The position numbers and the translations under genes are program-made. DNA of 64,000 bases from Polyangium mundeleinium. GTDB taxonomy: Bacteria; Myxococcota_A; Polyangia; Polyangiales; Polyangiaceae. Positions 1 to 64,000 of the stretch are shown piece by piece. The stretch lies in the NCBI RefSeq assembly GCF_028369105.1, contig NZ_JAQNDO010000001.1:11998501-12062500 (forward strand). Direction: 5' to 3'. The first letter of the stretch is position 1. Every line of letters begins with the position of its first letter. The notes beneath the pieces were generated by a model. That model did not search any database. It was not told where the DNA came from and worked only from the letters and a program-made list of their open reading frames with translations.

Positions 1-2
1 GG

Positions 3-1268
3 TGGCACGAGCAGCAGAACGGCGTGCTCGACATGGGGATCGACGGCTGGAAGATCGATTTCGGCGACAGCTACGTCCGGCTCGATACGGTCACGACGGC
101 CGCGGGGCCCGTCCCGCACCAGGAATACTCGGAGGCCTATTACCAGGACTTCCTGGCCTATGGCGTGGCGCGGCGCGGGCCCGAGTTCGTCACGATGGTC
201 CGGGCCTGGGACGAGTCGTACGATTTCAAGGGCCGCTTCTTCGCCCGCAAGGAGCACGCGCCCGTCGCGTGGATGGGCGACAACCGCCGCGATTGGGTGG
301 GCCTCGAGGACTCGCTCGATCACATGTTCCGCTCGGCGGCCGCGGGGTACGTGGTGCTCGGCTCCGACATCGGCGGGTATCTCGATCGGGACGACAAGGA
401 CCTGCTCGGCGAGCAGATCCCGCTCGACCCCGTGAATTTCGCGCGCTGGACCGCGATCGGCGCGCTCTCGCCGTTCATGCAGCTCCACGGCCGCGCGAAC
501 ATCACGCCCTGGACCGTGCCGCAGAATGGGACCGAGATCGCCGACATCTATCGATTCTGGTCGAAGCTCCACCACGAGCTCGTCCCCTTCTGGTACAGCC
601 TCTCCGAGGAAGCGTATGCCGGGGCCGCGGTCCCCGTGCGGCCCGAGGGCGCGGAGGCGAGCTGGCCCAAGGATTATCGGTATGCGATCGGCGACGCCCT
701 CTTCGTCGCGCCGCTGCTCGATGGCACGGGGAAGCGGGACGTCACGCTCCCGGCAGGAGCGCGTTATTATGATTTCTGGACGCCGTCGGCGGCGCCGATC
801 GAGGGCGGGACGACGGTCGCCGCCGATTTCTCGGCCGATCTGCAGAAGGTGCCGCTGTATTTCCGGTCCGGCGCGATCGTGCCGATGCACGTCGCGGACG
901 AGGTCACGGGGCTCGGCAATGCGGCGTCCGCGGGCAAACTGACGGTGCTCGTGTTCCCGGACGCGACGTCGTCGAGCTTTTCCCTGCACGACACGGATGA
1001 CGTGGTCACCGTCGTGAAGGCGTCCGCGACCGCGAATGCGGCGTCCGTGTCGATCTCGCGCACGCTCGTGGAGACGCTCCTCCGCGTCCGCGTGGAGGAG
1101 GAGCCGGGCAGCGTCACGATCTCCGGCAGCGCGACGACGAAACACGCCACGCGGGCCGCGCTGGATGCGGCCCCCTCGGGCTTTTATTACGAAGCGGAGA
1201 CGCGCTCGGCGTGGGTCAAGGTCCCGGCGGGCGCCGGGGAGAGCGCGATCGAGCTCCAGAAACCCTGA
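3..1268 (+). CDS. Glycoside hydrolase family 31 protein (C-terminal part, 5' end outside window)
   Basis: The frame is already open at base 3 and gives 421 residues, so the N-terminal domain and start of the (beta/alpha)8 barrel are missing. GH31 enzymes (alpha-glucosidases, alpha-xylosidases, sulfoquinovosidases) use two Asp residues. Both have clear counterparts: the nucleophile D19 in GWKIDFGD and the acid/base D93 in AWMGDN. The conserved LGSDIGGY segment follows at about residues 118-125. PFMQLHGR near residue 155 and the beta-sandwich tail complete the fold. The KxDFGD form resembles the alpha-xylosidase/sulfoquinovosidase branch more than the WxDMNE form of classical alpha-glucosidases, but substrate cannot be assigned from this fragment. 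The gene converges on the VOC gene, with 3 bp between stop codons. Confidence 0.9.
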   Translation, partial: WHEQQNGVLDMGIDGWKIDFGDSYVRLDTVTTAAGPVPHQEYSEAYYQDFLAYGVARRGPEFVTMVRAWDESYDFKGRFFARKEHAPVAWMGDNRRDWVGLEDSLDHMFRSAAAGYVVLGSDIGGYLDRDDKDLLGEQIPLDPVNFARWTAIGALSPFMQLHGRANITPWTVPQNGTEIADIYRFWSKLHHELVPFWYSLSEEAYAGAAVPVRPEGAEASWPKDYRYAIGDALFVAPLLDGTGKRDVTLPAGARYYDFWTPSAAPIEGGTTVAADFSADLQKVPLYFRSGAIVPMHVADEVTGLGNAASAGKLTVLVFPDATSSSFSLHDTDDVVTVVKASATANAASVSISRTLVETLLRVRVEEEPGSVTISGSATTKHATRAALDAAPSGFYYEAETRSAWVKVPAGAGESAIELQKP

Positions 1269-1271
1269 CGA

Positions 1272-1733
1272 TCAGCTCGTCTTCGGATCGCGGAGCCGCT
1301 GGTAAAACCACCAGTGGTGGCCGCCGATGTCGACACACTCGTATCCGCGATCCGACCAGTATTCCTCGCCGTAATCGACGGTCGCGGGCTCCTTGACGAT
1401 CCGCGCGCCCGCGTCCCGGGCCCGCGCGCAGTGCGCCTCCACGTCGTCGACGTACACCAGGATGTTCTGCGTGTTCGCGCCGCCGATCTGGCTCGGGGCC
1501 CTCATGTACGGGAACTTCTCCGGTTTGGGATGACCCACCATGATGAGCCCCTCGCCGTACCCGAGCTCCGAGTGCTCGACCGACCCGTTTTCCCCCTCGA
1601 CGAGCAGCCGCACCTGGAATCCGAAGGCGCGGCAGAGCCAGTCGATCGCGGCCCTCGAATCCTCGTAGTAGAGCGAGCACGAAATGCGGGGCCAGTTCGG
1701 CGGGGCCGGCTTCGACGGTTCTTGCGTGGTCAT
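1272..1733 (-). CDS. VOC (glyoxalase/bleomycin-resistance fold) family protein
   Basis: This 153-aa protein has the layout of PhnB/VOC-type small proteins. A first beta-alpha-beta-beta half runs from about residue 16 (ISCSLYYEDSRAAIDWL, then FGF and GYGEGLIMVGHP). A second half follows near residue 90 (ILVYVDDVEAHCARARDAG, ending GYECVDIGGHHWWFYQ). The opening segment with paired acidic and aromatic residues and the closing WWFYQ are usual for the family. Many VOC members bind a metal and act in detoxification or resistance, but sequence alone does not give a substrate here. The start is supported by a strong GGAGGAGGG Shine-Dalgarno six bases upstream of ATG. It appears monocistronic. Confidence 0.8.
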   Translation of the reverse strand: MTTQEPSKPAPPNWPRISCSLYYEDSRAAIDWLCRAFGFQVRLLVEGENGSVEHSELGYGEGLIMVGHPKPEKFPYMRAPSQIGGANTQNILVYVDDVEAHCARARDAGARIVKEPATVDYGEEYWSDRGYECVDIGGHHWWFYQRLRDPKTS

Positions 1734-1882
1734 GTGGTTCCCTCCTCCTTCGGAGCGCGCGAGAGTTTTCCCAAGGCCCGGACATGCGTCAAGGCCTTCG
1801 GCTCGCAGAGGAGGTTTTTCCGGGAAATGGGCGGGACAGCGGGGAGCACGCGGGCACGCCGCGCGCTCCCCTCACCCTCGGA

Positions 1883-3271
1883 TCACTCGAGCGTGATCTC
1901 GAGGTTGTACAGCGCGCCGGAGTAGCCGTACGTCGAGTTCGTGACCTTGATGTAGTACTTCCCGGGCGCCGGGATCGGGTCGCTCGTGAAGTCCTCGTGG
2001 TAGTTCGAGTCCTCGCTCACGCCGAGCGACGTGGTGCAGTCCGAGCCCACGACCTCGACGACCGTGTCCGTCTGCGCCTCGCCCGCCGACGTGACGACGT
2101 GGATGACCTTGCCCACGTCCGCCTCCACGGCGTCGATGACGAGCCAGTCCTGGTCGTCCTTGTCCGCCATCTTGAACGCGTCGAGCGACGCCGGCAGCGA
2201 CGCGACCGCCTGCGCCTCGCCGCAGGTGTTGTTCGGCTCGACCTCCGCCGGGACGATCTCCGTGATCGACAGGTCGAAGCCGTAGCCCGACGTGCCCGTG
2301 TTGTCCCAGTAGATGAAGTAGATCGGGTCCGCGCCGACCTCGACCGTGGGCGCCTCTTCGAACGTGATGAGGTCGGTGAACTTGCCGCTCGCCGGCAGCA
2401 CCGCGAAGCCGGGCGACGCGTCGGGCGAGTCGGCCAGCGCCTCGACGGCGATGATCTTCCCCGGGCCCGTGGGCGTGTACTGGTAGAGCACCGTGGCGAA
2501 CGGCTGATCGATCGTGCCGTTGAGGTTCATGCCCGGCGTGAGCGCGGTCGGCTGGCGCGCCGCGATCTGCAAGCTCCCCGGCGCGGGCGAGAGGATCTCC
2601 TCGCCGGGCAGGCCGCTGGCGATCGTGACGTCCGCCGGTCCGGCGGCCGCGGTCACGTCGGTGAAGACCGTGAGCTCGGCGGCGTAGAGCTGCGCGTCCG
2701 CGACGTCGCCGAAGACGCCGCCCGCGCTGGAGACCGCGAGGTTCGTGTAGACGAGCGGCTCGAAGAACCCGTCGCCGGTGGTCGTCAGGTCGAACGGCGT
2801 CGAGAGGTCCCGCTGCTTGGCGCTCGCGATGAGGATCGAGCCCTGCGCCTGCGTGCCGAGGAACGACACTTCGAGCGGCGCGTCGAGGGAGAACGCGCCC
2901 GCGTAGGTGACCTTCGACTCGCCCTCGCTGACGTTCACGTCACGCGGGCCGATCGCGGCCGAGGCGTCGATCTCGATCGTCGCGACGATCGCCGTGGGGC
3001 TCGCGATCTTCTTGTCGACGACCGTGACGCCCGGCCCGAAGTCGAGCGACGCGGCGTCGGTCCAGGTCGTGTTGAAGCCGCTGATCGTGATGTCCGCGCG
3101 GCGCGAGATGAAGACCTTGCCCGGCGTGACGGCGCTGATGCTCGGGTCCGCGCTCGGCCCCTCTTCACCGGGCTGTCCCGCGGGCCCCTGCGGACCGGCA
3201 TCCCCGGAGCAACCGAGCGCAAACAGCGTGACGAGAGACAACGACAGAAGACCCACTCGGCTCATTCGCAT
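1883..3271 (-). CDS. Secreted lipoprotein with collagen-like segment, IPT/TIG-like region and PPC domains
   Basis: The start at 3271 (protein begins MRMSRVGLL) follows a GAGGAG ribosome site; a longer frame upstream lacks one. The 462-aa product has a lipoprotein signal with lipobox LFALGC, so it should be lipidated and exported. Directly after the Cys comes a short Gly-X-Y collagen-like run (GPQGPAGQPGEEGP). Residues ~30-110 (ISAVTPGKVFISRRADITISG) look like an IPT/TIG immunoglobulin-like domain. The C-terminal half has two blocks resembling bacterial pre-peptidase C-terminal (PPC) domains: GTIDQPFATVLYQYTPTGPG and VEPNNTCGEAQAV with DDQDWLVIDA. No catalytic domain is visible. A role as a surface binding or structural protein is inferred from domain type only. 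Confidence 0.7.
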   Translation of the reverse strand: MRMSRVGLLSLSLVTLFALGCSGDAGPQGPAGQPGEEGPSADPSISAVTPGKVFISRRADITISGFNTTWTDAASLDFGPGVTVVDKKIASPTAIVATIEIDASAAIGPRDVNVSEGESKVTYAGAFSLDAPLEVSFLGTQAQGSILIASAKQRDLSTPFDLTTTGDGFFEPLVYTNLAVSSAGGVFGDVADAQLYAAELTVFTDVTAAAGPADVTIASGLPGEEILSPAPGSLQIAARQPTALTPGMNLNGTIDQPFATVLYQYTPTGPGKIIAVEALADSPDASPGFAVLPASGKFTDLITFEEAPTVEVGADPIYFIYWDNTGTSGYGFDLSITEIVPAEVEPNNTCGEAQAVASLPASLDAFKMADKDDQDWLVIDAVEADVGKVIHVVTSAGEAQTDTVVEVVGSDCTTSLGVSEDSNYHEDFTSDPIPAPGKYYIKVTNSTYGYSGALYNLEITLE

Positions 3272-3488
3272 GGGAAAAAGCTCCTCGTAAGGGGATTTGG
3301 CGGCGTCGCTCGGCACGTCCGAGCGAGAGCCACCAAGGGTTGAGAGTACGTAACGAAGTCACGGCGACGGGGGGCCGGCGCCGAGCGGTCATGTTCAGCG
3401 CAAAGCGGGGCGCTTTCAACCGCTGTGCAAGATTTCTCCGGTTGACGGGGAGCCCCCGCGGGGGGACGGAATTTCGTCACACGCAGGA

Positions 3489-4184
3489 CTACGCGGTCGC
3501 GGCGTATCCGCGCCGACGCACGACGCTGAGCAGAATACGGCCGATCTCCACGATCTGCTCGAAGCGGCGGGGAGGCCATTCCACGTGCGGGAAGGGCTCC
3601 TTGCCCCAGAACGGGGACGGACGCGGCGGCGAGGCGTCCCCGGGCGCGGCGGAAGCTTCGGCCGTGCCGGCGCCGAGGCGCGGCGCGAGGTGATTCGTGA
3701 GGGCCTCGCCGATGACGTTGCTGAGGTCCCGATCGTGCTGAATGCAATGGATCGTAAGGCGCTCGGCGAGCTCCGGCGTCAGGTAAATCGTGACGGGGCG
3801 GAGCGGCACGCCGCCCACGACCGTCGGCTCGGGCAGCGGCGAAGGCGCAGCAGGCGCGGGCGCGGCGACGGGCTCGGCAGGCGCGGCCGCGGCCGCGGCA
3901 GGCGCTTCGGCGCGGGCCTCGACGGCGACGACGGCGCTCTCCGGGACGGGCGTGACGCTCTCCGGGACGGGCGTGGCGTCGGCCTCGGTCCCCGCTTGGG
4001 GGCTCCGCTCGGACGAGCCGAGCTGCGCCCCCAAACCCCCACGCTCCGCTTTCGCCGGGGCGCGGCGCGCGCGCTTCGGGGCCGCGGCTGCGGCGGCGGG
4101 CGGCTCGTCTCCGCTGACGAATGCGTCGATCGATTCAGGCGACGGCGGCTTGCGGAGCGAAACCGCGACTTGCTTCTTGGCCAT
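3489..4184 (-). CDS. Ribbon-helix-helix-like partner of ParA (putative centromere/DNA-binding protein)
   Basis: This 231-aa protein is encoded immediately after the parA-like gene and overlaps its end by 50 bp, so the two are probably translationally linked. The N-terminus is basic (MAKKQVAVSLRKPP). Residues ~28-125 are an Ala/Pro-rich flexible linker. Residues 129-170 (PVTIYLTPELAERLTIHC and DLSNVIGEALTNHLAP) have the beta-strand plus two-helix pattern of ribbon-helix-helix DNA-binding domains such as ParG/MetJ-Arc types. The tail (residues ~200-228) is another short basic amphipathic region. Its Shine-Dalgarno is GAGG, eight bases before ATG. In plasmid partition loci of the ParF/ParG class the second gene is such an RHH protein. 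That role is inferred here mainly from synteny, and the linker is unusually long. Confidence 0.6.
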   Translation of the reverse strand: MAKKQVAVSLRKPPSPESIDAFVSGDEPPAAAAAAPKRARRAPAKAERGGLGAQLGSSERSPQAGTEADATPVPESVTPVPESAVVAVEARAEAPAAAAAAPAEPVAAPAPAAPSPLPEPTVVGGVPLRPVTIYLTPELAERLTIHCIQHDRDLSNVIGEALTNHLAPRLGAGTAEASAAPGDASPPRPSPFWGKEPFPHVEWPPRRFEQIVEIGRILLSVVRRRGYAATA

Positions 4185-4818
4185 GGTGAAACCTCGTGAG
4201 CTCGTCGAGCAATTGGTGAATCTCTTTCGCGGAGGCGTCGCGCGGGGCGTACGTGGTCACGCCCTTCCCCACGGCGATCGCCTCCTGGTACGCCACACGA
4301 AACCCGAGCTCGGTGCCGAGGACCGGCAGGCCCGAGGTCTCGAGCGCGGTGCGCGCGCTCTTGGCGAGCGCCGTGCGGCCTTGCTTGCGCGTGATGAGCA
4401 CGCAGCCGGCGAGTTTGTCCCGCAGCGCGCGCGCCTCCTGGAACACCTCGATCGCGGCCGTGAGCGCCCAGGCGTCGGCCGCGGTCGGGCCGCAGGGGAA
4501 GACGGCGACGTCCGCGACCATGAGCGCCGATCGGGTGATCTCTCCGTGGCGCGGCGGGCAGTCGATGATCGTGAGGTCGTACGCGAGCGAGACGCTGTCG
4601 AGCTGCCCGGGGCGATGCATCTGCGCGCCCATGGCCACGATCGTCGGCGCCTTGTGCCCCGCCTCGTTCGCGACCTCGCCCCACGTGCGCACCGTGCCCT
4701 GTGGATCGGCGTCCACGAGGAGCACGCGCTGCCCCTGCGCGAGCGCCGCCACGGCGAGGCTCACGGCTGTCGTGCTCTTGCCGATCCCACCCTTCTGTCC
4801 GGTGAGCGCGATGATCAT
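4135..4818 (-). CDS. ParA/MinD-family P-loop ATPase (partition-type)
   Basis: This 227-aa protein opens with the deviant Walker A motif KGGIGKST (residues 9-16), including the signature Lys of ParA/MinD/Soj proteins. LLVDADPQGT (residues 33-42) and DLTIIDCPPRHGEIT provide the switch and Walker B regions. The length equals that of short ParA proteins without an N-terminal HTH (ParF/Soj-like), which position DNA or protein cargo by ATP-driven dynamics. The Shine-Dalgarno is a G-rich AGGGGGG before ATG. It lies first in a two-gene unit with the RHH-like protein. No chromosomal parB (HTH-type) or parS-like palindrome was recognised nearby. This may be an orphan or mobile-element-derived partition cassette rather than the main chromosomal par locus. 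Confidence 0.85.
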   Translation of the reverse strand: MIIALTGQKGGIGKSTTAVSLAVAALAQGQRVLLVDADPQGTVRTWGEVANEAGHKAPTIVAMGAQMHRPGQLDSVSLAYDLTIIDCPPRHGEITRSALMVADVAVFPCGPTAADAWALTAAIEVFQEARALRDKLAGCVLITRKQGRTALAKSARTALETSGLPVLGTELGFRVAYQEAIAVGKGVTTYAPRDASAKEIHQLLDELTRFHHGQEASRGFAPQAAVA

Positions 4819-5260
4819 GAAGCCCCCCTACCGGAAGCGACGCCGCCGGGCCCAATTTTTTGTGACGCACCTCGGACGCGTCGCGCCATGCCGAACGGCG
4901 GACGCGCCGGAAGCCCTGGAACGACGCGGCGACGAGGCGCGCGTCGCTTCGCGCGGAGGTGAACGACGCCCACCACCGCGGTGATCGGCACGGCGTGGCG
5001 GACACGGGAGGGCACAGAACAGGGCGAGCGACAAGGAGAATTCGGGGCCACAGCCTGGACGTCCAGCAACGTCCGTGGTGTGCGCGATACACGCCACGAT
5101 TGCGCCGCCCGCGTTTTCCTCGATTTGCACCGAACACCGACCGCTGCGTGCATACGGGCGTCGATATGTGGGGACCGAGGGACGCCGACGAACCGAATTG
5201 TCGGTGGAACGAGGACAAACATCCCTTGACCCCCGGAAAAACCCCCGGTAAGGCCTACGG
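4819..5260. other. Intergenic region between divergent genes (442 bp)
   Basis: This stretch separates the parA-like unit (leftward) from the secreted-protein pair (rightward), so it should contain both promoters. Coding potential is poor and no RNA gene was recognised. On the right side TTGACC at 5226-5231, a 17-base gap and TAAGGC at 5249-5254 form a weak sigma70-like candidate just before the ATG at 5261. AAGG at 5250-5253 is the only ribosome-site-like sequence. No repeated iterons or clear centromere-like arrays were seen beside parA. Confidence 0.4.
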
Positions 5261-5953
5261 ATGCGGGTTTGTCGACGTCTGGCCTTGGGCGTAGGAGGAG
5301 CCGTATTTCTCGGGGCCCTGGCTTCCTCCGCCGCGAACGCAACCCCCGGCGCGCCCACCAGACCGCCCACGCCACCGGACCCATCCTCATCCTCATCCTC
5401 ATCCTCCCCGCGCGGCCTCAAGTCGTTCTCCGTCGCCGCTGGCCCGCTCGCCCAGATCGGCGGGCCCGTCCCCAGCCTCTATCACGCGGGGGGCATGGTG
5501 AACCTGAGCATCCGGAGCCCGATGTGGCTGTGGGACCTCGGCACGACGTTCGCCCTGGCCGTGGTCCCCGAGGAGCGCTTCCTCGCGCCGATGCGCGGAT
5601 ACGACGTCTCCCTCTTCGCGCACGTCGGCGTCCGCCCCTGGGCGTTTTTCGGGGTCTTTGCCGGCGCTCGGCTCGGCGACTGGTACGGCTGGAACAAGAC
5701 CCCAAGTGGCCCCCTGGAGTCCAAGGGGTCGAGCGGGGCGGCGCTCCTCGGCGCCGAGTTTTCCTGGCGGTTTGCGCAAAGGCTCTCCTTTCGGGTTCTC
5801 GCCGAAGGTGGGTACACCTTCGCCAAACCCACGCTCCGCGTGGACGCGAGGTTCGACCAGAGATGGGGCCCGCCGTTTCCTGTGTTCGGCGTCCTCTCGA
5901 TGCAGATCATTTACGACATCATGCAATACGAAACGAAGGAACCGTTGGAATGA
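5261..5953 (+). CDS. Secreted or outer-membrane-associated hypothetical protein with poly-Ser linker
   Basis: This 230-aa protein has an N-terminal signal peptide (MRVCRRLALGVGGAVFLGALASSAANA). A Pro/Ser linker containing eight consecutive Ser follows (about residues 41-50). The remainder alternates amphipathic strands rich in Gly, aromatic and charged residues (for example WLWDLGTTFALAVVP, AFFGVFAGARLGDWYGW, LSFRVLAEGGYTF). That pattern resembles a small outer-membrane beta-barrel. Its stop overlaps the start of the next gene in an ATGA, so the two are probably co-translated. No family was recognised, and the barrel idea is inference from strand pattern only. Confidence 0.65.
   Translation: MRVCRRLALGVGGAVFLGALASSAANATPGAPTRPPTPPDPSSSSSSSSPRGLKSFSVAAGPLAQIGGPVPSLYHAGGMVNLSIRSPMWLWDLGTTFALAVVPEERFLAPMRGYDVSLFAHVGVRPWAFFGVFAGARLGDWYGWNKTPSGPLESKGSSGAALLGAEFSWRFAQRLSFRVLAEGGYTFAKPTLRVDARFDQRWGPPFPVFGVLSMQIIYDIMQYETKEPLE
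5382..5406 (+). repeat. Hexanucleotide microsatellite (CATCCT)x4 encoding poly-Ser
   Basis: Four perfect tandem CATCCT units plus one base lie inside the coding region of the preceding secreted protein and encode alternating TCC/TCA serines. Because the unit is six bases, copy-number change would lengthen or shorten the Ser linker without changing frame. Confidence 0.85.
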
Positions 5954-7047
5954 AGCAATTACGCTTTGCGCTCGTTTTGCTCTCGATGTCGACGTTCGTC
6001 CTCGGCTGCGAGGTGGAAACCGAGGACGTGGTTTACTCCTGCGACAACCCGGACATCGGCCACTTCGATTCCAAGGGAAACCCCGACCCGTGCCATCTGG
6101 AGGAGAAAGGGAAGCCGCAGTCCATTTGCATGGGAGGCTGCGAGGAGATTTCCCTGGCGTTCGAGCGGACGATCGTCGCCTTGTGGGTGGGCCCCGAGGG
6201 CAAGGAGCCGGCGTGCCCGAAGCAGGCGCCCAAGGCGGTCTTTAATGGGTATGCCGGGCTCACGGCGCCCCCGATGTGCGCCCCGTGCCGATGCTCCGAG
6301 CCCTCGTGCGTCTTGCCTTCGGTGCGCGCGACGGCGGGGGACGCGTGCGGCGGGAGTGTCGTCGGCGCGGTCGAGCCGCCGCCGTCGTGGGAAGGCGGGT
6401 GCCTCGCGGGGCCGTCGCTCGGGCCTGGGACGTTCAGCTCGGTGCACATCGGCGCCGTGGGCACGGCGGGCTGCGAGGTCATTGAGGATCCCCTGCCGGT
6501 ACCGCAGTTTGCGAGTGCATGGCCGGCCCAGTGGGCGGTGGCCGCGCGGGCTTGTGCTGCGGAAGAAGAGGAGAGCCCGCCCGCGTGTGCAGGGGCCGCA
6601 TGCGTGCGTGGGATCGAGAAGCTTCCGGCCGGGTTTCAGCGCTGCCTTCGTTACCCCGAGGGGACGGAGGAGAGCGAGACGCAGGTGTGTCCGGCGGAGT
6701 TTCCGGAGCGGCATGTGTTTTATGCAGGCCTCTCGGATACACGCGAATGCACCGCGTGCTCGTGTGCACCGCCGGCCGACGGGATCTGCATTGCGTCGGT
6801 GAGCGCGTTCCAGGACGCGAGCTGCGGCGGTGCGCCCATGCCTATCTTTCAGAACGCGGCCGTTGGCCTGAACGCCTCCGCCTGTTACGACACGTCCATG
6901 CCGCTCTCCCTCGGCTCGATCTCCGCGGGGTGGTTGGCGGAGGAGCCGGGGTCGTGCGTGGTGGCGGGCGGCGAGGCGATTGGGGAGGCGGTGCCCAGGG
7001 ATCCAAGCGTCTTCTGCTGCGAGCCGCTCGTGGTTGCGGCGGAGTAG
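5950..7047 (+). CDS. Cys-rich lipoprotein, coupled to the upstream secreted protein
   Basis: The ATG at 5950 overlaps the previous TGA by four bases (ATGA). The 365-aa product begins with a short signal peptide ending in the lipobox FVLGC. The mature part contains many Cys residues in small clusters (CMGGC, CAPCRCSEPSC, CTACSC, FCC), suggesting a disulfide-stabilised extracytoplasmic protein. The spacing of the CxCxxxxC clusters resembles that in many myxobacterial lipoproteins of unknown role. No enzymatic motif is visible. Co-translation with the barrel-like protein upstream suggests the two act together at the cell envelope. Confidence 0.75.
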   Translation: MKQLRFALVLLSMSTFVLGCEVETEDVVYSCDNPDIGHFDSKGNPDPCHLEEKGKPQSICMGGCEEISLAFERTIVALWVGPEGKEPACPKQAPKAVFNGYAGLTAPPMCAPCRCSEPSCVLPSVRATAGDACGGSVVGAVEPPPSWEGGCLAGPSLGPGTFSSVHIGAVGTAGCEVIEDPLPVPQFASAWPAQWAVAARACAAEEEESPPACAGAACVRGIEKLPAGFQRCLRYPEGTEESETQVCPAEFPERHVFYAGLSDTRECTACSCAPPADGICIASVSAFQDASCGGAPMPIFQNAAVGLNASACYDTSMPLSLGSISAGWLAEEPGSCVVAGGEAIGEAVPRDPSVFCCEPLVVAAE

Positions 7048-7464
7048 ACCTCGGGGAGGAGGTCCAACGACCTCCGACCAGAGGTCCAACGACCTCCGAC
7101 CAGAGGTCCAACGACCTCCGACCAGAGGTCCAACGACCTCCAACCAGAGGTCGGCGACCTCCAACCAGAGGTCCAACAACCTCCGACCAGAGGTCGGCGA
7201 CCCCTTACTCGAGATCGGCGACCTCGTACGAGAGGTCCAAGGACCACGTTCTGAAGGTCGGCGACTTCCTTCTCAAGGTCGGCGACCTCCTACGCAAAGT
7301 CGGCGACCTCCTACGCAAAGTCGGCGACCTCCTACGCAAGGTCGACGACTTCCTACGCAAAGTCGGCGACCTCCTACGCAAAGTCGGCGACCTCCTACGC
7401 AAGGTCGGCGACCTCCTACGCAAGGTCGGCAACCTCCTTCTCAAGGTCGGCGACCTCGTCGAAG
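7047..7464. repeat. Degenerate tandem array, about 19 units of 21-22 bp with internal inverted repeats
   Basis: Anchor hexamers GAGGTC (later AAGGTC or AAAGTC) recur at 7059, 7081, 7103, 7125, 7147, 7168, 7190, 7211 and 7232. From 7254 they recur every 21 bp to 7443. The left part has a 22-bp unit alternating GAGGTC-CAAC-GACCTC-CGACCA. Each unit is therefore a hyphenated palindrome, spaced close to one helical turn. The right part has a 21-bp unit with the palindrome GGTCGGCGACC followed by TCCTACGCAA. There are no unique spacers between units, so it is not a CRISPR array. It begins in the stop codon of the lipoprotein gene and fills the whole 448-bp gap. It could form strong hairpins on either strand. 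Its function is unknown. Confidence 0.9.
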
Positions 7465-7495
7465 CGGAGTCGGTCCCTCCTCCGTAACAAGCCAC

Positions 7496-8053
7496 TCAAC
7501 CGCGGGCATTCACGCACTCGGATCGCCCGATGCGCTGCGAGTAGCTGCCTAGGCGTGGATCGGCGACCTCGCGGATCGCCCCGTCGGCGGCGACGAGATA
7601 GACGACGATGAGGCCGCGGCGGGCCATGCGGTCAGCCCCTTCGCGGCTTCCCATGCAACCGATGACGTTTCCCTCGGACGACGAGGCGACCAACGACCAG
7701 TCGACCTGCGTGTGCTCCGGGTTGGCACGGCGGAACTCCGCGAGCGCCAACGAGCCTGCGCGGCGCGCCGCGTCGAACTCCTCGACGGTGAGCCGCGGAA
7801 TCCTGCGGTGCCGAGCAAAGAACGAGAGCTTGAAGCCCGCCAGGGGAGCCGCCAGAGCGGCCAGCACCGCGGCGAGGACTCCGTTTGCCCCGAAGTGCTT
7901 CGCCGCGAAGAAGGTTCCGACGGCCGCGCCGCCGGCGATCAGCGCATCGACCCATGCGATCCACGCAGGGTTCGGTGGAACGTCGACGAAGACGCTGTCC
8001 GGATCATCGGCGAATTCACCAAGCTTGCCCCGCGACATCGGCTCAGACTGCAT
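7496..8053 (-). CDS. Hypothetical membrane protein with two hydrophobic segments
   Basis: The frame could begin at 8158, 8053 or 8038. The ATG at 8053 (MQSEPMSRGKLGEF) is preferred because the upstream extension is low-complexity Arg/Pro sequence, but no start has a strong ribosome site. The ~185-aa protein has two adjacent hydrophobic segments (AWIAWVDALIAGGAAVGTFF and GVLAAVLAALAAPLAGF). A cytoplasmic-type C-terminal part of about 95 residues follows (EEFDAARRAGSLALAEFRR to the end). No family was recognised. It converges on the repeat array, which begins about 30 bp beyond its stop codon. Confidence 0.55.
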   Translation of the reverse strand: MQSEPMSRGKLGEFADDPDSVFVDVPPNPAWIAWVDALIAGGAAVGTFFAAKHFGANGVLAAVLAALAAPLAGFKLSFFARHRRIPRLTVEEFDAARRAGSLALAEFRRANPEHTQVDWSLVASSSEGNVIGCMGSREGADRMARRGLIVVYLVAADGAIREVADPRLGSYSQRIGRSECVNARG

Positions 8054-8190
8054 AACGGCATGTCGCCCGTCCACCCCCCTCGGCCAGGACTTCGGGTCGT
8101 GGTCGCGACCCATCTCCGACGCGGGTCGTGGTCGCGATTTCTGCCAACGCGCACCCAATGGCCATCCGGCTGAACCGTCCCCGAGATCCC

Positions 8191-9895
8191 ATGCCCCCCT
8201 CGACCCGTCCGCCCGAAGTCCGGAAACGCGCCCTCGCGCTCCTCGTCGCGGCGCTGCTCTCGTTCCTGGCGAAGCCGGCCGAGGCCGCGCAGATGCTCCA
8301 CCAGGACCTGGCCTCGCTCGCGTTCGAGAGCGAGGCCATCGTCCTCGCGCGGCGAGGGCCGGAGCAGCGGCGCGCGACCGGGGAGACCGTTATCGAGCAC
8401 CACGTCCTGGAGTCGTACACGGGCCCGCTTCGCCCGGGTGATCGCGTGGAGGTGTCGTACGACGGCCACGTCCTCGAACCGTCGTGGGGGTGGCCACGCC
8501 CCGCTCCGGGTGCGACCGCGGGTGTCGTCTCGGGACGAGGTGGTCCTCTTCCTCCAGCCTACCGACAGCGACGCGGCCGGCGCGCCGCCCTGGGAGCTGT
8601 CGGGCCTGCGCATCTTCCGGGACGGCCAGGCCTACCGCTTCGAGCAGCACATGAACCCCGGCCTCTCCGAGCCCGTCCCGCAGCGCGCGGATCCGTTCGA
8701 CATCATGGGGGATCCTCGCGCCGGCGCGCCGCTCGATCAGGACGGCCTGCGCCGCGCGATCGACGCCGCTGTCGCGCGGGCCCGAGCCGCCCGCGAGGCG
8801 ATCGCGGCGCGGGCCACCCCCGAGGGCCGGCGCAAGCTCGTGGAGCTCATCGGCCCGCCCGCGGACGACGACGACGCTCCCGTGCCCCTCGGCCACGTCT
8901 CCTCCTGGGACGATCGCATTGCGACGAAGGCCATTGAAGCGCTCGCGAGCACGGGGGATCTCGACGCGCTCCTCGACGGCGTCGCGCGCCGGGTCGGAGG
9001 CGTCTCCTTGCCCATGATCCCCGAAAGCGTGTCCGGTCCGAGCCTCCTCGCGGCCGCCGCTTCGCCCGCCGTGCCACTCCACCGCCGCCTCGCCGCCCTC
9101 ACGCTGCTGGAGATCGGCAGGTTCCCTCTGTCGAGCAAGCTCGATCCATCGCGCAAGCACGCGCCCCAGCTCGCCTCGCTCTACGACGATCCGGAGCCCG
9201 AGGTGCGCGCCGCCGCGCTCGACCTGCGCTTCAGCGCGCAGGAGCCGCCCCCGCCCGTCGCGGCGGCCCTCCTGGCCCGCTGGGGTCGCGAGACCGACGC
9301 GCACGTGCAGTGGAGCCTCCTGGAGAGCGCCGAGCATTTCGCCCTGCGCGAGAAGCTCCTCGGCAGCCACGACGTGATCGAGCCCATCGTATGGGCGAGG
9401 CGCCGCCGCCGCGTCGTCGACATCTTCCTGACGAGCACCCGTGAGCGCCGCCCTCACGTCTCCCGCGTCGTCATCACGGCGCGCGCCGGCGACCACGCCG
9501 CGGGCACGCTCGACCTGATGCCGGAGATGCTCTCGGGATCGATGAGCGGCCGCACCGAGATCGACCACGCGTTCCTCGCGTTCACGCCTCCGCTCGCCCC
9601 GGGCCATTATGCGCTCGACCTGCGCGTGGACATCGAGGACGACAAGAAGCAAAGCCTCTCCCGCCGCTTCACGCTGCCCGCCCTCCGCGTGGGCGGCGCG
9701 GGAGCGGCCACACCGCCGCCCGTGCCGCCGCGACGGTCGTGCGCGTGCGCGTCTCCGGGCTGCACGAGCGAGGCGGAGGAGGTCGAGGCGATTGTGCTGC
9801 TGTGCGTGGGTGTCGCCGTGGCGAGACGGCGGCGGGGGGCCGGGCGGCGCGACGACGGATCTACCGGCGGCGTGGCTCCGCGGGGCGGGCGGTAG
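8191..9895 (+). pseudogene. Secreted HEAT-like protein gene with an apparent frameshift near 8490
   Basis: Translation from ATG 8191 gives a signal peptide (KRALALLVAALLSFLAKPAEA) and continues sensibly to HVLEPSWGW. It then becomes Pro/Ala nonsense. In the +1 frame from the same place a convincing protein continues (VSSRDEVVLFLQPTDSDAAG) to 9895. Removing one G from the GGGGG run at about 8487-8491 joins both halves into a protein of about 567 aa. The middle part has helical pairs resembling HEAT repeats (DDRIATKAIEALASTGDLDA, LYDDPEPEVRAAALDLRFS). The end has Cys residues, a short hydrophobic stretch (AIVLLCVGVAV) and an Arg cluster (ARRRRGAGRR). This could be a true pseudogene, a phase-variable tract or a sequencing error. 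Confidence 0.65.
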
Positions 9896-9922
9896 CTCCG
9901 GGGCCAACATTTCTTGACGCAA

Positions 9923-9955
9923 TCAGGACGCGGGCCGCGCCGTGGACGCAGGCCC
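9923..9955. repeat. Left copy of 33-bp direct repeat (putative attL)
   Basis: This copy matches 15120-15152 at 30 of 33 positions, with a perfect 20-bp core GGCCGCGCCGTGGACGCAGG at 9933-9952. On the minus strand it reads as the last codons of the ten-TM protein gene further right (PASTARPAS then stop, against PASTARPVS then stop). It therefore looks like a displaced copy of that gene's 3' end. Confidence 0.75.
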
Positions 9956-9998
9956 GGCCGTGGCGCGGGTGCATGCGACCTCTTGAAAGCCCCGGCAG

Positions 9999-10508
9999 AT
10001 GAATTCGTCGCCGCGTAACAAGACGGTGGTCGCAGGCGAGAACACCGCGGCGAAGGAAAGGTCCGAGGCAGCAGCCGCCCCCGAATCGCTCGACGAGCTT
10101 TACCGTGAAGCACGCGCCGTCGCATCGGCCTATAGCCCCCCTGAAGCTGCTCGATACCCTGAAGAGGCAGTCACCGATACCAACAAAATCACGGCGATCG
10201 AGAACCTGCCCGACGCTATCGACGACCACGTGGGGACGGCCTGGGCCAATGACCTCCTCGGCGGCGAATTCGGCAAGCTCGCCCCGCAGGCCATCCAAGA
10301 TGGTGAACCCGTCACGGCGAACAAGGCGCTCGGGAACGCGAACCAGGCGCGCGCGGCAGCCTACGGCCCCGCCTACGAGAAGTATCTGTCGTTCAAGCAC
10401 GTGGTGCGCGAGGTGCACCGTCCGGCGTCGAGGAGTATAAGCGGATTCACCTGCGCGCGAGCGCCGGTGCGGAGTGAGGAAGCGGCATCTCCTTACGAGG
10501 AGGGCTAA
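9999..10508 (+). CDS. Hypothetical protein, first ORF of the putative island
   Basis: This 169-aa ORF begins MNSSPRNKTVV, 43 bp inside the left repeat. It is acidic and helical over residues ~25-135 (SLDELYREARAVASAYSPP, AWANDLLGGEFGKLAPQAIQ, YEKYLSFKHVVREVH). No family was recognised. The last ~30 residues look unnatural. Another frame from 10427 (VEEYKRIHLRASAGAE then stop at about 10481) reads as a better continuation of the helix, so a frameshift near 10415-10427 is possible. The ribosome site is weak. It is followed by a hairpin and then by the ATPase gene, so it may be a separate unit. Confidence that it is a gene at all is moderate. Confidence 0.45.
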   Translation: MNSSPRNKTVVAGENTAAKERSEAAAAPESLDELYREARAVASAYSPPEAARYPEEAVTDTNKITAIENLPDAIDDHVGTAWANDLLGGEFGKLAPQAIQDGEPVTANKALGNANQARAAAYGPAYEKYLSFKHVVREVHRPASRSISGFTCARAPVRSEEAASPYEEG

Positions 10509-10519
10509 CTTGCACAGGA

Positions 10520-10566
10520 GGGCGCCCCGGTTCTGCGAAGACCCCGGCGCCCCTTGCGTCAGTTTT
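10520..10566 (+). terminator. Possible hairpin terminator between the small ORF and the ATPase gene
   Basis: GGGCGCC at 10520-10526 can pair with GGCGCCC at 10546-10552. A short T-rich tail (TTTTG at 10563-10567) follows about ten bases later. The gap between stem and T tract makes it a weak candidate. Confidence 0.3.
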
Positions 10567-10625
10567 GTAGACTTCCAAGGGGGCTCCCGGCTAGGCTCGG
10601 CGCGGCCGGTGCATGACGACCGTGC

Positions 10626-11804
10626 ATGGCTCCATCGGAAAGTTCGTCCGTGACCCCCTTCGCACGCTACTTCAAGCTCAAGGATGCCGAGCGAACCGAC
10701 TTTCGGTTGAGCACGAAGCTGCCCGAGCACCTGCGGCTTTACGTCGATCTGGACGGATCCCTCCCAAAAGTCGAGCAGGCCCTCCGCGTCGAAACCCCCC
10801 TCCTCGTCGTAGAGGGGGATTTTGGAACGGGAAAGAGCCACCTCCTGCGTTACGTCGAGCACGTCCTCCTCGGCCCTGACAGCCCGCTGGTTCGTTTCGA
10901 ACCTGTCTACGTAGCGCTTTCCGGCTTTCATCGACGCTCGAACTTCCTGTCGGTCCACCAGCAGATCGCCCCGGAGTTCATCAAGAAAGCCACCGCAGCG
11001 ATGCAGGCGCCGGGAAAGGAGAGGGAAAAGCGGCTGGATGGGATCCACGGCATTACGGAGAACATGCGCCTCGCGTTACGGGATCTCGGACTCCCGGGCG
11101 TGGGGACAGCGCATCCCGGCGCCACGACCGCCAAGCAATGGCTGATGGCGAGCAGCAAGCTTTCGGGTCCCGCCATGGCCAAGGCGAAGTTCACATGCAC
11201 ACTCTTCGAGGAAGCAGGACCGACGCAAATCGTGGAGCTTTACAAGGCCATCAGTGACCTCCATCGGAGTGTCTTCGGCAAGAAGCTCCTGCTCCTCCTG
11301 GACGAGGCGGAGACTTTCAGCAACGTCGTGGATATCGACGCGCAAGCCAGCATCGGCAGTGGGATGCGCACCCTGTTCGACAGCGAGAATCAGAGCTTGG
11401 GTTTCTTCCTCGGCCTGAATACACCGCGGGTGCGCGGCGGCATCCATCCATTGCTCCGAAGTGACGTACAGAGTCGAATCGGAAACCGGCAGCTCCGCTT
11501 GAAGCCGCTCGGCACCGCGGAAGACCGCAGCCAGTTCATGGAGCGGCTTTGGCCCGGCTTGACGAGCGACGCCAACAGCCTGCCATTCCTGCTCGAACGA
11601 GCGGCCTTCGACCTTGTCGCGCATCGCCTGGAAGACCTCTACCGCAGGCTGGTCCGGGACGAAGAGCAGCTCTTCGCTACGTCGAGCCCCCGAGACCTCC
11701 TCCACGTGCTCTCGGACATCGGACTGAACGCCGTCGAGAAGGGCGTCGAACCTCCGATCCGGGCGGACATGATCCGGCGCTGGTACGCCATGACGAAGGG
11801 CTAG
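10626..11804 (+). CDS. AAA/ORC-like P-loop ATPase of an unrecognised two-gene system
   Basis: This 392-aa protein has a Walker A motif GDFGTGKSH (K70) and Walker B LLLLLDEAETF (D226, E227). Between them an Asn/Ser-containing loop region (VYVALSGFHRRSNF) follows a short extended N-terminus (TPFARYFKLKDAERTDF). The DEAE Walker B and the later GMRTLFDSENQSLGFFLGLN and RQLRLKPLG segments resemble STAND/ORC-like ATPases found in bacterial defence loci such as BREX-associated ATPases. I could not match it to a named family. ATG 10626 lacks a good ribosome site; GTG 10650 (before TPFARYF) with GGAAAG upstream is an alternative start. The stop codon lies one base before the next ATG, so the two genes form one tight operon. 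Codon use is less GC-biased than flanking genes. Confidence 0.75.
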   Translation: MAPSESSSVTPFARYFKLKDAERTDFRLSTKLPEHLRLYVDLDGSLPKVEQALRVETPLLVVEGDFGTGKSHLLRYVEHVLLGPDSPLVRFEPVYVALSGFHRRSNFLSVHQQIAPEFIKKATAAMQAPGKEREKRLDGIHGITENMRLALRDLGLPGVGTAHPGATTAKQWLMASSKLSGPAMAKAKFTCTLFEEAGPTQIVELYKAISDLHRSVFGKKLLLLLDEAETFSNVVDIDAQASIGSGMRTLFDSENQSLGFFLGLNTPRVRGGIHPLLRSDVQSRIGNRQLRLKPLGTAEDRSQFMERLWPGLTSDANSLPFLLERAAFDLVAHRLEDLYRRLVRDEEQLFATSSPRDLLHVLSDIGLNAVEKGVEPPIRADMIRRWYAMTKG

Positions 11805-11805
11805 C

Positions 11806-14800
11806 ATGCGTTTTTTGCGGCAAACGTCGCCCGATCAAATTCGACTGGGATGGCTGCGGCTCATTGCTGGCATCGTCGGCACGGAGCGCCTACCTCTCGA
11901 CTCCCTCCGGGCATCGATCCTGTCTCTCCAGGGCAACTTCGAGCCATGGATCGACGAAGCTGGCTTCTCCGTGTCCCCCCGAGGAAACGTACCACCCAGC
12001 CGTATCGATCGTCTCGCGGCGATGGGCGTCAACTTCGGTATCTATGACACGACGACCGAGACGCTCACGGAAATAGGCCATGTCCTGCGCGCGGTAGCTC
12101 CATGGTCGCCCGATGACGGCAATCCGCTCGTATGGCGAGGAGCCTCGCGCTGGATTGCCTTCTACATCGTCGTACAAGCTGCGGGTGACGTCGTCCTGCC
12201 ACTCCTTTCGGGGTGGCCCACAGAGGAACAAACCACAGCTGAGGTTGCGGAGAGGCTCTCGGAGGTGCTGGATACGCTCGCCCGAAAAGCCCGTGAGGAC
12301 CGGAGCGTCCTTCGGAAACAGGCAGAGGGCGCTTCGCCGCAACAGAAAAGTTTCAAGGCACATACGGTCCTTTACCCGTACGTGGAGCTTTTACGCGACC
12401 TTGGATACCTTGAGCGAACGACGGTGGTGGGGGGAGGGGCCGGGTACCGTTTGACCGAAGCAGGTTCGCGGCTACGAAGCGAGCGACAGCGCTTCGAGGG
12501 GGACACCGAGGCCCTGCTCCGAAGCGGGATTTCTCGCGTCTTTCTTCGGGGCGAGGGGGTCGAACTCTTGCGGCCTTCGACGGGTCGGGAATTCGCCAAT
12601 ACACTTGCGACGATTCCTAAGGAACTGACCGTCCTCCGCCGCGAGGAAGTCCTACTGGATGCGGCGGTTCTCCTAGCTCAAGCGAAGTTCCTCGACGAGG
12701 CGCCTGGGGCCTGGATCGATCGTCAGCGCGCGCATGCTCTCCTCAACGCTGCGGCGCATAGGGGCATCAGCATCGCCGTAAAACGAGGCGGCTCCGTGAA
12801 AGACCTCAATGTCGCATGGGAGAGCGCGGCGGTCCTGGCTGAGGAGCGCGGATGGGACGTCGATGTACCAGTGGACGAGCCCGTCGCGCACAAGGCGGAA
12901 TCCGCCGCTCCGACGCGGATAGACTCGACTGCAGAAGTTCTGGCGCCCATAGGCTCGACGAAAGAGGCTTCCTCGGAAACCGGAACGACCAATGAACGCG
13001 AGACGGAACCATCCGTGATTCCCACCGAACCTCCGAAGCAAGAAGTTTCGGATCCGGATGCCTTACTGCGCACCGCTGTCCCCGTTCATCAAAGGCTCTG
13101 GCTGCATTACGTCGACCAACTCCTCTCTCCCCCCCAGAGAGGTGCGCTCGATGTCGTACGCTGGGGTGGACTCGTCATGGCGATGGCGCGTCTCGACGGG
13201 CTGCTCATGGATCTCCCCGAGCACCGGCTAAGAGAGAAGCGTGCCCTGCGCCACGACGAAATCCTCCATCCCCAAGCGCAGAAGCCGAGTACAAATCCTT
13301 ATTGCCTTCATCCCCTCGCGCGCCTAGAGCCCATGCTGCGGGCCATCGAAGAGGATTGGGTCGTCCAGCGCATCCAGCAAACGTGGCTGGATGACGGTTC
13401 GCGTGATCCGCGCCCCGTGCTGGAAAGAGGACGAAGATATGCGGCGACCGTCGCGGACAAGCTACGAACCGATATCGATGCGTTTCTCGATCTGCCGCCT
13501 GAAAACACATCATTCTGGAAGCGGTGGGACACAGCACGCGAAGCCACGAGGAGCATCATCCATGACGCGATCGCGGCGGGGATCGGGAGCGCTCGAAGCT
13601 TACGCGAACGCCTGCACAGGGAATTGCGACGACAGCGGCCCCGAGACGCGGCGAGCGCCTTCCTGAACGTGCTCTTCGCGAAACCGTGGTCGGCTCGCTA
13701 TACCCAGCATCGGCGACTACCGCTCGACGTCGTGACGCAGCTCGAACTCGATAAGGCCAACGCCTCCGCATCGGATGACATCGAGATACGTATAGGCCCA
13801 ATTGCGTCCGAAGATGGTACGCATATCGTCGAGTTCATCCTTCAGACGCAAGCTCGCTCCAATTTCGAGGCTCGACAGATGGGGCGACAACGGGTGCATG
13901 CGCTCCTCAGCGAGCGCTTCGCACGTCGTGTGATGCCTGAGCCAGACGTAACGATAGATTTGCACGAGCGTGTGGCCTACGAGCACGTCGAGTCCATTGA
14001 GGCGCACTCGATGGAGCATGCCGACCGCGAGGAGCCCCTGGACGCCGATCGCAGCTTCCCCGGTCTTGCCCCCTACCGACGCGATTCCTCGGCCCCTGCG
14101 TTGCGGGCAAACCCATCGAGAGGCACGGAAACCTCGGTTCCGCGTCAGCGGATTCTGCGAGCCCGCCGTGAGATTCTGGACACGCGTCGCCCGGGATTGA
14201 ATGGTGAACAACGCACCATGCTCGCCTGGATGGCGATGGAGCGCCTAGTCGCCACAGGCTTGCAGAGTAAGGTCGAAACGATCCCGTGCCTGGCAGCGCC
14301 CGCGGCGCTCCTCCACCTTAAGGGTACGTTCACTCGGATCCTTCACGACGCGCGAGCGGGTCTCTGGCTTTCAGCGTGCATGGAGCCTCAGAACGAACCT
14401 TTGGCACGGCTCGTTGCGCAATGGTTACCCGATCTGTCCGAGGAACAACGAGCGGTGCTCGACCCGGAGGCCGTCCCATCCATGCGCCGAAAGAGGGTGA
14501 TGGACCGAATTCCTGCGCTGGGCGAGGAAAGCTCGTTGCGGTGGCTCTGGGAGCAACGCAGGACGCTCCTCGAGTTCAAAGATGTGCTCACCGTCTGGGC
14601 CCCCTTCGCGGCCGCCGGTTTGCACGATTATCTTGTCATTACAGGGGAAGAGAAGGACACCAAGCGCGAGAGTGTCGGGAACGGAACTAAGCTCGCTGAT
14701 TACTTCCGCCAGCTCTACGAGGACATCGCATCATTCTTCGCCCACGTCTATGAGACTCGCAACCGTGCAGCGCACGGCGGAGAGACGCTCGAAAGAGACC

Positions 14801-15006
14801 ATGCTGCCATAGAGTTGTATCAGCGCTTCATAGCCCTGACGGAGCCGGTCCTCGACGCAGCTGAGCGCTGGGTTGATCGTGGTCTCACGCTCGAACAAGT
14901 CTTCGGGCTCGCGCTCGACAAAGCTTCCGATCTGGCCGGACTCCCTCACAGCAAGCCTGGGCGGAAACTCGACCTTGGCCGCCTCGACGAGCTCCTAGCC
15001 TTCTGA
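11806..15006 (+). CDS. Large putative effector: winged-helix-like N-terminal region, C-terminal HEPN-like domain
   Basis: This 1066-aa protein is not recognised as a whole. Residues ~1-100 and 183-225 (HTVLYPYVELLRDLGYLERT, GYRLTEAGSRL) have the pattern of winged-helix domains. Residues ~350-425 are a Glu/Thr/Pro linker. Residues ~450-900 are mostly helical and Arg-rich (LRERLHRELRRQRPRDAASA). The C-terminal ~200 residues contain SFFAHVYETRNRAAHGG. R985-x4-H990 matches the Rx4-6H motif of HEPN ribonuclease domains, inside long helices before and after, as in Apea-like HEPN proteins. HEPN proteins commonly act as RNases in abortive-infection or toxin systems; that role is inferred here. It follows the ATPase gene by one base. 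Base composition differs from surrounding genes. Confidence 0.7.
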   Translation: MRFLRQTSPDQIRLGWLRLIAGIVGTERLPLDSLRASILSLQGNFEPWIDEAGFSVSPRGNVPPSRIDRLAAMGVNFGIYDTTTETLTEIGHVLRAVAPWSPDDGNPLVWRGASRWIAFYIVVQAAGDVVLPLLSGWPTEEQTTAEVAERLSEVLDTLARKAREDRSVLRKQAEGASPQQKSFKAHTVLYPYVELLRDLGYLERTTVVGGGAGYRLTEAGSRLRSERQRFEGDTEALLRSGISRVFLRGEGVELLRPSTGREFANTLATIPKELTVLRREEVLLDAAVLLAQAKFLDEAPGAWIDRQRAHALLNAAAHRGISIAVKRGGSVKDLNVAWESAAVLAEERGWDVDVPVDEPVAHKAESAAPTRIDSTAEVLAPIGSTKEASSETGTTNERETEPSVIPTEPPKQEVSDPDALLRTAVPVHQRLWLHYVDQLLSPPQRGALDVVRWGGLVMAMARLDGLLMDLPEHRLREKRALRHDEILHPQAQKPSTNPYCLHPLARLEPMLRAIEEDWVVQRIQQTWLDDGSRDPRPVLERGRRYAATVADKLRTDIDAFLDLPPENTSFWKRWDTAREATRSIIHDAIAAGIGSARSLRERLHRELRRQRPRDAASAFLNVLFAKPWSARYTQHRRLPLDVVTQLELDKANASASDDIEIRIGPIASEDGTHIVEFILQTQARSNFEARQMGRQRVHALLSERFARRVMPEPDVTIDLHERVAYEHVESIEAHSMEHADREEPLDADRSFPGLAPYRRDSSAPALRANPSRGTETSVPRQRILRARREILDTRRPGLNGEQRTMLAWMAMERLVATGLQSKVETIPCLAAPAALLHLKGTFTRILHDARAGLWLSACMEPQNEPLARLVAQWLPDLSEEQRAVLDPEAVPSMRRKRVMDRIPALGEESSLRWLWEQRRTLLEFKDVLTVWAPFAAAGLHDYLVITGEEKDTKRESVGNGTKLADYFRQLYEDIASFFAHVYETRNRAAHGGETLERDHAAIELYQRFIALTEPVLDAAERWVDRGLTLEQVFGLALDKASDLAGLPHSKPGRKLDLGRLDELLAF

Positions 15007-15013
15007 GTTAACT

Positions 15014-15110
15014 CCGCCTCCGCGCCCCACCGCAAACGCAATCCCCGGCGGCCAGCTCTCTTCGTCACGAGCCCTTGAAACTCCGCCGAGCTTCCCACGA
15101 GCGACGAGGG
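15014..15110 (-). pseudogene. Remnant of the 3' end of a STAS-domain kinase gene
   Basis: This minus-strand segment aligns with the last ~95 bp of the large kinase gene ending at 17677, including a 24-bp identity (15082-15105 against 17753-17776). It reads SLVGSSAEFQGLVTK in one frame and WPPGIAFAVG in another. The matching protein end is SLVGSSAELQGIVTK and AGIAFAMGARKRG, so the remnant is frameshifted. No upstream portion of a kinase is present. It sits between the effector gene and the right direct repeat, and so marks a rearrangement or insertion junction. Confidence 0.7.
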
Positions 15111-15119
15111 CGGATGGGA

Positions 15120-15152
15120 TCAGGACACAGGCCGCGCCGTGGACGCAGGTCC
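15120..15152. repeat. Right copy of 33-bp direct repeat (putative attR)
   Basis: This copy matches the left one (9923-9955) at 30 of 33 positions and shares the perfect 20-bp core at 15130-15149. It forms the final codons and stop of the minus-strand ten-TM protein gene, which it leaves intact. Confidence 0.75.
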
Positions 15153-16166
15153 TCCGCGCCGCCGCGCGCTCAACGTCGGCCACGCCAGCACCACGATCGC
15201 CGAAAGCACGAGCACAGCCCCCGCAACCTCACGCATCGGCGTGGCCTGGCCGAGCCCGAGGAGCGCGAGCGTCGCCGACGCGAGCACCCCGGCGAGCACG
15301 CTCGACGCGCGATTCACCGGCACGCAAAACGCATTCTCGCGCCCATCGAGCAGAATGAGCGCGCCGAAAACACCCGTGCCCTGCGAGAGCAAGCCAATGG
15401 CAATCGCCGGGAGCAGCGCGCCCGTCTCCCCGAGCGAGACGAATCCGGCCCGCAGCTCTCCGAGCACCGCGCCCTTTCCGATCACCGCGCCCACCACCAG
15501 CAAACACACCACCACCGGCGTCGCGACCATCTGCTCTTCGACGAAATATCGATACGTGTCGCGCGGGTCCTCCGATTTCGCCAGATGGCTCATGAAACGC
15601 AGCCGCACGAAATAACTGGCGAGGTACGCGGCGACGTCGACCGCGGCCATCACGGTCATGTCGTACCTCGCCCCATCGGCGAGCGTCACGGCGAGCGAGG
15701 CGAGGCTGAGCCCGAGCGCGATCCACGAGACCCACCGGACGCGGCGCCCGCTCCACGCGTCGACGAACGGCGCGAGGACGAGCACGCCGCCGCGCATGAG
15801 GAGCATCATGAGGACAATCGATACGCCGTCGAAGGTGTACGCGAGCGTGGTCGTCGCGATGATGACCGCCGTGGCCACGCCCGAAAGGAAGGTCCAGCGC
15901 GTGGGGACGGGGATCACGCGGCCGAACACGGTTCGATGCGTCGCGTACCGAAAGAGGCCACGCCACGAGAGGAAGACGAGCATGCCCACGAGCGAGGCGA
16001 GGGTGGTGACGGGCAAGAGCTCGAAGCCCGAGACGGCGCGCGTCATGCCGGGGATCCGGCCCTGCGAAGCGAGCTTGGTGAGCGCGCTGTAGGGCCAATA
16101 GCAGGCGAAATAGCCGAACGCGTAGAGCCAGATCCGGGTGTCGTGGGCGGGACGGGCGTCGGTCAC
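15120..16166 (-). CDS. Ten-TM integral membrane protein, DMT/EamA-like
   Basis: This 348-aa protein contains about ten hydrophobic segments, for example FELLPVTTLASLVGMLVFL, FLSGVATAVIIATTTLAYTF and AGAVLVLSAIVVLAWP. The arrangement of two halves of five segments resembles drug/metabolite transporter (EamA/DMT) proteins, but no diagnostic motif was recognised and the substrate is unknown. The C-terminus (RRRGGPASTARPVS) is encoded inside the right direct repeat of the putative island. The gene is divergent from the DASS transporter gene with 86 bp between starts. Confidence 0.6.
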   Translation of the reverse strand: MTDARPAHDTRIWLYAFGYFACYWPYSALTKLASQGRIPGMTRAVSGFELLPVTTLASLVGMLVFLSWRGLFRYATHRTVFGRVIPVPTRWTFLSGVATAVIIATTTLAYTFDGVSIVLMMLLMRGGVLVLAPFVDAWSGRRVRWVSWIALGLSLASLAVTLADGARYDMTVMAAVDVAAYLASYFVRLRFMSHLAKSEDPRDTYRYFVEEQMVATPVVVCLLVVGAVIGKGAVLGELRAGFVSLGETGALLPAIAIGLLSQGTGVFGALILLDGRENAFCVPVNRASSVLAGVLASATLALLGLGQATPMREVAGAVLVLSAIVVLAWPTLSARRRGGPASTARPVS

Positions 16167-16252
16167 AAGGGCGCGAGAATGCGCCGATTCTCACGCGGCG
16201 CAAAGGGCAACGCCGCGTGCGTCGAGGCCGGCCCTCGGGCTATAAGCAGGCC

Positions 16253-17680
16253 ATGTCGCGTGAGCTGGCGAAGGAATCGAGCCTCGCGCCCCTCGCGCTG
16301 CGTCTCGATCCGCGCGCGTTCGTCGGGTTCACGCTGGCGATCGTCGCGGCCTTCGTGACGCACCGCGGCTGGCTCGGCGGGCCGCTCGGGCTCACGCGGC
16401 CCGCAGAGATCACGCTCGGGATCGTCGCGGTCGCGGCCACGCTCTGGCTCACCGAGGCCGTGCCGCTCTTCGTCACGAGCCTCGTCATCCTCACGCTCGA
16501 GCTCGTCTGGCTCTCGCCCGCCCTCGACCCCGCGCACCACGGCCCGACGCTCTTCCTGAACGCGTTCTTCTCGGACGTGACGCTCCTCTTCCTCGGCGGC
16601 TTCGTGCTCAGCGTCGCCATCGAGCGCACCCAGCTCGACCGGCGCATCTCGCGCGCGCTCCTCCGCCGCGCGGGCACGTCCCCGCAACGCGTGCTGCTCG
16701 CCATGATGATCGCGACGAGCGTGATCGGCGTGTGGATGAGCAACACGGCCGCGTGCGCGTTGATGCTCGGCCCGGCGGCGTCGATGCTCGCGCGGGTCCC
16801 GCCGGGGGACGGGTTCCGCAAGGCGCTCCTGCTCGGCATCGCGTTCTCGGCGAACCTCGGCGGCCTCGCCACGCCGATCAGCTCGCCGCCCAACGCGATC
16901 GTGATCCGGTACCTCGGCGCCGAGGCGCCAAGCTTCGCGGTGTGGATGGCGCTCGCCGTGCCGCTGCAGGTGGTGCTTCAGCTCCTCTTGCTCGTTTACC
17001 TCGGGCGTCGTTACCCGAGCGGCGTGAAGGCGATCACGCTCGACGACGAGGCGCCACGTCCGTTCGGACGGCCGCAGGCGCTCGTGCTCGGCGTGTTCGT
17101 GTTGACGGTGGCAGGCTGGATCTTCGGCGGCGCGCTCTCGATCACCTCGGGCACGGTCGCGCTCCTGCCGGTCGTGGTCTTCTTCGGCACGGACCTCCTG
17201 CGCGCGCCGGACCTGCGCGCCCTGCCGTGGGACGTGATCCTCCTCATCGGCGGCGGGCTCGCGCTCGGCGCGGCCGTCGAGCAATCGGGGCTCGCCGCGT
17301 GGGCGACACAAAAGCTCCCGACCGCGGGGCTGCCACCCTTCGTCGTGATGGGCGTCGTGGCGGTCTTCGCGGTGGTGGTCTCGTCGGTCATGAGCAACAC
17401 GGCCGCGGTCAACCTGCTCGCGCCCGTGGTGATCGGGCTCGAAGGCGTGCCCTCCGCGCCCCTGCTGCTCGTCGCGGCGTTCGCGTGCACGCTCTCGATG
17501 CCGCTGCCGGTGAGCACGCCGCCGAACGCGATGGCGTACGGGTTCAGCGTGGATCCCTCCGGGCGGGGCGAGTTCACGGCGCGGGACATGATCGTCCCGG
17601 GTACGTTCCTCACGATCGTCGGCCTCGGGGTGCTGGCCGCGTTCACGAAGCTCTGGTTTCCGCGGTTTCTGGCGTTTTAG
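16253..17680 (+). CDS. DASS/SLC13 family divalent anion:sodium symporter
   Basis: This 475-aa inner-membrane protein carries both Ser-Asn-Thr signature loops of the DASS family (MSNTAAC at residues 162-168 and MSNTAAV near 388). Each is paired with a re-entrant Pro motif (TPISSPPNA near 207-215 and PVSTPPNAMAYG near the end). The family moves dicarboxylates, citrate, sulfate or phosphate, usually with sodium. Which of these applies cannot be decided. The start MSRELAKESS is chosen over an upstream in-frame ATG because the extension is Arg/Gly-rich noise. The stop overlaps the stop of the convergent kinase gene by two bases (TTAG). Confidence 0.85.
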   Translation: MSRELAKESSLAPLALRLDPRAFVGFTLAIVAAFVTHRGWLGGPLGLTRPAEITLGIVAVAATLWLTEAVPLFVTSLVILTLELVWLSPALDPAHHGPTLFLNAFFSDVTLLFLGGFVLSVAIERTQLDRRISRALLRRAGTSPQRVLLAMMIATSVIGVWMSNTAACALMLGPAASMLARVPPGDGFRKALLLGIAFSANLGGLATPISSPPNAIVIRYLGAEAPSFAVWMALAVPLQVVLQLLLLVYLGRRYPSGVKAITLDDEAPRPFGRPQALVLGVFVLTVAGWIFGGALSITSGTVALLPVVVFFGTDLLRAPDLRALPWDVILLIGGGLALGAAVEQSGLAAWATQKLPTAGLPPFVVMGVVAVFAVVVSSVMSNTAAVNLLAPVVIGLEGVPSAPLLLVAAFACTLSMPLPVSTPPNAMAYGFSVDPSGRGEFTARDMIVPGTFLTIVGLGVLAAFTKLWFPRFLAF

Positions 17681-20600
17681 CCGCGCTTCCGCGCGCCCAT
17701 CGCAAACGCGATTCCCGCCTGCAAGCTCCCCTTCGTCACGATCCCCTGCAGTTCCGCCGAGCTTCCCACGAGCGACCGCGCCACGTCCGCGCGCACGCCC
17801 GTCAGGATCGCCTGCGCTCCGAGCAGCTTCAGCGCCGACGCCGTTCGGACGAGCGCCTCCGCGATGTAGATGTCGCCACCCTTCACGCCCGTCACGTCCA
17901 GGATCACCGCGCGCGCTCGCCGCTCTGACGCGCCGCGCAGCGCTGCGCCCATCACCTCGTCCGAGCGCGCTCGGTCCATCGCCCCGATGAGCGGCATCAC
18001 CACCACGTCGTCCGTGATCGGGATGATCGGCGTCGACAGCTCCGCCAGGCGCTCGCGCTGCACCTCGATGATGTGCGCTTGCAGCGACTCGCGCTCGAGC
18101 TCCGCGAGCATGCGTTGTTCGAGCTCGACGCGGAGTTGCTCCGCCGTCTCGTTCGACTCCCGCGTCCGCCGCGCGACCTCCTCTTCGAGGCCCTCGTTCG
18201 TGCGCAGCAGCTCCTCCGTCACGCGCTGCACCTCCGTGTAGAGCAGCGCGCTCTCCACCGCGGCGCCCGCTTGCGAGGCCAGGAAGTCCACCAGCACGAG
18301 CCGCGCCGGCACGAACGCCTCCGTCGCGAGCGCGTGCTCCAGGTAGATGATCCCCACGAGCCGGCCCTTGTGCAGCATCGGCGTGCACAGGATCGAGCGC
18401 GGCGAGCGCGCCACCATGTACCGATCCTTCGCGAAGCGCCGATCCGAGCGCGCGTCGCCGAGCAAGAGCGGCTCGCGCGTGCGCCGCACGTACTCCACCA
18501 CCGAGAGCGGCAGCTCCTCCGTCTCCTCCGCGAGCACGCTCGGGCCCGCCGTCAGCCGCTCGGGATCCACCACCATCATCGCCTCGACCCAGAGACGACC
18601 GCCCCGCTCGATGAGCAGCATCCCCCGGTCCGCGCCCGCGCTCTCGATCACCGCGCGCACGACGCGCAAGAGCACACGTTCGAGGAGGATCTCGCCCGCG
18701 ATCGCCTGCGCCGCGCGGATCACCGTGGCCGTGTCGAGCGTCGCGAACGAACGCTCGCCGGGGCTCGAGTTCGCCGGCATGTCCCACGGCGGCGTCTCGT
18801 TCTCCCAGAGATCCTCGTACCGCGCCGCGATGTTCTCCACCTTCGCGCGCGCGCCCCAGCGCTGGTAGGCCTTGCGCGCGTCGAGCACGTAGGCGCGGGC
18901 GAGGCGTTTTCGGCCCCGCATGATGTGATGCACGGCCGCGCGCTCGCTCGCGAGCGCCTCGTCCTTGATGAAGCCGTGCTCGCACGCGCCCGCGATCGCC
19001 GTCTCGAAGAGGTCGATCGCCTCGGCGTCGCGTCCCTCCGCGCGCGCGCGCTCCGCGCGGACGAGGTCGAGCCGGTGCTGGTACGTCTCCGGGCAGCTCC
19101 GCGCGAGGGCGGCGAGATCGGCCTCGCGTCGATCGAGGTCCGCCCGCCGGCGCGCCTGATCCGCGGGCGTGCCAGTGTGGAGCAATGCGGCCGCGACGAT
19201 CGCGCCGTGGAAGACGACCTCCGTCGCGAAGTACTGCGCGACGACCGTGGGGAGCAGCGTCTCGGCCTCGGCGGCCGCCTTCTCCGCGAGCTCGAGGTCG
19301 TGGAAGAGCAGGCCGAGCTCCAGGCGCGCCGCGTGGTAGCGGCACGCGATGAACGGCAGCTTCTTCTCGACCAGCGAGGCGACGAACGAGACCTCCTCGA
19401 ACTCGCGATCCGAGAGCGAGATCCGGCCGCGCGTCCGGCCGCGCAGGCAACGGATGAGCTGGTACATGATCCGCAGGTACGCCTCCGACGTCGCGTCCCG
19501 CGTCTTCTGCATCAGCGTGAGGAAGCCCTCGGCCTCCTGCTCGACGACGGCGAGGTCCTCGCCGATCCCGAGCCGCACCATCGTCGTCGAGAAACACGCG
19601 TACGACAGGAACGAGAAGTCGCCCGTCGCGAGCCCCTCGCGGTGCGCACGTTCGAGGAACGGCAGGCACGCCGAGAGCGGGCGGCGGAACGGGTGCAGGG
19701 TCGCGCCCTGGTTCAGGTAGACCTTGCAGGCGATGTTCGGGCTCGGCAGCCGGTCATGCAGGCGCAGGGCGATCTCGCCCATCCGGTGCGCCTCTTCGTA
19801 CCGCCGCGCCGCGACGAGGCTCATGCCGTAGGCGGAGAATCCGTAGGCGGAGAGCTCCGTTGGCCCCCACGCGAGCGTCGCGCGCACCATGCGCGCGCAC
19901 ACGAAAAACAGGAGCGACGGCGACGTGCCGTACGCCGCCGACACGAGGTGCATCCACGTCCGCAACGTCGCGCGCTTCCGCGCGTCGTCGAGCGGCGGGG
20001 CCGAGGTGATCGACTCGATCGAGCGGGCTTCGAGCTCGGCCGCGAGCGCGGCTTGCTCCTGCGCGAGCGCCGCTTCGAGGTCCGCCTCGTCCGGGAGCGC
20101 CTCGCCGAGCAACGCGAGCGCCTCGCGGGCCACGCGCACGGCGTCCGCGAACCTGCCCTGCGTCACGTAGAGGACCACCAAAAGGTCGTGCACGCCGGCG
20201 CGATCGAGCGCCGAGTTCGCGTGGGACAGGAGGAGCGCGAAGAGCTGCTCGGCCTCGTGGAACTGGCCCGTCAGGTAGGCGCACGCCGCGCGGTCACGCG
20301 TGAGCGCGAACGTGAGGAACGTGTGCTCGTCCCAGCCGCGCTCGCCGAGCAGCTCCATGCCCGTCGCGAGGTAGCCGATCGCCGCCTCGTACGCGGCCGC
20401 GCCCTTCGCCTGTTGCCCGCCGTCGAGCGCGAGCCGCGCGATCTCCAGCCGCTCGGCCGGATCCTTCATCACCGCGATGCCGCGGCTCATGTGCAAGAGC
20501 AGCTCGAAGAGCCCTTCGCCCTCCATGCCGATCTCGTCGCGCAGCCGCCGCCCGATCGCGAGGTGCAGCGCGGGCACTTCCTCCGGGCGCAGGAGCGAGT

Positions 20601-22677
20601 AGGCCGCCTGCTGCACCTTGTCGTGCGAGAACCGGAACGCGCGCGGCGCGATCGGCCGGGGTGGGGTCGACTTGCCCGACCCGCGCGGCGTCGAAGGCCG
20701 CACGCGCACAGGAAGCACGAGCCCCTCGCTCAGCGCCGCGGCGAGGTCCGCGCGCACCTCGACCTCCGGCCTGTCGGCGAGCGCCCCGAGCGCGTCGATC
20801 TGGAACTCGTGCCCGAAGACCGACGCGAGCTCGAGCGTCCGCTGCGCCGCGGGCGAGAGGTCGCCGATCTTGTCGAGCAGGAGCGTCACGATGTCGTCGG
20901 TGACCGTCTCCTCGATCCGCGCCTCGTCCGAGACCACGGCGCCCGTCGCCGGATCCACCTCGACGAGGCCCTCGCGCACGAGCGTGCCGAGGAGCTGCCG
21001 GATGAAGAGCGGATTGCCGCTCGTCTTGCTCCACAAGAGCACGCCGAGCGACTCCACGTCCGCGAGGTCGCAGCCGAGCAGCCCCGCGACGAGCGCGCGC
21101 ACGTCCGACGGGCGCAGCGGCCGGAGCTCCACCTTCGAGACGGGCACGCCTTGCCACTCGACCTCGTCGATCACACGCCCGACGGCCCGGAACCCATCCC
21201 CGTCCTCGCGGCCGCGGAACGCCACGACGACGAGCAGGTAACTCGACTGCGGATCGGCGAGCAGGTCGCGCAGGAGCTTGAGCGAGGCGGGGTCGGCCCA
21301 CTGGAGATCGTCGAGGAAAAGCAGCACCGGCCGGCGCCGCGTGAACACCGACAGGAAGCGCTGCACGACGAGCGCGAAGCGGTTCTGCGACTCGATCGGC
21401 CCGAGGTCCGGCGCGGCCTCCGCGGGCCCGAAGAGCAGCCCGACCTCGGGGACCACGCGCGTGACGAGCTCGGCGTTCGGCCCGAGCGCGACGTCGATCT
21501 CGCTGCGGATGCGCGCGAGCTCGGACTCGCTCTCGGCGAGCGCCGCGCGCACGAGCTCGCCGAGCGCGTGGCCGAAGCCCGAGAACGGCAGGCCTTGCCC
21601 GATCGGATCGAACTTGCCCGTGACGATGTAGGCGTCCTCGGGGCCGATGCGCGTGGCCGCGTCGAGGACGAGCGCGGTCTTGCCCATGCCGGGGGCGCCC
21701 TGGATGGCGAAGAGCTCACGCCCGCCGCGCCGCGCTCGCTCGATCGCCGAGGCGAACGTCTCGCGCTCCGCGTCGCGGCCGTAGAGCCGCACCGCCGACG
21801 CCAGCATCGTCGGCCGGTCCTGACCGCCGAGCGGGAAGGGATCGATGCGGCCCGATTTGCGCAGGCGCGTGAGGCACGTCTCGAGGTCGGCCACGAGCCC
21901 GCGCGCGCTCTGGTACCGATCGTCGGCGCCCTTCGCGAGCAGCTTGAGCACGAGGCGCGACACGGCCGGCGGCACGTTTGGTTCGAGCTCGTGCGGCGGC
22001 TTCGGCGTGCGCGCGAGGTGCGCGTGCACGAGCGCGACCGGGTCCTGCGTGGTGAAGGGCGGCGAGCCCGTCAGCATCTCGTAGAGCACGGCGCCGAGCC
22101 CGTAGAGGTCGGCGCGGTGGTCGACCGGGCGGTTCGTGCGGCCCGTCTGCTCGGGCGGCATGTACGCGAGCGTCCCCTCGGGCGCTTGCGGGTTCGGCGT
22201 GCGGAGCGACTCCTCGCCGACGCGCGCGGCCGAGGTGAAGTGGAGGATCCAGACGGCGCCGTCGTCCTCGCGAAAGAGCACGTTCTTCGGGGCGATGTCG
22301 CGGTGGACGATGCCGTGCGCCGCGAGCGTGGAGAGCGCCCGCCCGAGCGCGATCGTGATCTCCAGGGCGGTCTCGATGCGCAGCCTGCGCGTCGCGAGCA
22401 GCTCCGCGAGCGTGCATCCGCCGGGGTCGGCGCGCAGCAGCGCGAACACGTCGCCGTGCTCGACGAGGCCGAGCGTGCGCGGGACGATGGTCTCGCCGAG
22501 GTCCTTGGCGATGGCGTGGGCGCGGCGGATGCGCGCGCGTTCCTCCCCGCGGGCGCGGGCACGCGCCGTCTCGACGAGCACGGGCGTGCCGTCCTCGAGC
22601 TGGCCGCGATGCAGGGCGAAGCGCGTGTCCTCAGCGAGGGTTGCGATGATGGTGCAGCCGGGGAACTCGGGGACCAT
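17677..22677 (-). CDS. Giant regulator: degenerate Ser/Thr kinase, AAA ATPase, TPR-like, GAF and STAS domains
   Basis: The 1666-aa product begins with a protein-kinase fold (residues ~10-270). HRDIAPKN (125-132) keeps the catalytic Asp. The usual VAIK Lys is replaced in VLVETA (E36 region), and DFG is replaced by LHF (145-147), so it is probably a pseudokinase. A NACHT/AAA_16-type ATPase follows, with Walker A GAPGMGKT (327-334) and Walker B LLFLDD (452-457). Residues ~690-1250 are helical repeats of TPR type. A GAF domain (~1290-1430), a coiled coil (~1455-1520) and a stressosome-like STAS domain (VILDVTGVKGGD) end the protein. Such PknK-like chimeras are numerous in myxobacteria and act in cytoplasmic signalling; the input is unknown. 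The ribosome site is GGAGG, about 11 bases upstream. Confidence 0.85.
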   Translation of the reverse strand: MVPEFPGCTIIATLAEDTRFALHRGQLEDGTPVLVETARARARGEERARIRRAHAIAKDLGETIVPRTLGLVEHGDVFALLRADPGGCTLAELLATRRLRIETALEITIALGRALSTLAAHGIVHRDIAPKNVLFREDDGAVWILHFTSAARVGEESLRTPNPQAPEGTLAYMPPEQTGRTNRPVDHRADLYGLGAVLYEMLTGSPPFTTQDPVALVHAHLARTPKPPHELEPNVPPAVSRLVLKLLAKGADDRYQSARGLVADLETCLTRLRKSGRIDPFPLGGQDRPTMLASAVRLYGRDAERETFASAIERARRGGRELFAIQGAPGMGKTALVLDAATRIGPEDAYIVTGKFDPIGQGLPFSGFGHALGELVRAALAESESELARIRSEIDVALGPNAELVTRVVPEVGLLFGPAEAAPDLGPIESQNRFALVVQRFLSVFTRRRPVLLFLDDLQWADPASLKLLRDLLADPQSSYLLVVVAFRGREDGDGFRAVGRVIDEVEWQGVPVSKVELRPLRPSDVRALVAGLLGCDLADVESLGVLLWSKTSGNPLFIRQLLGTLVREGLVEVDPATGAVVSDEARIEETVTDDIVTLLLDKIGDLSPAAQRTLELASVFGHEFQIDALGALADRPEVEVRADLAAALSEGLVLPVRVRPSTPRGSGKSTPPRPIAPRAFRFSHDKVQQAAYSLLRPEEVPALHLAIGRRLRDEIGMEGEGLFELLLHMSRGIAVMKDPAERLEIARLALDGGQQAKGAAAYEAAIGYLATGMELLGERGWDEHTFLTFALTRDRAACAYLTGQFHEAEQLFALLLSHANSALDRAGVHDLLVVLYVTQGRFADAVRVAREALALLGEALPDEADLEAALAQEQAALAAELEARSIESITSAPPLDDARKRATLRTWMHLVSAAYGTSPSLLFFVCARMVRATLAWGPTELSAYGFSAYGMSLVAARRYEEAHRMGEIALRLHDRLPSPNIACKVYLNQGATLHPFRRPLSACLPFLERAHREGLATGDFSFLSYACFSTTMVRLGIGEDLAVVEQEAEGFLTLMQKTRDATSEAYLRIMYQLIRCLRGRTRGRISLSDREFEEVSFVASLVEKKLPFIACRYHAARLELGLLFHDLELAEKAAAEAETLLPTVVAQYFATEVVFHGAIVAAALLHTGTPADQARRRADLDRREADLAALARSCPETYQHRLDLVRAERARAEGRDAEAIDLFETAIAGACEHGFIKDEALASERAAVHHIMRGRKRLARAYVLDARKAYQRWGARAKVENIAARYEDLWENETPPWDMPANSSPGERSFATLDTATVIRAAQAIAGEILLERVLLRVVRAVIESAGADRGMLLIERGGRLWVEAMMVVDPERLTAGPSVLAEETEELPLSVVEYVRRTREPLLLGDARSDRRFAKDRYMVARSPRSILCTPMLHKGRLVGIIYLEHALATEAFVPARLVLVDFLASQAGAAVESALLYTEVQRVTEELLRTNEGLEEEVARRTRESNETAEQLRVELEQRMLAELERESLQAHIIEVQRERLAELSTPIIPITDDVVVMPLIGAMDRARSDEVMGAALRGASERRARAVILDVTGVKGGDIYIAEALVRTASALKLLGAQAILTGVRADVARSLVGSSAELQGIVTKGSLQAGIAFAMGARKRG

Positions 22678-22827
22678 GCGGGGGGAGCCTCCGCCGGAGG
22701 GGGAGTTTCGACCGCACGATACGGCGGGTTCGGGCGCGGATGGAAGGGGCGAGAAGTCCGGGATCTTGCTCGCGCCGGGGAAAAACCTCTCGGTCCCCCA
22801 AGCCCCCCCGGCCGACGTGGGGCCCGG

Positions 22828-23880
22828 TCACGGCTTCGGGGGCGACGGCTGGTGGGGGGCGCGCGTCTTCGGCGTCCACCCCTTGGAGTACGCGCCGTGT
22901 TTCTTCGGCGTGGGCTGCGGGGGCGGGCGCCAGAGTGTCGGATCGGCCTCGGCGGCGGGGTCGGGCGTGGCGTCGGCGCAGCAGCGGAAGGAGACGAAGT
23001 AATAGGTGAACTCCGGCTCGTGGCTCACGGTCATGGGCCGGCAGGCGTTCCGCACGTGGCCCCAGGCGCCGCCTTTCAGCCCGGCCCACTTCGACTTTTC
23101 GTAGTTCTTCTCCGCGTTGACCCACTCATCCACGTTTCCGGTTTGATCGTGGACGTCGAACCCGCTCGCGCAGCCGGGCATCTCGCCGCTCGACACGCTC
23201 TGGTCGAGCCGAAAAAGCTCTTGATCCTGGAGCCAGGCCTCACGCGAATAAATGTTCTTGAGGACGGGCTGGTACCAGGGGTTGTCGATGTTGCAGGTTT
23301 TCGGGTCGCGCTTGTACCCATAAGGGAATGGCGTCTTTTTCGGCCCTTCACAGGCCGCGACCCACTCGCTCTCCCAGCAGAGGCGTTTTCCCTGCTCCTG
23401 GCACATCTGAAGCGAGTCGTACCAGTCGACCATGACCGGCGGATGCGCGCCCGCTTTGTTCGGATACTCGTATTTGTCGATGCAGTATCGCTGGCGCCGG
23501 AGCTCCGTCTTGCACTTCTGCGCCTGCTCGGCGAACTCGTGGCAGATGATGATCTTGTTCGGCTTGTTGTGCTCTTTTTTCAGGCACTCGAGCTCGACGT
23601 CGGGGCAATACGTCGTGTCGACGAAGGCCATGTCGTCCGGGCAAGGCGACTTCGCTTTCGCCTCGCTCGCCGGCGCCGCGGACATCAGCTCCGCGCTCGT
23701 GCTCGCGGAAGGAGCGGCCGTTTTCGCCGTGGGAACGAGCTCCGCCGGGGGCGCGCTCGACGTTGGGCCAGGCACGCCCGTCGTGTTCGCCCCTTTTGGT
23801 AACTCCGTTGGACCGCCGCAGCTCGATGCCGTGAGGGACATCACGGCGGCCACGGTCAACCTTTTCAAATTCGATCCCAT
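22828..23880 (-). CDS. SUMF1/formylglycine-generating-enzyme-fold lipoprotein
   Basis: This 350-aa protein starts at MGSNLKRLTV and has a lipoprotein signal (MSLTASSCGG). A Ser/Ala/Pro linker and then a SUMF1-type domain follow. Recognisable parts are YCIDKYEYPNKAG, the WYDSLQMCQEQGKRLCWESEW segment, FPYGYKRDP, and GNVDEWVN followed by GLKGGAWGHVRNACRP. Extra Cys pairs suggest disulfides. Related proteins include formylglycine-generating enzymes, EgtB and PvdO. In lipoprotein versions like this the active-site Cys/metal residues are usually not evident, so a structural or binding role is as likely as catalysis. It shares layout with the second SUMF1 lipoprotein at 37.3-38.3 kb. Its start lies only 37 bp from that of sucC on the other strand. 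Confidence 0.8.
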   Translation of the reverse strand: MGSNLKRLTVAAVMSLTASSCGGPTELPKGANTTGVPGPTSSAPPAELVPTAKTAAPSASTSAELMSAAPASEAKAKSPCPDDMAFVDTTYCPDVELECLKKEHNKPNKIIICHEFAEQAQKCKTELRRQRYCIDKYEYPNKAGAHPPVMVDWYDSLQMCQEQGKRLCWESEWVAACEGPKKTPFPYGYKRDPKTCNIDNPWYQPVLKNIYSREAWLQDQELFRLDQSVSSGEMPGCASGFDVHDQTGNVDEWVNAEKNYEKSKWAGLKGGAWGHVRNACRPMTVSHEPEFTYYFVSFRCCADATPDPAAEADPTLWRPPPQPTPKKHGAYSKGWTPKTRAPHQPSPPKP

Positions 23881-23917
23881 GCTGGACTCATGCGTGTGAT
23901 ACCTTGCCCGCCCTCGC

Positions 23918-25111
23918 ATGAAAATCCACGAGTATCAAGCCAAGCAAATCTTCGCACGCTACGGGATCCCCGTGCCGAAGGGTGAGCCTGCCTTCTCCGT
24001 GGCGGAGGCGGAGGCCGCGGCGAAGCGCCTGATCGAGGCGACCGGGATCCCGGTGGTCGTCGTGAAAGCCCAGATCCACGCGGGCGGCCGCGGCAAAGGC
24101 GGCGGAGTGAAGGTCGCAAAGGGCGGCGTCGCCGAGGCGCGCGAGCTCGCCGAGAAAATCCTCGGCATGCAGCTCGTCACGGTGCAGACGGGCCCCGCCG
24201 GGCAGAAGGTCCGCAGGCTCTACATCGAGCAGGGCCTCGACATCGACCGCGAGATCTACCTCGCGCTCACGCTCGACCGTGATCGCCGCCGCATCGCCGT
24301 GATGGCCTCGCGGGAGGGCGGCATGGACATCGAGCAGGTCGCCCACGACACGCCCGAGAAGATCCACACGCTGCACGTCGACCCCGTGATCGGCCTCGCC
24401 CCCTACCAGGCCCGCAAGCTCGCGTTCGCGCTCGGGCTCGGGGCGAAGGAGCAGATGCGGCAGTTCACGAAGCTCGTCGACAGCCTCTACAAGTGCTTCC
24501 TCGCCGAGGACGCCTCGCTCATCGAGATCAATCCGCTCATCGTGACGAAGAAGGGCGACATCGTCGCGCTCGACGGCAAGGTGACGTTCGACGACAACGC
24601 CGAGGTCCGCCACCCCGAGTGGGCGGATCTGCGCGACGCGGATGAGGAAGATCCGGTCGAGCTCGAGGCGAAGAAGGTCGGTATCTCGTACGTCTCGCTC
24701 GACGGCGACATCGGCTGTCTCGTGAACGGCGCGGGCCTCGCGATGGGCACGATGGACATCATCCTGCACTACGGCGGCAAGCCCGCGAACTTCCTCGACG
24801 TCGGCGGCGGCGCCACGCAGGAGCAGGTGAAGAAGGCGTTCCAGATGATCCTTCGCTCCGACAAGGTGAAGGGCGTCTTCGTCAACATCTTCGGCGGCAT
24901 CATGCGCTGCGACGTGGTCGCGGCGGGTATCGTCGCGGCGACGAAGGAGCTCGGTTTGTCGGTGCCGCTCGTGGTGCGGCTCGAAGGCACGAACGTCGAG
25001 GCGGGTCGCAAGATCCTCGACGAAAGCGGCCTGAAAATCGAGAGCGCTTCCTCCATGGGCGACGGCGCGCAAAAGATCGTCGCCGCGGTGAAACCGGGCG
25101 CCGCGGCCTGA
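23918..25111 (+). CDS. sucC: Succinyl-CoA synthetase, beta subunit (ADP-forming)
   Basis: This 397-aa protein has the canonical start [20 protein letters not shown]. It then shows the ATP-grasp glycine-rich segment [17 protein letters not shown] and the C-terminal signature [14 protein letters not shown] with LVVRLEGTN. With SucD it interconverts succinyl-CoA and succinate with ADP phosphorylation in the TCA cycle. Length matches the bacterial family. There is no Shine-Dalgarno before the ATG, so initiation may be leaderless or depend on a very short leader. sucD follows after 40 bp. Confidence 0.97.
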
Positions 25112-25151
25112 TGCCGGGGATGATTTTCGTCACGAAAAGGAACCAGTTGCG

Positions 25152-26024
<873 letters not shown>

Positions 26025-26170
26025 TCGCCTCCGCCCGTCCCGCTCCCCTCCCTTCCCTCCCCCCACATTCCCTCGTTTCACCTCTTTCCCGGCGGGAAAG
26101 CGGCTGGGGGGAGGCTCGCTTGCCGAGCCGGCGGGGCCGTCTCATGGAGCCTCCCCGGGAGGCCACGACC

Positions 26171-26791
26171 ATGAGGCATTTCGCGCGCTCGCTTTTCGCC
26201 TTCTTCGCCGTGAGCGCCGCCTTCTCCGCCGAAGCGCGGGCCGAAGCACCGGGGGCGTTCGCCCTCCGCGACCTCAAATACGCCGGCGCCGGCTGCCCCG
26301 AAGGATCCGTCGCGTACCTCGCCTCGCAGGACGCAGCGGCCTTCACGATCCTCTTTTCCAAGCTTTATGCCGAGATCGGGCCGAACGTGGACCGCGACGA
26401 CGCCAAGAAGCGCTGCAACCTCACCCTTCTCTTCGAGGTCCCGCCTGGCTGGTCCTTCGCCATCGAGGGCGGCGACGTGCGCGGCTATGCGTTCCTCGAA
26501 GCGGGCCTCACCGGCATTGTCCGCTCGATCTATTCGTTCCCCGGCCTCTCCCGCGAGGAGCGCGCCTTCGAGATGGTGTTCCAGGGCGTGATGGACGAAA
26601 TCTACGAGAAACACGACGTCCTCGCGCCGGACCACCCCGTCCCCTGCACAGGCCGGAAAAACCTGCACATCAAGACCGACGCCCTCCTCGACGACCGCCT
26701 CGCCCGCGGCAAGAGCGGCCTGCTCACCGTCGATAGCGTGGACGGCGTGGTTCGACAAACCTATCGACTGCGCTGGGCCCACTGCGGTTGA
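26171..26791 (+). CDS. Secreted DUF4360-type protein
   Basis: Start ATG 26171 follows GGGAGG. The 206-aa protein has a signal peptide (FARSLFAFFAVSAAFSAEARA). The mature part shows the pattern of DUF4360 proteins: GAGCPEGSVAYL, a central FTILFSKLYAEIG, then RCNLTLLFEVPPGWSFAI and a late CTGRKNLHIKT. Two or three Cys probably form disulfides. The biochemical role of this family is not established. The 146 bp between sucD and this gene include a perfect six-bp hairpin (GGCTCG-CTTGC-CGAGCC at about 26113-26129) without a T tract, so a separate promoter is possible. Confidence 0.75.
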   Translation: MRHFARSLFAFFAVSAAFSAEARAEAPGAFALRDLKYAGAGCPEGSVAYLASQDAAAFTILFSKLYAEIGPNVDRDDAKKRCNLTLLFEVPPGWSFAIEGGDVRGYAFLEAGLTGIVRSIYSFPGLSREERAFEMVFQGVMDEIYEKHDVLAPDHPVPCTGRKNLHIKTDALLDDRLARGKSGLLTVDSVDGVVRQTYRLRWAHCG

Positions 26792-27049
26792 AGCAAATCA
26801 GGTCCGCTCCGCCGCCTGCGCGTGAAAACGTCCACGACACACGCTGCGGAGATCACGCCGATTTCGCGAAGCCGACGCGATAAAAGCCTTGACGTGGGAA
26901 GACGGCTGACGTTGCATGGTTCATACGCTCGCCCTCCGGGCACCCGACGGACGATTCTTACGTCGGTGACGTCGCGGGGCCGAGCGTGGGCTCGTTGTCC
27001 GAGCTCCAGGGGGCGACCTTCCTATTTTCGAACGAAAGGTGGAGAAGCC

Positions 27050-28816
27050 ATGAGCGCTGCTTCGTCATCTCCCAATTTCAATTATGGATACCCGACACCC
27101 GGCCCGCAGCATCCCACCGGGCAGCAGGTGATGAATCACGTGTTTTTCCTCTCCGAGACGGGCTGGAAGCGGGCCCGCGAGGAGGAGACGTTCGATTACA
27201 TCATCATCGGCAGCGGCTTCTGCGCGCTGGCGTTCGCCGAGCGTACGCTCGACAAGAACCCCCACGCGAAGATCCTGATCATCGAGCGCGGCTCGTTTTT
27301 CCTCCCGCAGCACTTCCAGAACCTGCCCATCTCCTATCAGCGCACGCTGGGGGGTCTCTCCGAGACCTTCCCCTGGACCCTGTCCGCCAATACAGTGAAC
27401 CAGCCCGCGGGCAACATCCAGTTCCAGCACGGAATGGTGCCCTTCTTCGGCGGTCGCAGCACCCTGTGGAGCGCGTGGTGCCCCCGACCCACGCACGAGG
27501 AAATGGAGGGCTGGCCTGAAGAGGTCATTCGCGCGGCGAACGAATACTTCGGAGACGCCGAGAAGCTGCTCAACGTCGTCCCCGCCGACGAGATCGACAA
27601 GAACCTCGATGATTCCACGCTCCGGCGGAAGGTCGCCCAGAGCCGCCCGGTCTACTCCAAGCTGCAGCAAGAGCTGCAGGAGATGCTGCAGGAGAACCGG
27701 CGCAAGGTCTCCTCGTTGACGCGCTTCATGGCGGCGCCGCTGGCGGTCGGGGCCGGCGTGCAGGAGGGCCTCGACTTCGCGAAATTCTCGACGCCTGCGC
27801 CGCTGCTCAACCTGATCGACCGGCAGGCGAGGCTCGCCGCGAAGCGCGAAGGCAGCCCGCTGCACATCGCGACCGACTGCGTGGTCACGCGAATTCTCCA
27901 GCAGAATTTCATCAAGAATGAGCAAACCGAGTACCACGCCACGGCGCTCGAGACCTCCCGCGGGGTCGTGAACGTGGGGAATGCGAAGGTGATCCTGGCC
28001 ATGGGCACGCTTCCGGCGACGACGCTGGTGCTCAATTCGTTCCCGCAGGTCGAGAAGGCAGGCACGCGCTTCACCTCGCACTTCATCACCTCGGTGATCG
28101 CGCGTATCCCCCGGAACGCCTACCCCTTCGGCGACAAACTCGAGGATCTCGAGCTCGCGGCGATCTACGTCGCGGGAGAGAACCCGAAGAGCAAGATGCA
28201 GTACCATGTTCAGCTCTCGGTGCTCTCCGACAAGAACCCGGAGCAATACGCCGAAAAGGCAGCACGCTACATGCCGGACGTCGTGGCGACGGCGTCGCAG
28301 GCGCAGCTCGCGACCTCGCAGGACCACCTGGTCTTCGTGTGCGCCGTGCTGGGCGAGCTCGATAGCAACAACCCCCATAACTTCTTCCGTCCCAATGGCG
28401 GGTCGGATCCCACGACGAACGTGACCTTGCAGGTGCTGGCCAACGACAAGGACCGGAAGACGTGGGACACGATGGATGAGGGCACGTTCCAGCTCCTCGA
28501 GGGCGCGCTGTGTCCCCCGGCCGCAAAGGACAAGGGAATCGAGTACTGGCACGGCGACCCGAACAAAGGCGAATGGACGAAGGAGCGGCCGAGCCTCACG
28601 GAGCGCCGGGTGCCCGGCCTCGTCCACGAGGGCTCCACCATGTGGATTGGCAAGGGCAAGGAGGGCGTGGTGGACCTGAACTACAAGCTCAACGGCGTCG
28701 AAAACGTGTACGTGACGGGCGGCAGCCTCTGGCCGACCAGCGGGTCGTGGAACCCGACCATGACGATGGTCGCGCTCACGCAGGACCTCGCCGACAAGCT
28801 GGCCAAGAAGCCCTAG
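27050..28816 (+). CDS. GMC-type FAD-dependent oxidoreductase
   Basis: This 588-aa protein begins with MSAASSSPNFN after the ribosome site AAGGTGG. It shows an FAD-binding Rossmann motif (DYIIIGSGFCALAFAE, with the usual GxGxxA/G slightly altered to GSGFCA) at about residues 49-64. A second FAD contact segment is FGGRSTLWSAWCP. The C-terminal GMC signature region is GGSLWPTSGSWNPTMTMVAL, where the expected catalytic His/Asn pair corresponds to the SxN of this segment. GMC enzymes oxidise alcohols, sugars or sterols. No cytochrome partner or small subunit gene lies next to it and no export signal is evident. The substrate cannot be named. Confidence 0.8.
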   Translation: MSAASSSPNFNYGYPTPGPQHPTGQQVMNHVFFLSETGWKRAREEETFDYIIIGSGFCALAFAERTLDKNPHAKILIIERGSFFLPQHFQNLPISYQRTLGGLSETFPWTLSANTVNQPAGNIQFQHGMVPFFGGRSTLWSAWCPRPTHEEMEGWPEEVIRAANEYFGDAEKLLNVVPADEIDKNLDDSTLRRKVAQSRPVYSKLQQELQEMLQENRRKVSSLTRFMAAPLAVGAGVQEGLDFAKFSTPAPLLNLIDRQARLAAKREGSPLHIATDCVVTRILQQNFIKNEQTEYHATALETSRGVVNVGNAKVILAMGTLPATTLVLNSFPQVEKAGTRFTSHFITSVIARIPRNAYPFGDKLEDLELAAIYVAGENPKSKMQYHVQLSVLSDKNPEQYAEKAARYMPDVVATASQAQLATSQDHLVFVCAVLGELDSNNPHNFFRPNGGSDPTTNVTLQVLANDKDRKTWDTMDEGTFQLLEGALCPPAAKDKGIEYWHGDPNKGEWTKERPSLTERRVPGLVHEGSTMWIGKGKEGVVDLNYKLNGVENVYVTGGSLWPTSGSWNPTMTMVALTQDLADKLAKKP

Positions 28817-28829
28817 GAAAAACGGAGGG

Positions 28830-29522
28830 TCACGACCGGCCCCGTCGCCTGCGCGAAGGCGCGCCCGAGCTCCGCTTCGCGCCTCCCGTGAGGATCCGGC
28901 GCGGGAACATCGAGATACGCTTCCGCGCCACCGGGTTTGGCGGCAAAAACGAAATCGCCACCGCGGCGACGTCCGCCTCGTTCGCCGTCTGCCGCGCCGC
29001 CCCGAGGCCTCCGTCGAGGAAACGGCGGACGAGGTCCTCCATGGCCTCGTCCGCGTCGGACGCGAGCAAACCGTCCGTGAACAGAAGGAGATGCCGCACG
29101 CCCGCGAGCTTGCGCTCCCCTGCGCGCATGAACGCCTCGGCCGAAGGCTCGCCGGAGAGCAGGTGCGCGTCCTCGGGCGCGAGGCGCTCGAAGGAGCCAT
29201 CCGCCCGGACCACGACGACCTGGCTCCTTCCGACCATCACCCACTCGAACGCGTCCTTCGCCACCCGCACCACGGCCGCCGCGCTGCCCGTTTGCGCCCC
29301 GCCCTCGGCCCGCGCCTCGCCGATGCGCCGATTCGCCTCCTGACACAGCTCGGCGAGCGGCGCGCGTGTCCGGTCGCCGAACACCTCGCTCGCGATCGTC
29401 CCGCTCCGCCCACCGTCGAACACGCCGTACACGTGCCCCGATACGAGCAGCACGTCGTCGTTCGTCGTCTCGCCCAGGGCGGAGGAAGCCGCGGCCGCTT
29501 CGAACAGCGTCTCGACCGTCAT
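28830..29522 (-). CDS. PP2C-like protein phosphatase
   Basis: This 230-aa protein starts at MTVETLFEAAAA, chosen because GGAGAG lies eight bases upstream; a 16-residue longer start exists. PP2C landmarks include NDDVLL and the VYGVFDGGRSG block (equivalent of VxDGMGG), AAAVVRVAKDAFEWVMVGRSQ, and HLLLFTDGLLASDADEAMED (metal-binding TDG). A final D-containing motif (NEADVAAVAISF) closes the core. The tail is Arg-rich. PP2C enzymes remove phosphate from Ser/Thr and act as counterparts of Ser/Thr kinases. The first metal site looks shortened, so activity is uncertain. It converges on the GMC gene with 13 bp between stop codons. Confidence 0.75.
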   Translation of the reverse strand: MTVETLFEAAAASSALGETTNDDVLLVSGHVYGVFDGGRSGTIASEVFGDRTRAPLAELCQEANRRIGEARAEGGAQTGSAAAVVRVAKDAFEWVMVGRSQVVVVRADGSFERLAPEDAHLLSGEPSAEAFMRAGERKLAGVRHLLLFTDGLLASDADEAMEDLVRRFLDGGLGAARQTANEADVAAVAISFLPPNPVARKRISMFPRRILTGGAKRSSGAPSRRRRGRS

Positions 29523-29606
29523 GGCCAGCGCTCTCCGGGGGGCCTTTCGCTTCATGGCCTTTCCATCCAACCAGGCTCACGGCTGGCCGTCAATCGCTGG
29601 GCACGC

Positions 29607-30581
29607 TCACTTCTTGCTGCGAAAACCGTCCGTCGCCGTGATGAGCTCGTGGATGATCCCGGCCTCGAACGCCGAGTGCCCCGCGTCGGGCACGATACGA
29701 AGGTTTGCCTCGGGAAAGGCGCGGTGCAGATCCCACGCGCTCTTCGCGGGACAAACCACGTCGTACCGCCCCTGAACGATGACGGTGGGGATGTGGCGAA
29801 TGCGGCCCACGTCCGTGAGGAGCTGCCCGTCGTGCTCGAAGAACCCGCGGTTCACGAAGTAATGGCACTCGATACGAGCAAACGCGTCGGCGAATGCGTC
29901 GCCCGCGCACCGCGCGATGTAATCCGGGTTCTGGAAAAGGAAGCTCGTGCTGCCTTCCCACACGCTCCACGCGCGCGCCGCGGCTTGTCGCACGGCCGGG
30001 TCGTCGCTCGTGAGGCGCCGATGATACGCGGCCACGAGATCCCCCCGCTCCGCCTCGGGGATCGCGGCGAGGTACGCCTCCCAGGCGTCCGGGAAAAATG
30101 CGCCCGCGCCGGTGTCCTGGTAAAACCAGTCGATCTCCCACTTGCGCAGAAGGAAAATCCCCCGGAGCACGAGCTCGGTGACGCGCTCGGGGTGCTTCTC
30201 CGCATAGGCGAGCGCGAGCGTCGAGCCCCACGAGCCGCCGAAGACCTGCCAGCGCTCGATGCCGAGGTGCTCGCGCAGCCGCTCGATGTCCGAGACCAGG
30301 TGCCAGGTCGTATTGTCCTCGAGCGACGCGTGGGGCGTGCTCTTGCCGCAGCCGCGCTGGTCGAAGAGGACGATGCGGTAATGGGCGGGATCGAAGAAGC
30401 GCCGCTGCTTCGCGTCGCTGCCGCCGCCGGGCCCGCCGTGCAGGAAGACGACGGGTTTTCCGGTGGGATTGCCGGACTCCTCGAAATGAAGCTCGTGCAC
30501 GTCGGAGACGCGCAGGCGCCCGGTGCGGAAGGGCTCGATTTCGGGGTAGAGAGGTCTGCGAATGGGGAGGGATCCGGCCAT
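29607..30581 (-). CDS. pip: Proline iminopeptidase (S33 alpha/beta hydrolase)
   Basis: This 324-aa protein contains the oxyanion-hole motif HGGPGGG (48-54), DQRGCGKSTPH (74-84) typical of proline iminopeptidases, and the nucleophile S117 in GGSWGS. The catalytic Asp is in VQGRYDVVCP and the His in DAGHSAFEAGI. It removes N-terminal Pro from small peptides in the cytoplasm. The start is MAGSLPIRRPLYPEIEPF; the longer frame upstream has no ribosome site. Length matches the family. Confidence 0.93.
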   Translation of the reverse strand: MAGSLPIRRPLYPEIEPFRTGRLRVSDVHELHFEESGNPTGKPVVFLHGGPGGGSDAKQRRFFDPAHYRIVLFDQRGCGKSTPHASLEDNTTWHLVSDIERLREHLGIERWQVFGGSWGSTLALAYAEKHPERVTELVLRGIFLLRKWEIDWFYQDTGAGAFFPDAWEAYLAAIPEAERGDLVAAYHRRLTSDDPAVRQAAARAWSVWEGSTSFLFQNPDYIARCAGDAFADAFARIECHYFVNRGFFEHDGQLLTDVGRIRHIPTVIVQGRYDVVCPAKSAWDLHRAFPEANLRIVPDAGHSAFEAGIIHELITATDGFRSKK

Positions 30582-30692
30582 GGGCGCGCGAGCTTGCCAG
30601 AGGGACCCACGCCTGTCCATCGGGGGAATCTTCCGGAATCATCGGAACGCGTGGTATGTCTCGGGCCGCCCAGGGAGGGAGAACACTCCATC

Positions 30693-32534
30693 ATGAACGA
30701 ACCCATCTCCTCGCACGCGGCCGATCACGAGCCGCCGCCGCCCGAGCCCATCGACGATCTCGTGGAAGACCGCAAGAAGCGCTCGCGCCGGCTCCTCACG
30801 TTCGGGGCGCTCGCGGTCGTCCTCGGGGGCGGCGGCATCTTCGGGCTGCTCCGGTATCAGGACGCGCAGAACACGAAGGCGATCTCCGAGGCGTGGAGCG
30901 CGTTCGCCACATGCGCGATCGGCGCCGAGCTCGACGAGAAGGAGCCCGCGAGCCTGCGCTTTCGGCGCGTGCAGCTCGAAGCGATGACGATGACGGACGC
31001 CGAGCGGATGACGCCGGGCGTGGACAAACCCTGGCCAGCCGCGTGCGCGCCGCTCGGCCACGCCGTCGCCGAGGTGTGGAAGAGCGCAGGGCGCACCGAG
31101 GAAGGCGGCAAGGACCTCGGCGCCGCGGCCGAAGCCCTGGCGAAATCCCTCGGCGAGCCGACGGCACGGATGGACGACGTCTCCGAGGCGATCGACGCGG
31201 CCTTCACGCAGGCCAAGAAGGCCGGCGTGCAGCGCGTCGTGGTCGAGAAGGGCCCGCGCGCGCCCGAGCCTGTGCGTCCGCTCGACGCCACGCGCCTCGA
31301 CGAGCTCAGCGAGCCGCTCTCGCGCACCGCGTTCACGTTCAAGGCGGCCTACACGGACGCGCATCCGGCGGGCGTGATGCGCCTGCTCATCGAGGAGAAG
31401 GGCGTGGAGAAGGCGCCGTTCCTCTGCACGTTCGCCGCGAAGGACGCGAAGGCCACGTGCAAATCGCTGCCGGGCTCGATGCCGAAGGGCCACGGCCTGC
31501 GCCTCTGGGGCACGGCCGACGACGACTCCGCGCCGCTCGTCTTCGCGGGCGAGCGCGGGCAGGCCGGCATTTTCCGCGCGGACAGCGGCGACAAGATCGA
31601 CGCCATGTACAGCTATGGCGGCTATGCCAAGAAGGACGGCGCGGCCGCGGCGCTCGGGTTCGAAGAGAAGACGAAGGACCTCCTGCTCACGCGAAGGCCC
31701 GCCGGCGGCGCGCCCGGACGCACCAAGATCGAGCCTGATTTCCGGGTCGGCAATTATTATTACTCGACGCAGATCCTCTGGGACCAGCTCATCCTGCGCG
31801 GCGTGACCAAGCAGAACGAGCGCCGGCTCTTCGTCTCGCCGTATGGCCTCGCGGGCCAGGCCGAGCCTTCGTTCGCCGACGTGGGCGATCTGCCCGAGCC
31901 GGGCCTCGTCGAGGGCGGCGCGGACGAACCCCCGCACATCAGCGGCTGCCGGTCGTCGCAGGCCATGGTCGTCCGCGTGAAGGGCTACGACAACGATTTC
32001 ATGAGCTTCCTCGTCGGCGGCAAGTGGAGCCCGCCGATGTCGCCCACGGTCAGCGACGGCGTGCTCTCCTGCCACGGCACCGAGGCCGTGGTCACGCGGC
32101 TCTATCCGGGCGGCCCGGACAAAGGCTGGGCCACGAAGATCGCGCAGAGCCAGTGCACGACCGCCGGCTGCCGCGTGCACGACGTCGCGTTCGACAAGAT
32201 CCTGAAGAGCCAATATGAGTTTGGCCCGCGCGAGCGAAAAGTCGACGCGGTCGACGTCGACGGAAAGCTGCTCGTCGTGTGGGCGGCCGGCGAGCGTGGC
32301 GGCGTGCGCATGCGTTATGCCAAGGCCGAAGAGATCGAGCGTGTGGACGACGCGATCCTCTATGACGACCTCTACAAGGACGGCCAGGTCCAGAAGCTCT
32401 CGACGCTCTTCGACCTGCGGCTCTTCTCCCGCGAGGGATTCGCGATCCTGCTCCTCTCGACGGTGACGGGCGTGTATGCCCTGCGCTTCGACCCCGCGGG
32501 CGCGATGACGCCGGTCGACGTCACCTGGGAGTGA
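30693..32534 (+). CDS. Membrane-anchored hypothetical protein with a large extracytoplasmic domain
   Basis: ATG 30693 follows a GGGAGGGA ribosome site. The 613-aa protein has a short acidic and Pro-rich cytoplasmic N-terminus, a single hydrophobic segment (RLLTFGALAVVLGGGGIFGLL, about 34-53) and a long exported region. This region has repeated strand-turn motifs and Cys pairs (CAIGAEL, CTFAAKDAKATC, GCRSSQ, CHGTE, CTTAGCRVHD). No enzyme motif was recognised. The layout (single TM plus probable beta-propeller-like domain) resembles the 603-aa protein at 61.5-63.3 kb, but the sequences are not obviously related. The same frame is open well upstream, antisense to pip, which is a GC artefact. Confidence 0.7.
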   Translation: MNEPISSHAADHEPPPPEPIDDLVEDRKKRSRRLLTFGALAVVLGGGGIFGLLRYQDAQNTKAISEAWSAFATCAIGAELDEKEPASLRFRRVQLEAMTMTDAERMTPGVDKPWPAACAPLGHAVAEVWKSAGRTEEGGKDLGAAAEALAKSLGEPTARMDDVSEAIDAAFTQAKKAGVQRVVVEKGPRAPEPVRPLDATRLDELSEPLSRTAFTFKAAYTDAHPAGVMRLLIEEKGVEKAPFLCTFAAKDAKATCKSLPGSMPKGHGLRLWGTADDDSAPLVFAGERGQAGIFRADSGDKIDAMYSYGGYAKKDGAAAALGFEEKTKDLLLTRRPAGGAPGRTKIEPDFRVGNYYYSTQILWDQLILRGVTKQNERRLFVSPYGLAGQAEPSFADVGDLPEPGLVEGGADEPPHISGCRSSQAMVVRVKGYDNDFMSFLVGGKWSPPMSPTVSDGVLSCHGTEAVVTRLYPGGPDKGWATKIAQSQCTTAGCRVHDVAFDKILKSQYEFGPRERKVDAVDVDGKLLVVWAAGERGGVRMRYAKAEEIERVDDAILYDDLYKDGQVQKLSTLFDLRLFSREGFAILLLSTVTGVYALRFDPAGAMTPVDVTWE

Positions 32535-32709
32535 CGCCACCGCGCGGGCTGCACCCCACGCACCCTTCATTTCTGCCGCCGCGTGTCATGTCCGGGCGAG
32601 GCAAGCAGGCACCCGAGGAAGGGCCGTAGGCACGTCGGGCCCCTCCTCGGGCGAGCGGGTCGGAACGCGAGCGCGCGCTGGAAAATGCCGCTTGCGTGAG
32701 GAGACCCTC

Positions 32710-32738
32710 TTTTCACTGTCGCTGGCACTCGCTATATT
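32710..32738 (+). promoter_or_regulatory. Sigma70-like promoter upstream of the small secreted protein gene
   Basis: TTTTCA at 32710-32715 and TATATT at 32733-32738 are separated by 17 bases. TATATT is one of the few near-consensus -10 boxes in this GC-rich window. Transcription would begin near 32745, about 80 bases before the ATG at 32825. Confidence 0.5.
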
Positions 32739-32824
32739 CGTGTTTGCCATTGGATTCGGGGGCGGTTCGCCGCCTCCCACGGTCACCGGCGCGCGCGCGG
32801 CGTGCGTCCATGGAGGAGCGTGCG

Positions 32825-33286
32825 ATGGGAGCTTGCACGAAGGTGCTGGGAGCGGTCGTCGCGATAGGAATCGCGCTCGGCACGCCTGCTTTGGCTTGGG
32901 CACAGGCGCCGCTGGCGCCGCTCTCGGCAGGGAGCCAGCCCTGGCAGCCCGCCCAGGTGGTGACACCCGCCACCCCGTTCGGGGATGGCTACCGCCGCGT
33001 CCTGCTCGATACGTTCGAGGCATTCGAGGCGTTCGCGGATCTCACGCGTTATGGCGCGCCGCCCGCCATCACACCGGCTGTACAGGTGAGCGTCCCCTCG
33101 CAATTGTGGGGCGCGGACATGCGGACGTTCATCCCGCAGAGCCCCGAGCAGCCCACCATTTACGTGGGACCGATGCGGGCTCTGCTCATCCCCATCGAGA
33201 CCGCCACGACGGTGGTCGCCGAGTCACGCGGGATGCAGGGCGTGCTCATGGGCTTTCAGCTCGAGCTGCCCTGGATGATCCCGTAG
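32825..33286 (+). CDS. Small secreted hypothetical protein
   Basis: ATG 32825 follows GGAGGAG with six-base spacing. The 153-aa product has a signal peptide (KVLGAVVAIGIALGTPALAWA) ending in an AxA-type cleavage site. The mature part is short and Pro-rich (PLSAGSQPWQPAQVVTPATP), then alternates hydrophobic and polar residues without Cys. No family was recognised. It is a stand-alone unit with its own promoter-like sequence and a strong terminator, which suggests a well-expressed exported protein. Confidence 0.7.
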   Translation: MGACTKVLGAVVAIGIALGTPALAWAQAPLAPLSAGSQPWQPAQVVTPATPFGDGYRRVLLDTFEAFEAFADLTRYGAPPAITPAVQVSVPSQLWGADMRTFIPQSPEQPTIYVGPMRALLIPIETATTVVAESRGMQGVLMGFQLELPWMIP

Positions 33287-33308
33287 GGGATCCCAATGCT
33301 ACGGGTCG

Positions 33309-33357
33309 CCGGGCGCGCGTGGTAATCCCCCTGGCCACGCGCGCCCGGTCTTTTTTT
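33309..33357 (+). terminator. Strong intrinsic terminator
   Basis: CCGGGCGCGCGTGG (33309-33322) pairs perfectly over 14 bp with CCACGCGCGCCCGG (33335-33348) across a 12-base loop. TCTTTTTTT follows immediately. It ends the small secreted protein gene and lies directly against the stop codon of the convergent glucokinase gene. It is the clearest terminator in the window. Confidence 0.92.
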
Positions 33358-34046
33358 CAGACCGACCAGAGCCGCACGCCGCCGCGCAGGCCCATCACGT
33401 TGTCGATGAGCACGACATCACTCGGCAGCCCCTCGGCCTCCACGTGCCGCGCGTTGCCGCCGCCGAGGTAGAGCTTGCGGTGATTGAAAATGGGGGCGAT
33501 CTGCGCGACCACGCCCCGGACCCGCTCGTTCCACCGGCGCTTGCCGACCTTCTTCCGCACCGCGTTGCTGATCCGATCCTCGTACGTCTGGCGCTTGCGG
33601 AACGGGTGATGCCCGAGCTCGATGTTCGGCACGTAATGCCCGTCCACGTAGAGCGCGAAGCCCATCCCCGTGCCGAGCGTGATCAGGATCTCGGTCCCGC
33701 GCCCCTCGATGACCCCGAACCCGTGCAGCCCCGCGTCGTTGAGCACCCGGGCCGGCCGCCCCGTGCGCTGCTCGATCTCCTTCGCGAGCGGAAAACCGGC
33801 CCAGGCCGCGTCGAGGTGCGGCGCGGTGCGGGTCGTCCCCTCCGTCACCACGCCGGGAAATCCCACCGACACCCGATCGAACTCGCCGAGCCCGCGGATC
33901 AGCTCGGCGATCGCGGCGAGCACCGCCTCGGGCGTGGCGGGCTCGGGCGTGGGGACGCGGACACGCTCGGTGAGCGCGTTTCCCTCGACGTCGAGGACCC
34001 TCCCCTTGAGACCCGTCCCTCCGATGTCCAGGACCAACGTGCGCAT
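33357..34046 (-). CDS. ppgK: ROK-family polyphosphate glucokinase
   Basis: This 229-aa protein opens with the ROK phosphate-binding motif VLDIGGTGLKG and contains SVGFPGVV, LNDAGLHGFG and ITLGTGMGFALY. NIELGHHPFRKR resembles the polyphosphate glucokinase hallmark. It would phosphorylate glucose with polyphosphate (and/or ATP) in the cytoplasm. It is slightly shorter than typical PpgK proteins (~250 aa), mainly at the C-terminus. The short gap to fumC (33 bp, same strand) allows read-through from fumC. Glucose phosphorylation fits the sugar-handling genes of the region. Confidence 0.82.
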   Translation of the reverse strand: MRTLVLDIGGTGLKGRVLDVEGNALTERVRVPTPEPATPEAVLAAIAELIRGLGEFDRVSVGFPGVVTEGTTRTAPHLDAAWAGFPLAKEIEQRTGRPARVLNDAGLHGFGVIEGRGTEILITLGTGMGFALYVDGHYVPNIELGHHPFRKRQTYEDRISNAVRKKVGKRRWNERVRGVVAQIAPIFNHRKLYLGGGNARHVEAEGLPSDVVLIDNVMGLRGGVRLWSV

Positions 34047-34079
34047 GCCCTCATCGTCCCATGAGGCCGCTCGCCGTGG

Positions 34080-35477
34080 CTAGATCGATTTGTTCGGGCC
34101 GATCATGAGCTCTGGCCGCACGATCGCGTCGAAATCCTCACCCGTGAGCAGACCGAGCGCGAGCGTCGCCTGGCGCAGCGTCGTCCCCTCGGCGTGCGCT
34201 TTCTTCGCGATACGCGCCGCCGCGTCGTAGCCGAGCCGCGGCGCGAGCGCGGTCACGAGCATCAGGCTCTTCTGGAGGTTCTCGGTGATCCGGGCGCGGT
34301 TCGGCTCGATCCCGCGCGCGCAGTGCTCCTCGAACGAGGCCATCGCGTCGCCGAGCAGCCGGATCGACTGGAGCGTCACGTGCAAGAGGAGTGGCTTCAT
34401 CACGTTGAGCTCGAAGTTTCCGCCCGCGCCGGCGATCCCCACGGCGACGTCGTTCCCTTGCACCATGGCCGCGACCATGATCACGGCCTCGCTTTGCGTC
34501 GGGTTCACCTTGCCCGGCATGATCGAGCTGCCCGGCTCGTTCTCGGGGATCGTGATCTCGCCGAGCCCTGCGCGCGGCCCGCTCGACAACCACCGCACGT
34601 CGTTCGCGATCTTCGTCAGGCTCGCGGCGAGCGTCTTCAGCGCGCCGTGGGCGAACACGATCGCCTCGTGCCCGGCGAGCGCCTGGAACTTGTTCGGCGC
34701 AGGCACGAACGGCAGGCCCGCGAGCGCGGCGATCTTCGCGACCGCGCGCGTGGCGAACTCCGGATGCGTGTTGAGCCCCGTCCCGACCGCCGTCCCGCCG
34801 AGCGCGAGCTCGTAGAGCGGCGGCAGCGCCCGCTCGATCATCCCCTTGGCTTGATCGAGCTGCGCGACCCAGCCCGAGATCTCCTGCCCGAGCGTGAGCG
34901 GCGTCGCGTCTTGCAGGTGCGTCCTTCCGATCTTCACGACCTCCGCGCACGCCTCGGCTTTCCGGGCGAGCGTCGCGCGCAGCGTGGCGAGCTTCGGCAG
35001 GAGCGTGCCCGTGATCTCGGAGGCGATCGCCACGTGCATCGCGGTCGGAAACACGTCGTTCGAGCTCTGCCCGAGGTTCACGTGATCGTTCGGGTGGATC
35101 GGCTTCTTCGAGCCGAGCACGCCGCCGCTCGTCTCGATGGCGCGGTTCGCGATCACCTCGTTCGCGTTCATGTTCGTCTGCGTCCCGCTGCCGGTCTGCC
35201 AGATCGAGAGCGGGAAATGCGCGTCGTGCTGGCCTGCGATCACCTCGTCGGCGGCGGCCACGATCTGCTGCGATTCCTGCGGCCCGAGCAGCCCGAGCTC
35301 GGCGTTCGTGAGCGCGGCGGCCTTCTTCACGAGGCCGAGGGCACGGAGGAGCGGCCTCGGGAAGCGCTCGGCGCCGATCGCGAAGTGGTGCAGCGAGCGC
35401 TCGGTCTGCGCGCCCCAGTAGCGGGAGGCCTCGACCTCGATGGGTCCGAACGTGTCGGTCTCGATGCGCGTCGTCAT
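34080..35477 (-). CDS. fumC: Class II fumarate hydratase
   Basis: This 465-aa protein has full-length FumC architecture. It shows the signature [11 protein letters not shown] (316-326), [11 protein letters not shown] with H187 (catalytic region), [14 protein letters not shown], and [14 protein letters not shown]. It hydrates fumarate to malate in the TCA cycle. The ribosome site is weak. The gene is divergent from the fatty acid desaturase gene, and ppgK lies downstream on the same strand. Confidence 0.97.
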
Positions 35478-35563
35478 GCCGCAGGCTTAGCAGCGTCCGC
35501 GCTTGTCATCTGTCCCGATCTTTGCCACCTTCCGCCCCCGACGATTCTTACGTGGAGCGAGTG

Positions 35564-36574
35564 ATGGCCGGACAGGGCATGGACGCGGTACCCCGGGAGA
35601 TCTTGCGCGCGGCCTACGAGCGCAAGCCGATCTACCTGCTCAAGATCCCGCTGCATTATGGTCTCTGGGCGGGCCTCGCGTGGGTCCTCTACGCGACGCA
35701 GCATCATCGTTTCGCGATCCCGATCGGCATCGTGGTCGCGTTTACGATCGCGAACCTGATCCGCGGGCTCGGGGCGGTGGGGCACGACGCCGTGCACGGA
35801 AATCTCTCGCGATCGAAGACGATCTCGTACCTGCTCGCGCTCTTGTGCTGGTCGCCCTCGGGGTTTCCGGTGACGCTCTACGCGAACTATCACCTGCACC
35901 ACCACAAGATCACGAACACGTACCCCGACGTCGACAACGTCGTGGTCACCGATTACACGAAAAATCCAACGCTGGCGAAGCTCTTCCTCTTCTGCGTCTA
36001 CCTGTTCGCGTACCCGTTCTATTTCCTCGGGCAGATGCTGAAGTTCTACATGAAGCGCCTCACGCCGGCGCTCCAGGTGCGGACGCACCTCGAGACGATC
36101 GGCATCTTCACGCTCGTGGGGATCGCAGCGTGGAAGATGCCGTTTCAGGTATGGTTCTTCTTCTTCGGCCTGCCGTTCATCTTCGGCGCGATCCTGGCCA
36201 GCCTGACGTCGATGATCGAGCATTTCGAGATGCCGGCGACGGACGACGACGCCTACAGCTCACGCACGTACGGGACGCAGAGCCATTTCCTCAATTTCTT
36301 GTGGAACAACGTCACGTACCACAACGAGCACCACAAGTACCCGGGGATCCCGTTCTACAACCTGAAGAGCTTCCACCACGCCGCGTATCCCTATTACGAC
36401 GAGCGGGTGAAGGCTGAATGCCACGGCTCGGTGCTCGGCCCGATGTTCATGCTCCTCGGCCGGATCCTGAAGCTCGACGTCGCCAAGCTCGAGGAGAAGT
36501 ACCGCGGCCTCGACAAGCAAAAAGAGCGCGAGAAGATGCTCGCCGTGCAGGGCATTCAGCCCGGCGCGGCCTGA
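35564..36574 (+). CDS. Membrane fatty acid desaturase
   Basis: ATG 35564 follows GGAG with seven-base spacing; the longer frame starts with TTG and no ribosome site. The 336-aa protein has the three His boxes of membrane desaturases: GHDAVHG (73-79), YHLHHH (109-114) and YHNEHH (252-257). These lie between four hydrophobic segments such as FTIANLIRGLG and VWFFFFGLPFIFGAIL. The boxes bind a di-iron centre that introduces double bonds into fatty acyl chains. Position of the double bond and acyl carrier cannot be read from the sequence. Confidence 0.9.
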   Translation: MAGQGMDAVPREILRAAYERKPIYLLKIPLHYGLWAGLAWVLYATQHHRFAIPIGIVVAFTIANLIRGLGAVGHDAVHGNLSRSKTISYLLALLCWSPSGFPVTLYANYHLHHHKITNTYPDVDNVVVTDYTKNPTLAKLFLFCVYLFAYPFYFLGQMLKFYMKRLTPALQVRTHLETIGIFTLVGIAAWKMPFQVWFFFFGLPFIFGAILASLTSMIEHFEMPATDDDAYSSRTYGTQSHFLNFLWNNVTYHNEHHKYPGIPFYNLKSFHHAAYPYYDERVKAECHGSVLGPMFMLLGRILKLDVAKLEEKYRGLDKQKEREKMLAVQGIQPGAA

Positions 36575-36581
36575 CCTTCCT

Positions 36582-37031
36582 TCACGGTCCGCCCGGCACG
36601 CAGATCGCCGTCGGCCCGCCCGCCCCCAGACACGAGAACCCCGGATTGCAATCCTGCGCCGAGCCACAGGGCATCGCGCACCGTCCGACCTGCGCATTGC
36701 AGCGATGACCGCCGCATACGATCGCAGTGGCCTCGGAGCACAAGGGGGAGAGCGCGCTCGGCGGGGGCGTGGTGCCTGTCGGCGCGGCTTGTGGTTGCCC
36801 GTATCCCGCGACCTGACCTTGCGGCGCGGTGCCATAAGGTGTCGACGGCCCGTACGGGGCCTGCTGTCCGGCGACGGTCCCTTGCCCGGCCGTAGGTGCG
36901 TACGCGTTGCCGCCCTCGACCGTCGGGGGCGAGCCGTCGGCCTGGCTACCGCCACACGCCGTGAAGAAGAGCACCGCCGCGAGCCCGAGCCCGCCGCTGA
37001 AGCCGTGCTGCCCACGATGTCCTAGCCCCAT
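36582..37031 (-). CDS. Small lipoprotein with C-terminal Cys-rich segment
   Basis: This 149-aa protein has a lipoprotein signal ending LFFTACGG. A Pro/Gly/Gln/Thr-rich extended linker (about residues 30-95) follows. The C-terminus has eight Cys residues in a compact pattern (CSEATAIVCGGHRCNAQVGRC, then CGSAQDCNPGFSC and a final C). The Cys pattern resembles small EGF-like or Dickkopf-like modules seen in myxobacterial lipoproteins. Function is unknown. It ends 8 bp from the desaturase stop on the opposite strand. Confidence 0.7.
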   Translation of the reverse strand: MGLGHRGQHGFSGGLGLAAVLFFTACGGSQADGSPPTVEGGNAYAPTAGQGTVAGQQAPYGPSTPYGTAPQGQVAGYGQPQAAPTGTTPPPSALSPLCSEATAIVCGGHRCNAQVGRCAMPCGSAQDCNPGFSCLGAGGPTAICVPGGP

Positions 37032-37282
37032 GCCCGCAGCCTAGCGGAGACGAGGGCAGGTGGAAAACCCCAACGAGAGGCGGGGGCGTGCTCGACGCAG
37101 TGGGTCAAAACCGAGGGATCGTGCCCGCCGGGCTGTGCCGGGGACGGAGAAGGGCCGTCTACGTGGAGGTGTGTCGACACGCGTTTTCATTTCACGCATC
37201 AATCGCGTGGATGTCGCATGTTTCGACAAACGTTTTCTGAACGAACGCCGCGACGAACGGGCACGGACGCCCGTCCGCTCCC

Positions 37283-38323
37283 TCACGTCCCCTCCGCCTC
37301 CTTGCAGCAGCGGAACCCCTCCTCGTAGCCGTAATCGTCTTCCTTGTGGAACCCCACCGTCGGCCGGCAGCGGCCGCGCACCGGGCCCCACCAGCCGCCT
37401 TTCAGGCCGCTCCGGTTCGGGTATTTCTGCTTCGGCCGCACCACCCATTCGTTGATGTTGCCATTCAGGTCGTACACCCCGAACGGCGACACGCAGCGCG
37501 GCAGTGAGCCCGTCGGCAAGCGCTGGTCGAGCTTCTCCAGCTCGGCCTTGCACTCCGGGCGCTTCATGCACCGTTCGTACTTGAACAGCTTCTTTTCGCG
37601 TTTTCGATAGGGTTTGTCGATGTTGCACGCCGTGGGGTCGCGCTCGTAGCCGTACGTGTACGGCAGCATCGCCTCGCCCTCGCAGGCGAAGTTGAACTCG
37701 GCCTCCGCGCAGAGCCGCTTTCCCTTCGCCTCGCAGAGCTTCTGCGCGTCGCCCCACGAGACCAGGAGCGCCGGCAGCTCGCCTTTCTGGTTTGGCCATT
37801 CATAACGGTCCATGCAGAACCGCATCGGCGTGCGCTTCTTCGAGAGGCACACCGACGGCTCCTCGTACCGCATGCAACGCTCGCTCACCGTGCTCGCCCC
37901 GGAGCCCTCGCCCTGCTCGGAAGCTTTTTTCTTCTTCGCCTGATCCTTCTCGAATTCGTCGTGGTGCTCCACGCACCTCTGCTGCACGAGCGGGCAATAC
38001 TCGCCGGCCACGAGCACCATGTCGCCCGGACAACCCTCGCTCGTCCCAGGCAGCGGCGCATCCGCAGACGCATCCACATCCGCAGACGCATGGGCGTCCG
38101 CATCCGCATCCGCGTCTGCATCTGCATCCAGCGCTGCATCGGCGAGCGCGGCGTCGAGCTCTGCAGCCGCCTCCGCGGCTTCGATCGCGGCGTCCGCAGG
38201 CGCGTCGGGCGCGGCTGGCGTGGAGCCGCCCGAGCACGCGGGGGCCGTCGCCGAGGTGGCGAGCGCGACGCAGAAAAGGAAGCCGAGGCCCAGCCTCGAC
38301 GACGTCGTGTACCGTTCGCTCAT
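37283..38323 (-). CDS. SUMF1-fold lipoprotein with acidic repeat linker
   Basis: This 346-aa protein starts at MSERYTTSSRLGL; its ATG overlaps the stop of the upstream M28 peptidase gene by four bases (ATGA). A lipoprotein signal (ALATSATAPACSGG) is followed by an Asp/Ala repeat linker. The SUMF1-type domain contains FCMDRYEWPNQKG, SWGDAQKLCEAKGKRLCAEAE, YTYGYERDP, NGNINEWV and GLKGGWWGPVRGRCRP. It shares the Cys framework and layout of the SUMF1 lipoprotein at 22.8-23.9 kb, so the two are paralogues. Catalysis is not assured. Coupling with a secreted peptidase suggests a common envelope location. Confidence 0.8.
   Translation of the reverse strand: MSERYTTSSRLGLGFLFCVALATSATAPACSGGSTPAAPDAPADAAIEAAEAAAELDAALADAALDADADADADADAHASADVDASADAPLPGTSEGCPGDMVLVAGEYCPLVQQRCVEHHDEFEKDQAKKKKASEQGEGSGASTVSERCMRYEEPSVCLSKKRTPMRFCMDRYEWPNQKGELPALLVSWGDAQKLCEAKGKRLCAEAEFNFACEGEAMLPYTYGYERDPTACNIDKPYRKREKKLFKYERCMKRPECKAELEKLDQRLPTGSLPRCVSPFGVYDLNGNINEWVVRPKQKYPNRSGLKGGWWGPVRGRCRPTVGFHKEDDYGYEEGFRCCKEAEGT
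38057..38160 (-). repeat. Hexanucleotide-like repeat coding an Asp-Ala linker
   Basis: Variants of GCATCC/GCGTCT/GCAGAC recur through this ~100-bp stretch inside the SUMF1 lipoprotein gene. They encode alternating Ala and Asp (for example DADADADADAHASADVDAS). Six-base units would allow length variation of the linker without loss of frame. Confidence 0.7.
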
Positions 38324-40221
38324 CGGCCCGGGGCGGGGATGATCTTCAGCGCCACGCGCTTGCCGTCGCGCTCGACCTCGACCGTGATCTCGCGACCCGG
38401 CTCCAGGTCGCCGAGCGCGAAGGTGTAGTCGTGCACGTTCGTGATCTCGTGCTTGTCGAGCTTCACGATGATGTCCCCCGCCTGCAGGCCCGCGCGCGCC
38501 GCGGGTGCGTCTGGACGAACGCCCGTGAGCTTCACGCCCTTGCCCTGCCACGCGTAGTCCGGGATCGAGCCGAGCGAGACGCGGAAGGCTCGCCCGCCGC
38601 CCCCGCCGCCACCCTTGTGCGGATCGTGCGCCGCCGGCGCCTCCACGAACGCGAGCCGCTCCGGGCGCTCCGCGACGGCTTGCGTGAGGCGCGCGGCGAG
38701 CGTCGCGGCGAGGTCGATGCCGCCCACATCGACCTTGTCGGCCGTGTCGCTCGGCTTGTGGTAGTCGTCGTGCACGCCCGTGAACAGGAACGCGACGGGC
38801 ACACGCGCCGCCGTGAACGAGGCGTGATCACTCGCGCCGAAGCCCTCGGCGCCGAGCTTCAGCGTGAGCGAGAGCCCCGCGTTCGCCGCGTTCACGAGTT
38901 CCGGCCACGCTGCCGCCGTCCCCGTGCCGTCGACGACCAGCGTCCGGTCACGCATCCGCCCGACCATGTCCGCGTTGATCATCGCCGTCACCGAGCCGAT
39001 CGGCACAGGCGGGTGCTCCACCCAGTGCCGCGAACCCAGCGTGCCGAGCTCCTCCGCGCCGAACGCGATGAACACGATGCTCCGCGCAGGCTTCTCGGCG
39101 AGCTTCGAGAAGCGCCTAGCCACGTCGAGCAGGAGCGCCGTCCCCGAGGCGTTGTCGTCCGCGCCGTGGTGAATCTCGCGCGAGCCCGGCGCGCGTGAGT
39201 GCGACGTGCCGCCCTTCCCGAGGTGATCGTAGTGCGCGCCGACCACGACGTACTCCTCGGCCGTCTTCGAACCCGCGCGCGCCGGCAGCCGCGCGACCAC
39301 GTTCCAAGCGTCCGCGAACGTCGGCTCGATCCGCGTCGCCACGGAGAGCTCCGTGCCCGCGAGCGGCTTCGGCTTCACGGCGGCCTTCGGTGCGCTGACC
39401 GCTGCGTCGTCCCACTTGATCTCCGGGAACAGCACCTTCGCCGCGCTCCGCTTGATCACCACCGCGGGGATGCCCATCCCGCTCGCGTTCTCCGGCGCGG
39501 CCGGAAGCTCCTCGCCTGCGGCCACCACGATCGCCGCGACGGCCTTGTGCTCGCGGGCCGTGCGCAGCTTGTACCGCACGCTCTTGAAGTCGCGCAGCGC
39601 CTCGGCGTTCTTGCCGCCGGACTCGGGCTTCGGCGCGCCGTCCACAATCAGCGCCACCTTCCCTGCGATCTCCTTGCCGGCGTAGTCGTCCCACGACGCC
39701 GCGGGCGCCGTCACGCCGTGCCCGACGAACACGACCTCGCCCTTGGCCTCGCCCGTCTGCGCGCCTTCCGCCGTGATCACGTCGGCCGCTGCCGGCGTCT
39801 TCGCCGCCTTCTGCCCCTTCTTCGCGAGCGAGACGGTCGGCGCCTCGACCTTCGCGCCGACGCGCGCGGAGAACTTCTGCTTGAAGCTCTTGTTGTTCCC
39901 CTCCGCGTCTCCGAACGCCTCGAGCCCGAGCTCGCGGAAGCGCTTCTCCACGTGCTCGGCGGCTTGCTGCGCGCCCGTATCGCCCGTCCCGCGACCTGCG
40001 AACTCGTCCGACGCGAGCTGCTTCACGTCCGCGTCGATCCGCTGCGGATCCCCTTTTTCGATGGGGTTTTCCGCCTTCGGCGCCGCCGCTTGGGGCAGCT
40101 CCGGCGGCGCGGGCGGCGGCGGGGTCACGGGCTCGGCCGCGGGGCCACAGGCGGCGAGCAGGGCGAGGATGGACGCGTGGATCGCGAGGCGCCCACGGAG
40201 GCGTAGGAGGGTCGGCTTCAC
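38320..40221 (-). CDS. M28 family metallopeptidase lipoprotein with PA and PDZ domains
   Basis: GTG 40221 is chosen over GTG 40227 because GAGG lies seven bases upstream. The ~633-aa protein has a lipoprotein signal (ILALLAACGP) and a Pro-rich linker. A PA-like insert (EVVFVGHGVTAP, GKVALIVDGAP) precedes an M28 catalytic domain. Zinc ligands are visible in VVVGAHYDHLG, HHGADDNASG, FGAEELGTLGS, MINADMVG and the late GVHDDYHKPSDT. A C-terminal PDZ domain (GVRPDAPAARAGLQAGDIIVK) follows. It is expected to be an exported aminopeptidase. It is translationally coupled to the SUMF1 lipoprotein gene. Confidence 0.92.
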   Translation of the reverse strand: MKPTLLRLRGRLAIHASILALLAACGPAAEPVTPPPPAPPELPQAAAPKAENPIEKGDPQRIDADVKQLASDEFAGRGTGDTGAQQAAEHVEKRFRELGLEAFGDAEGNNKSFKQKFSARVGAKVEAPTVSLAKKGQKAAKTPAAADVITAEGAQTGEAKGEVVFVGHGVTAPAASWDDYAGKEIAGKVALIVDGAPKPESGGKNAEALRDFKSVRYKLRTAREHKAVAAIVVAAGEELPAAPENASGMGIPAVVIKRSAAKVLFPEIKWDDAAVSAPKAAVKPKPLAGTELSVATRIEPTFADAWNVVARLPARAGSKTAEEYVVVGAHYDHLGKGGTSHSRAPGSREIHHGADDNASGTALLLDVARRFSKLAEKPARSIVFIAFGAEELGTLGSRHWVEHPPVPIGSVTAMINADMVGRMRDRTLVVDGTGTAAAWPELVNAANAGLSLTLKLGAEGFGASDHASFTAARVPVAFLFTGVHDDYHKPSDTADKVDVGGIDLAATLAARLTQAVAERPERLAFVEAPAAHDPHKGGGGGGGRAFRVSLGSIPDYAWQGKGVKLTGVRPDAPAARAGLQAGDIIVKLDKHEITNVHDYTFALGDLEPGREITVEVERDGKRVALKIIPAPGR

Positions 40222-40290
40222 AGCCACGCCTCTACCACGAACGGACGTGCGGGGGCATAACTCGGCTTGTCCGAGCGAAGCCCCAGGCGA

Positions 40291-40704
40291 TCACCAGGGG
40301 GATGCCTTCTGGGCCGTGCGCACGAGCTCGACGGCGCGGCGGCCGATGTACTCCTCGACGTCGGCGGGCGCGATGTGCCGGTCCTTGGCGAAGTCGAACT
40401 CGCGCGGCTTGCCGTCGCCGAACGTCACACGCACGACGGCCGCGTCCCGGGCGAGCTCCACGCGCAGGCTGAAATCGCCGAGCTTCAGCTTGTAGTCGTC
40501 CGCCTGCTCGGCGAACGAGGGCGGCTGCCCCTTGTCGCGCAGCCGGTCGCGGGTGAAGCGCAGTGCCTCGGCGCCCAGCGAGAGCGCGGCCTCGGCCGTG
40601 TGGAGCGCCTCTTGGACGCGCTTTCGATGCCGTTCCTGCTCCTCGGCGTCGCGCTCCGCCTTGGTCTTCGCTGCCTCGATGAGCTCGTCACGCCAGCTTG
40701 CCAC
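40291..40704 (-). CDS. Small hypothetical protein with coiled-coil N-terminus
   Basis: GTG 40704 is preferred because AGGAGG stands five bases before it; a ten-residue longer GTG start exists at 40734. The ~137-aa protein is cytoplasmic and very charged. Residues ~5-60 form a Lys/Glu/Arg-rich helix likely to be a coiled coil (AAKTKAERDAEEQERHRKRV). Residues ~65-125 form a small strand-rich unit (YKLKLGDFSLRVELARDAAVV, KPREFDFAKDRHIAP). No family was recognised. It lies on the same strand as, and between, the MscS and M28 genes without overlap. Confidence 0.6.
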   Translation of the reverse strand: MASWRDELIEAAKTKAERDAEEQERHRKRVQEALHTAEAALSLGAEALRFTRDRLRDKGQPPSFAEQADDYKLKLGDFSLRVELARDAAVVRVTFGDGKPREFDFAKDRHIAPADVEEYIGRRAVELVRTAQKASPW

Positions 40705-40765
40705 GGGGCCCTCCTCGTCTCGGACTTTTGTCACGTATCCTTCAGATCGGTCGCGCTGTAAAGCC

Positions 40766-41959
40766 TCACCGCTCGGGCCTCCTTTCGGCCGGGCCCGGCT
40801 GCGGAGGGGACGGATACGATGCCACGTGCACCGTCTGCGTCGGAAACGCGAGCGCCGAGCCGTTTTTCTCGACGATTTCCATCAGCCCGAGCAGGATCTC
40901 CTCCCGCCACGTGAGGAACTCGGTCCACTCGCAGGAGTCGAGCCACACCATCACCTCGATGGTCAGCGACGACTCGCCGAAGCCGATGAGGTTCACGTTG
41001 ATCGCGTCGGGGTAAATGCCCGGCCGCTCGGCTAGATAACCGCGCATCTCCTCCACGATCCGCCGCACGGCGGCGGGGCGCGTCGAATACACGAGGTTGA
41101 GCTTCGCGTGCAGGCGCAGCCGGTCACGGGCGCTGTAGTTCTCGATCCGCATGTCCGACAGCCGCCCGTTCGGCATCGTCACGAGCGTCCGGTCGAGCGT
41201 CCGGATCCGCGTCGAGCGCAGGCCAATCTGCTCCACGGTCCCCACGAGATCGTCGACCTTCACGTAATCGCCGATGTGCAGCGGCCGGTCCACGCCGATC
41301 GTGAACGAGCCAAACAGATTCTCCAGCGTCTTCTGGCTCGCGAGCGCGACGGCGATACCGCCGATCCCGAGGCCCGCGATGATCCCCGTCACCTGGAGCC
41401 CGAGCTGCCCGAGCACCACGATGAACCCGAAGACCACGAGCAGGACCTTCGCGGCTTTCGTCGAGATCGCCACGAGCGAGAGCGCGCCGCCGCGATCCTT
41501 CGTGTCGCCCGCTTTCGCGATCCGCGCCCCCACGCGGTGGGCGAGCACGTCGAGCAGGCCGAAGAGGCCCCACAGCAGGCTCGCGACGAGCAGCGCGTCG
41601 ACGCCGCGGCCCGCCACGTCGCTCGCCGCGCGGCGCAGCGCGATCGCCGGCTCCACGGACCAGAACGCCGTCGTCCCGAGGAAGAGCGTCGCGGGTCCGC
41701 GGAGCGCGACGAGCAGCTCGTCGTCCCACTTCGTCGCCGTGCGCCGCGCGATCGGCGACATGAGACGCACGAAAAGCGCGGACAGGAGGGCGCCGATGAG
41801 CATCGAGAGCACGAGCGCGAGCGGCAGCGCGACCCACTGCCACATCGCCACGCCGTACACCGACTTCGTGTAAGTCCAGGTGGGGAGGTTGCGGATCACC
41901 CATCCCGGCGTCACGCCGGGCTGCGCGGCGAACAGGGCGATCGGGGGTTGGTCCAGCAT
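40766..41959 (-). CDS. MscS-family mechanosensitive channel
   Basis: The 397-aa protein starts at MLDQPPIALFAA; much longer upstream frames are antisense to the hydrolase gene. There are four to five hydrophobic segments in the first 215 residues. The pore-lining helix has the Gly/Ala pattern typical of MscS (GIIAGLGIGGIAVALASQKT). It is followed by FGSFTIGVDRPLHIGDYVKV, VEQIGLRSTRIRTLD and VTMPNGRLSDM. The beta and alpha/beta cytoplasmic domains end with FPTQTVHV. It releases solutes on hypo-osmotic shock. Confidence 0.92.
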   Translation of the reverse strand: MLDQPPIALFAAQPGVTPGWVIRNLPTWTYTKSVYGVAMWQWVALPLALVLSMLIGALLSALFVRLMSPIARRTATKWDDELLVALRGPATLFLGTTAFWSVEPAIALRRAASDVAGRGVDALLVASLLWGLFGLLDVLAHRVGARIAKAGDTKDRGGALSLVAISTKAAKVLLVVFGFIVVLGQLGLQVTGIIAGLGIGGIAVALASQKTLENLFGSFTIGVDRPLHIGDYVKVDDLVGTVEQIGLRSTRIRTLDRTLVTMPNGRLSDMRIENYSARDRLRLHAKLNLVYSTRPAAVRRIVEEMRGYLAERPGIYPDAINVNLIGFGESSLTIEVMVWLDSCEWTEFLTWREEILLGLMEIVEKNGSALAFPTQTVHVASYPSPPQPGPAERRPER

Positions 41960-42005
41960 GGCGCGCACTGTAGCGAAGGATGCGGCGCGTGGTAGCCTCG
42001 TCTCC

Positions 42006-42893
42006 ATGATCGCAATCGGGCCCGTCTCCGCCCGGACTGACGACGGCTGGCACCTGCGCGGCGAAATCCTCGCCGAAGGCACGCGGCCCGCAGTGGCGCT
42101 GCTCCTGCACGCGATGATGGCGAGCCGCAGGAGCATGGACAAACCACGCGGCGCGGGCCTCGCCGCGACCCTCGCCGCGGCCGGGCTCGCGGTCGTCTCC
42201 ATGGATCTCCGCGGCCACGGCGAGAGCGGCCCCTCCGCGCGAGAAGGCGCGCGGTACACGTACGACGATTGCGTGCTCTTCGACGTCCCCGCGCTCGTCG
42301 GCCTCACCCGCTCCCTGTTCCCAGACAAACGCGTGATCATCATCGGCCACAGCCTCGGCGCGCACGCGGCGCTCGTGTCGGCCGGCGTTTTTCCGGACAA
42401 GGCCCCCGACGCGATCGCCTCGATCGCCGGGAACTTCTGGTTCCCTTCGGACGAACCGAGCGCCGCGCGGCGCGCCGCGAAGGCGGCCACGCTCCGGACC
42501 TGGCTCGCCGCGGCGGAGGCCGTCGGCTATTTTGACCCCAAACCATTGCGCATCGGCTCGGACGCCGTCGCCCTGCCGTACATCCGCCAGTTCTGGAAGG
42601 TGTGGTCCTCCGATCGCTACAGCAGCATGGACGATCGGTACGATTATGCGGAGGCGCTCACCCGCGTCGCCTGCCCGGTCCTCGCCGTGGCGAGCGAGGG
42701 CGACAAACTCCTCGCGCACCCCGCATCCGTCACGCGTTTCTTCTCCCGCATCGGCAGCACGGAGAAGAGGCTGCGCATCGTGACGCACGCCGAGCACGAA
42801 GGCCGGGCGCCGGATCACATGGGGCTCGTGACCGACGCGCGCTCGCTCCCCGTCTGGCGAGACATCGCGGAATGGGCAGCGTCACTCGCCTGA
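42006..42893 (+). CDS. Alpha/beta hydrolase
   Basis: This 295-aa protein has an oxyanion-side motif LLLHAMMAS, the strand-turn MDLRGHGESG (67-75) and the nucleophile elbow GHSLGA with S116. A likely acid lies in AVASEGDKL and a His near HAEHEGRAPDH. Length and motifs fit the lysophospholipase/esterase-like hydrolases. The substrate is unknown. ATG 42006 has no strong ribosome site, but the frame upstream overlaps the divergent MscS gene. It ends 7 bp from the convergent lipoprotein gene. Confidence 0.85.
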   Translation: MIAIGPVSARTDDGWHLRGEILAEGTRPAVALLLHAMMASRRSMDKPRGAGLAATLAAAGLAVVSMDLRGHGESGPSAREGARYTYDDCVLFDVPALVGLTRSLFPDKRVIIIGHSLGAHAALVSAGVFPDKAPDAIASIAGNFWFPSDEPSAARRAAKAATLRTWLAAAEAVGYFDPKPLRIGSDAVALPYIRQFWKVWSSDRYSSMDDRYDYAEALTRVACPVLAVASEGDKLLAHPASVTRFFSRIGSTEKRLRIVTHAEHEGRAPDHMGLVTDARSLPVWRDIAEWAASLA

Positions 42894-42900
42894 CGCGCCT

Positions 42901-43617
42901 TCAATCGATCTGCAAATGCCAGTGCGGCGGCGCCGACTCTTCGAGCAGCGTCACGCCTTTCGCCTCGTTCACGGCCGCGACGAACGCCTTCTTGTCGGAC
43001 GACGACATGTCGCGGTTTCGCACGTCCACGGCCCCCGCGCGGAGGTGCGCCGAAATGTACACGCCGCGGGCGATCTGCGATTTGAGCACCTCGTACATCG
43101 CGGCGACGACGTCGTCCGGCTCCTTCCGCGCCGCGCGTCCTTTCTCGTAGGCCTGCGTGATCTCGCGCGCGGCCTCCTTGTTCCGGTAGAGCCGGATCGG
43201 ATCCCCGCCGAGGCGCAGCATCTTGTACATGGCCTTGGCCTGCCGCGCCGCGTCCCGCGTCCCGCTCGTGACCGTGACGTGTTTTCCCGTCCGCCGGAAG
43301 TACGCCTCGTCGATCGCATCGACCTTGTCCGCGACCGGATCCGGCAGCGTCACGTCCGCGACGGCATTCCAGGCCGGCGGTTTTCCCCGTGGCGTCGACT
43401 TTTCGAGGCGCGGCGGCGATAGCGGCGGACGGGCAGCTTCTTCGGGCGACAGGTTGGGCAGATCGTCGCAGTCGAGGGCGAGCGCGGCGCGTGGTTCGGC
43501 CGTGGAGATGGGCGGCAGAAGGAAGGACGCGTCGAGCTCTGCGACCTCGCGCGAGCAGCCTGCGCCGAGGGCGAGCGCGCAGGCGAGGGCGACCTTTCGA
43601 ACGAGCGAGCTCCGCAT
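42901..43617 (-). CDS. Lipoprotein with M15/VanY-like peptidase domain
   Basis: This 238-aa protein starts at MRSSLVRKVALACA. Its lipoprotein signal ends ALGAGC. After a Pro-rich stretch the C-terminal ~140 residues resemble the M15 (D-Ala-D-Ala carboxypeptidase/VanY-like) fold. VTSGTRDAARQAKAMYK is the usual first helix. The zinc ligands correspond to H-x6-D in SAHLRAGAVDV and the final HWH in PPHWHLQID. It could trim peptidoglycan peptides at the outer or inner membrane. A second shell residue (Glu before HWH) is not obvious, so activity is plausible rather than certain. Confidence 0.72.
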   Translation of the reverse strand: MRSSLVRKVALACALALGAGCSREVAELDASFLLPPISTAEPRAALALDCDDLPNLSPEEAARPPLSPPRLEKSTPRGKPPAWNAVADVTLPDPVADKVDAIDEAYFRRTGKHVTVTSGTRDAARQAKAMYKMLRLGGDPIRLYRNKEAAREITQAYEKGRAARKEPDDVVAAMYEVLKSQIARGVYISAHLRAGAVDVRNRDMSSSDKKAFVAAVNEAKGVTLLEESAPPHWHLQID

Positions 43618-43761
43618 GGGGCGCCCGCGATGTTGCACCGGACAGCCGGGAGCGCCAAAAAAAGCGCGGTCCTTTCGCGGCGCTGTCGGGTATTCTCGGC
43701 GAAATCTGCGGTAGAACGGGCAGACCGGGCTAGACTACCGGGCTGCCCAGGAGACGACGTC

Positions 43762-45324
43762 ATGAGCGCCCCTCGCACGAATGGCACCGCGGCCCCTCGC
43801 ACCCGCCCGCTCACCGGCGCGGAGTACCTCGAGAGCCTGCGCGACGGGCGTGACGTCTGGATCCGCGGCGAACGCGTCACGGACCTGCCAAACCACCCGA
43901 TCTTCCGCAACGCCGCGCGGATGCTCGCGCGCCTCTACGACGCCCTGCACGATCCCGCGCGGCAAGGCGTGCTCACGGCCGAGACGGCCCTCGACTCGGG
44001 CGCCCGGACGCACCGCTTCTTCTGCCTCCCACGGAGCATCGAGGACCTCGTGGCGACGCGCGACGCCATCGCGGAATGGGCGCGCATCACGTACGGCTGG
44101 ATGGGGCAAAGCCCGGAAGAAGGCGCGAGCCTCATTGCGACGCTCGGCGCCGCGCCCGAGGTCTATGGCCGGTTCGCCGACAACGCGCGGACCTGGTATC
44201 GCAATGCGAGCACGCAGGCCCTCTTTTTCCATCACGCGATGCTCGAACGCCGCACGCATCCGCCGAATGCCGCGGCCCCTGCGCCGCTCTACATCGAGCG
44301 CGAGACCGACGCGGGGATCGTCATCAATGGCGCGACGCCCGTCCCCTCGGTCGCGGCGCTCTCCCATGGCAGCTTCGTCGTCCACCCGGGCATCGTGCGC
44401 GACGAGGAGATCCTCCTCTCGTTCGTCGTGCCCATGGACAGCCGCGGCGTGAAGCTGCAATGCCGCCCGAGCGCCACCACGAACACGAAGCTCCACGGCA
44501 GCCCCTTCGACCACCCGCTGACGAGCCGCCTCGAAGAGGACGAGGCCGTCCTTTCGTTCGACGAGGTCCTCGTCCCCTGGGAAAACGTGTTTCTGTATCG
44601 CGACGAAGGCGGGCGAACCGCGGCCTTCCAGCGCGCCTCCTTCGCCGCGCGCGCGAGCTTCCAGGAGTGCACGCGCCTCAGCATCAAGCTCGAATTCCTC
44701 GCGGGCCTGCTTTTGCGCTCCGTCGAGGCGGCAGGCACGGGCGGCTCGCCGGAGGTCCGCGCGGCGCTCGGCGAGGTCCTCTCCTACCGCAATCTGTTTT
44801 GGGGCCTGACCGAGGCGCAGGCGCGGGTCCCGGCCCCCTGGGCGAACGGCGCCTTGCTCCCGAACCCCGAGCATGGTTTGTCCTTCCGCATCTTTTCGAC
44901 CCTCGCTTATCCGCGGCTGCGCGACGTCATCGAGCGGGCGGTAGGCACCGGCCAGGTCTTCCTCTCCGCGAACGCGAGCGACTTCATGAACCCCGAGACG
45001 CGGGCGTACCTCGAGCGCTTCGTGCGCGGCGAGAACGGCTACACCGCGCTCGATCGGGTCAAGCTCACGAAGCTGCTCTGGGACGCGCTCGGCGGCCAGA
45101 TCGACAACCATTTCGCCTCGGGCGACCGCCTGGAGAGCGCCGACGACATGCGCATCGACGTGCTCTCCGCGGCCGCCACGAGTGGCCTCTCCGAGCGCTG
45201 CAAGGCCTTCGCGGGCCGCTGCCTCGACGAGTACGACCTCCAAGGTTGGCGCACCAAGGATCTCTTCACGCCGAACGAGCTCGTCCCGGTCGTCTCCTCG
45301 CGGAGGCGGCCGTCGTCGTGGTGA
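43762..45324 (+). CDS. HpaB-type flavin-dependent monooxygenase, oxygenase component
   Basis: ATG 43762 follows AGGAGAC with eight-base spacing. The 520-aa protein matches the 4-hydroxyphenylacetate 3-monooxygenase / PvcC group of two-component flavin monooxygenases: an N-terminal RTRPLTGAEYLESLRDGR, the central PATTNTKLHGSPFDHPLTSR-like segment, and DEVLVPWENVFLYRD. It would hydroxylate a phenolic substrate using FADH2 supplied by a separate reductase (HpaC type). No reductase gene lies nearby. The substrate could be a phenolic acid or a natural-product intermediate; this cannot be decided. Confidence 0.88.
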   Translation: MSAPRTNGTAAPRTRPLTGAEYLESLRDGRDVWIRGERVTDLPNHPIFRNAARMLARLYDALHDPARQGVLTAETALDSGARTHRFFCLPRSIEDLVATRDAIAEWARITYGWMGQSPEEGASLIATLGAAPEVYGRFADNARTWYRNASTQALFFHHAMLERRTHPPNAAAPAPLYIERETDAGIVINGATPVPSVAALSHGSFVVHPGIVRDEEILLSFVVPMDSRGVKLQCRPSATTNTKLHGSPFDHPLTSRLEEDEAVLSFDEVLVPWENVFLYRDEGGRTAAFQRASFAARASFQECTRLSIKLEFLAGLLLRSVEAAGTGGSPEVRAALGEVLSYRNLFWGLTEAQARVPAPWANGALLPNPEHGLSFRIFSTLAYPRLRDVIERAVGTGQVFLSANASDFMNPETRAYLERFVRGENGYTALDRVKLTKLLWDALGGQIDNHFASGDRLESADDMRIDVLSAAATSGLSERCKAFAGRCLDEYDLQGWRTKDLFTPNELVPVVSSRRRPSSW

Positions 45325-45339
45325 GCCGCGGGCCTCGCC

Positions 45340-46194
45340 TCAGAAAAACCCTTCCAGCGCGATCACGCAAAGCTCCGCGGGCCGCTCGGGATCATCGGGA
45401 TCGGTGACGGCCCAGATCGTCTTTCGCTCCGGATCGAACGCAATCCCCTCGACCTTGCGGCACGAGCCTTCCCCCGAGGGTTCTTCGAGCATGGCATACC
45501 GCGCCTGCTCCCCCGCGACGAACCCGACGGCGGCGCCCACGACCGGCCCGTCGTCGATCGCATTCGGCGTCCCCTCGGCGACAGCAAGGTAAAACGTCCG
45601 CCCGCCGAATGCCGCCGCGTCCGTGAAATGCAGCGGCACGCCGCCCGCGACTCCGAGGTCGTACAACACGTGTCCGAAGAGCTCCACCGCGCGGCCTTGG
45701 AGCACGCTCGCCGCAACGTCCACGGTCGCGCTCGCCCCGGGCCCCGCGCCGCGATGAAACAGCCGCAAGACCTCGCCCGCCAGCACCGCGCCCTCGATGT
45801 TCGGCCGGACGCCGATCCGCGCCTCCACGGCGTCGAAGAGCGGCCCGAGATCCGTGACCTGCACGCGGCCCGAATCGAGATCCACCGACGCCTTCTGCCT
45901 ACGCACAGCCGCAGAGCCCGACCCGAGCACCGTCACGGCGCGCCCCGGCCCCACGAACGCCGCCTCGAAATCAGGTTTTTTGGATTTGGGCAGCTCCTCC
46001 CCGCCCCCTTCGAGCCGCACGCGCGACATCGCCCCTGACGCCGGATCGACCCACACCACGGAGAATGCGTCGTCCTGGATCACGAGCAATCGCTCGTCAT
46101 GCCAAACCAGCGCCGATCCCGCCCGCACCCCGGGCAGGGGCCGGGACGTGAGGATGCGGGCGCGCAAATGGGGATCCAGGGAGGCTTTGATCAC
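45340..46194 (-). CDS. Hypothetical protein, probable beta-propeller-like (DUF6929-like)
   Basis: This 284-aa protein starts with GTG 46194 without clear ribosome site. There is no signal peptide. It consists of repeated strand-turn units (LLVIQDDAFSVVWVDPASG, VRPNIEGAVLAGEVLRLFHRG, VEGIAFDPERKTIWAVTDPDD), suggesting a phytase/esterase-like or other beta-propeller. The closing VEGIAFDPE...WAVTDPDDP is typical of proteins that compare strongly with SdiA-regulated/phytase-like propellers. No catalytic residues are clear. The gene is divergent from glgE with about 100 bp between. Confidence 0.55.
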   Translation of the reverse strand: MIKASLDPHLRARILTSRPLPGVRAGSALVWHDERLLVIQDDAFSVVWVDPASGAMSRVRLEGGGEELPKSKKPDFEAAFVGPGRAVTVLGSGSAAVRRQKASVDLDSGRVQVTDLGPLFDAVEARIGVRPNIEGAVLAGEVLRLFHRGAGPGASATVDVAASVLQGRAVELFGHVLYDLGVAGGVPLHFTDAAAFGGRTFYLAVAEGTPNAIDDGPVVGAAVGFVAGEQARYAMLEEPSGEGSCRKVEGIAFDPERKTIWAVTDPDDPERPAELCVIALEGFF

Positions 46195-46298
46195 GACGTC
46201 CGCTCTTACCCTGGACCTCGCCCGGACGACAACCTTTCTCTTCCCGGGCCCGCCCGCTCGAACAACCCCCCTCCCCCGCGGCGCATCGAAACGCCTTG

Positions 46299-48307
46299 GT
46301 GGATCTCGACAAGCTCCCTGAAGAAGGCCGCCGGCGTGTGCAGATCGAGCGCGTCCGTCCCGAGATCGACGGCGGGCGCTTCCCGATCAAGCGAATCCTC
46401 GGCGATCGCATCAACGTCTCGGCCCTCGTGTACGCCGATGGGCACGACCTGCTCGTCTGCTCGCTCCTCTATCGTCCCGCGCCGTCCATCGGGGATCCCG
46501 ATCCGCCCTGGCTCTCCGTACCGCTCGAAGCCACCGCCGAGCCCGATCGATTCGTCGCATCGTTTTCGCCCGACACGATCGGCCTCTGGCAATACACCGT
46601 CGAAGCCTTGATCGATCGGTTCGGCACGTTCCGCCGCGACCTCAAGAAACGCGTCGAGGCGGCGCAGGACGTCTCCGTCGACATCCTCGACGGCGCGACC
46701 TTGCTCGAACAGGCCGCCAAAGACGCGACCGGCGACGACGCCCGCTCCCTCGCGGACGTGGCTGCGCGCCTGCGCGACGACACGATTCCGCTCACCGAAC
46801 GAATCACGCTCGCGCTCGACAGCGGCCTTTGCATGGCCGCCGCGCGCCACCCCGATCGCCGCCTCGCCACGCGATATCCGGGCATCCTCGAAGTCGTGGT
46901 CGACCCCGAAAAGGCCCGCTTCTCCACCTGGTACGAGCTCTTTCCCCGCTCCTTCGGCGCCGAGGGCAGCCACGGCACCTTCGCCGACGCCGAGGCGCGC
47001 CTGCCGTACGTCGCCGAAATGGGCTTCGACGTCCTTTACCTCCCGCCGATCCATCCGATTGGCCAGACGAACCGCAAAGGGAAAAACAACACCCTCGTCG
47101 CGCAGCGGGGCGACGTCGGCAGCCCCTGGGCCATCGGCGCGCCCGAAGGCGGCCATACCGCGGTGCACCCCTCGCTCGGCACCCTCGACGATTTCGATCG
47201 GTTTTTCCAGGCCGCAGCGCGCCTCGGCATCGACGTCGCGCTCGACATCGCCTTGCAGGCCTCGCCCGATCACCCCTGGGTCCACGAGCATCCGGGGTGG
47301 TTCCCGCGCCGCGCCGACGGCACCGCCCGGTATGCCGAGAATCCTCCGAAGAAATACCAGGACATCCACCCCTTCGATTTCGAGGCCGAGGAGTGGCCCG
47401 AGCTCTGGCGCTCGCTCGAAGGCATTTTCCGGTTCTGGATCGCCCGCGGCGTCCGCTTCTTCCGCGTCGACAACCCGCACACGAAGCCCCTGCCGTTCTG
47501 GGAGTGGGTCATCCGCTCGATCAAGCGCGACCACCCCGAGGTCGTCTTCCTCTCCGAGGCGTTCACGCGCCCCGCGCTCATGTATGGCCTCGCCAAACGC
47601 GGCTTCACCCAGTCGTACACGTATTTCACCTGGCGCGTCTCCAAGGACGAGATCACGTCCTACATGCACGACCTCACGAAGACCGAGATCGCCGAGTTTT
47701 ACCGGCCGAACTTCTGGCCGAACACACCCGACATCCTGCCCGAGCACCTCCAGAACGGCGAGCCCGCGGCATTCCTCATCCGCCTCATCCTCGCCGCCAC
47801 GCTGTCGAGCTCGTACGGGATGTACGGCCCGGCGTTCGAGCTCATGGAGCACAGTCCTCCGCGCGAGGGCGCCGAGGAGTATGCGAACAGCGAGAAATAC
47901 GAGCTTCGCCGCTGGGACCTCCGCCGCCCGGACAGCCTGCGCCCCATGATCACGCGCATCAACCGCATCCGGATGGAGCACCCCGCGCTCGCGCGGAGCG
48001 ACAATCTCCATTTTTTCCAGACGGACAGCGACCTCGTCCTCGCCTATGGCAAGACGCACGGGGACGACACGCTGATCGTCGTCGTCAACCTCGACCCGTA
48101 CCACCATCATGGCGCGTGGGTCGAGCTCGATCTGCCGGGGCTCACGGACGCGGGGCGTGGCTTCGAGGTCCATGACCTCCTGAGCGGCGCGCGTTATACG
48201 TTCCGAGGAAAGCGAAACTGGGTCGAGCTCGATCCGCGGACCTCGCCCGCCTGTGTCTTCCATGCGCGGAGGCTCGCCCGCAGGGAGATCGATTACGAGT
48301 ATTTCCT

Positions 48308-48311
<4 letters not shown>
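46299..48311 (+). CDS. glgE: Alpha-1,4-glucan:maltose-1-phosphate maltosyltransferase
   Basis: The ~670-aa protein is a GH13 enzyme of the GlgE class. FFRVDNPHTKP carries the nucleophile (D391 with the GTG 46299 start) and VFLSEAFTRP the acid/base (E420), near the D394/E423 known from the Streptomyces enzyme. The N-terminal beta domain, YLPPIHPIG, and NTPDILPEH are also characteristic. It transfers maltose from maltose 1-phosphate to the non-reducing ends of alpha-glucans. The start may be GTG 46299 or TTG 46296; neither has a ribosome site. Its stop overlaps the treS-mak start (ATGA), so substrate-producing and substrate-using enzymes are co-translated. Confidence 0.95.
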
Positions 48312-51619
<3,308 letters not shown>

Positions 51620-51628
51620 GGCGCCGCG

Positions 51629-52012
51629 CTACAGCGTCCCCTCGCGCTTGAAGTACGCGCGCGCGTGGGCGGCGATCTGCTTGTCGGTCGGGTGATCCAG
51701 GGTCTCCACCGCGACGACCCTGGATTTCAGGTCGTGGTGGTGGTTCTCCAGGTGCCGGACGAACGCGTCTTTCGCGTTCGCCGGCCCGACCACGAGGATC
51801 TCCTCGGTGCCGGCGAGGAGCATCGCGACATCGTGATAATAATGCGGGTCCTCGCCCGCGTGCCCCGACGAAGCCGTCGGGCCCGCCTTCCGGTGCAGCT
51901 TCGTATGCGCGTGCGGCGACCTGATCACCTCCCCGGCATAACTCTCGGGTGTGAGGTGGAAAATGTGGGCCTCATTGTGATCGAGCCAAACGACGGCATG
52001 TCGGGTGGTCAT
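51629..52012 (-). CDS. Small eRF1/Host-factor-like protein (translational machinery-type)
   Basis: This 127-aa protein begins MTTRHAVVWLDHNEAHIF. Residues ~60-100 contain HYYHDVAMLLAGTEEILVVG followed by AKDAFVRHLENHHHDLKSRVV, and the end is DKQIAAHARAYFK. The pattern matches small bacterial proteins annotated as translational-machinery or eRF1-domain-3-like, whose role is unsettled. Many His residues are present but no known metal motif. It converges on treS-mak (9 bp between stops) and is divergent from the HAD gene. Confidence 0.65.
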   Translation of the reverse strand: MTTRHAVVWLDHNEAHIFHLTPESYAGEVIRSPHAHTKLHRKAGPTASSGHAGEDPHYYHDVAMLLAGTEEILVVGPANAKDAFVRHLENHHHDLKSRVVAVETLDHPTDKQIAAHARAYFKREGTL

Positions 52013-52200
52013 GGCAAAGCTGCCATCGCAACGGACGTGCCGCGGAGCAACGCCACGAAAAACGCCGGGGAACACGCGAGGCGCGGCGGATCCCCTCGTC
52101 ACGAAACGCAAGGCGTGCGTGGCGGCGCAAGGACTGCGACGGACGCGTTTGCCTGCTGGCTGGATGGCCCGCCGCGCCGCGGATGTGGTAGGGGGAGACC

Positions 52201-52995
52201 GTGCAGGAAGGTCGAACCCCGATTCAAGAGACCCCCGAGGGCGTCGTTCGGCGCCTCGTGGCCGCGCGCGCGGCGCTCCCGCGCGAGGAGGACCTGGTCC
52301 TCGCGTTCGACGCCGACGGTACGCTCTGGAGCGGCGACGTCGGCAACGACCTCTTCGAGACGCTGATCGCCGAGTCGGCGGTGCGCGAAGAGGCGCGCGA
52401 GGCGCTCATCGTCGAAGCCCGCGCGGCCGGCGCGAAAGCCGACGGCCACACGCTCGACATCGCACAAGGCCTCTACCGCGCGCTCGCAGAAGGCACGTAT
52501 GAAGAAGCGCGCGCGTTCGCCATGATGGCCTGGGTCTTCGCGGGGTTTTCCCTGGGCGAGGTGGCGGAGTTTGCCGGCCGCGTCGTCGCGTCACGCGGGC
52601 TCGAAGCACGGCTGCATCGATTTCTTTCACCCGTCCTCGCCTGGGCCGAGGCGGAAAAGGTGCCCGTGTGGGTGGTCTCCGCTTCGCCGCGCTGGATCGT
52701 CGAGATTGGCGTCGCACTCCTCGGAATCCCGGCGAATCGCGTGGTCGCGATGACGCCTCGTATCCAAGACGGTCGCATCGCGGCCGAGCTCGTCGGGCGG
52801 CCTGTTTATGGGGAGCACAAGCCCCTCGCGCTGCGCGAGGCGTGCCCGGGCGCGACGCTCCTCGGCGCGTTCGGGGATTCGAGTTACGACGTGCCGATGC
52901 TCGCAGCGTCACGCGTGCCGGTCGGCGTGCGTCCGAAGGCGGGATTGCTCGCGCGCGCGGCCGAGATCCCGAGCCTCGTCGTCCTTGGTACCTGA
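52201..52995 (+). CDS. HAD-superfamily (SerB-like) phosphatase
   Basis: GTG 52201 follows AGGGGGAG. The 264-aa protein has HAD motif I FDADGT (D37, D39), motif II in VVSASP, a Lys near YGEHKP (motif III) and motif IV GDSSYDVPML. A helical cap lies between motifs I and II. This subgroup resembles phosphoserine phosphatase-like enzymes. The gene lies three bases before the ABC ATPase gene, so it is the first gene of the importer operon. It may dephosphorylate a sugar phosphate or an unrelated small molecule; trehalose-6-phosphatase identity is not supported by motifs. Confidence 0.85.
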   Translation: MQEGRTPIQETPEGVVRRLVAARAALPREEDLVLAFDADGTLWSGDVGNDLFETLIAESAVREEAREALIVEARAAGAKADGHTLDIAQGLYRALAEGTYEEARAFAMMAWVFAGFSLGEVAEFAGRVVASRGLEARLHRFLSPVLAWAEAEKVPVWVVSASPRWIVEIGVALLGIPANRVVAMTPRIQDGRIAAELVGRPVYGEHKPLALREACPGATLLGAFGDSSYDVPMLAASRVPVGVRPKAGLLARAAEIPSLVVLGT

Positions 52996-52998
52996 GCC

Positions 52999-54084
52999 AT
53001 GGCGACGATCGAGCTCCGCGGCCTCGTCCGAAAGCACCCCGGCACCGAAATCCCCGCCCTCGACAAACTCGATCTCGACGTGCGCGACGGCGAAATGCTC
53101 GTCCTCGTCGGCCCCTCGGGGTGCGGCAAATCGACGACGCTGCGCCTCGTCTCGGGGCTCGACACGCCCGACGCCGGGACGATCCGGATCGACGGTCGCG
53201 ACGTCACGCACGTCGCGCCGCAAGATCGGGACGTGGCCATGGTGTTTCAAGGGTATGCCCTTTATCCGCACATGAGGGTGCGCGAGATCCTGGCGTTCCC
53301 CCTCAAAATGCGCGGCGTGCCGCGTCCCGAGCAGGACAAAAAAGTCGAGGAGGCGGCGGAGATGCTCGGGTTGTCGAAGCTGCTCGATCGGCGGCCCGGC
53401 GAGCTCTCGGGCGGGGAGCGGCAACGGGTCGCGATGGGGCGGGCCATCGTGCGTTCGCCGCGGGTCTTTTTGTTCGACGAGCCGCTCTCGAACCTCGACG
53501 CCGCGCTCCGGGCCGAGCTGCGCGTCGAGCTCGCTTCGCTCGTGCGCAGGCTCGGCGTCACGAGCATTTATGTCACCCACGATCAGGTCGAGGCGATGAC
53601 GATCGGCGATCGTATCGCCGTGATGAAGGGCGGCGTGCTCCAGCAGGTGGGGACGCCCAAGGAGATTTACGAAGAACCGGCCAATGTCTTCGTGGCCTCG
53701 TTCCTCGGCACGCCGGCCATCAATCGCATCGAGGCGACGTACCACGCCGGGACGATCGAGGCGCCGAGCCTCCTCTTTTCGGTGCCGGTCACGCTCGGGC
53801 TGCCGAACCGCGTCATCGTGGGGATCCGGCCGGAGCACGTATCCATCGTGCGTGACAAACCACGCGCCGACGACATTTCGATCACCACGAAGGTCGTGCA
53901 CGCCGAGCCCCTCGGCGCCGAGACGTACCTTTATCTCGACGCGGCGGGGACGAGGATCGCGGCGCGCATGCCGGGCTGGGGGGCCTTCGCTCCGGGTGAC
54001 ACGCTCGTGGCCGCGGTCGAGCTGCGCCATTGCCTGTTCTTTGACGCCAGGACGGGCCAAAGGCTCGCGGAGGCGCGAGGATGA
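52999..54084 (+). CDS. Sugar ABC transporter ATP-binding protein (MalK/UgpC-like)
   Basis: This 361-aa protein has Walker A GPSGCGKST (38-46), the signature LSGGERQR (136-143), Walker B VFLFDEPLSNLDAALR and the switch His in VTHDQVEAM. The C-terminal ~110 residues form the TOBE/regulatory domain typical of MalK/UgpC/MsmX ATPases serving carbohydrate importers. The start lies three bases after the HAD gene. Its stop overlaps the next ATG (ATGA), so the importer genes are tightly coupled. Confidence 0.95.
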   Translation: MATIELRGLVRKHPGTEIPALDKLDLDVRDGEMLVLVGPSGCGKSTTLRLVSGLDTPDAGTIRIDGRDVTHVAPQDRDVAMVFQGYALYPHMRVREILAFPLKMRGVPRPEQDKKVEEAAEMLGLSKLLDRRPGELSGGERQRVAMGRAIVRSPRVFLFDEPLSNLDAALRAELRVELASLVRRLGVTSIYVTHDQVEAMTIGDRIAVMKGGVLQQVGTPKEIYEEPANVFVASFLGTPAINRIEATYHAGTIEAPSLLFSVPVTLGLPNRVIVGIRPEHVSIVRDKPRADDISITTKVVHAEPLGAETYLYLDAAGTRIAARMPGWGAFAPGDTLVAAVELRHCLFFDARTGQRLAEARG

Positions 54085-55352
54085 GCGCGCGCCTCCGGCG
54101 CAGGGACGCGCTGATCACGCTCGCCTCGTCGTTCGCCGCCCTCGCGGGGGCGGGCTGCGCGCGCGGCGGCAAGGACGGCGAGGCGTCGTTGTGGTTCGCG
54201 TATGGCGGCACCAACCGCGAGGTGCTGCTCTCGCTGGTGAACCGCTTCAACGCCGAGCAAACCACGTATCGCATCAAGGCCATTTACCAGGGTGACTATT
54301 TCGAGGCCCTGGCGAAGCTCCGCACGGCCATCGCGGCGCGCACGGCGCCGGCGCTCACGCACGTGGTCGGCGAGGTCGTTCCTTACCTCGCGCAGGCCGG
54401 CACGCTCCTGCCGATCGACGAGACCCACCACGTGACCGGGGATGTCGTCCCTGCCCTCGGGCAAACCGGGTGTTTCGTGCGGGGCGGGGAGCGGCCGATC
54501 GTCTGCGCGCCTTTCAATCGATCGACGCCGATTGCGTATTACAACCGCGCGATCTTCGACGAACTCGGCCTGCACCCGCCGACCACATGGAGCGAGCTCG
54601 AATCTGTGGCCCGCGCGGCGACCGTCCGTGCAAACGACGGGACCGTGACCCGCCACGGATTCGCTTGCCCCATCGATTGGTGGTTCTGGGTGGCGCTCGT
54701 GGGACAAGCGGGCGGGACCGTCGTGGAGGACGACGGGACACCCTCGCTCGGCGGCGAGGCCGGGGTGCGCGCGCTCGAATTCTGGCAGCGGCTCGTGCAC
54801 GAGGAGCGCACGATGAAGCCGCCGCCCGGGCGTGATTACAATGCCTGGCAAGCCACGAACACCGATTTCCTCGCGGGCCGCGTGGCGATGATCTGGACCT
54901 CGACCGCGTTCCTCAAGTACCTCGAAACAAACGCAAAATTCCCGGTCGGCGCCGCGCCGCTGCCGGGGGATGTGCGCAGGAGTGTGCCCACGGGTGGCAC
55001 GATGTTCGTCGTGCCAGCCGCCTCATCGGAGCACGAGCGCCCCGCCGCGCGCGCCTTCCTGCAATGGATGATGCAGCCGCGGCAGGCGAACGAATGGGCC
55101 ACGCGGACGGGGTATTTGCCCGTCTCGCAAAAGGGGCTCGCCGAGCTCGAAGCGAGCGGGTATTACCGCGAGCACCCGAACGACCGGGTCGCGCTTGATC
55201 AATTGAAGGACGCGTTCGCGTGGCCGTGGGCGCCGACCTTGTTCCGCATCCAGCGCGAGGCGGTGCAGCCGCGGCTCGAAGAGGCCGTCCTCGCCAGGAG
55301 GGACGCGCGGGCGACGCTCGACGAAGCGCGCCGCGCAGCGGGGGAGCCATGA
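54081..55352 (+). CDS. Sugar ABC transporter substrate-binding lipoprotein
   Basis: This 423-aa protein has an export signal (RDALITLASSFAALAGAGC) with a lipobox. A family-1 extracellular solute-binding fold follows: FAYGGTNREVLLSLVNRFN, a hinge region near VVPALGQTG and PIVCAPFNRSTPIAYYN, and GRVAMIWTSTAFLKYLE late. It should bind a sugar in the periplasm and deliver it to the permeases. Which sugar is not written in the sequence; trehalose or maltose is suggested by the glgE/treS-mak genes 3 kb upstream. It overlaps both neighbours by four bases. Confidence 0.92.
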   Translation: MSARLRRRDALITLASSFAALAGAGCARGGKDGEASLWFAYGGTNREVLLSLVNRFNAEQTTYRIKAIYQGDYFEALAKLRTAIAARTAPALTHVVGEVVPYLAQAGTLLPIDETHHVTGDVVPALGQTGCFVRGGERPIVCAPFNRSTPIAYYNRAIFDELGLHPPTTWSELESVARAATVRANDGTVTRHGFACPIDWWFWVALVGQAGGTVVEDDGTPSLGGEAGVRALEFWQRLVHEERTMKPPPGRDYNAWQATNTDFLAGRVAMIWTSTAFLKYLETNAKFPVGAAPLPGDVRRSVPTGGTMFVVPAASSEHERPAARAFLQWMMQPRQANEWATRTGYLPVSQKGLAELEASGYYREHPNDRVALDQLKDAFAWPWAPTLFRIQREAVQPRLEEAVLARRDARATLDEARRAAGEP

Positions 55353-56227
55353 AGCCGAAGCGCCCGCTCGATCCCTATCTCTTCCTCGCCCCGACGGCGC
55401 TCGTGCTCGGCCTCTTCTTTTTCTGGCCGCTCGCGCTCGTCTTCAAGAACAGCTTTTATCGCTGGGACATGCTCACGCCCCCCGAATGGGTAGGCACGGC
55501 GAACTACGGACAGATCCTCGCGAGCGGCGAGCTTTGGGGCACGATCGGGCGGACGCTCTCCTACAGCGTCGTGGTCGTGGTGATCTCGCTCGGCCTCGGC
55601 CTCGGCCTCGCGCTCGCGCTCGATCGCCCCGGAAAACTTTATGCCTTCGTGCGGGGCGCGGTCTTCAGCGCGTACGTCGTCTCCTGGGTCGCCGTGGCCC
55701 TGCTCTGGATGTGGATCCTCGACGCGGACGGCGGGCTGCTCTCCTCGCTTTGCCGCGCCGTCGGCATCGTCCCCAAGAACTGGCTCGGCGATCCCTCGGT
55801 CGCGCTCTACACGCTCGCGGCCGTGAGCGTCTGGAAAATCACGGGGTATTCGATGGTGATTTTCCTGGCGGGCCTCCAGGACATCCCGCGCTCCTTGCAC
55901 GAGGCCGCGGCGCTCGACGGGGCCGGGGCCATTTCGCGGTTCCTCCACGTCACCTGGCCCATGTTGCGCCCGAGCGCATCGTTCGTCGGGACGACCAGCT
56001 TGATCCTCTCGTTCCAGGCCTTCGACGTGGTCCGCGTGATGACCCAGGGTGGGCCCGTGAAATCGACGACGGTCTTCGTCTACGCGATTTACGAGCACGT
56101 CTTCGTGAACCTGCGCGTCGGGCGGGCGAGCGCGATGACTGTCGCGTTTTTCGTGCTCCTGCTCGGGCTCACGGCCTTGCAGCTCGGCACCTGGCGGCTC
56201 GGCCGAACCGGCGCGAGGCGCGCATGA
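55349..56227 (+). CDS. Sugar ABC transporter permease (MalF/UgpA-like)
   Basis: This 292-aa inner-membrane protein has six hydrophobic segments (for example YLFLAPTALVLGLFFFWPLAL and FVLLLGLTALQLG). It contains the EAA loop that contacts the ATPase (IPRSLHEAAALDGAG). The ATG overlaps the stop of the binding-protein gene in ATGA. It forms the pore with the next gene product. Confidence 0.93.
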   Translation: MKPKRPLDPYLFLAPTALVLGLFFFWPLALVFKNSFYRWDMLTPPEWVGTANYGQILASGELWGTIGRTLSYSVVVVVISLGLGLGLALALDRPGKLYAFVRGAVFSAYVVSWVAVALLWMWILDADGGLLSSLCRAVGIVPKNWLGDPSVALYTLAAVSVWKITGYSMVIFLAGLQDIPRSLHEAAALDGAGAISRFLHVTWPMLRPSASFVGTTSLILSFQAFDVVRVMTQGGPVKSTTVFVYAIYEHVFVNLRVGRASAMTVAFFVLLLGLTALQLGTWRLGRTGARRA

Positions 56228-57030
56228 AGCTCGCCTTTTCGCGCATCCTGCTCGTCGTCGTGGCCCTGCTCTGGGTCGGGCCGTATGCGTGGATGGTGCT
56301 GACCTCGCTCCGGACCTTGCCGGAAATCGTGGCGGCGCCCGCGTGGCCCATCCCGAAATCGATCCAGTTCGACGCCTACCGCGAGGTCCTCACGGCGATC
56401 CCCGTCGGTCGGTATTTCCTCAACACGACGGCCATGGCCGTGGCCATCGCGCTCCTGCAAATCCTGCTCGCCTTGCCCGCGGGATACGCGCTCGCCAAAT
56501 TGCATTTCGTCGGCAAGAAGGTCGCATTTGCCCTGGTGCTCGCGTGCCTCCTCATCCCGGCGCAGGTGACGTTCGTCCCCGTCTTCTCGATGCTCGGCCC
56601 GCTCGGCCTCGTGAACACGTTCGCGGCGCTCGTCTTGCCGTTCGGCGTGAGCGCGCTCGGGACATTCCTCGTGCGGCAAGCGCTGCTCTCCGTGCCCGAT
56701 GAGATGATCGAAGCGGCGCGGCTCGACGGCGCGAGCGAGCTTCGGATCGTCTACGGCCTGCTCGCTCCGATGTTACGGCCGACGCTCGCGTCGTTGTTCC
56801 TCTTCAGCTTCGTGTTCCATTACAACGATTATTTCTGGCCGCTCGTCATGACCACCGACGACGACGTGCGCACCTTGCCCCTCGCGGTGGCCTTGCTCCG
56901 CGAGCAAGGCACCGGCGTGCGCTGGCACATCGTAATGGCGGGGAACGTGATCCTGAGCTTGCCCGTCCTCGCGCTCTTCGCGGCGGTGCAGAAGCAGATC
57001 CTTCGGGCGGTGACGGCGCGCGTGGGCTGA
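56224..57030 (+). CDS. Sugar ABC transporter permease (MalG/UgpE-like)
   Basis: This 268-aa protein has six hydrophobic segments and the EAA loop VPDEMIEAARLDGASELRI. It begins MKLAFSRILLVVV and overlaps the previous stop by four bases. It is the last gene of the importer operon (HAD, ATPase, binding protein, two permeases) and ends 4 bp from the convergent zinc-motif protein gene. Confidence 0.93.
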   Translation: MKLAFSRILLVVVALLWVGPYAWMVLTSLRTLPEIVAAPAWPIPKSIQFDAYREVLTAIPVGRYFLNTTAMAVAIALLQILLALPAGYALAKLHFVGKKVAFALVLACLLIPAQVTFVPVFSMLGPLGLVNTFAALVLPFGVSALGTFLVRQALLSVPDEMIEAARLDGASELRIVYGLLAPMLRPTLASLFLFSFVFHYNDYFWPLVMTTDDDVRTLPLAVALLREQGTGVRWHIVMAGNVILSLPVLALFAAVQKQILRAVTARVG

Positions 57031-57034
57031 ACGG

Positions 57035-57694
57035 CTAAGGTGTTTCCGCGGGCTTTTTCGGCGTCTTCTCCGCCGCTTTCCCGGCCGCCTCGTCGTGCAT
57101 CAGGAATTGCTCGGGCGTGAGCTCCCCCATCGTCTCGACCCCCGCGCGCGTGCGAGGGGGCTCCGGCGCGAGCATCATCTGCCCCACCGTCTGCTCCGTG
57201 CGCATGCCCAGGCCCACCCAGGCCGCGGCCACTGCGCCCGTCCCGACGGCGACCACGGAAAGCACGCGCCGCACACGCCTCCTCCGCACGCCGACGGGGC
57301 AATCGGAGGTCATCACCGTCCCGTCCTTGCGCTGGAAGTACCGGACGCAGAGGTTGCCCTCCTTCGCGCGGATGAGCTGCTCCGCCTCCTGGGCGGTCAG
57401 GGCCGAGAGATTGTAAACGTTCTTTTCGCAGGACGGACAGAACCGCGCCCGGTCGTCGCCCACCATCGAGGCCCAGTCCGCGCTGCAAGGGGCCGCGACC
57501 TCGACACGGGAGAGCAGAGGCAAGCGCCGCTTCTCGTCGAGCCGGCGTTGCACGTCCGCGAGCTCCTTGCCGAGATCCGCTCCCTCACGCGAGAGACCTT
57601 CGAGCTCGCGCTGCTGCGCCTCGATCTGCGCGAGGCGGGCCTCGATCTCGGCCTTCTTGATCTCCAGGGCGTGCTCGTCGTCGCGGTAGGCCAT
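57035..57694 (-). CDS. Membrane protein with coiled coil and CxxC zinc-like motif
   Basis: This 219-aa protein starts at MAYRDDEHALEIKK. Residues ~5-60 are a charged coiled coil. Residues ~68-135 contain PCSADWASM, then RFCPSCEKNVYNLSALTAQE, and NLCVRYFQRKDGTVMTSDCP. This C...CPxC...C...C arrangement recurs in many bacterial proteins of unknown role and probably binds a metal or forms disulfides. A hydrophobic segment (VLSVVAVGTGAVAAAWVGLG) follows and the tail is Ala/Lys/Pro-rich. Function is unknown. Confidence 0.7.
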   Translation of the reverse strand: MAYRDDEHALEIKKAEIEARLAQIEAQQRELEGLSREGADLGKELADVQRRLDEKRRLPLLSRVEVAAPCSADWASMVGDDRARFCPSCEKNVYNLSALTAQEAEQLIRAKEGNLCVRYFQRKDGTVMTSDCPVGVRRRRVRRVLSVVAVGTGAVAAAWVGLGMRTEQTVGQMMLAPEPPRTRAGVETMGELTPEQFLMHDEAAGKAAEKTPKKPAETP

Positions 57695-57759
57695 GGCCCT
57701 TGGACGCACGAGGCGAGCGTCGGGTTTGAGGGGAAGGGCGAAGATTCGCGGCCGCGCGC

Positions 57760-58215
57760 TCAGTTGCGGCCGTTCAGCAGGTCCTTGTGCGTGGCGACCA
57801 GGAACGGATTGCCGCGCGGCTGCACCGTCGTGGTCGCCGCCTGCGTGGCCGGCGTCTCGCTCACCGGCTTGCGCGGGATGCGCGGCTTGGGCTTGGGGAG
57901 AGGGAGGGGCTGGGGCTTGGGGAGGGGCTGGGGCTCGACGGCCGGGCCGAGGGCGAGCTCGATCGACGCCTTGGCCTTGGCGATCTGCGCGAGCGCATTC
58001 GCGCGTTCCCGCGGTCGGGCCGCCGTGGCTTGCTCGACCTCTTGTTCGGCGCGCTCCAGGAACGCGAAGCCCCGCGCGAGCTTGAGCCGCGTGACCTGCT
58101 CGGCCGACGGGAGATCCGCGTCACACGCGGCTGACTCCTGCACCGCGCCCCTGCCGACGACGACCACGAGCGCTCCCGCGAGCACCAGCGTCGAGACCTT
58201 CCACACATTCACCAT
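57760..58215 (-). CDS. Small exported hypothetical protein with Pro-rich tail
   Basis: ATG 58215 follows GGAGGGA. The 151-aa protein has one N-terminal hydrophobic segment (VSTLVLAGALVVVVGRGAV) and a helical region (RGFAFLERAEQEVEQATAARP, ALAQIAKAKASIELALG). A Pro/Lys/Leu repeat stretch (PLPKPQPLPLPKPKP) precedes the C-terminus. No family was recognised. It may be an anchored periplasmic protein. Confidence 0.6.
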   Translation of the reverse strand: MVNVWKVSTLVLAGALVVVVGRGAVQESAACDADLPSAEQVTRLKLARGFAFLERAEQEVEQATAARPRERANALAQIAKAKASIELALGPAVEPQPLPKPQPLPLPKPKPRIPRKPVSETPATQAATTTVQPRGNPFLVATHKDLLNGRN

Positions 58216-58396
58216 CGGTTCCTCCCTCCGAGCGCGAGCGTCGCGCGCTCGCCATGTGGCGAGGTCGGGCCTCGATGTGACCAACTTTTTTCGGGACGAG
58301 GAGATCTCGCCGCCACGGCGGCCCTGTCCCCCCCGGGGCCCACGGACGAAACGCCCGGGACGAGGCGCCAGTCGATGGAAGGGAAGCGCGGCCCGG

Positions 58397-59848
58397 TCAG
58401 GGCGAGAGTTCGAGGAAAAACGCGTCGAACCCGCCGGCGCTCGCGGGCTCGTTGAGGGCCCCCACGAGCTTGCCCTGGAAGCCGCCGACGAGGAGCGGAC
58501 GGCCCGTCTTGGGGGAGACGTCGACGGCGGTGATCCCCTGCGCCCAGGCGTCGCCAAAGTCGTGGCCCCAGACCACGTCGAGGGTCCCGCCCCGCAGCTT
58601 GAAGGCGCAGGCGTCGGCGTCGAGCCCGCTCTCCGTTGCGAGGAGCTTGATGCCGAGCTGGAGCTGCTGCGAAAACAGGCAGCCGATCACGACATCCCCG
58701 GCCGGATCGAACGCGACGCCGGTGCCGGCTTGGATCCCGGGCCCTTGAAAGGCCGCGCTCCGGAGGAGCGCGCCGTCCGTCGGCGAATAAAACGCGGCGA
58801 ACATGTCCCATGCGAGCATGTCGTCGTTCGTGTATTGCTTGCCGAGGAGATCCATCGTCCCGCCGCGGAAATTGCCGACGAGCGCGATTTCACCGGTCTT
58901 CGGCGAGATGTCGATCGCGTCGACGATCTGATCGCCCGACCCGCCCATCCTCTGCGCCCATTGCACATCCCCCGACGCCGCGTCGAGGCGCGCGAGGAAC
59001 ATGTCTTTCCCCTGCGTGAGCTCCCCTTCGAGCGACCCGAGGGAGCTCTCCCCATCCATGAGCCCCGCCGCGATGATGTCGCCGTCGTCCGTGACCGCGA
59101 GCGCGTAGACCGCCTGAAATCCGGGGCCGCGCACAGGCACCTGCCAGCGAAGCGTGCCGGTGCGATTGTAGGACACCAAAAACCCGTCGCCCGTCCCTGA
59201 CGCCTCGAGCCCTGCCTTGTCGCCGAAATTCACCGCCCCTGCGAACGAGCCACCGAGGTACACGTTGCTCTCCGCATCGAACGCGACGGCGTGCGCCACC
59301 TGGTAGGCCTGGTCCCCGAGGGCCTTGAGGTATTTGAGCGCTCCCCCCCCGTCGAACACGGCCAAAAACGCGTCCCGCGAACCCAACGACGAGTCGTACG
59401 ACTCGATCCCGATCTGGATCTTGCCGCTGAAATACCCGGCCACCGCGACGTCCCCGTTCGGCGCGACCGCGAGGCCCGCGACGGTGATGAGCTTGCCATC
59501 CGACTCCGGCAGGAACTTGGTGGACCAATCCGAGATCGCCCCGTCGGGGCCGCGCCGGGTAAGCAGGACGCGGCCGTCTTTCGGCACGCCGTCGGCCTCC
59601 GCCGTCCCCGACCCGAAGCCGCCCATGAACACCACGCCGTCGTTCGAGGCTGCGACAGCATGGAAGGCGTCGTCCTTCGCGGTGACGACCCCGTGCTCGA
59701 CCGCAACCGGCGTCCCTTTGCAGGTCACCTCCGCGGTGCAGCCGTCGCCCAGCCCCGGCGGAGGCGGCGGCTCGTACTGCGACACCGTGCATCCCCCCAC
59801 GGAAGCGAGACCCGAACCGAGAACCACCGCAAGCGCAAGCTTCCTCAT
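58397..59848 (-). CDS. Beta-propeller lipoprotein with SBBP-like repeats
   Basis: ATG 59848 follows GGGAGA. The 483-aa protein has a lipoprotein signal (ASVGGC). Six or more repeats of the type VAGYFSGKIQIG, YLGGSFAGAVNFG, AALVGNFRGGTMDLLG and GGFQGKLVGAL alternate with DAFLAVFDGGGALKY-type strands. This matches SBBP/beta-propeller proteins common in myxobacteria. No enzyme motif is visible; a binding or sensory role at the surface is inferred. Confidence 0.78.
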   Translation of the reverse strand: MRKLALAVVLGSGLASVGGCTVSQYEPPPPPGLGDGCTAEVTCKGTPVAVEHGVVTAKDDAFHAVAASNDGVVFMGGFGSGTAEADGVPKDGRVLLTRRGPDGAISDWSTKFLPESDGKLITVAGLAVAPNGDVAVAGYFSGKIQIGIESYDSSLGSRDAFLAVFDGGGALKYLKALGDQAYQVAHAVAFDAESNVYLGGSFAGAVNFGDKAGLEASGTGDGFLVSYNRTGTLRWQVPVRGPGFQAVYALAVTDDGDIIAAGLMDGESSLGSLEGELTQGKDMFLARLDAASGDVQWAQRMGGSGDQIVDAIDISPKTGEIALVGNFRGGTMDLLGKQYTNDDMLAWDMFAAFYSPTDGALLRSAAFQGPGIQAGTGVAFDPAGDVVIGCLFSQQLQLGIKLLATESGLDADACAFKLRGGTLDVVWGHDFGDAWAQGITAVDVSPKTGRPLLVGGFQGKLVGALNEPASAGGFDAFFLELSP

Positions 59849-60006
59849 ACGCCATCTCCCGTGGAGCGCCGGGCCGGCGCCTTCCAAGCAGGCGTGAGCA
59901 CGACGCAATGCGCCAGATTCTCGCGGCGCGCGGAAGCGGCGTCAACTTCTGGAAATGTGTAATCTTTTTCGCGGAGGGAGGCGGGAGGTGCGCCAGGCGG
60001 GGAGAA

Positions 60007-60498
60007 TCAGCCGATGGCGGCGAGCGCGGCGTCGTAGTTCGGCTCCTGCGCGATCTCGGGGACGAGCTCGGCGTGCAGGACCTTGTTGTCGCCATCGAGG
60101 ACGAGCACGGCGCGCGCCGTGAGGCCGGCGAGGGGGCCGTCGGCGATCTCGACGCCGTAATCCTTGCCGAACGAGGAGCGGAACGCGGAGAGCGTCTCGA
60201 CGTTGGCGAGGCCTTCGGCGCCGCAGAAGCGCTTCTGCGCGAAGGGCAGGTCCTCGGAGATGTTCAGCACCGTCACGCCGCTCTTGGACGCGCGCTCGTT
60301 GAACTTGCGGACCGAGACGGCGCAAACGGGCGTGTCGATGCTCGGGAAGATATTGAGGATCTTCTTGCCCGAGAACGTCGCGAGCGAGGCCCGGGCGAGG
60401 TCGCCCCGGAGGAGCTTAAAATCGGGCACCTTGCTCCCCAGGCTCGGCAGCTCGCCGGACGTGTGAATCGGATTGCCCTTCAGCGTGATCGTCGCCAT
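60007..60498 (-). CDS. tpx: Thiol peroxidase (Tpx-type peroxiredoxin)
   Basis: This 163-aa protein has the peroxidatic Cys C59 in [18 protein letters not shown] and the resolving Cys C92 in KRFCGAEG, with typical Tpx spacing. It reduces hydrogen and alkyl peroxides using thioredoxin. ATG 60498 follows GGAGAC. Length matches the family. Confidence 0.97.
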
Positions 60499-60572
60499 GT
60501 GGATCGTCTCCCTGTTCGGTTTGGCGCGGAGTGTACACACAAGGGCAAGCGCCACAAGGGGCGAACGTGACC

Positions 60573-61403
60573 CTACGTGACGTCCGGCAACCCCTCGACG
60601 CCCACGAGCTTCGCGCTGACCTCGTAGAGCCGGCGCTGGAGCGCGCGATCGTGCGAAGCCTTCGACGAGGCCTCCTCGTGCTCGTCGGAGAAGTATTTGC
60701 ACGTCACCCCGGCAAGCGTGGGGTCGGTCGCGAGCCGGACGGACGTGGCGGCCCCCTGCGCGACCGTGCCCCCGCCCATGCCGAAGCCGCTGCGCAAGAG
60801 CTTCGTGCCGATGACCCCCGGATGCAGCGCGTTCGAGGTGATCCGCGTCCCGGCGAGCCTTCGCCCCATTTCATACGCGAAGAGCACGTTCGCGAGCTTC
60901 GACGTGGCATACGCCGTATACCCGTGGAAATAGCGCTCGGACGTGAGATCGCCGAATTCGATCTGCCCGCGGGTATGGGCGATCGAGCTCACGGTGACGA
61001 TGCGGCCGTCGTCGCTCGCGCGGAGCTGGGGGAGCAAGAGGTGCGTGAGCAGGAACGGCGCGAGGTGATTGACGGCGAACGTCATCTCGAATCCGTCCTC
61101 CGTGAGCTTTCGCTCGTGCATGAAGACGCCGGCATTGTTGAGCAGCACGTCGAGCCGCTCCACGCGCCCCGCGACCTCCGCGGCGAGCGCGCGGACGGAG
61201 GACATCGACGAGAGATCCGCGGCGACGGGCACGAGATCGTTCGAATGGCTCTCCCGCGCGAGCGCTTCGCAAACCGCGTTCGTCTTGGCCGCGGTCCGCC
61301 CGTGCACGACGACGCGGGCGCCGCGCCGAAGAAGCTCGAGCGCGGTCTGGCGCCCGATTCCGTCGGTCGCGCCGGTGACGAGGACGATCCGCTGCTGGGA
61401 CAT
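60573..61403 (-). CDS. Short-chain dehydrogenase/reductase
   Basis: This 276-aa protein starts at [11 protein letters not shown]. It has the cofactor motif TGATDGIG (10-17), NNAG (89-92), a Ser near SSIAHTRG and the catalytic Y165-x3-K169 in YATSK. VHGRT near residue 33 suggests NADP preference. It resembles retinol dehydrogenase-like/WW-domain oxidoreductase-like SDRs. The substrate is unknown. Confidence 0.9.
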
Positions 61404-61477
61404 GATGCCGTCTGCCTCTCCCGCACGCGGGAGCATAAGGGGATAAGAAGAAGTGGTAAGGAGGGGGAATCAGGGCG

Positions 61478-63289
61478 TCAAGGTGCGCTCGCGGGCTCCG
61501 GCGGCCCCGCATCCTTGACCGCAACGGAGCCGATGAGCGACATCGTGCGGCGCTCGTAGTTCGGATCGTCGCTCGTGGACTCGAAATAGATGCGCGATCC
61601 GTCCTCGGAGAAAAGCGGATATCGCTCCTTCCAGGGGTTCTGCGTGAAACGACGGACGTGCTTTTGCTCGATGTCGAACAGGAACACGTCCCCGCGCCGC
61701 GTGAACGTGACGAGCTTGCCGTCGGGCGAAACACTCGGGTTCTCGGCCGACCCGATGTCGAAGCGCAGGAGCTTGCCCGCCTCGAGGTCGAACATCGCGA
61801 GGCCCAGGGTCTCCATGACGAGCTTCTTTCCGTCGCGGCTCGCTTCGAGGGCCGACAAGCGGTCGTGGGGGTCCACCTCGTAGAGCCGCGTCACGGCCGG
61901 CGGCGAGGCCCCGAGGTCGGCGACGTACAACGTCTGGTGCAGAGGCTTGAACGGGGCCTCGCCCGACGCCTCCTCGCTCGGCGCGGGCGGCTCCTCCTGC
62001 GAACCCGGCATGTGCAGGAACGCGAGCCGGTTCGCGTCGATCCAGGCGAACCCCGAGAAAAAGCCGCCCTCGGGCGCGCGCTCGTAGAGCGTCTTGCCGT
62101 CGTCGAGCGAGACGACGAGCAGGTTGCCCGGGCAATCGCGGCAGGGGCGATCATAAAGCGCGGTCGCCTTGCCGCCCGGCGCGACCTCGGGCGACGAGAA
62201 TCGGTGATCCTCGTCGATCCGCAGGCGCCGCGCCTTGCCGTCAGGCTCGACCACGGTGAGCGTCTTCGCCCAGCCGAAGAGGTCCTCCGCGAACACCACG
62301 CGCCCGCCGTCCGGCGCAGCCGCCGGATAACTGAAGAGGTGGTACCCGCTCCAGAGGAGCTTTCGCTCGCCGCCGGGCTTTCGCCATTCGAGGGTTTCGA
62401 GGCCCGTGATCCACGAGAGGTTCATCGTGCGCGGCGCGACGAACGGCGTGATGTCGGCCGTCTTCACGAGAAACCCGGGCGCGGCCGAACCGCCGAGCGC
62501 GTCGTCGGCGCCGAGGGCGCTGTGGTAGGTGACCTTCGCGGGGCCCTTGTCGAACTCCTTGCGGCGCTTCTCCAGGTCCTCGTAGGTGCGCTGCGCGTCG
62601 CCGAGGCGGTCGCCGCGGACCTCGACGTATTTCTTCGCCTTGGCGACGTGATCGGCGAGCTTGATGTCGTTGCCCTGGAAAATGCTCTGGAGCGCCGGGT
62701 GCTTGACCAGGTGCGGGACGACCTGATCAAAGGCCTGGAGCGCGAGCGTGTCGGCGAGGCGGCGCAAGGCGTCGCCCTTCTGCTTGCCGCCCGCCCAGCC
62801 GACGAGGCGGCCGCTCTGCGCGACCTCGTCGCGGACATGGTGAACCTCGAACGAAGCGTCGGCGCGGACCTCGAAGTAGCCTCCTTCCACCGGATGCTCG
62901 AGCGTCTCGGGGCTCAACTTCGCCTTGACGACGAACGCGGCGCGGAGCTTCTTCGCGGCGGCCTCGGGGCTCTCGGCCTCGCGCAGGACGTCGAGCACCT
63001 CGGGGTCACCGGCGCGCACGGGCTCGAACCCGATCGCGTCGAGGCGCTGGCAAAGCTCGTTCACGAGCCGGGCCGACGCGCGCGAGCCTTCCCAGAAGTG
63101 CCCGTCGAGATCCACGGCGACGACCACGCGCAGCGGCTCGGGCTCGGCGAGCGAGCGCAGGCCGAAGAAGCCGGCCACGCCCGCGAGCGCGGCGAACACG
63201 CCGATGACAGGCCAGAAGCGGCGCTTGCGGGGGACGAGCTCCGGCGGGATCTCGGTCTCGGTCTCGGCAGGCTCGGCAGGAGTGGTCAT
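61478..63289 (-). CDS. Membrane-anchored protein with TolB/PD40-like propeller
   Basis: This 603-aa protein has a short acidic/Pro-rich N-terminus and one hydrophobic segment (VIGVFAALAGVAGFFGLRSL). An N-terminal extracytoplasmic domain (~50-250) precedes a C-terminal region with PD40/TolB-type repeats: YPAAAPDGGRVVFAEDL, FSSPEVAPGGKATALYD, NPSVSPDGKLVTFTRRG and YPLFSEDGSRIYFES. It is probably a periplasmic scaffold or sensor; no catalytic residues are evident. It is divergent from the kinase gene at 63367 with 77 bp between. Confidence 0.75.
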   Translation of the reverse strand: MTTPAEPAETETEIPPELVPRKRRFWPVIGVFAALAGVAGFFGLRSLAEPEPLRVVVAVDLDGHFWEGSRASARLVNELCQRLDAIGFEPVRAGDPEVLDVLREAESPEAAAKKLRAAFVVKAKLSPETLEHPVEGGYFEVRADASFEVHHVRDEVAQSGRLVGWAGGKQKGDALRRLADTLALQAFDQVVPHLVKHPALQSIFQGNDIKLADHVAKAKKYVEVRGDRLGDAQRTYEDLEKRRKEFDKGPAKVTYHSALGADDALGGSAAPGFLVKTADITPFVAPRTMNLSWITGLETLEWRKPGGERKLLWSGYHLFSYPAAAPDGGRVVFAEDLFGWAKTLTVVEPDGKARRLRIDEDHRFSSPEVAPGGKATALYDRPCRDCPGNLLVVSLDDGKTLYERAPEGGFFSGFAWIDANRLAFLHMPGSQEEPPAPSEEASGEAPFKPLHQTLYVADLGASPPAVTRLYEVDPHDRLSALEASRDGKKLVMETLGLAMFDLEAGKLLRFDIGSAENPSVSPDGKLVTFTRRGDVFLFDIEQKHVRRFTQNPWKERYPLFSEDGSRIYFESTSDDPNYERRTMSLIGSVAVKDAGPPEPASAP

Positions 63290-63366
63290 GGCCGTCGTTC
63301 GCGCATAACCTCGCGGCGGGCCGGAGGCAATGGTAGCGTTGCGCGTCCGCGTCGGAGGGGGGACCT

Positions 63367-64000
63367 ATGCTCGTGATCGGGGAGACCCTGGGGGGGCGGT
63401 ACGATCTCGTGCGGCTCGCGGGGACTGGCGGAATGGGGGAGATCTACGAAGCGCGCGAGCACTCGACGGGCAAGCGGCTCGCCGTGAAGGTGCTCCGGGC
63501 CGGCCGGGACGATGCGGCCGCGCGCTTCGAGCGGGAGACGGCGATCCTGTCCACGTCGTCGCACCCGCATATCGTGCAGTACGTGGCGCGCGGGGTGCTG
63601 CCCTCGGGAGAGCCTTGGCTCGTGATGGAATGGCTCGAGGGGGAGGACCTCGCGAGCCGCCTCGGGCGGGGTCCGCTCGGCATCGCCGAGGGCGTTCGAT
63701 TGCTCCGCGCCGCGGCCGAGGCGCTCGGCGCCATGCACGCGCGCGGCGTCGTCCATCGGGACATCAAGCCGGGCAACCTGTTCCTCGTCGGCGGGCGCAT
63801 CGAGGGATTGAAGGTGCTCGATTTCGGCATTGCCCAGCTCCCCGGGGCCTCGCGGCTCACGGACACGGGGTTGATCCTCGGGACCCCCGGGTACATGGCC
63901 CCCGAGCAAGCGAGGGATCGCGAGGGGGTGGGCGCGGGGGCCGACGTCTTTTCGCTGGGCGCGGTCCTCTTCGAATGCCTGACCGGACAGCGCGCGTTTC
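63367..64000 (+). CDS. Ser/Thr protein kinase (5' part, cut by window end)
   Basis: ATG 63367 follows GGAGGGGGGA and opens a 211-codon frame to the window end. It encodes a complete-looking kinase core start: G-loop LAGTGGMGEIYEA, LAVKVL (K41), HRDIKPGN (130-137) and LDFGIAQ (DFG 152-154). GTPGYMAPEQ (activation segment) and GADVFSLGAVLFECLTG also appear. All key residues are present, unlike the pseudokinase at 17.7-22.7 kb. Such PknB-type kinases are abundant in myxobacteria. The C-terminal sensor or effector region is outside the window. Confidence 0.93.
   Translation, partial: MLVIGETLGGRYDLVRLAGTGGMGEIYEAREHSTGKRLAVKVLRAGRDDAAARFERETAILSTSSHPHIVQYVARGVLPSGEPWLVMEWLEGEDLASRLGRGPLGIAEGVRLLRAAAEALGAMHARGVVHRDIKPGNLFLVGGRIEGLKVLDFGIAQLPGASRLTDTGLILGTPGYMAPEQARDREGVGAGADVFSLGAVLFECLTGQRAF

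Follow-up and report, generated by a model that had tools for sequence, protein, structure and literature searches.

REP and BIME elements, of which the REPs are repetitive extragenic palindromes, occur in enterobacteria and pseudomonads, and REPs avoid divergent promoters. Plasmid iterons and parS/parC centromere arrays present their tandem sites on the same side of the DNA at intervals of about two helical turns, and eukaryotic satellites and higher-order repeats consist of units which are homogenized at each locus and which come in multiples of a basic unit. BIMEs have been described as extragenic repeats with regular spacing and alternating orientation (PMC2817692), and the roles hypothesized for REPs and BIMEs include supercoiling, termination, and mRNA stabilization (PMC3733652).

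The array analyzed here lies in the 13.25-Mb genome of Polyangium mundeleinium (G000). The window, i.e., the whole stretch of 64,000 nucleotides under analysis, comprises the positions 11,998,501–12,062,500 of this genome. The array and its relatives are similar to the BIMEs of E. coli in their place and in their dyad layout and are not members of them. We suggest, with a confidence somewhat short of an even chance, that they are phased double-stranded DNA elements at gene ends which would bind protein and could, in a BIME-like way, act on topology or as boundaries.

The array in the window and its neighbor genes

The preliminary description of this locus had counted 19 units of 21/22 bp. The array was confirmed by the three approaches named in Table 1, and the unit search gave the same count. 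The first half-site occupies the positions 7047–7052 and the last one 7452–7457. Tandem Repeats Finder (TRF) reports periods of 22, 21, and 43, the rows together covering 7059–7457. In the unit search the steps are 22, 22, 22, 22, 21, 22, 21, 21, and 22 bp followed by nine steps of 21 bp. The mean step is 21.33 bp or 10.67 bp per turn, and the claim of about two helical turns per unit was thus correct. Within 7047–7464, exact GAGGTC and GACCTC hexamers are found 22 times as compared to a mean of 1.21 and a maximum of 4 in 200 first-order Markov shuffles; likewise the top TRF score is 344 as compared to at most 62 in 200 such shuffles.

Table 1. Features of the window around the array (positions in the window)
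Feature	Position	Strand	Remarks
Chromosomal ParA and small partner gene	3489–4818		
Lipoprotein-like gene, named by eye	5950–7047	+	TAG stop at 7045–7047 shares its G with the first half-site
Dyad half-site array GAGGTC/GACCTC, 19 units of 21/22 bp	7047–7457	.	Direct reading, TRF, unit search
Left sub-array, mostly 22-bp units	7059–7204	.	GAGGTCCAACGACCTCCGACCA; inverted half-sites 4 bp apart
Right sub-array, mostly 21-bp units	7211–7457	.	RRGTCGGCGACCTCCTACGCA; inverted half-sites 3 bp apart
Convergent downstream gene	7496–8053	−	ORF to 8158; remnant in G148; not beside the array in G151

GAGGTC and GACCTC had been said to alternate. In terms of exact hexamers the alternation is strict up to position 7173; to the right of it the left arm is frequently AAGTC or AAGGTC, and from 7238 onward GACCTC is the only exact hexamer. 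The units have the form GAGGTC-N4-GACCTC (22 bp) in the left part and mostly RRGTC-GGC-GACCTC (21 bp) in the right part. Thus, the unit length tracks the inner spacer, which is 4 bp in the 22-bp units and mostly 3 bp in the 21-bp units.

According to our gene-calling script, the array fills the gap between the lipoprotein-like gene on the plus strand and a convergent gene on the minus strand, which is reached 38 bp after the array end. Searches of Pfam and NCBIfam with the lipoprotein-like gene gave no match. A coding heptad repeat (21 bp corresponding to the 7 codons of LRKVGDL) was considered and rejected, as the frame is broken by the 22-bp units and as a stop codon precedes the array in three species. 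For the same shift of frame by the 22-bp units, the combination of a period divisible by 3 and an open frame, which would mark a coding minisatellite, is not present. No plasmid or phage relative of the array was found at E 0.001 in a plasmid and a phage collection. To the right of the array, the stretch 8438–15006 precedes the gene at 15120 and codes for an ATPase with a weak match to BrxD (PADLOC, 6.8e-06; NCBIfam, 22.5 bits at a cut-off of 350) and for a protein of 1066 amino acids without a PADLOC or NCBIfam match. Its absence next to the array in the Polyangium genome G148 would fit a variable island with a possible role in defense.

On its other side the array is near a ParA gene, whose product matches the NCBIfam model NF041546 (ParA_partition) with 188.2 bits at a cut-off of 180. 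The product of the partner gene (3489–4184) has no match in Pfam or NCBIfam and would, judged from its sequence, be an RHH protein. A centromere-like role of the array for this ParA/RHH pair had been named as worth testing, and the good match of ParA to the partition model argues for it, as does the distance of about 4 kb or less between the partner gene and the array in G000, G148, and G151. The same linkage is seen in G149 by model matches only (C33:80059–80239, ∼3.5 kb from the partner gene). However, the pair is present in all six Polyangium genomes, with ParA being 92–98% identical in the other five, and an array beside it was found in four. In G150 and G152 the neighborhood of the pair yielded none, which is a soft absence since 150 of ∼29,000 candidates were scored per genome; at this depth the contig carrying the pair has no model match in G152, and G150 has one weak match ∼45 kb away. 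Furthermore, the same half-sites form arrays at several other places in the genome, and phased arrays of differing sequence outnumber those with the same half-sites. The linkage in four genomes fits what simple synteny would give, and we regard a centromere function of the array as very improbable.

Phased arrays across the genome

GAGGTC/GACCTC arrays with a spacing of 21–22 bp and with other spacers are found elsewhere in the genome, for example near the positions 1,694,400, 4,253,300, 6,792,400, 6,807,500, 6,838,400, 6,852,800, 11,092,100, and 12,113,100. A genome-wide search for the same unit had been named as a check in the preliminary description; the exact palindrome RRGTCGNCGACYTC gives, besides its own array and one near 12,113,000, mostly isolated single matches, which are uninformative. 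When the strict pattern GAGGTC-N3-5-GACCTC-N4-7-GAGGTC was searched in 183 genomes of the order, 25 of them had any match. More than two matches were found in three Polyangium genomes only (25 in G000, 20 in G148, and 18 in G151; 0, 0, and 1 with the reversed control pattern), the others having at most two, and with a looser pattern arrays of this type were also seen in G152. A model of the family (R1) matched 108 of 177 genomes at E 0.001, including many other genera; most of these matches are weak and were not counted as arrays.

For 16 GAGGTC arrays (10 from G000 and 3 each from G148 and G151, leaving out L097, L100–L102, L107, L108, L111, L113–L115, and L120), a unit search with the inner spacer fixed at 3 or 4 bp and the outer spacer left free yielded 177 units. 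All 161 steps between them are 21, 22, 42, 43, 63, 64, 65, or 105 bp. The consensus of 54 three-unit pieces of these 16 arrays is GAGGTCnnCGACCTCCTCCnG, in which the agreement of the half-sites is partly circular as the pieces were chosen by half-site match. Among the arrays left out, L097 (10020–10541) is 522 bp long, has periods of 21, 127, and 148 among others, and is located between divergent called genes; by eye its half-sites GGAGGTC are direct and not inverted.

The phasing extends to arrays of other sequence. From the chromosome, 60 stretches of 20 kb, comprising 1,192,500 bases without N, were sampled and searched with TRF and with script gene calls, which are crude; the stretches lay 165 kb apart up to the position 6.6 Mb and unevenly wider apart beyond it, several places were skipped, and the content was never a criterion. 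An array was considered as phase-locked when its best period was within 1.5 bp of n × 21.4, and arrays with a best period below 15 were excluded from the count. The sample contains 21 intergenic arrays that are 120 bp or longer, and 20 of them are locked, their periods being 21 (twice), 22, 42 (twice), 43 (six times), 65, 85 (twice), 86 (twice), 129 (three times), and 194, the last one (L157) with just 2.1 copies. The sole unlocked array has a period of 191 with a sub-period of 64 bp. Taken over all 21 arrays, the two-turn unit is 21.40 bp on average (sd 0.25), i.e., 10.70 bp per turn.

The sample also provided controls: within called genes 5 of 34 arrays of this length are locked, as are 2 of 9 intergenic arrays of 60–119 bp and, with earlier gene calls, 3 of 21 intergenic arrays below 120 bp. 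At the earlier gene-call threshold the long intergenic arrays gave 20 of 23 (binomial P 2e-14 with a null of 0.146 for uniform periods), a set which included two Gly-rich arrays (18 and 54 bp) and in which arrays of the same family are not independent. In 14 of these 23 arrays the best period is not divisible by 3, and 13 of the 14 are locked; thus, coding does not explain the lock. The helical phasing noticed at the original locus is therefore supported far past this locus. Slippage, which had been offered as one possible origin of the array, accounts for the homogeneity of the copies. It does not account for the lock to 21.4 bp, since arrays in genes and short intergenic arrays of the same genome are mostly off the multiples of this length and the long intergenic arrays are on them.

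The contrast between locked arrays and controls is clean in G000 and less so in other genomes, for which the samples are small. Long intergenic arrays are locked in 3 of 3 cases in G149, G150, and G152 together, in 2 of 3 in G070, which is another genus of the same family, and in 1 of 3 in G164. The respective numbers are 3/6, 3/7, and 1/10 for short intergenic arrays and 0/4, 4/8, and 1/6 for long arrays in called genes. Extrapolation from 21 arrays in 1.2 Mb gives a total of roughly 230 such arrays in the genome of P. mundeleinium if the density holds. A count of lags between intergenic 7-mers, with an excess at 43, 86, 129, 172, and 215, was discarded in favor of the TRF-based survey, as coding sequence overlooked by the gene calls contributed multiples of 3 and as runs of N in L157 and L161 raised the counts.

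Throughout the class the units are homogenized at each locus and the letters vary among loci. By eye, several half-site families recur: besides GAGGTC/GACCTC these are TTTGGGG/CCCCAAA (L149, L171, and L186), GTGTTCGAACGTTCG (L169 and L172), and sequences like GGAGGTACGAGG (L155, L158, and L176). The most enriched trinucleotide is GAC/GTC, which is above background in 17 of 20 arrays, and TAA, ATA, and AAT are the most depleted ones in these 20 arrays. In 19 arrays of the 43-bp type (13 from the sample and 6 added by hand from G148, G149, G152, and G070) an extra similarity above 0.01 was found, among the lags 5–41, at 21 (+0.04) and 22 (+0.03) only, as if the 43-bp unit consisted of two diverged 21.5-bp units; this sub-signal is weak. 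Two arrays are near-perfect and by their look recently expanded, namely L163 6672–7066 (43 bp × 9.2 at 99%) and L154 14201–14536 (21 bp × 16 at 96%), the latter being 7 and 12 bp away from the called genes on either side.

The arrays are not evenly distributed over the types of gaps between genes. Considering gaps of at least 150 bp, an array is present in 6 of 31 convergent, 9 of 139 tandem, and 2 of 97 divergent gaps. Thus, albeit with small counts, convergent gaps are enriched (6/31 compared to 11/236 for all others, P 0.007) and divergent gaps are depleted (P 0.036).

Orthologous arrays and the level of action

The lipoprotein-like protein of P. mundeleinium is 92% identical to those of G148 and G151 over the first 192 residues and 82% overall. 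In both genomes the array also starts directly at the stop codon of this gene, with the same arrangement of stop codon and first half-site, and the unit search recognized 15 units in G148 and 18 in G151. To the right, G148 has the remnant of the convergent gene followed by the gene of window position 15120, and G151 has the gene of window position 17677. As the right neighbors differ, the array belongs with the 3′ end of the upstream gene and has persisted as adjacent DNA came and went. Every step in the three orthologous arrays is 21 or 22 bp, so that no unit is skipped; copy number and unit order vary among them.

The mean column similarities of left arm, right arm, and 6-bp spacer are 0.71, 0.94, and 0.49 between G000 and G151, 0.81, 0.94, and 0.63 between G000 and G148, and 0.67, 1.00, and 0.36 between G148 and G151. 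For comparison, the DNA identity of the lipoprotein-like gene between G000 and G151 is 0.86, and 0.79 at third codon positions. Thus, the right half-site is conserved above the gene, the left half-site is not, and the spacer is the least conserved part. The drift of the left arm can be seen from AAGTC in G000 and ATGGTC in G151.

Orthology is not confined to this locus. In six of nine stretches from G148 and G151 (L114–L118 and L120 of L113–L121) and in L127, the array flanks align with array-bearing stretches of G000. The aligned flanks enclose or adjoin the array in L115, L116 (one side only), L117, L118, L120, and L127. Among the G000 stretches compared, L113, L119, and L121 have no counterpart. 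The stretch L124 (G149:C53) carries the orthologue of the gene following the array in the window; within 3.6 kb there is no long array, TRF reports only a 29-bp triplet run, and by eye a transposase-like sequence seems to lie ahead of that gene.

Such arrays could also be neutral bacterial satellites without function, built by slippage and unequal exchange, with the period being set by helix-tied mutation or by a few seeds. This would account for units that are homogenized within a locus and different between loci and species, for the variable copy number and unit order of orthologues, and for the drift of the left half-site, and the sharing of family sequences between loci (L169/L172, L149/L171/L186, and L155/L158/L176, by eye) points in the same direction. 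On the other hand, short intergenic arrays and arrays in genes are mostly not locked in P. mundeleinium, although in other genomes 3 of 6 and 3 of 7 short intergenic arrays are. Also the conservation of the right half-site above that of the spacers and of the neighboring gene, and the avoidance of divergent, i.e., promoter-containing, gaps argue for a function, the latter being explicable by a simple promoter constraint, too. We consider neutrality rather unlikely but a serious rival.

A further possibility is an action at the level of RNA. The preliminary description had mentioned a transcript hairpin ladder; the array would be transcribed as a 3′ untranslated region and the ladder would terminate transcription or guard the mRNA end, in both directions. 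In three species the array sets in at the stop codon of one and the same gene, and this agrees with such a role, as does the enrichment of convergent gaps. In addition, both strands fold more strongly than register-preserving permutations: for the 50 arrays of phased period in a set of 58, which was manually supplemented with arrays of other stretches and genomes, the mean z of the folding energy is −2.9 and −2.5 on the two strands, with 80% and 74% of the arrays below −1. The dyads seen in this way speak for a phased DNA element, too. Against it, the phased arrays L154, L163, L195, and L115 have no dyad signal (z near 0).

Against an RNA role, changes in the two arms are mostly one-sided. In the 177 units, 831 arm pairs are unchanged and 231 are changed, of which 226 are changed on one side (186 unpaired and 40 G-T) and 5 on both sides (3 of them pairing); a reservation is that the unit filter passes no more than 3 changes over the two arms of a unit. 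When the right arms were redealt within each locus, 7.3 two-sided changes resulted as compared to the 5 observed, and 875.1 (sd 2.4) of 1062 cells were paired as compared to the observed 874. As one-sided changes dominate and redealt arms pair equally well, the stems are not visibly kept by compensation, and the covariation gives no support to the hairpin ladder. Within 6900–7650 there is no terminator-like site (G+C-rich hairpin and T run), and a comparison with the Rfam models, up to E 0.1, gave no match. Moreover, RNA hairpins do not need a phase of 10.7 bp, yet the periods of 43, 65, 86, and 129 bp are kept. In our view an RNA element is rather unlikely, to the same degree as a neutral satellite, and likewise a serious rival. 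The register of 10.7 bp is a property of double-stranded DNA, from which we infer an action at the DNA level; this suggests that the arrays act as double-stranded DNA and neither as protein code nor as ordinary RNA.

Proposed role and comparison with known systems

How could a phased DNA element at gene ends work? The array is one member of a class that is spread over the genome and occurs in other Polyangium, too, with a unit of 21.4 bp, i.e., two turns of B-DNA, or a whole multiple of it. Each locus has its own homogenized unit, with families of loci sharing half-sites, here GAGGTC...GACCTC. Selection would act on the double-stranded DNA such that half-sites recur along one face of the helix, and one or more DNA-binding proteins, or the additive bending of phased DNA, could build a regular structure between genes, which would sit mostly behind 3′ ends. 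Its most likely job would be that of a topological or transcriptional boundary between adjacent transcription units. The array in the window is probably bound by a putative protein on one helix face. A single protein with a single motif cannot serve all arrays, as the sequence families differ.

A more far-reaching version, which we consider possible but rather doubtful, is that the ∼200 satellite-like intergenic arrays (extrapolated) follow the helical register, 10.7 bp per turn in two-turn units, as their sole common rule. They would be read as a three-dimensional DNA structure, either by protein filaments on one face or through bending that adds up along the array, and would label the ends of genes as topological boundaries. 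To our knowledge, a sequence-diverse, phase-coded boundary element of this kind is known from no bacterium, and in our searches of the literature no account of such arrays came up. If the long intergenic arrays keep whole helical turns while their letters change, the phase itself would be the selected trait. The arrays would then offer a route to study the insulation of neighboring genes or supercoiling in very large bacterial genomes and might allow the helical repeat of G+C-rich chromosomal DNA to be estimated in vivo, here as 10.70 bp per turn.

When compared to known systems, the Polyangium arrays share with REP and BIME elements that they are extragenic and rare in divergent gaps. In contrast to these elements, they have no single REP consensus, only half-sites being common within the GAGGTC family, and their period is locked to 21.4 bp. 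The Y1/RAYT transposase TnpA-REP (PF01797) has no match in G000 and any match in three of the six Polyangium genomes. Since no Y1 transposase was found in the genome and since there is no one consensus, the Polyangium arrays are not BIMEs.

With iterons and parS/parC arrays they have in common that the sites are about two turns apart on one face of the DNA. They differ from these by their presence at many loci per genome, by their inverted half-sites, and by an inconstant linkage to ParA; in addition, in a general look at the genes beside the array in the window, no replication gene was recognized. Finally, the Polyangium arrays resemble eukaryotic satellites in that their units are homogenized at each locus and come in multiples (21.4, 43, 86, and 129), whereas they are short (∼0.1–0.6 kb), intergenic, and scattered over a bacterial chromosome.
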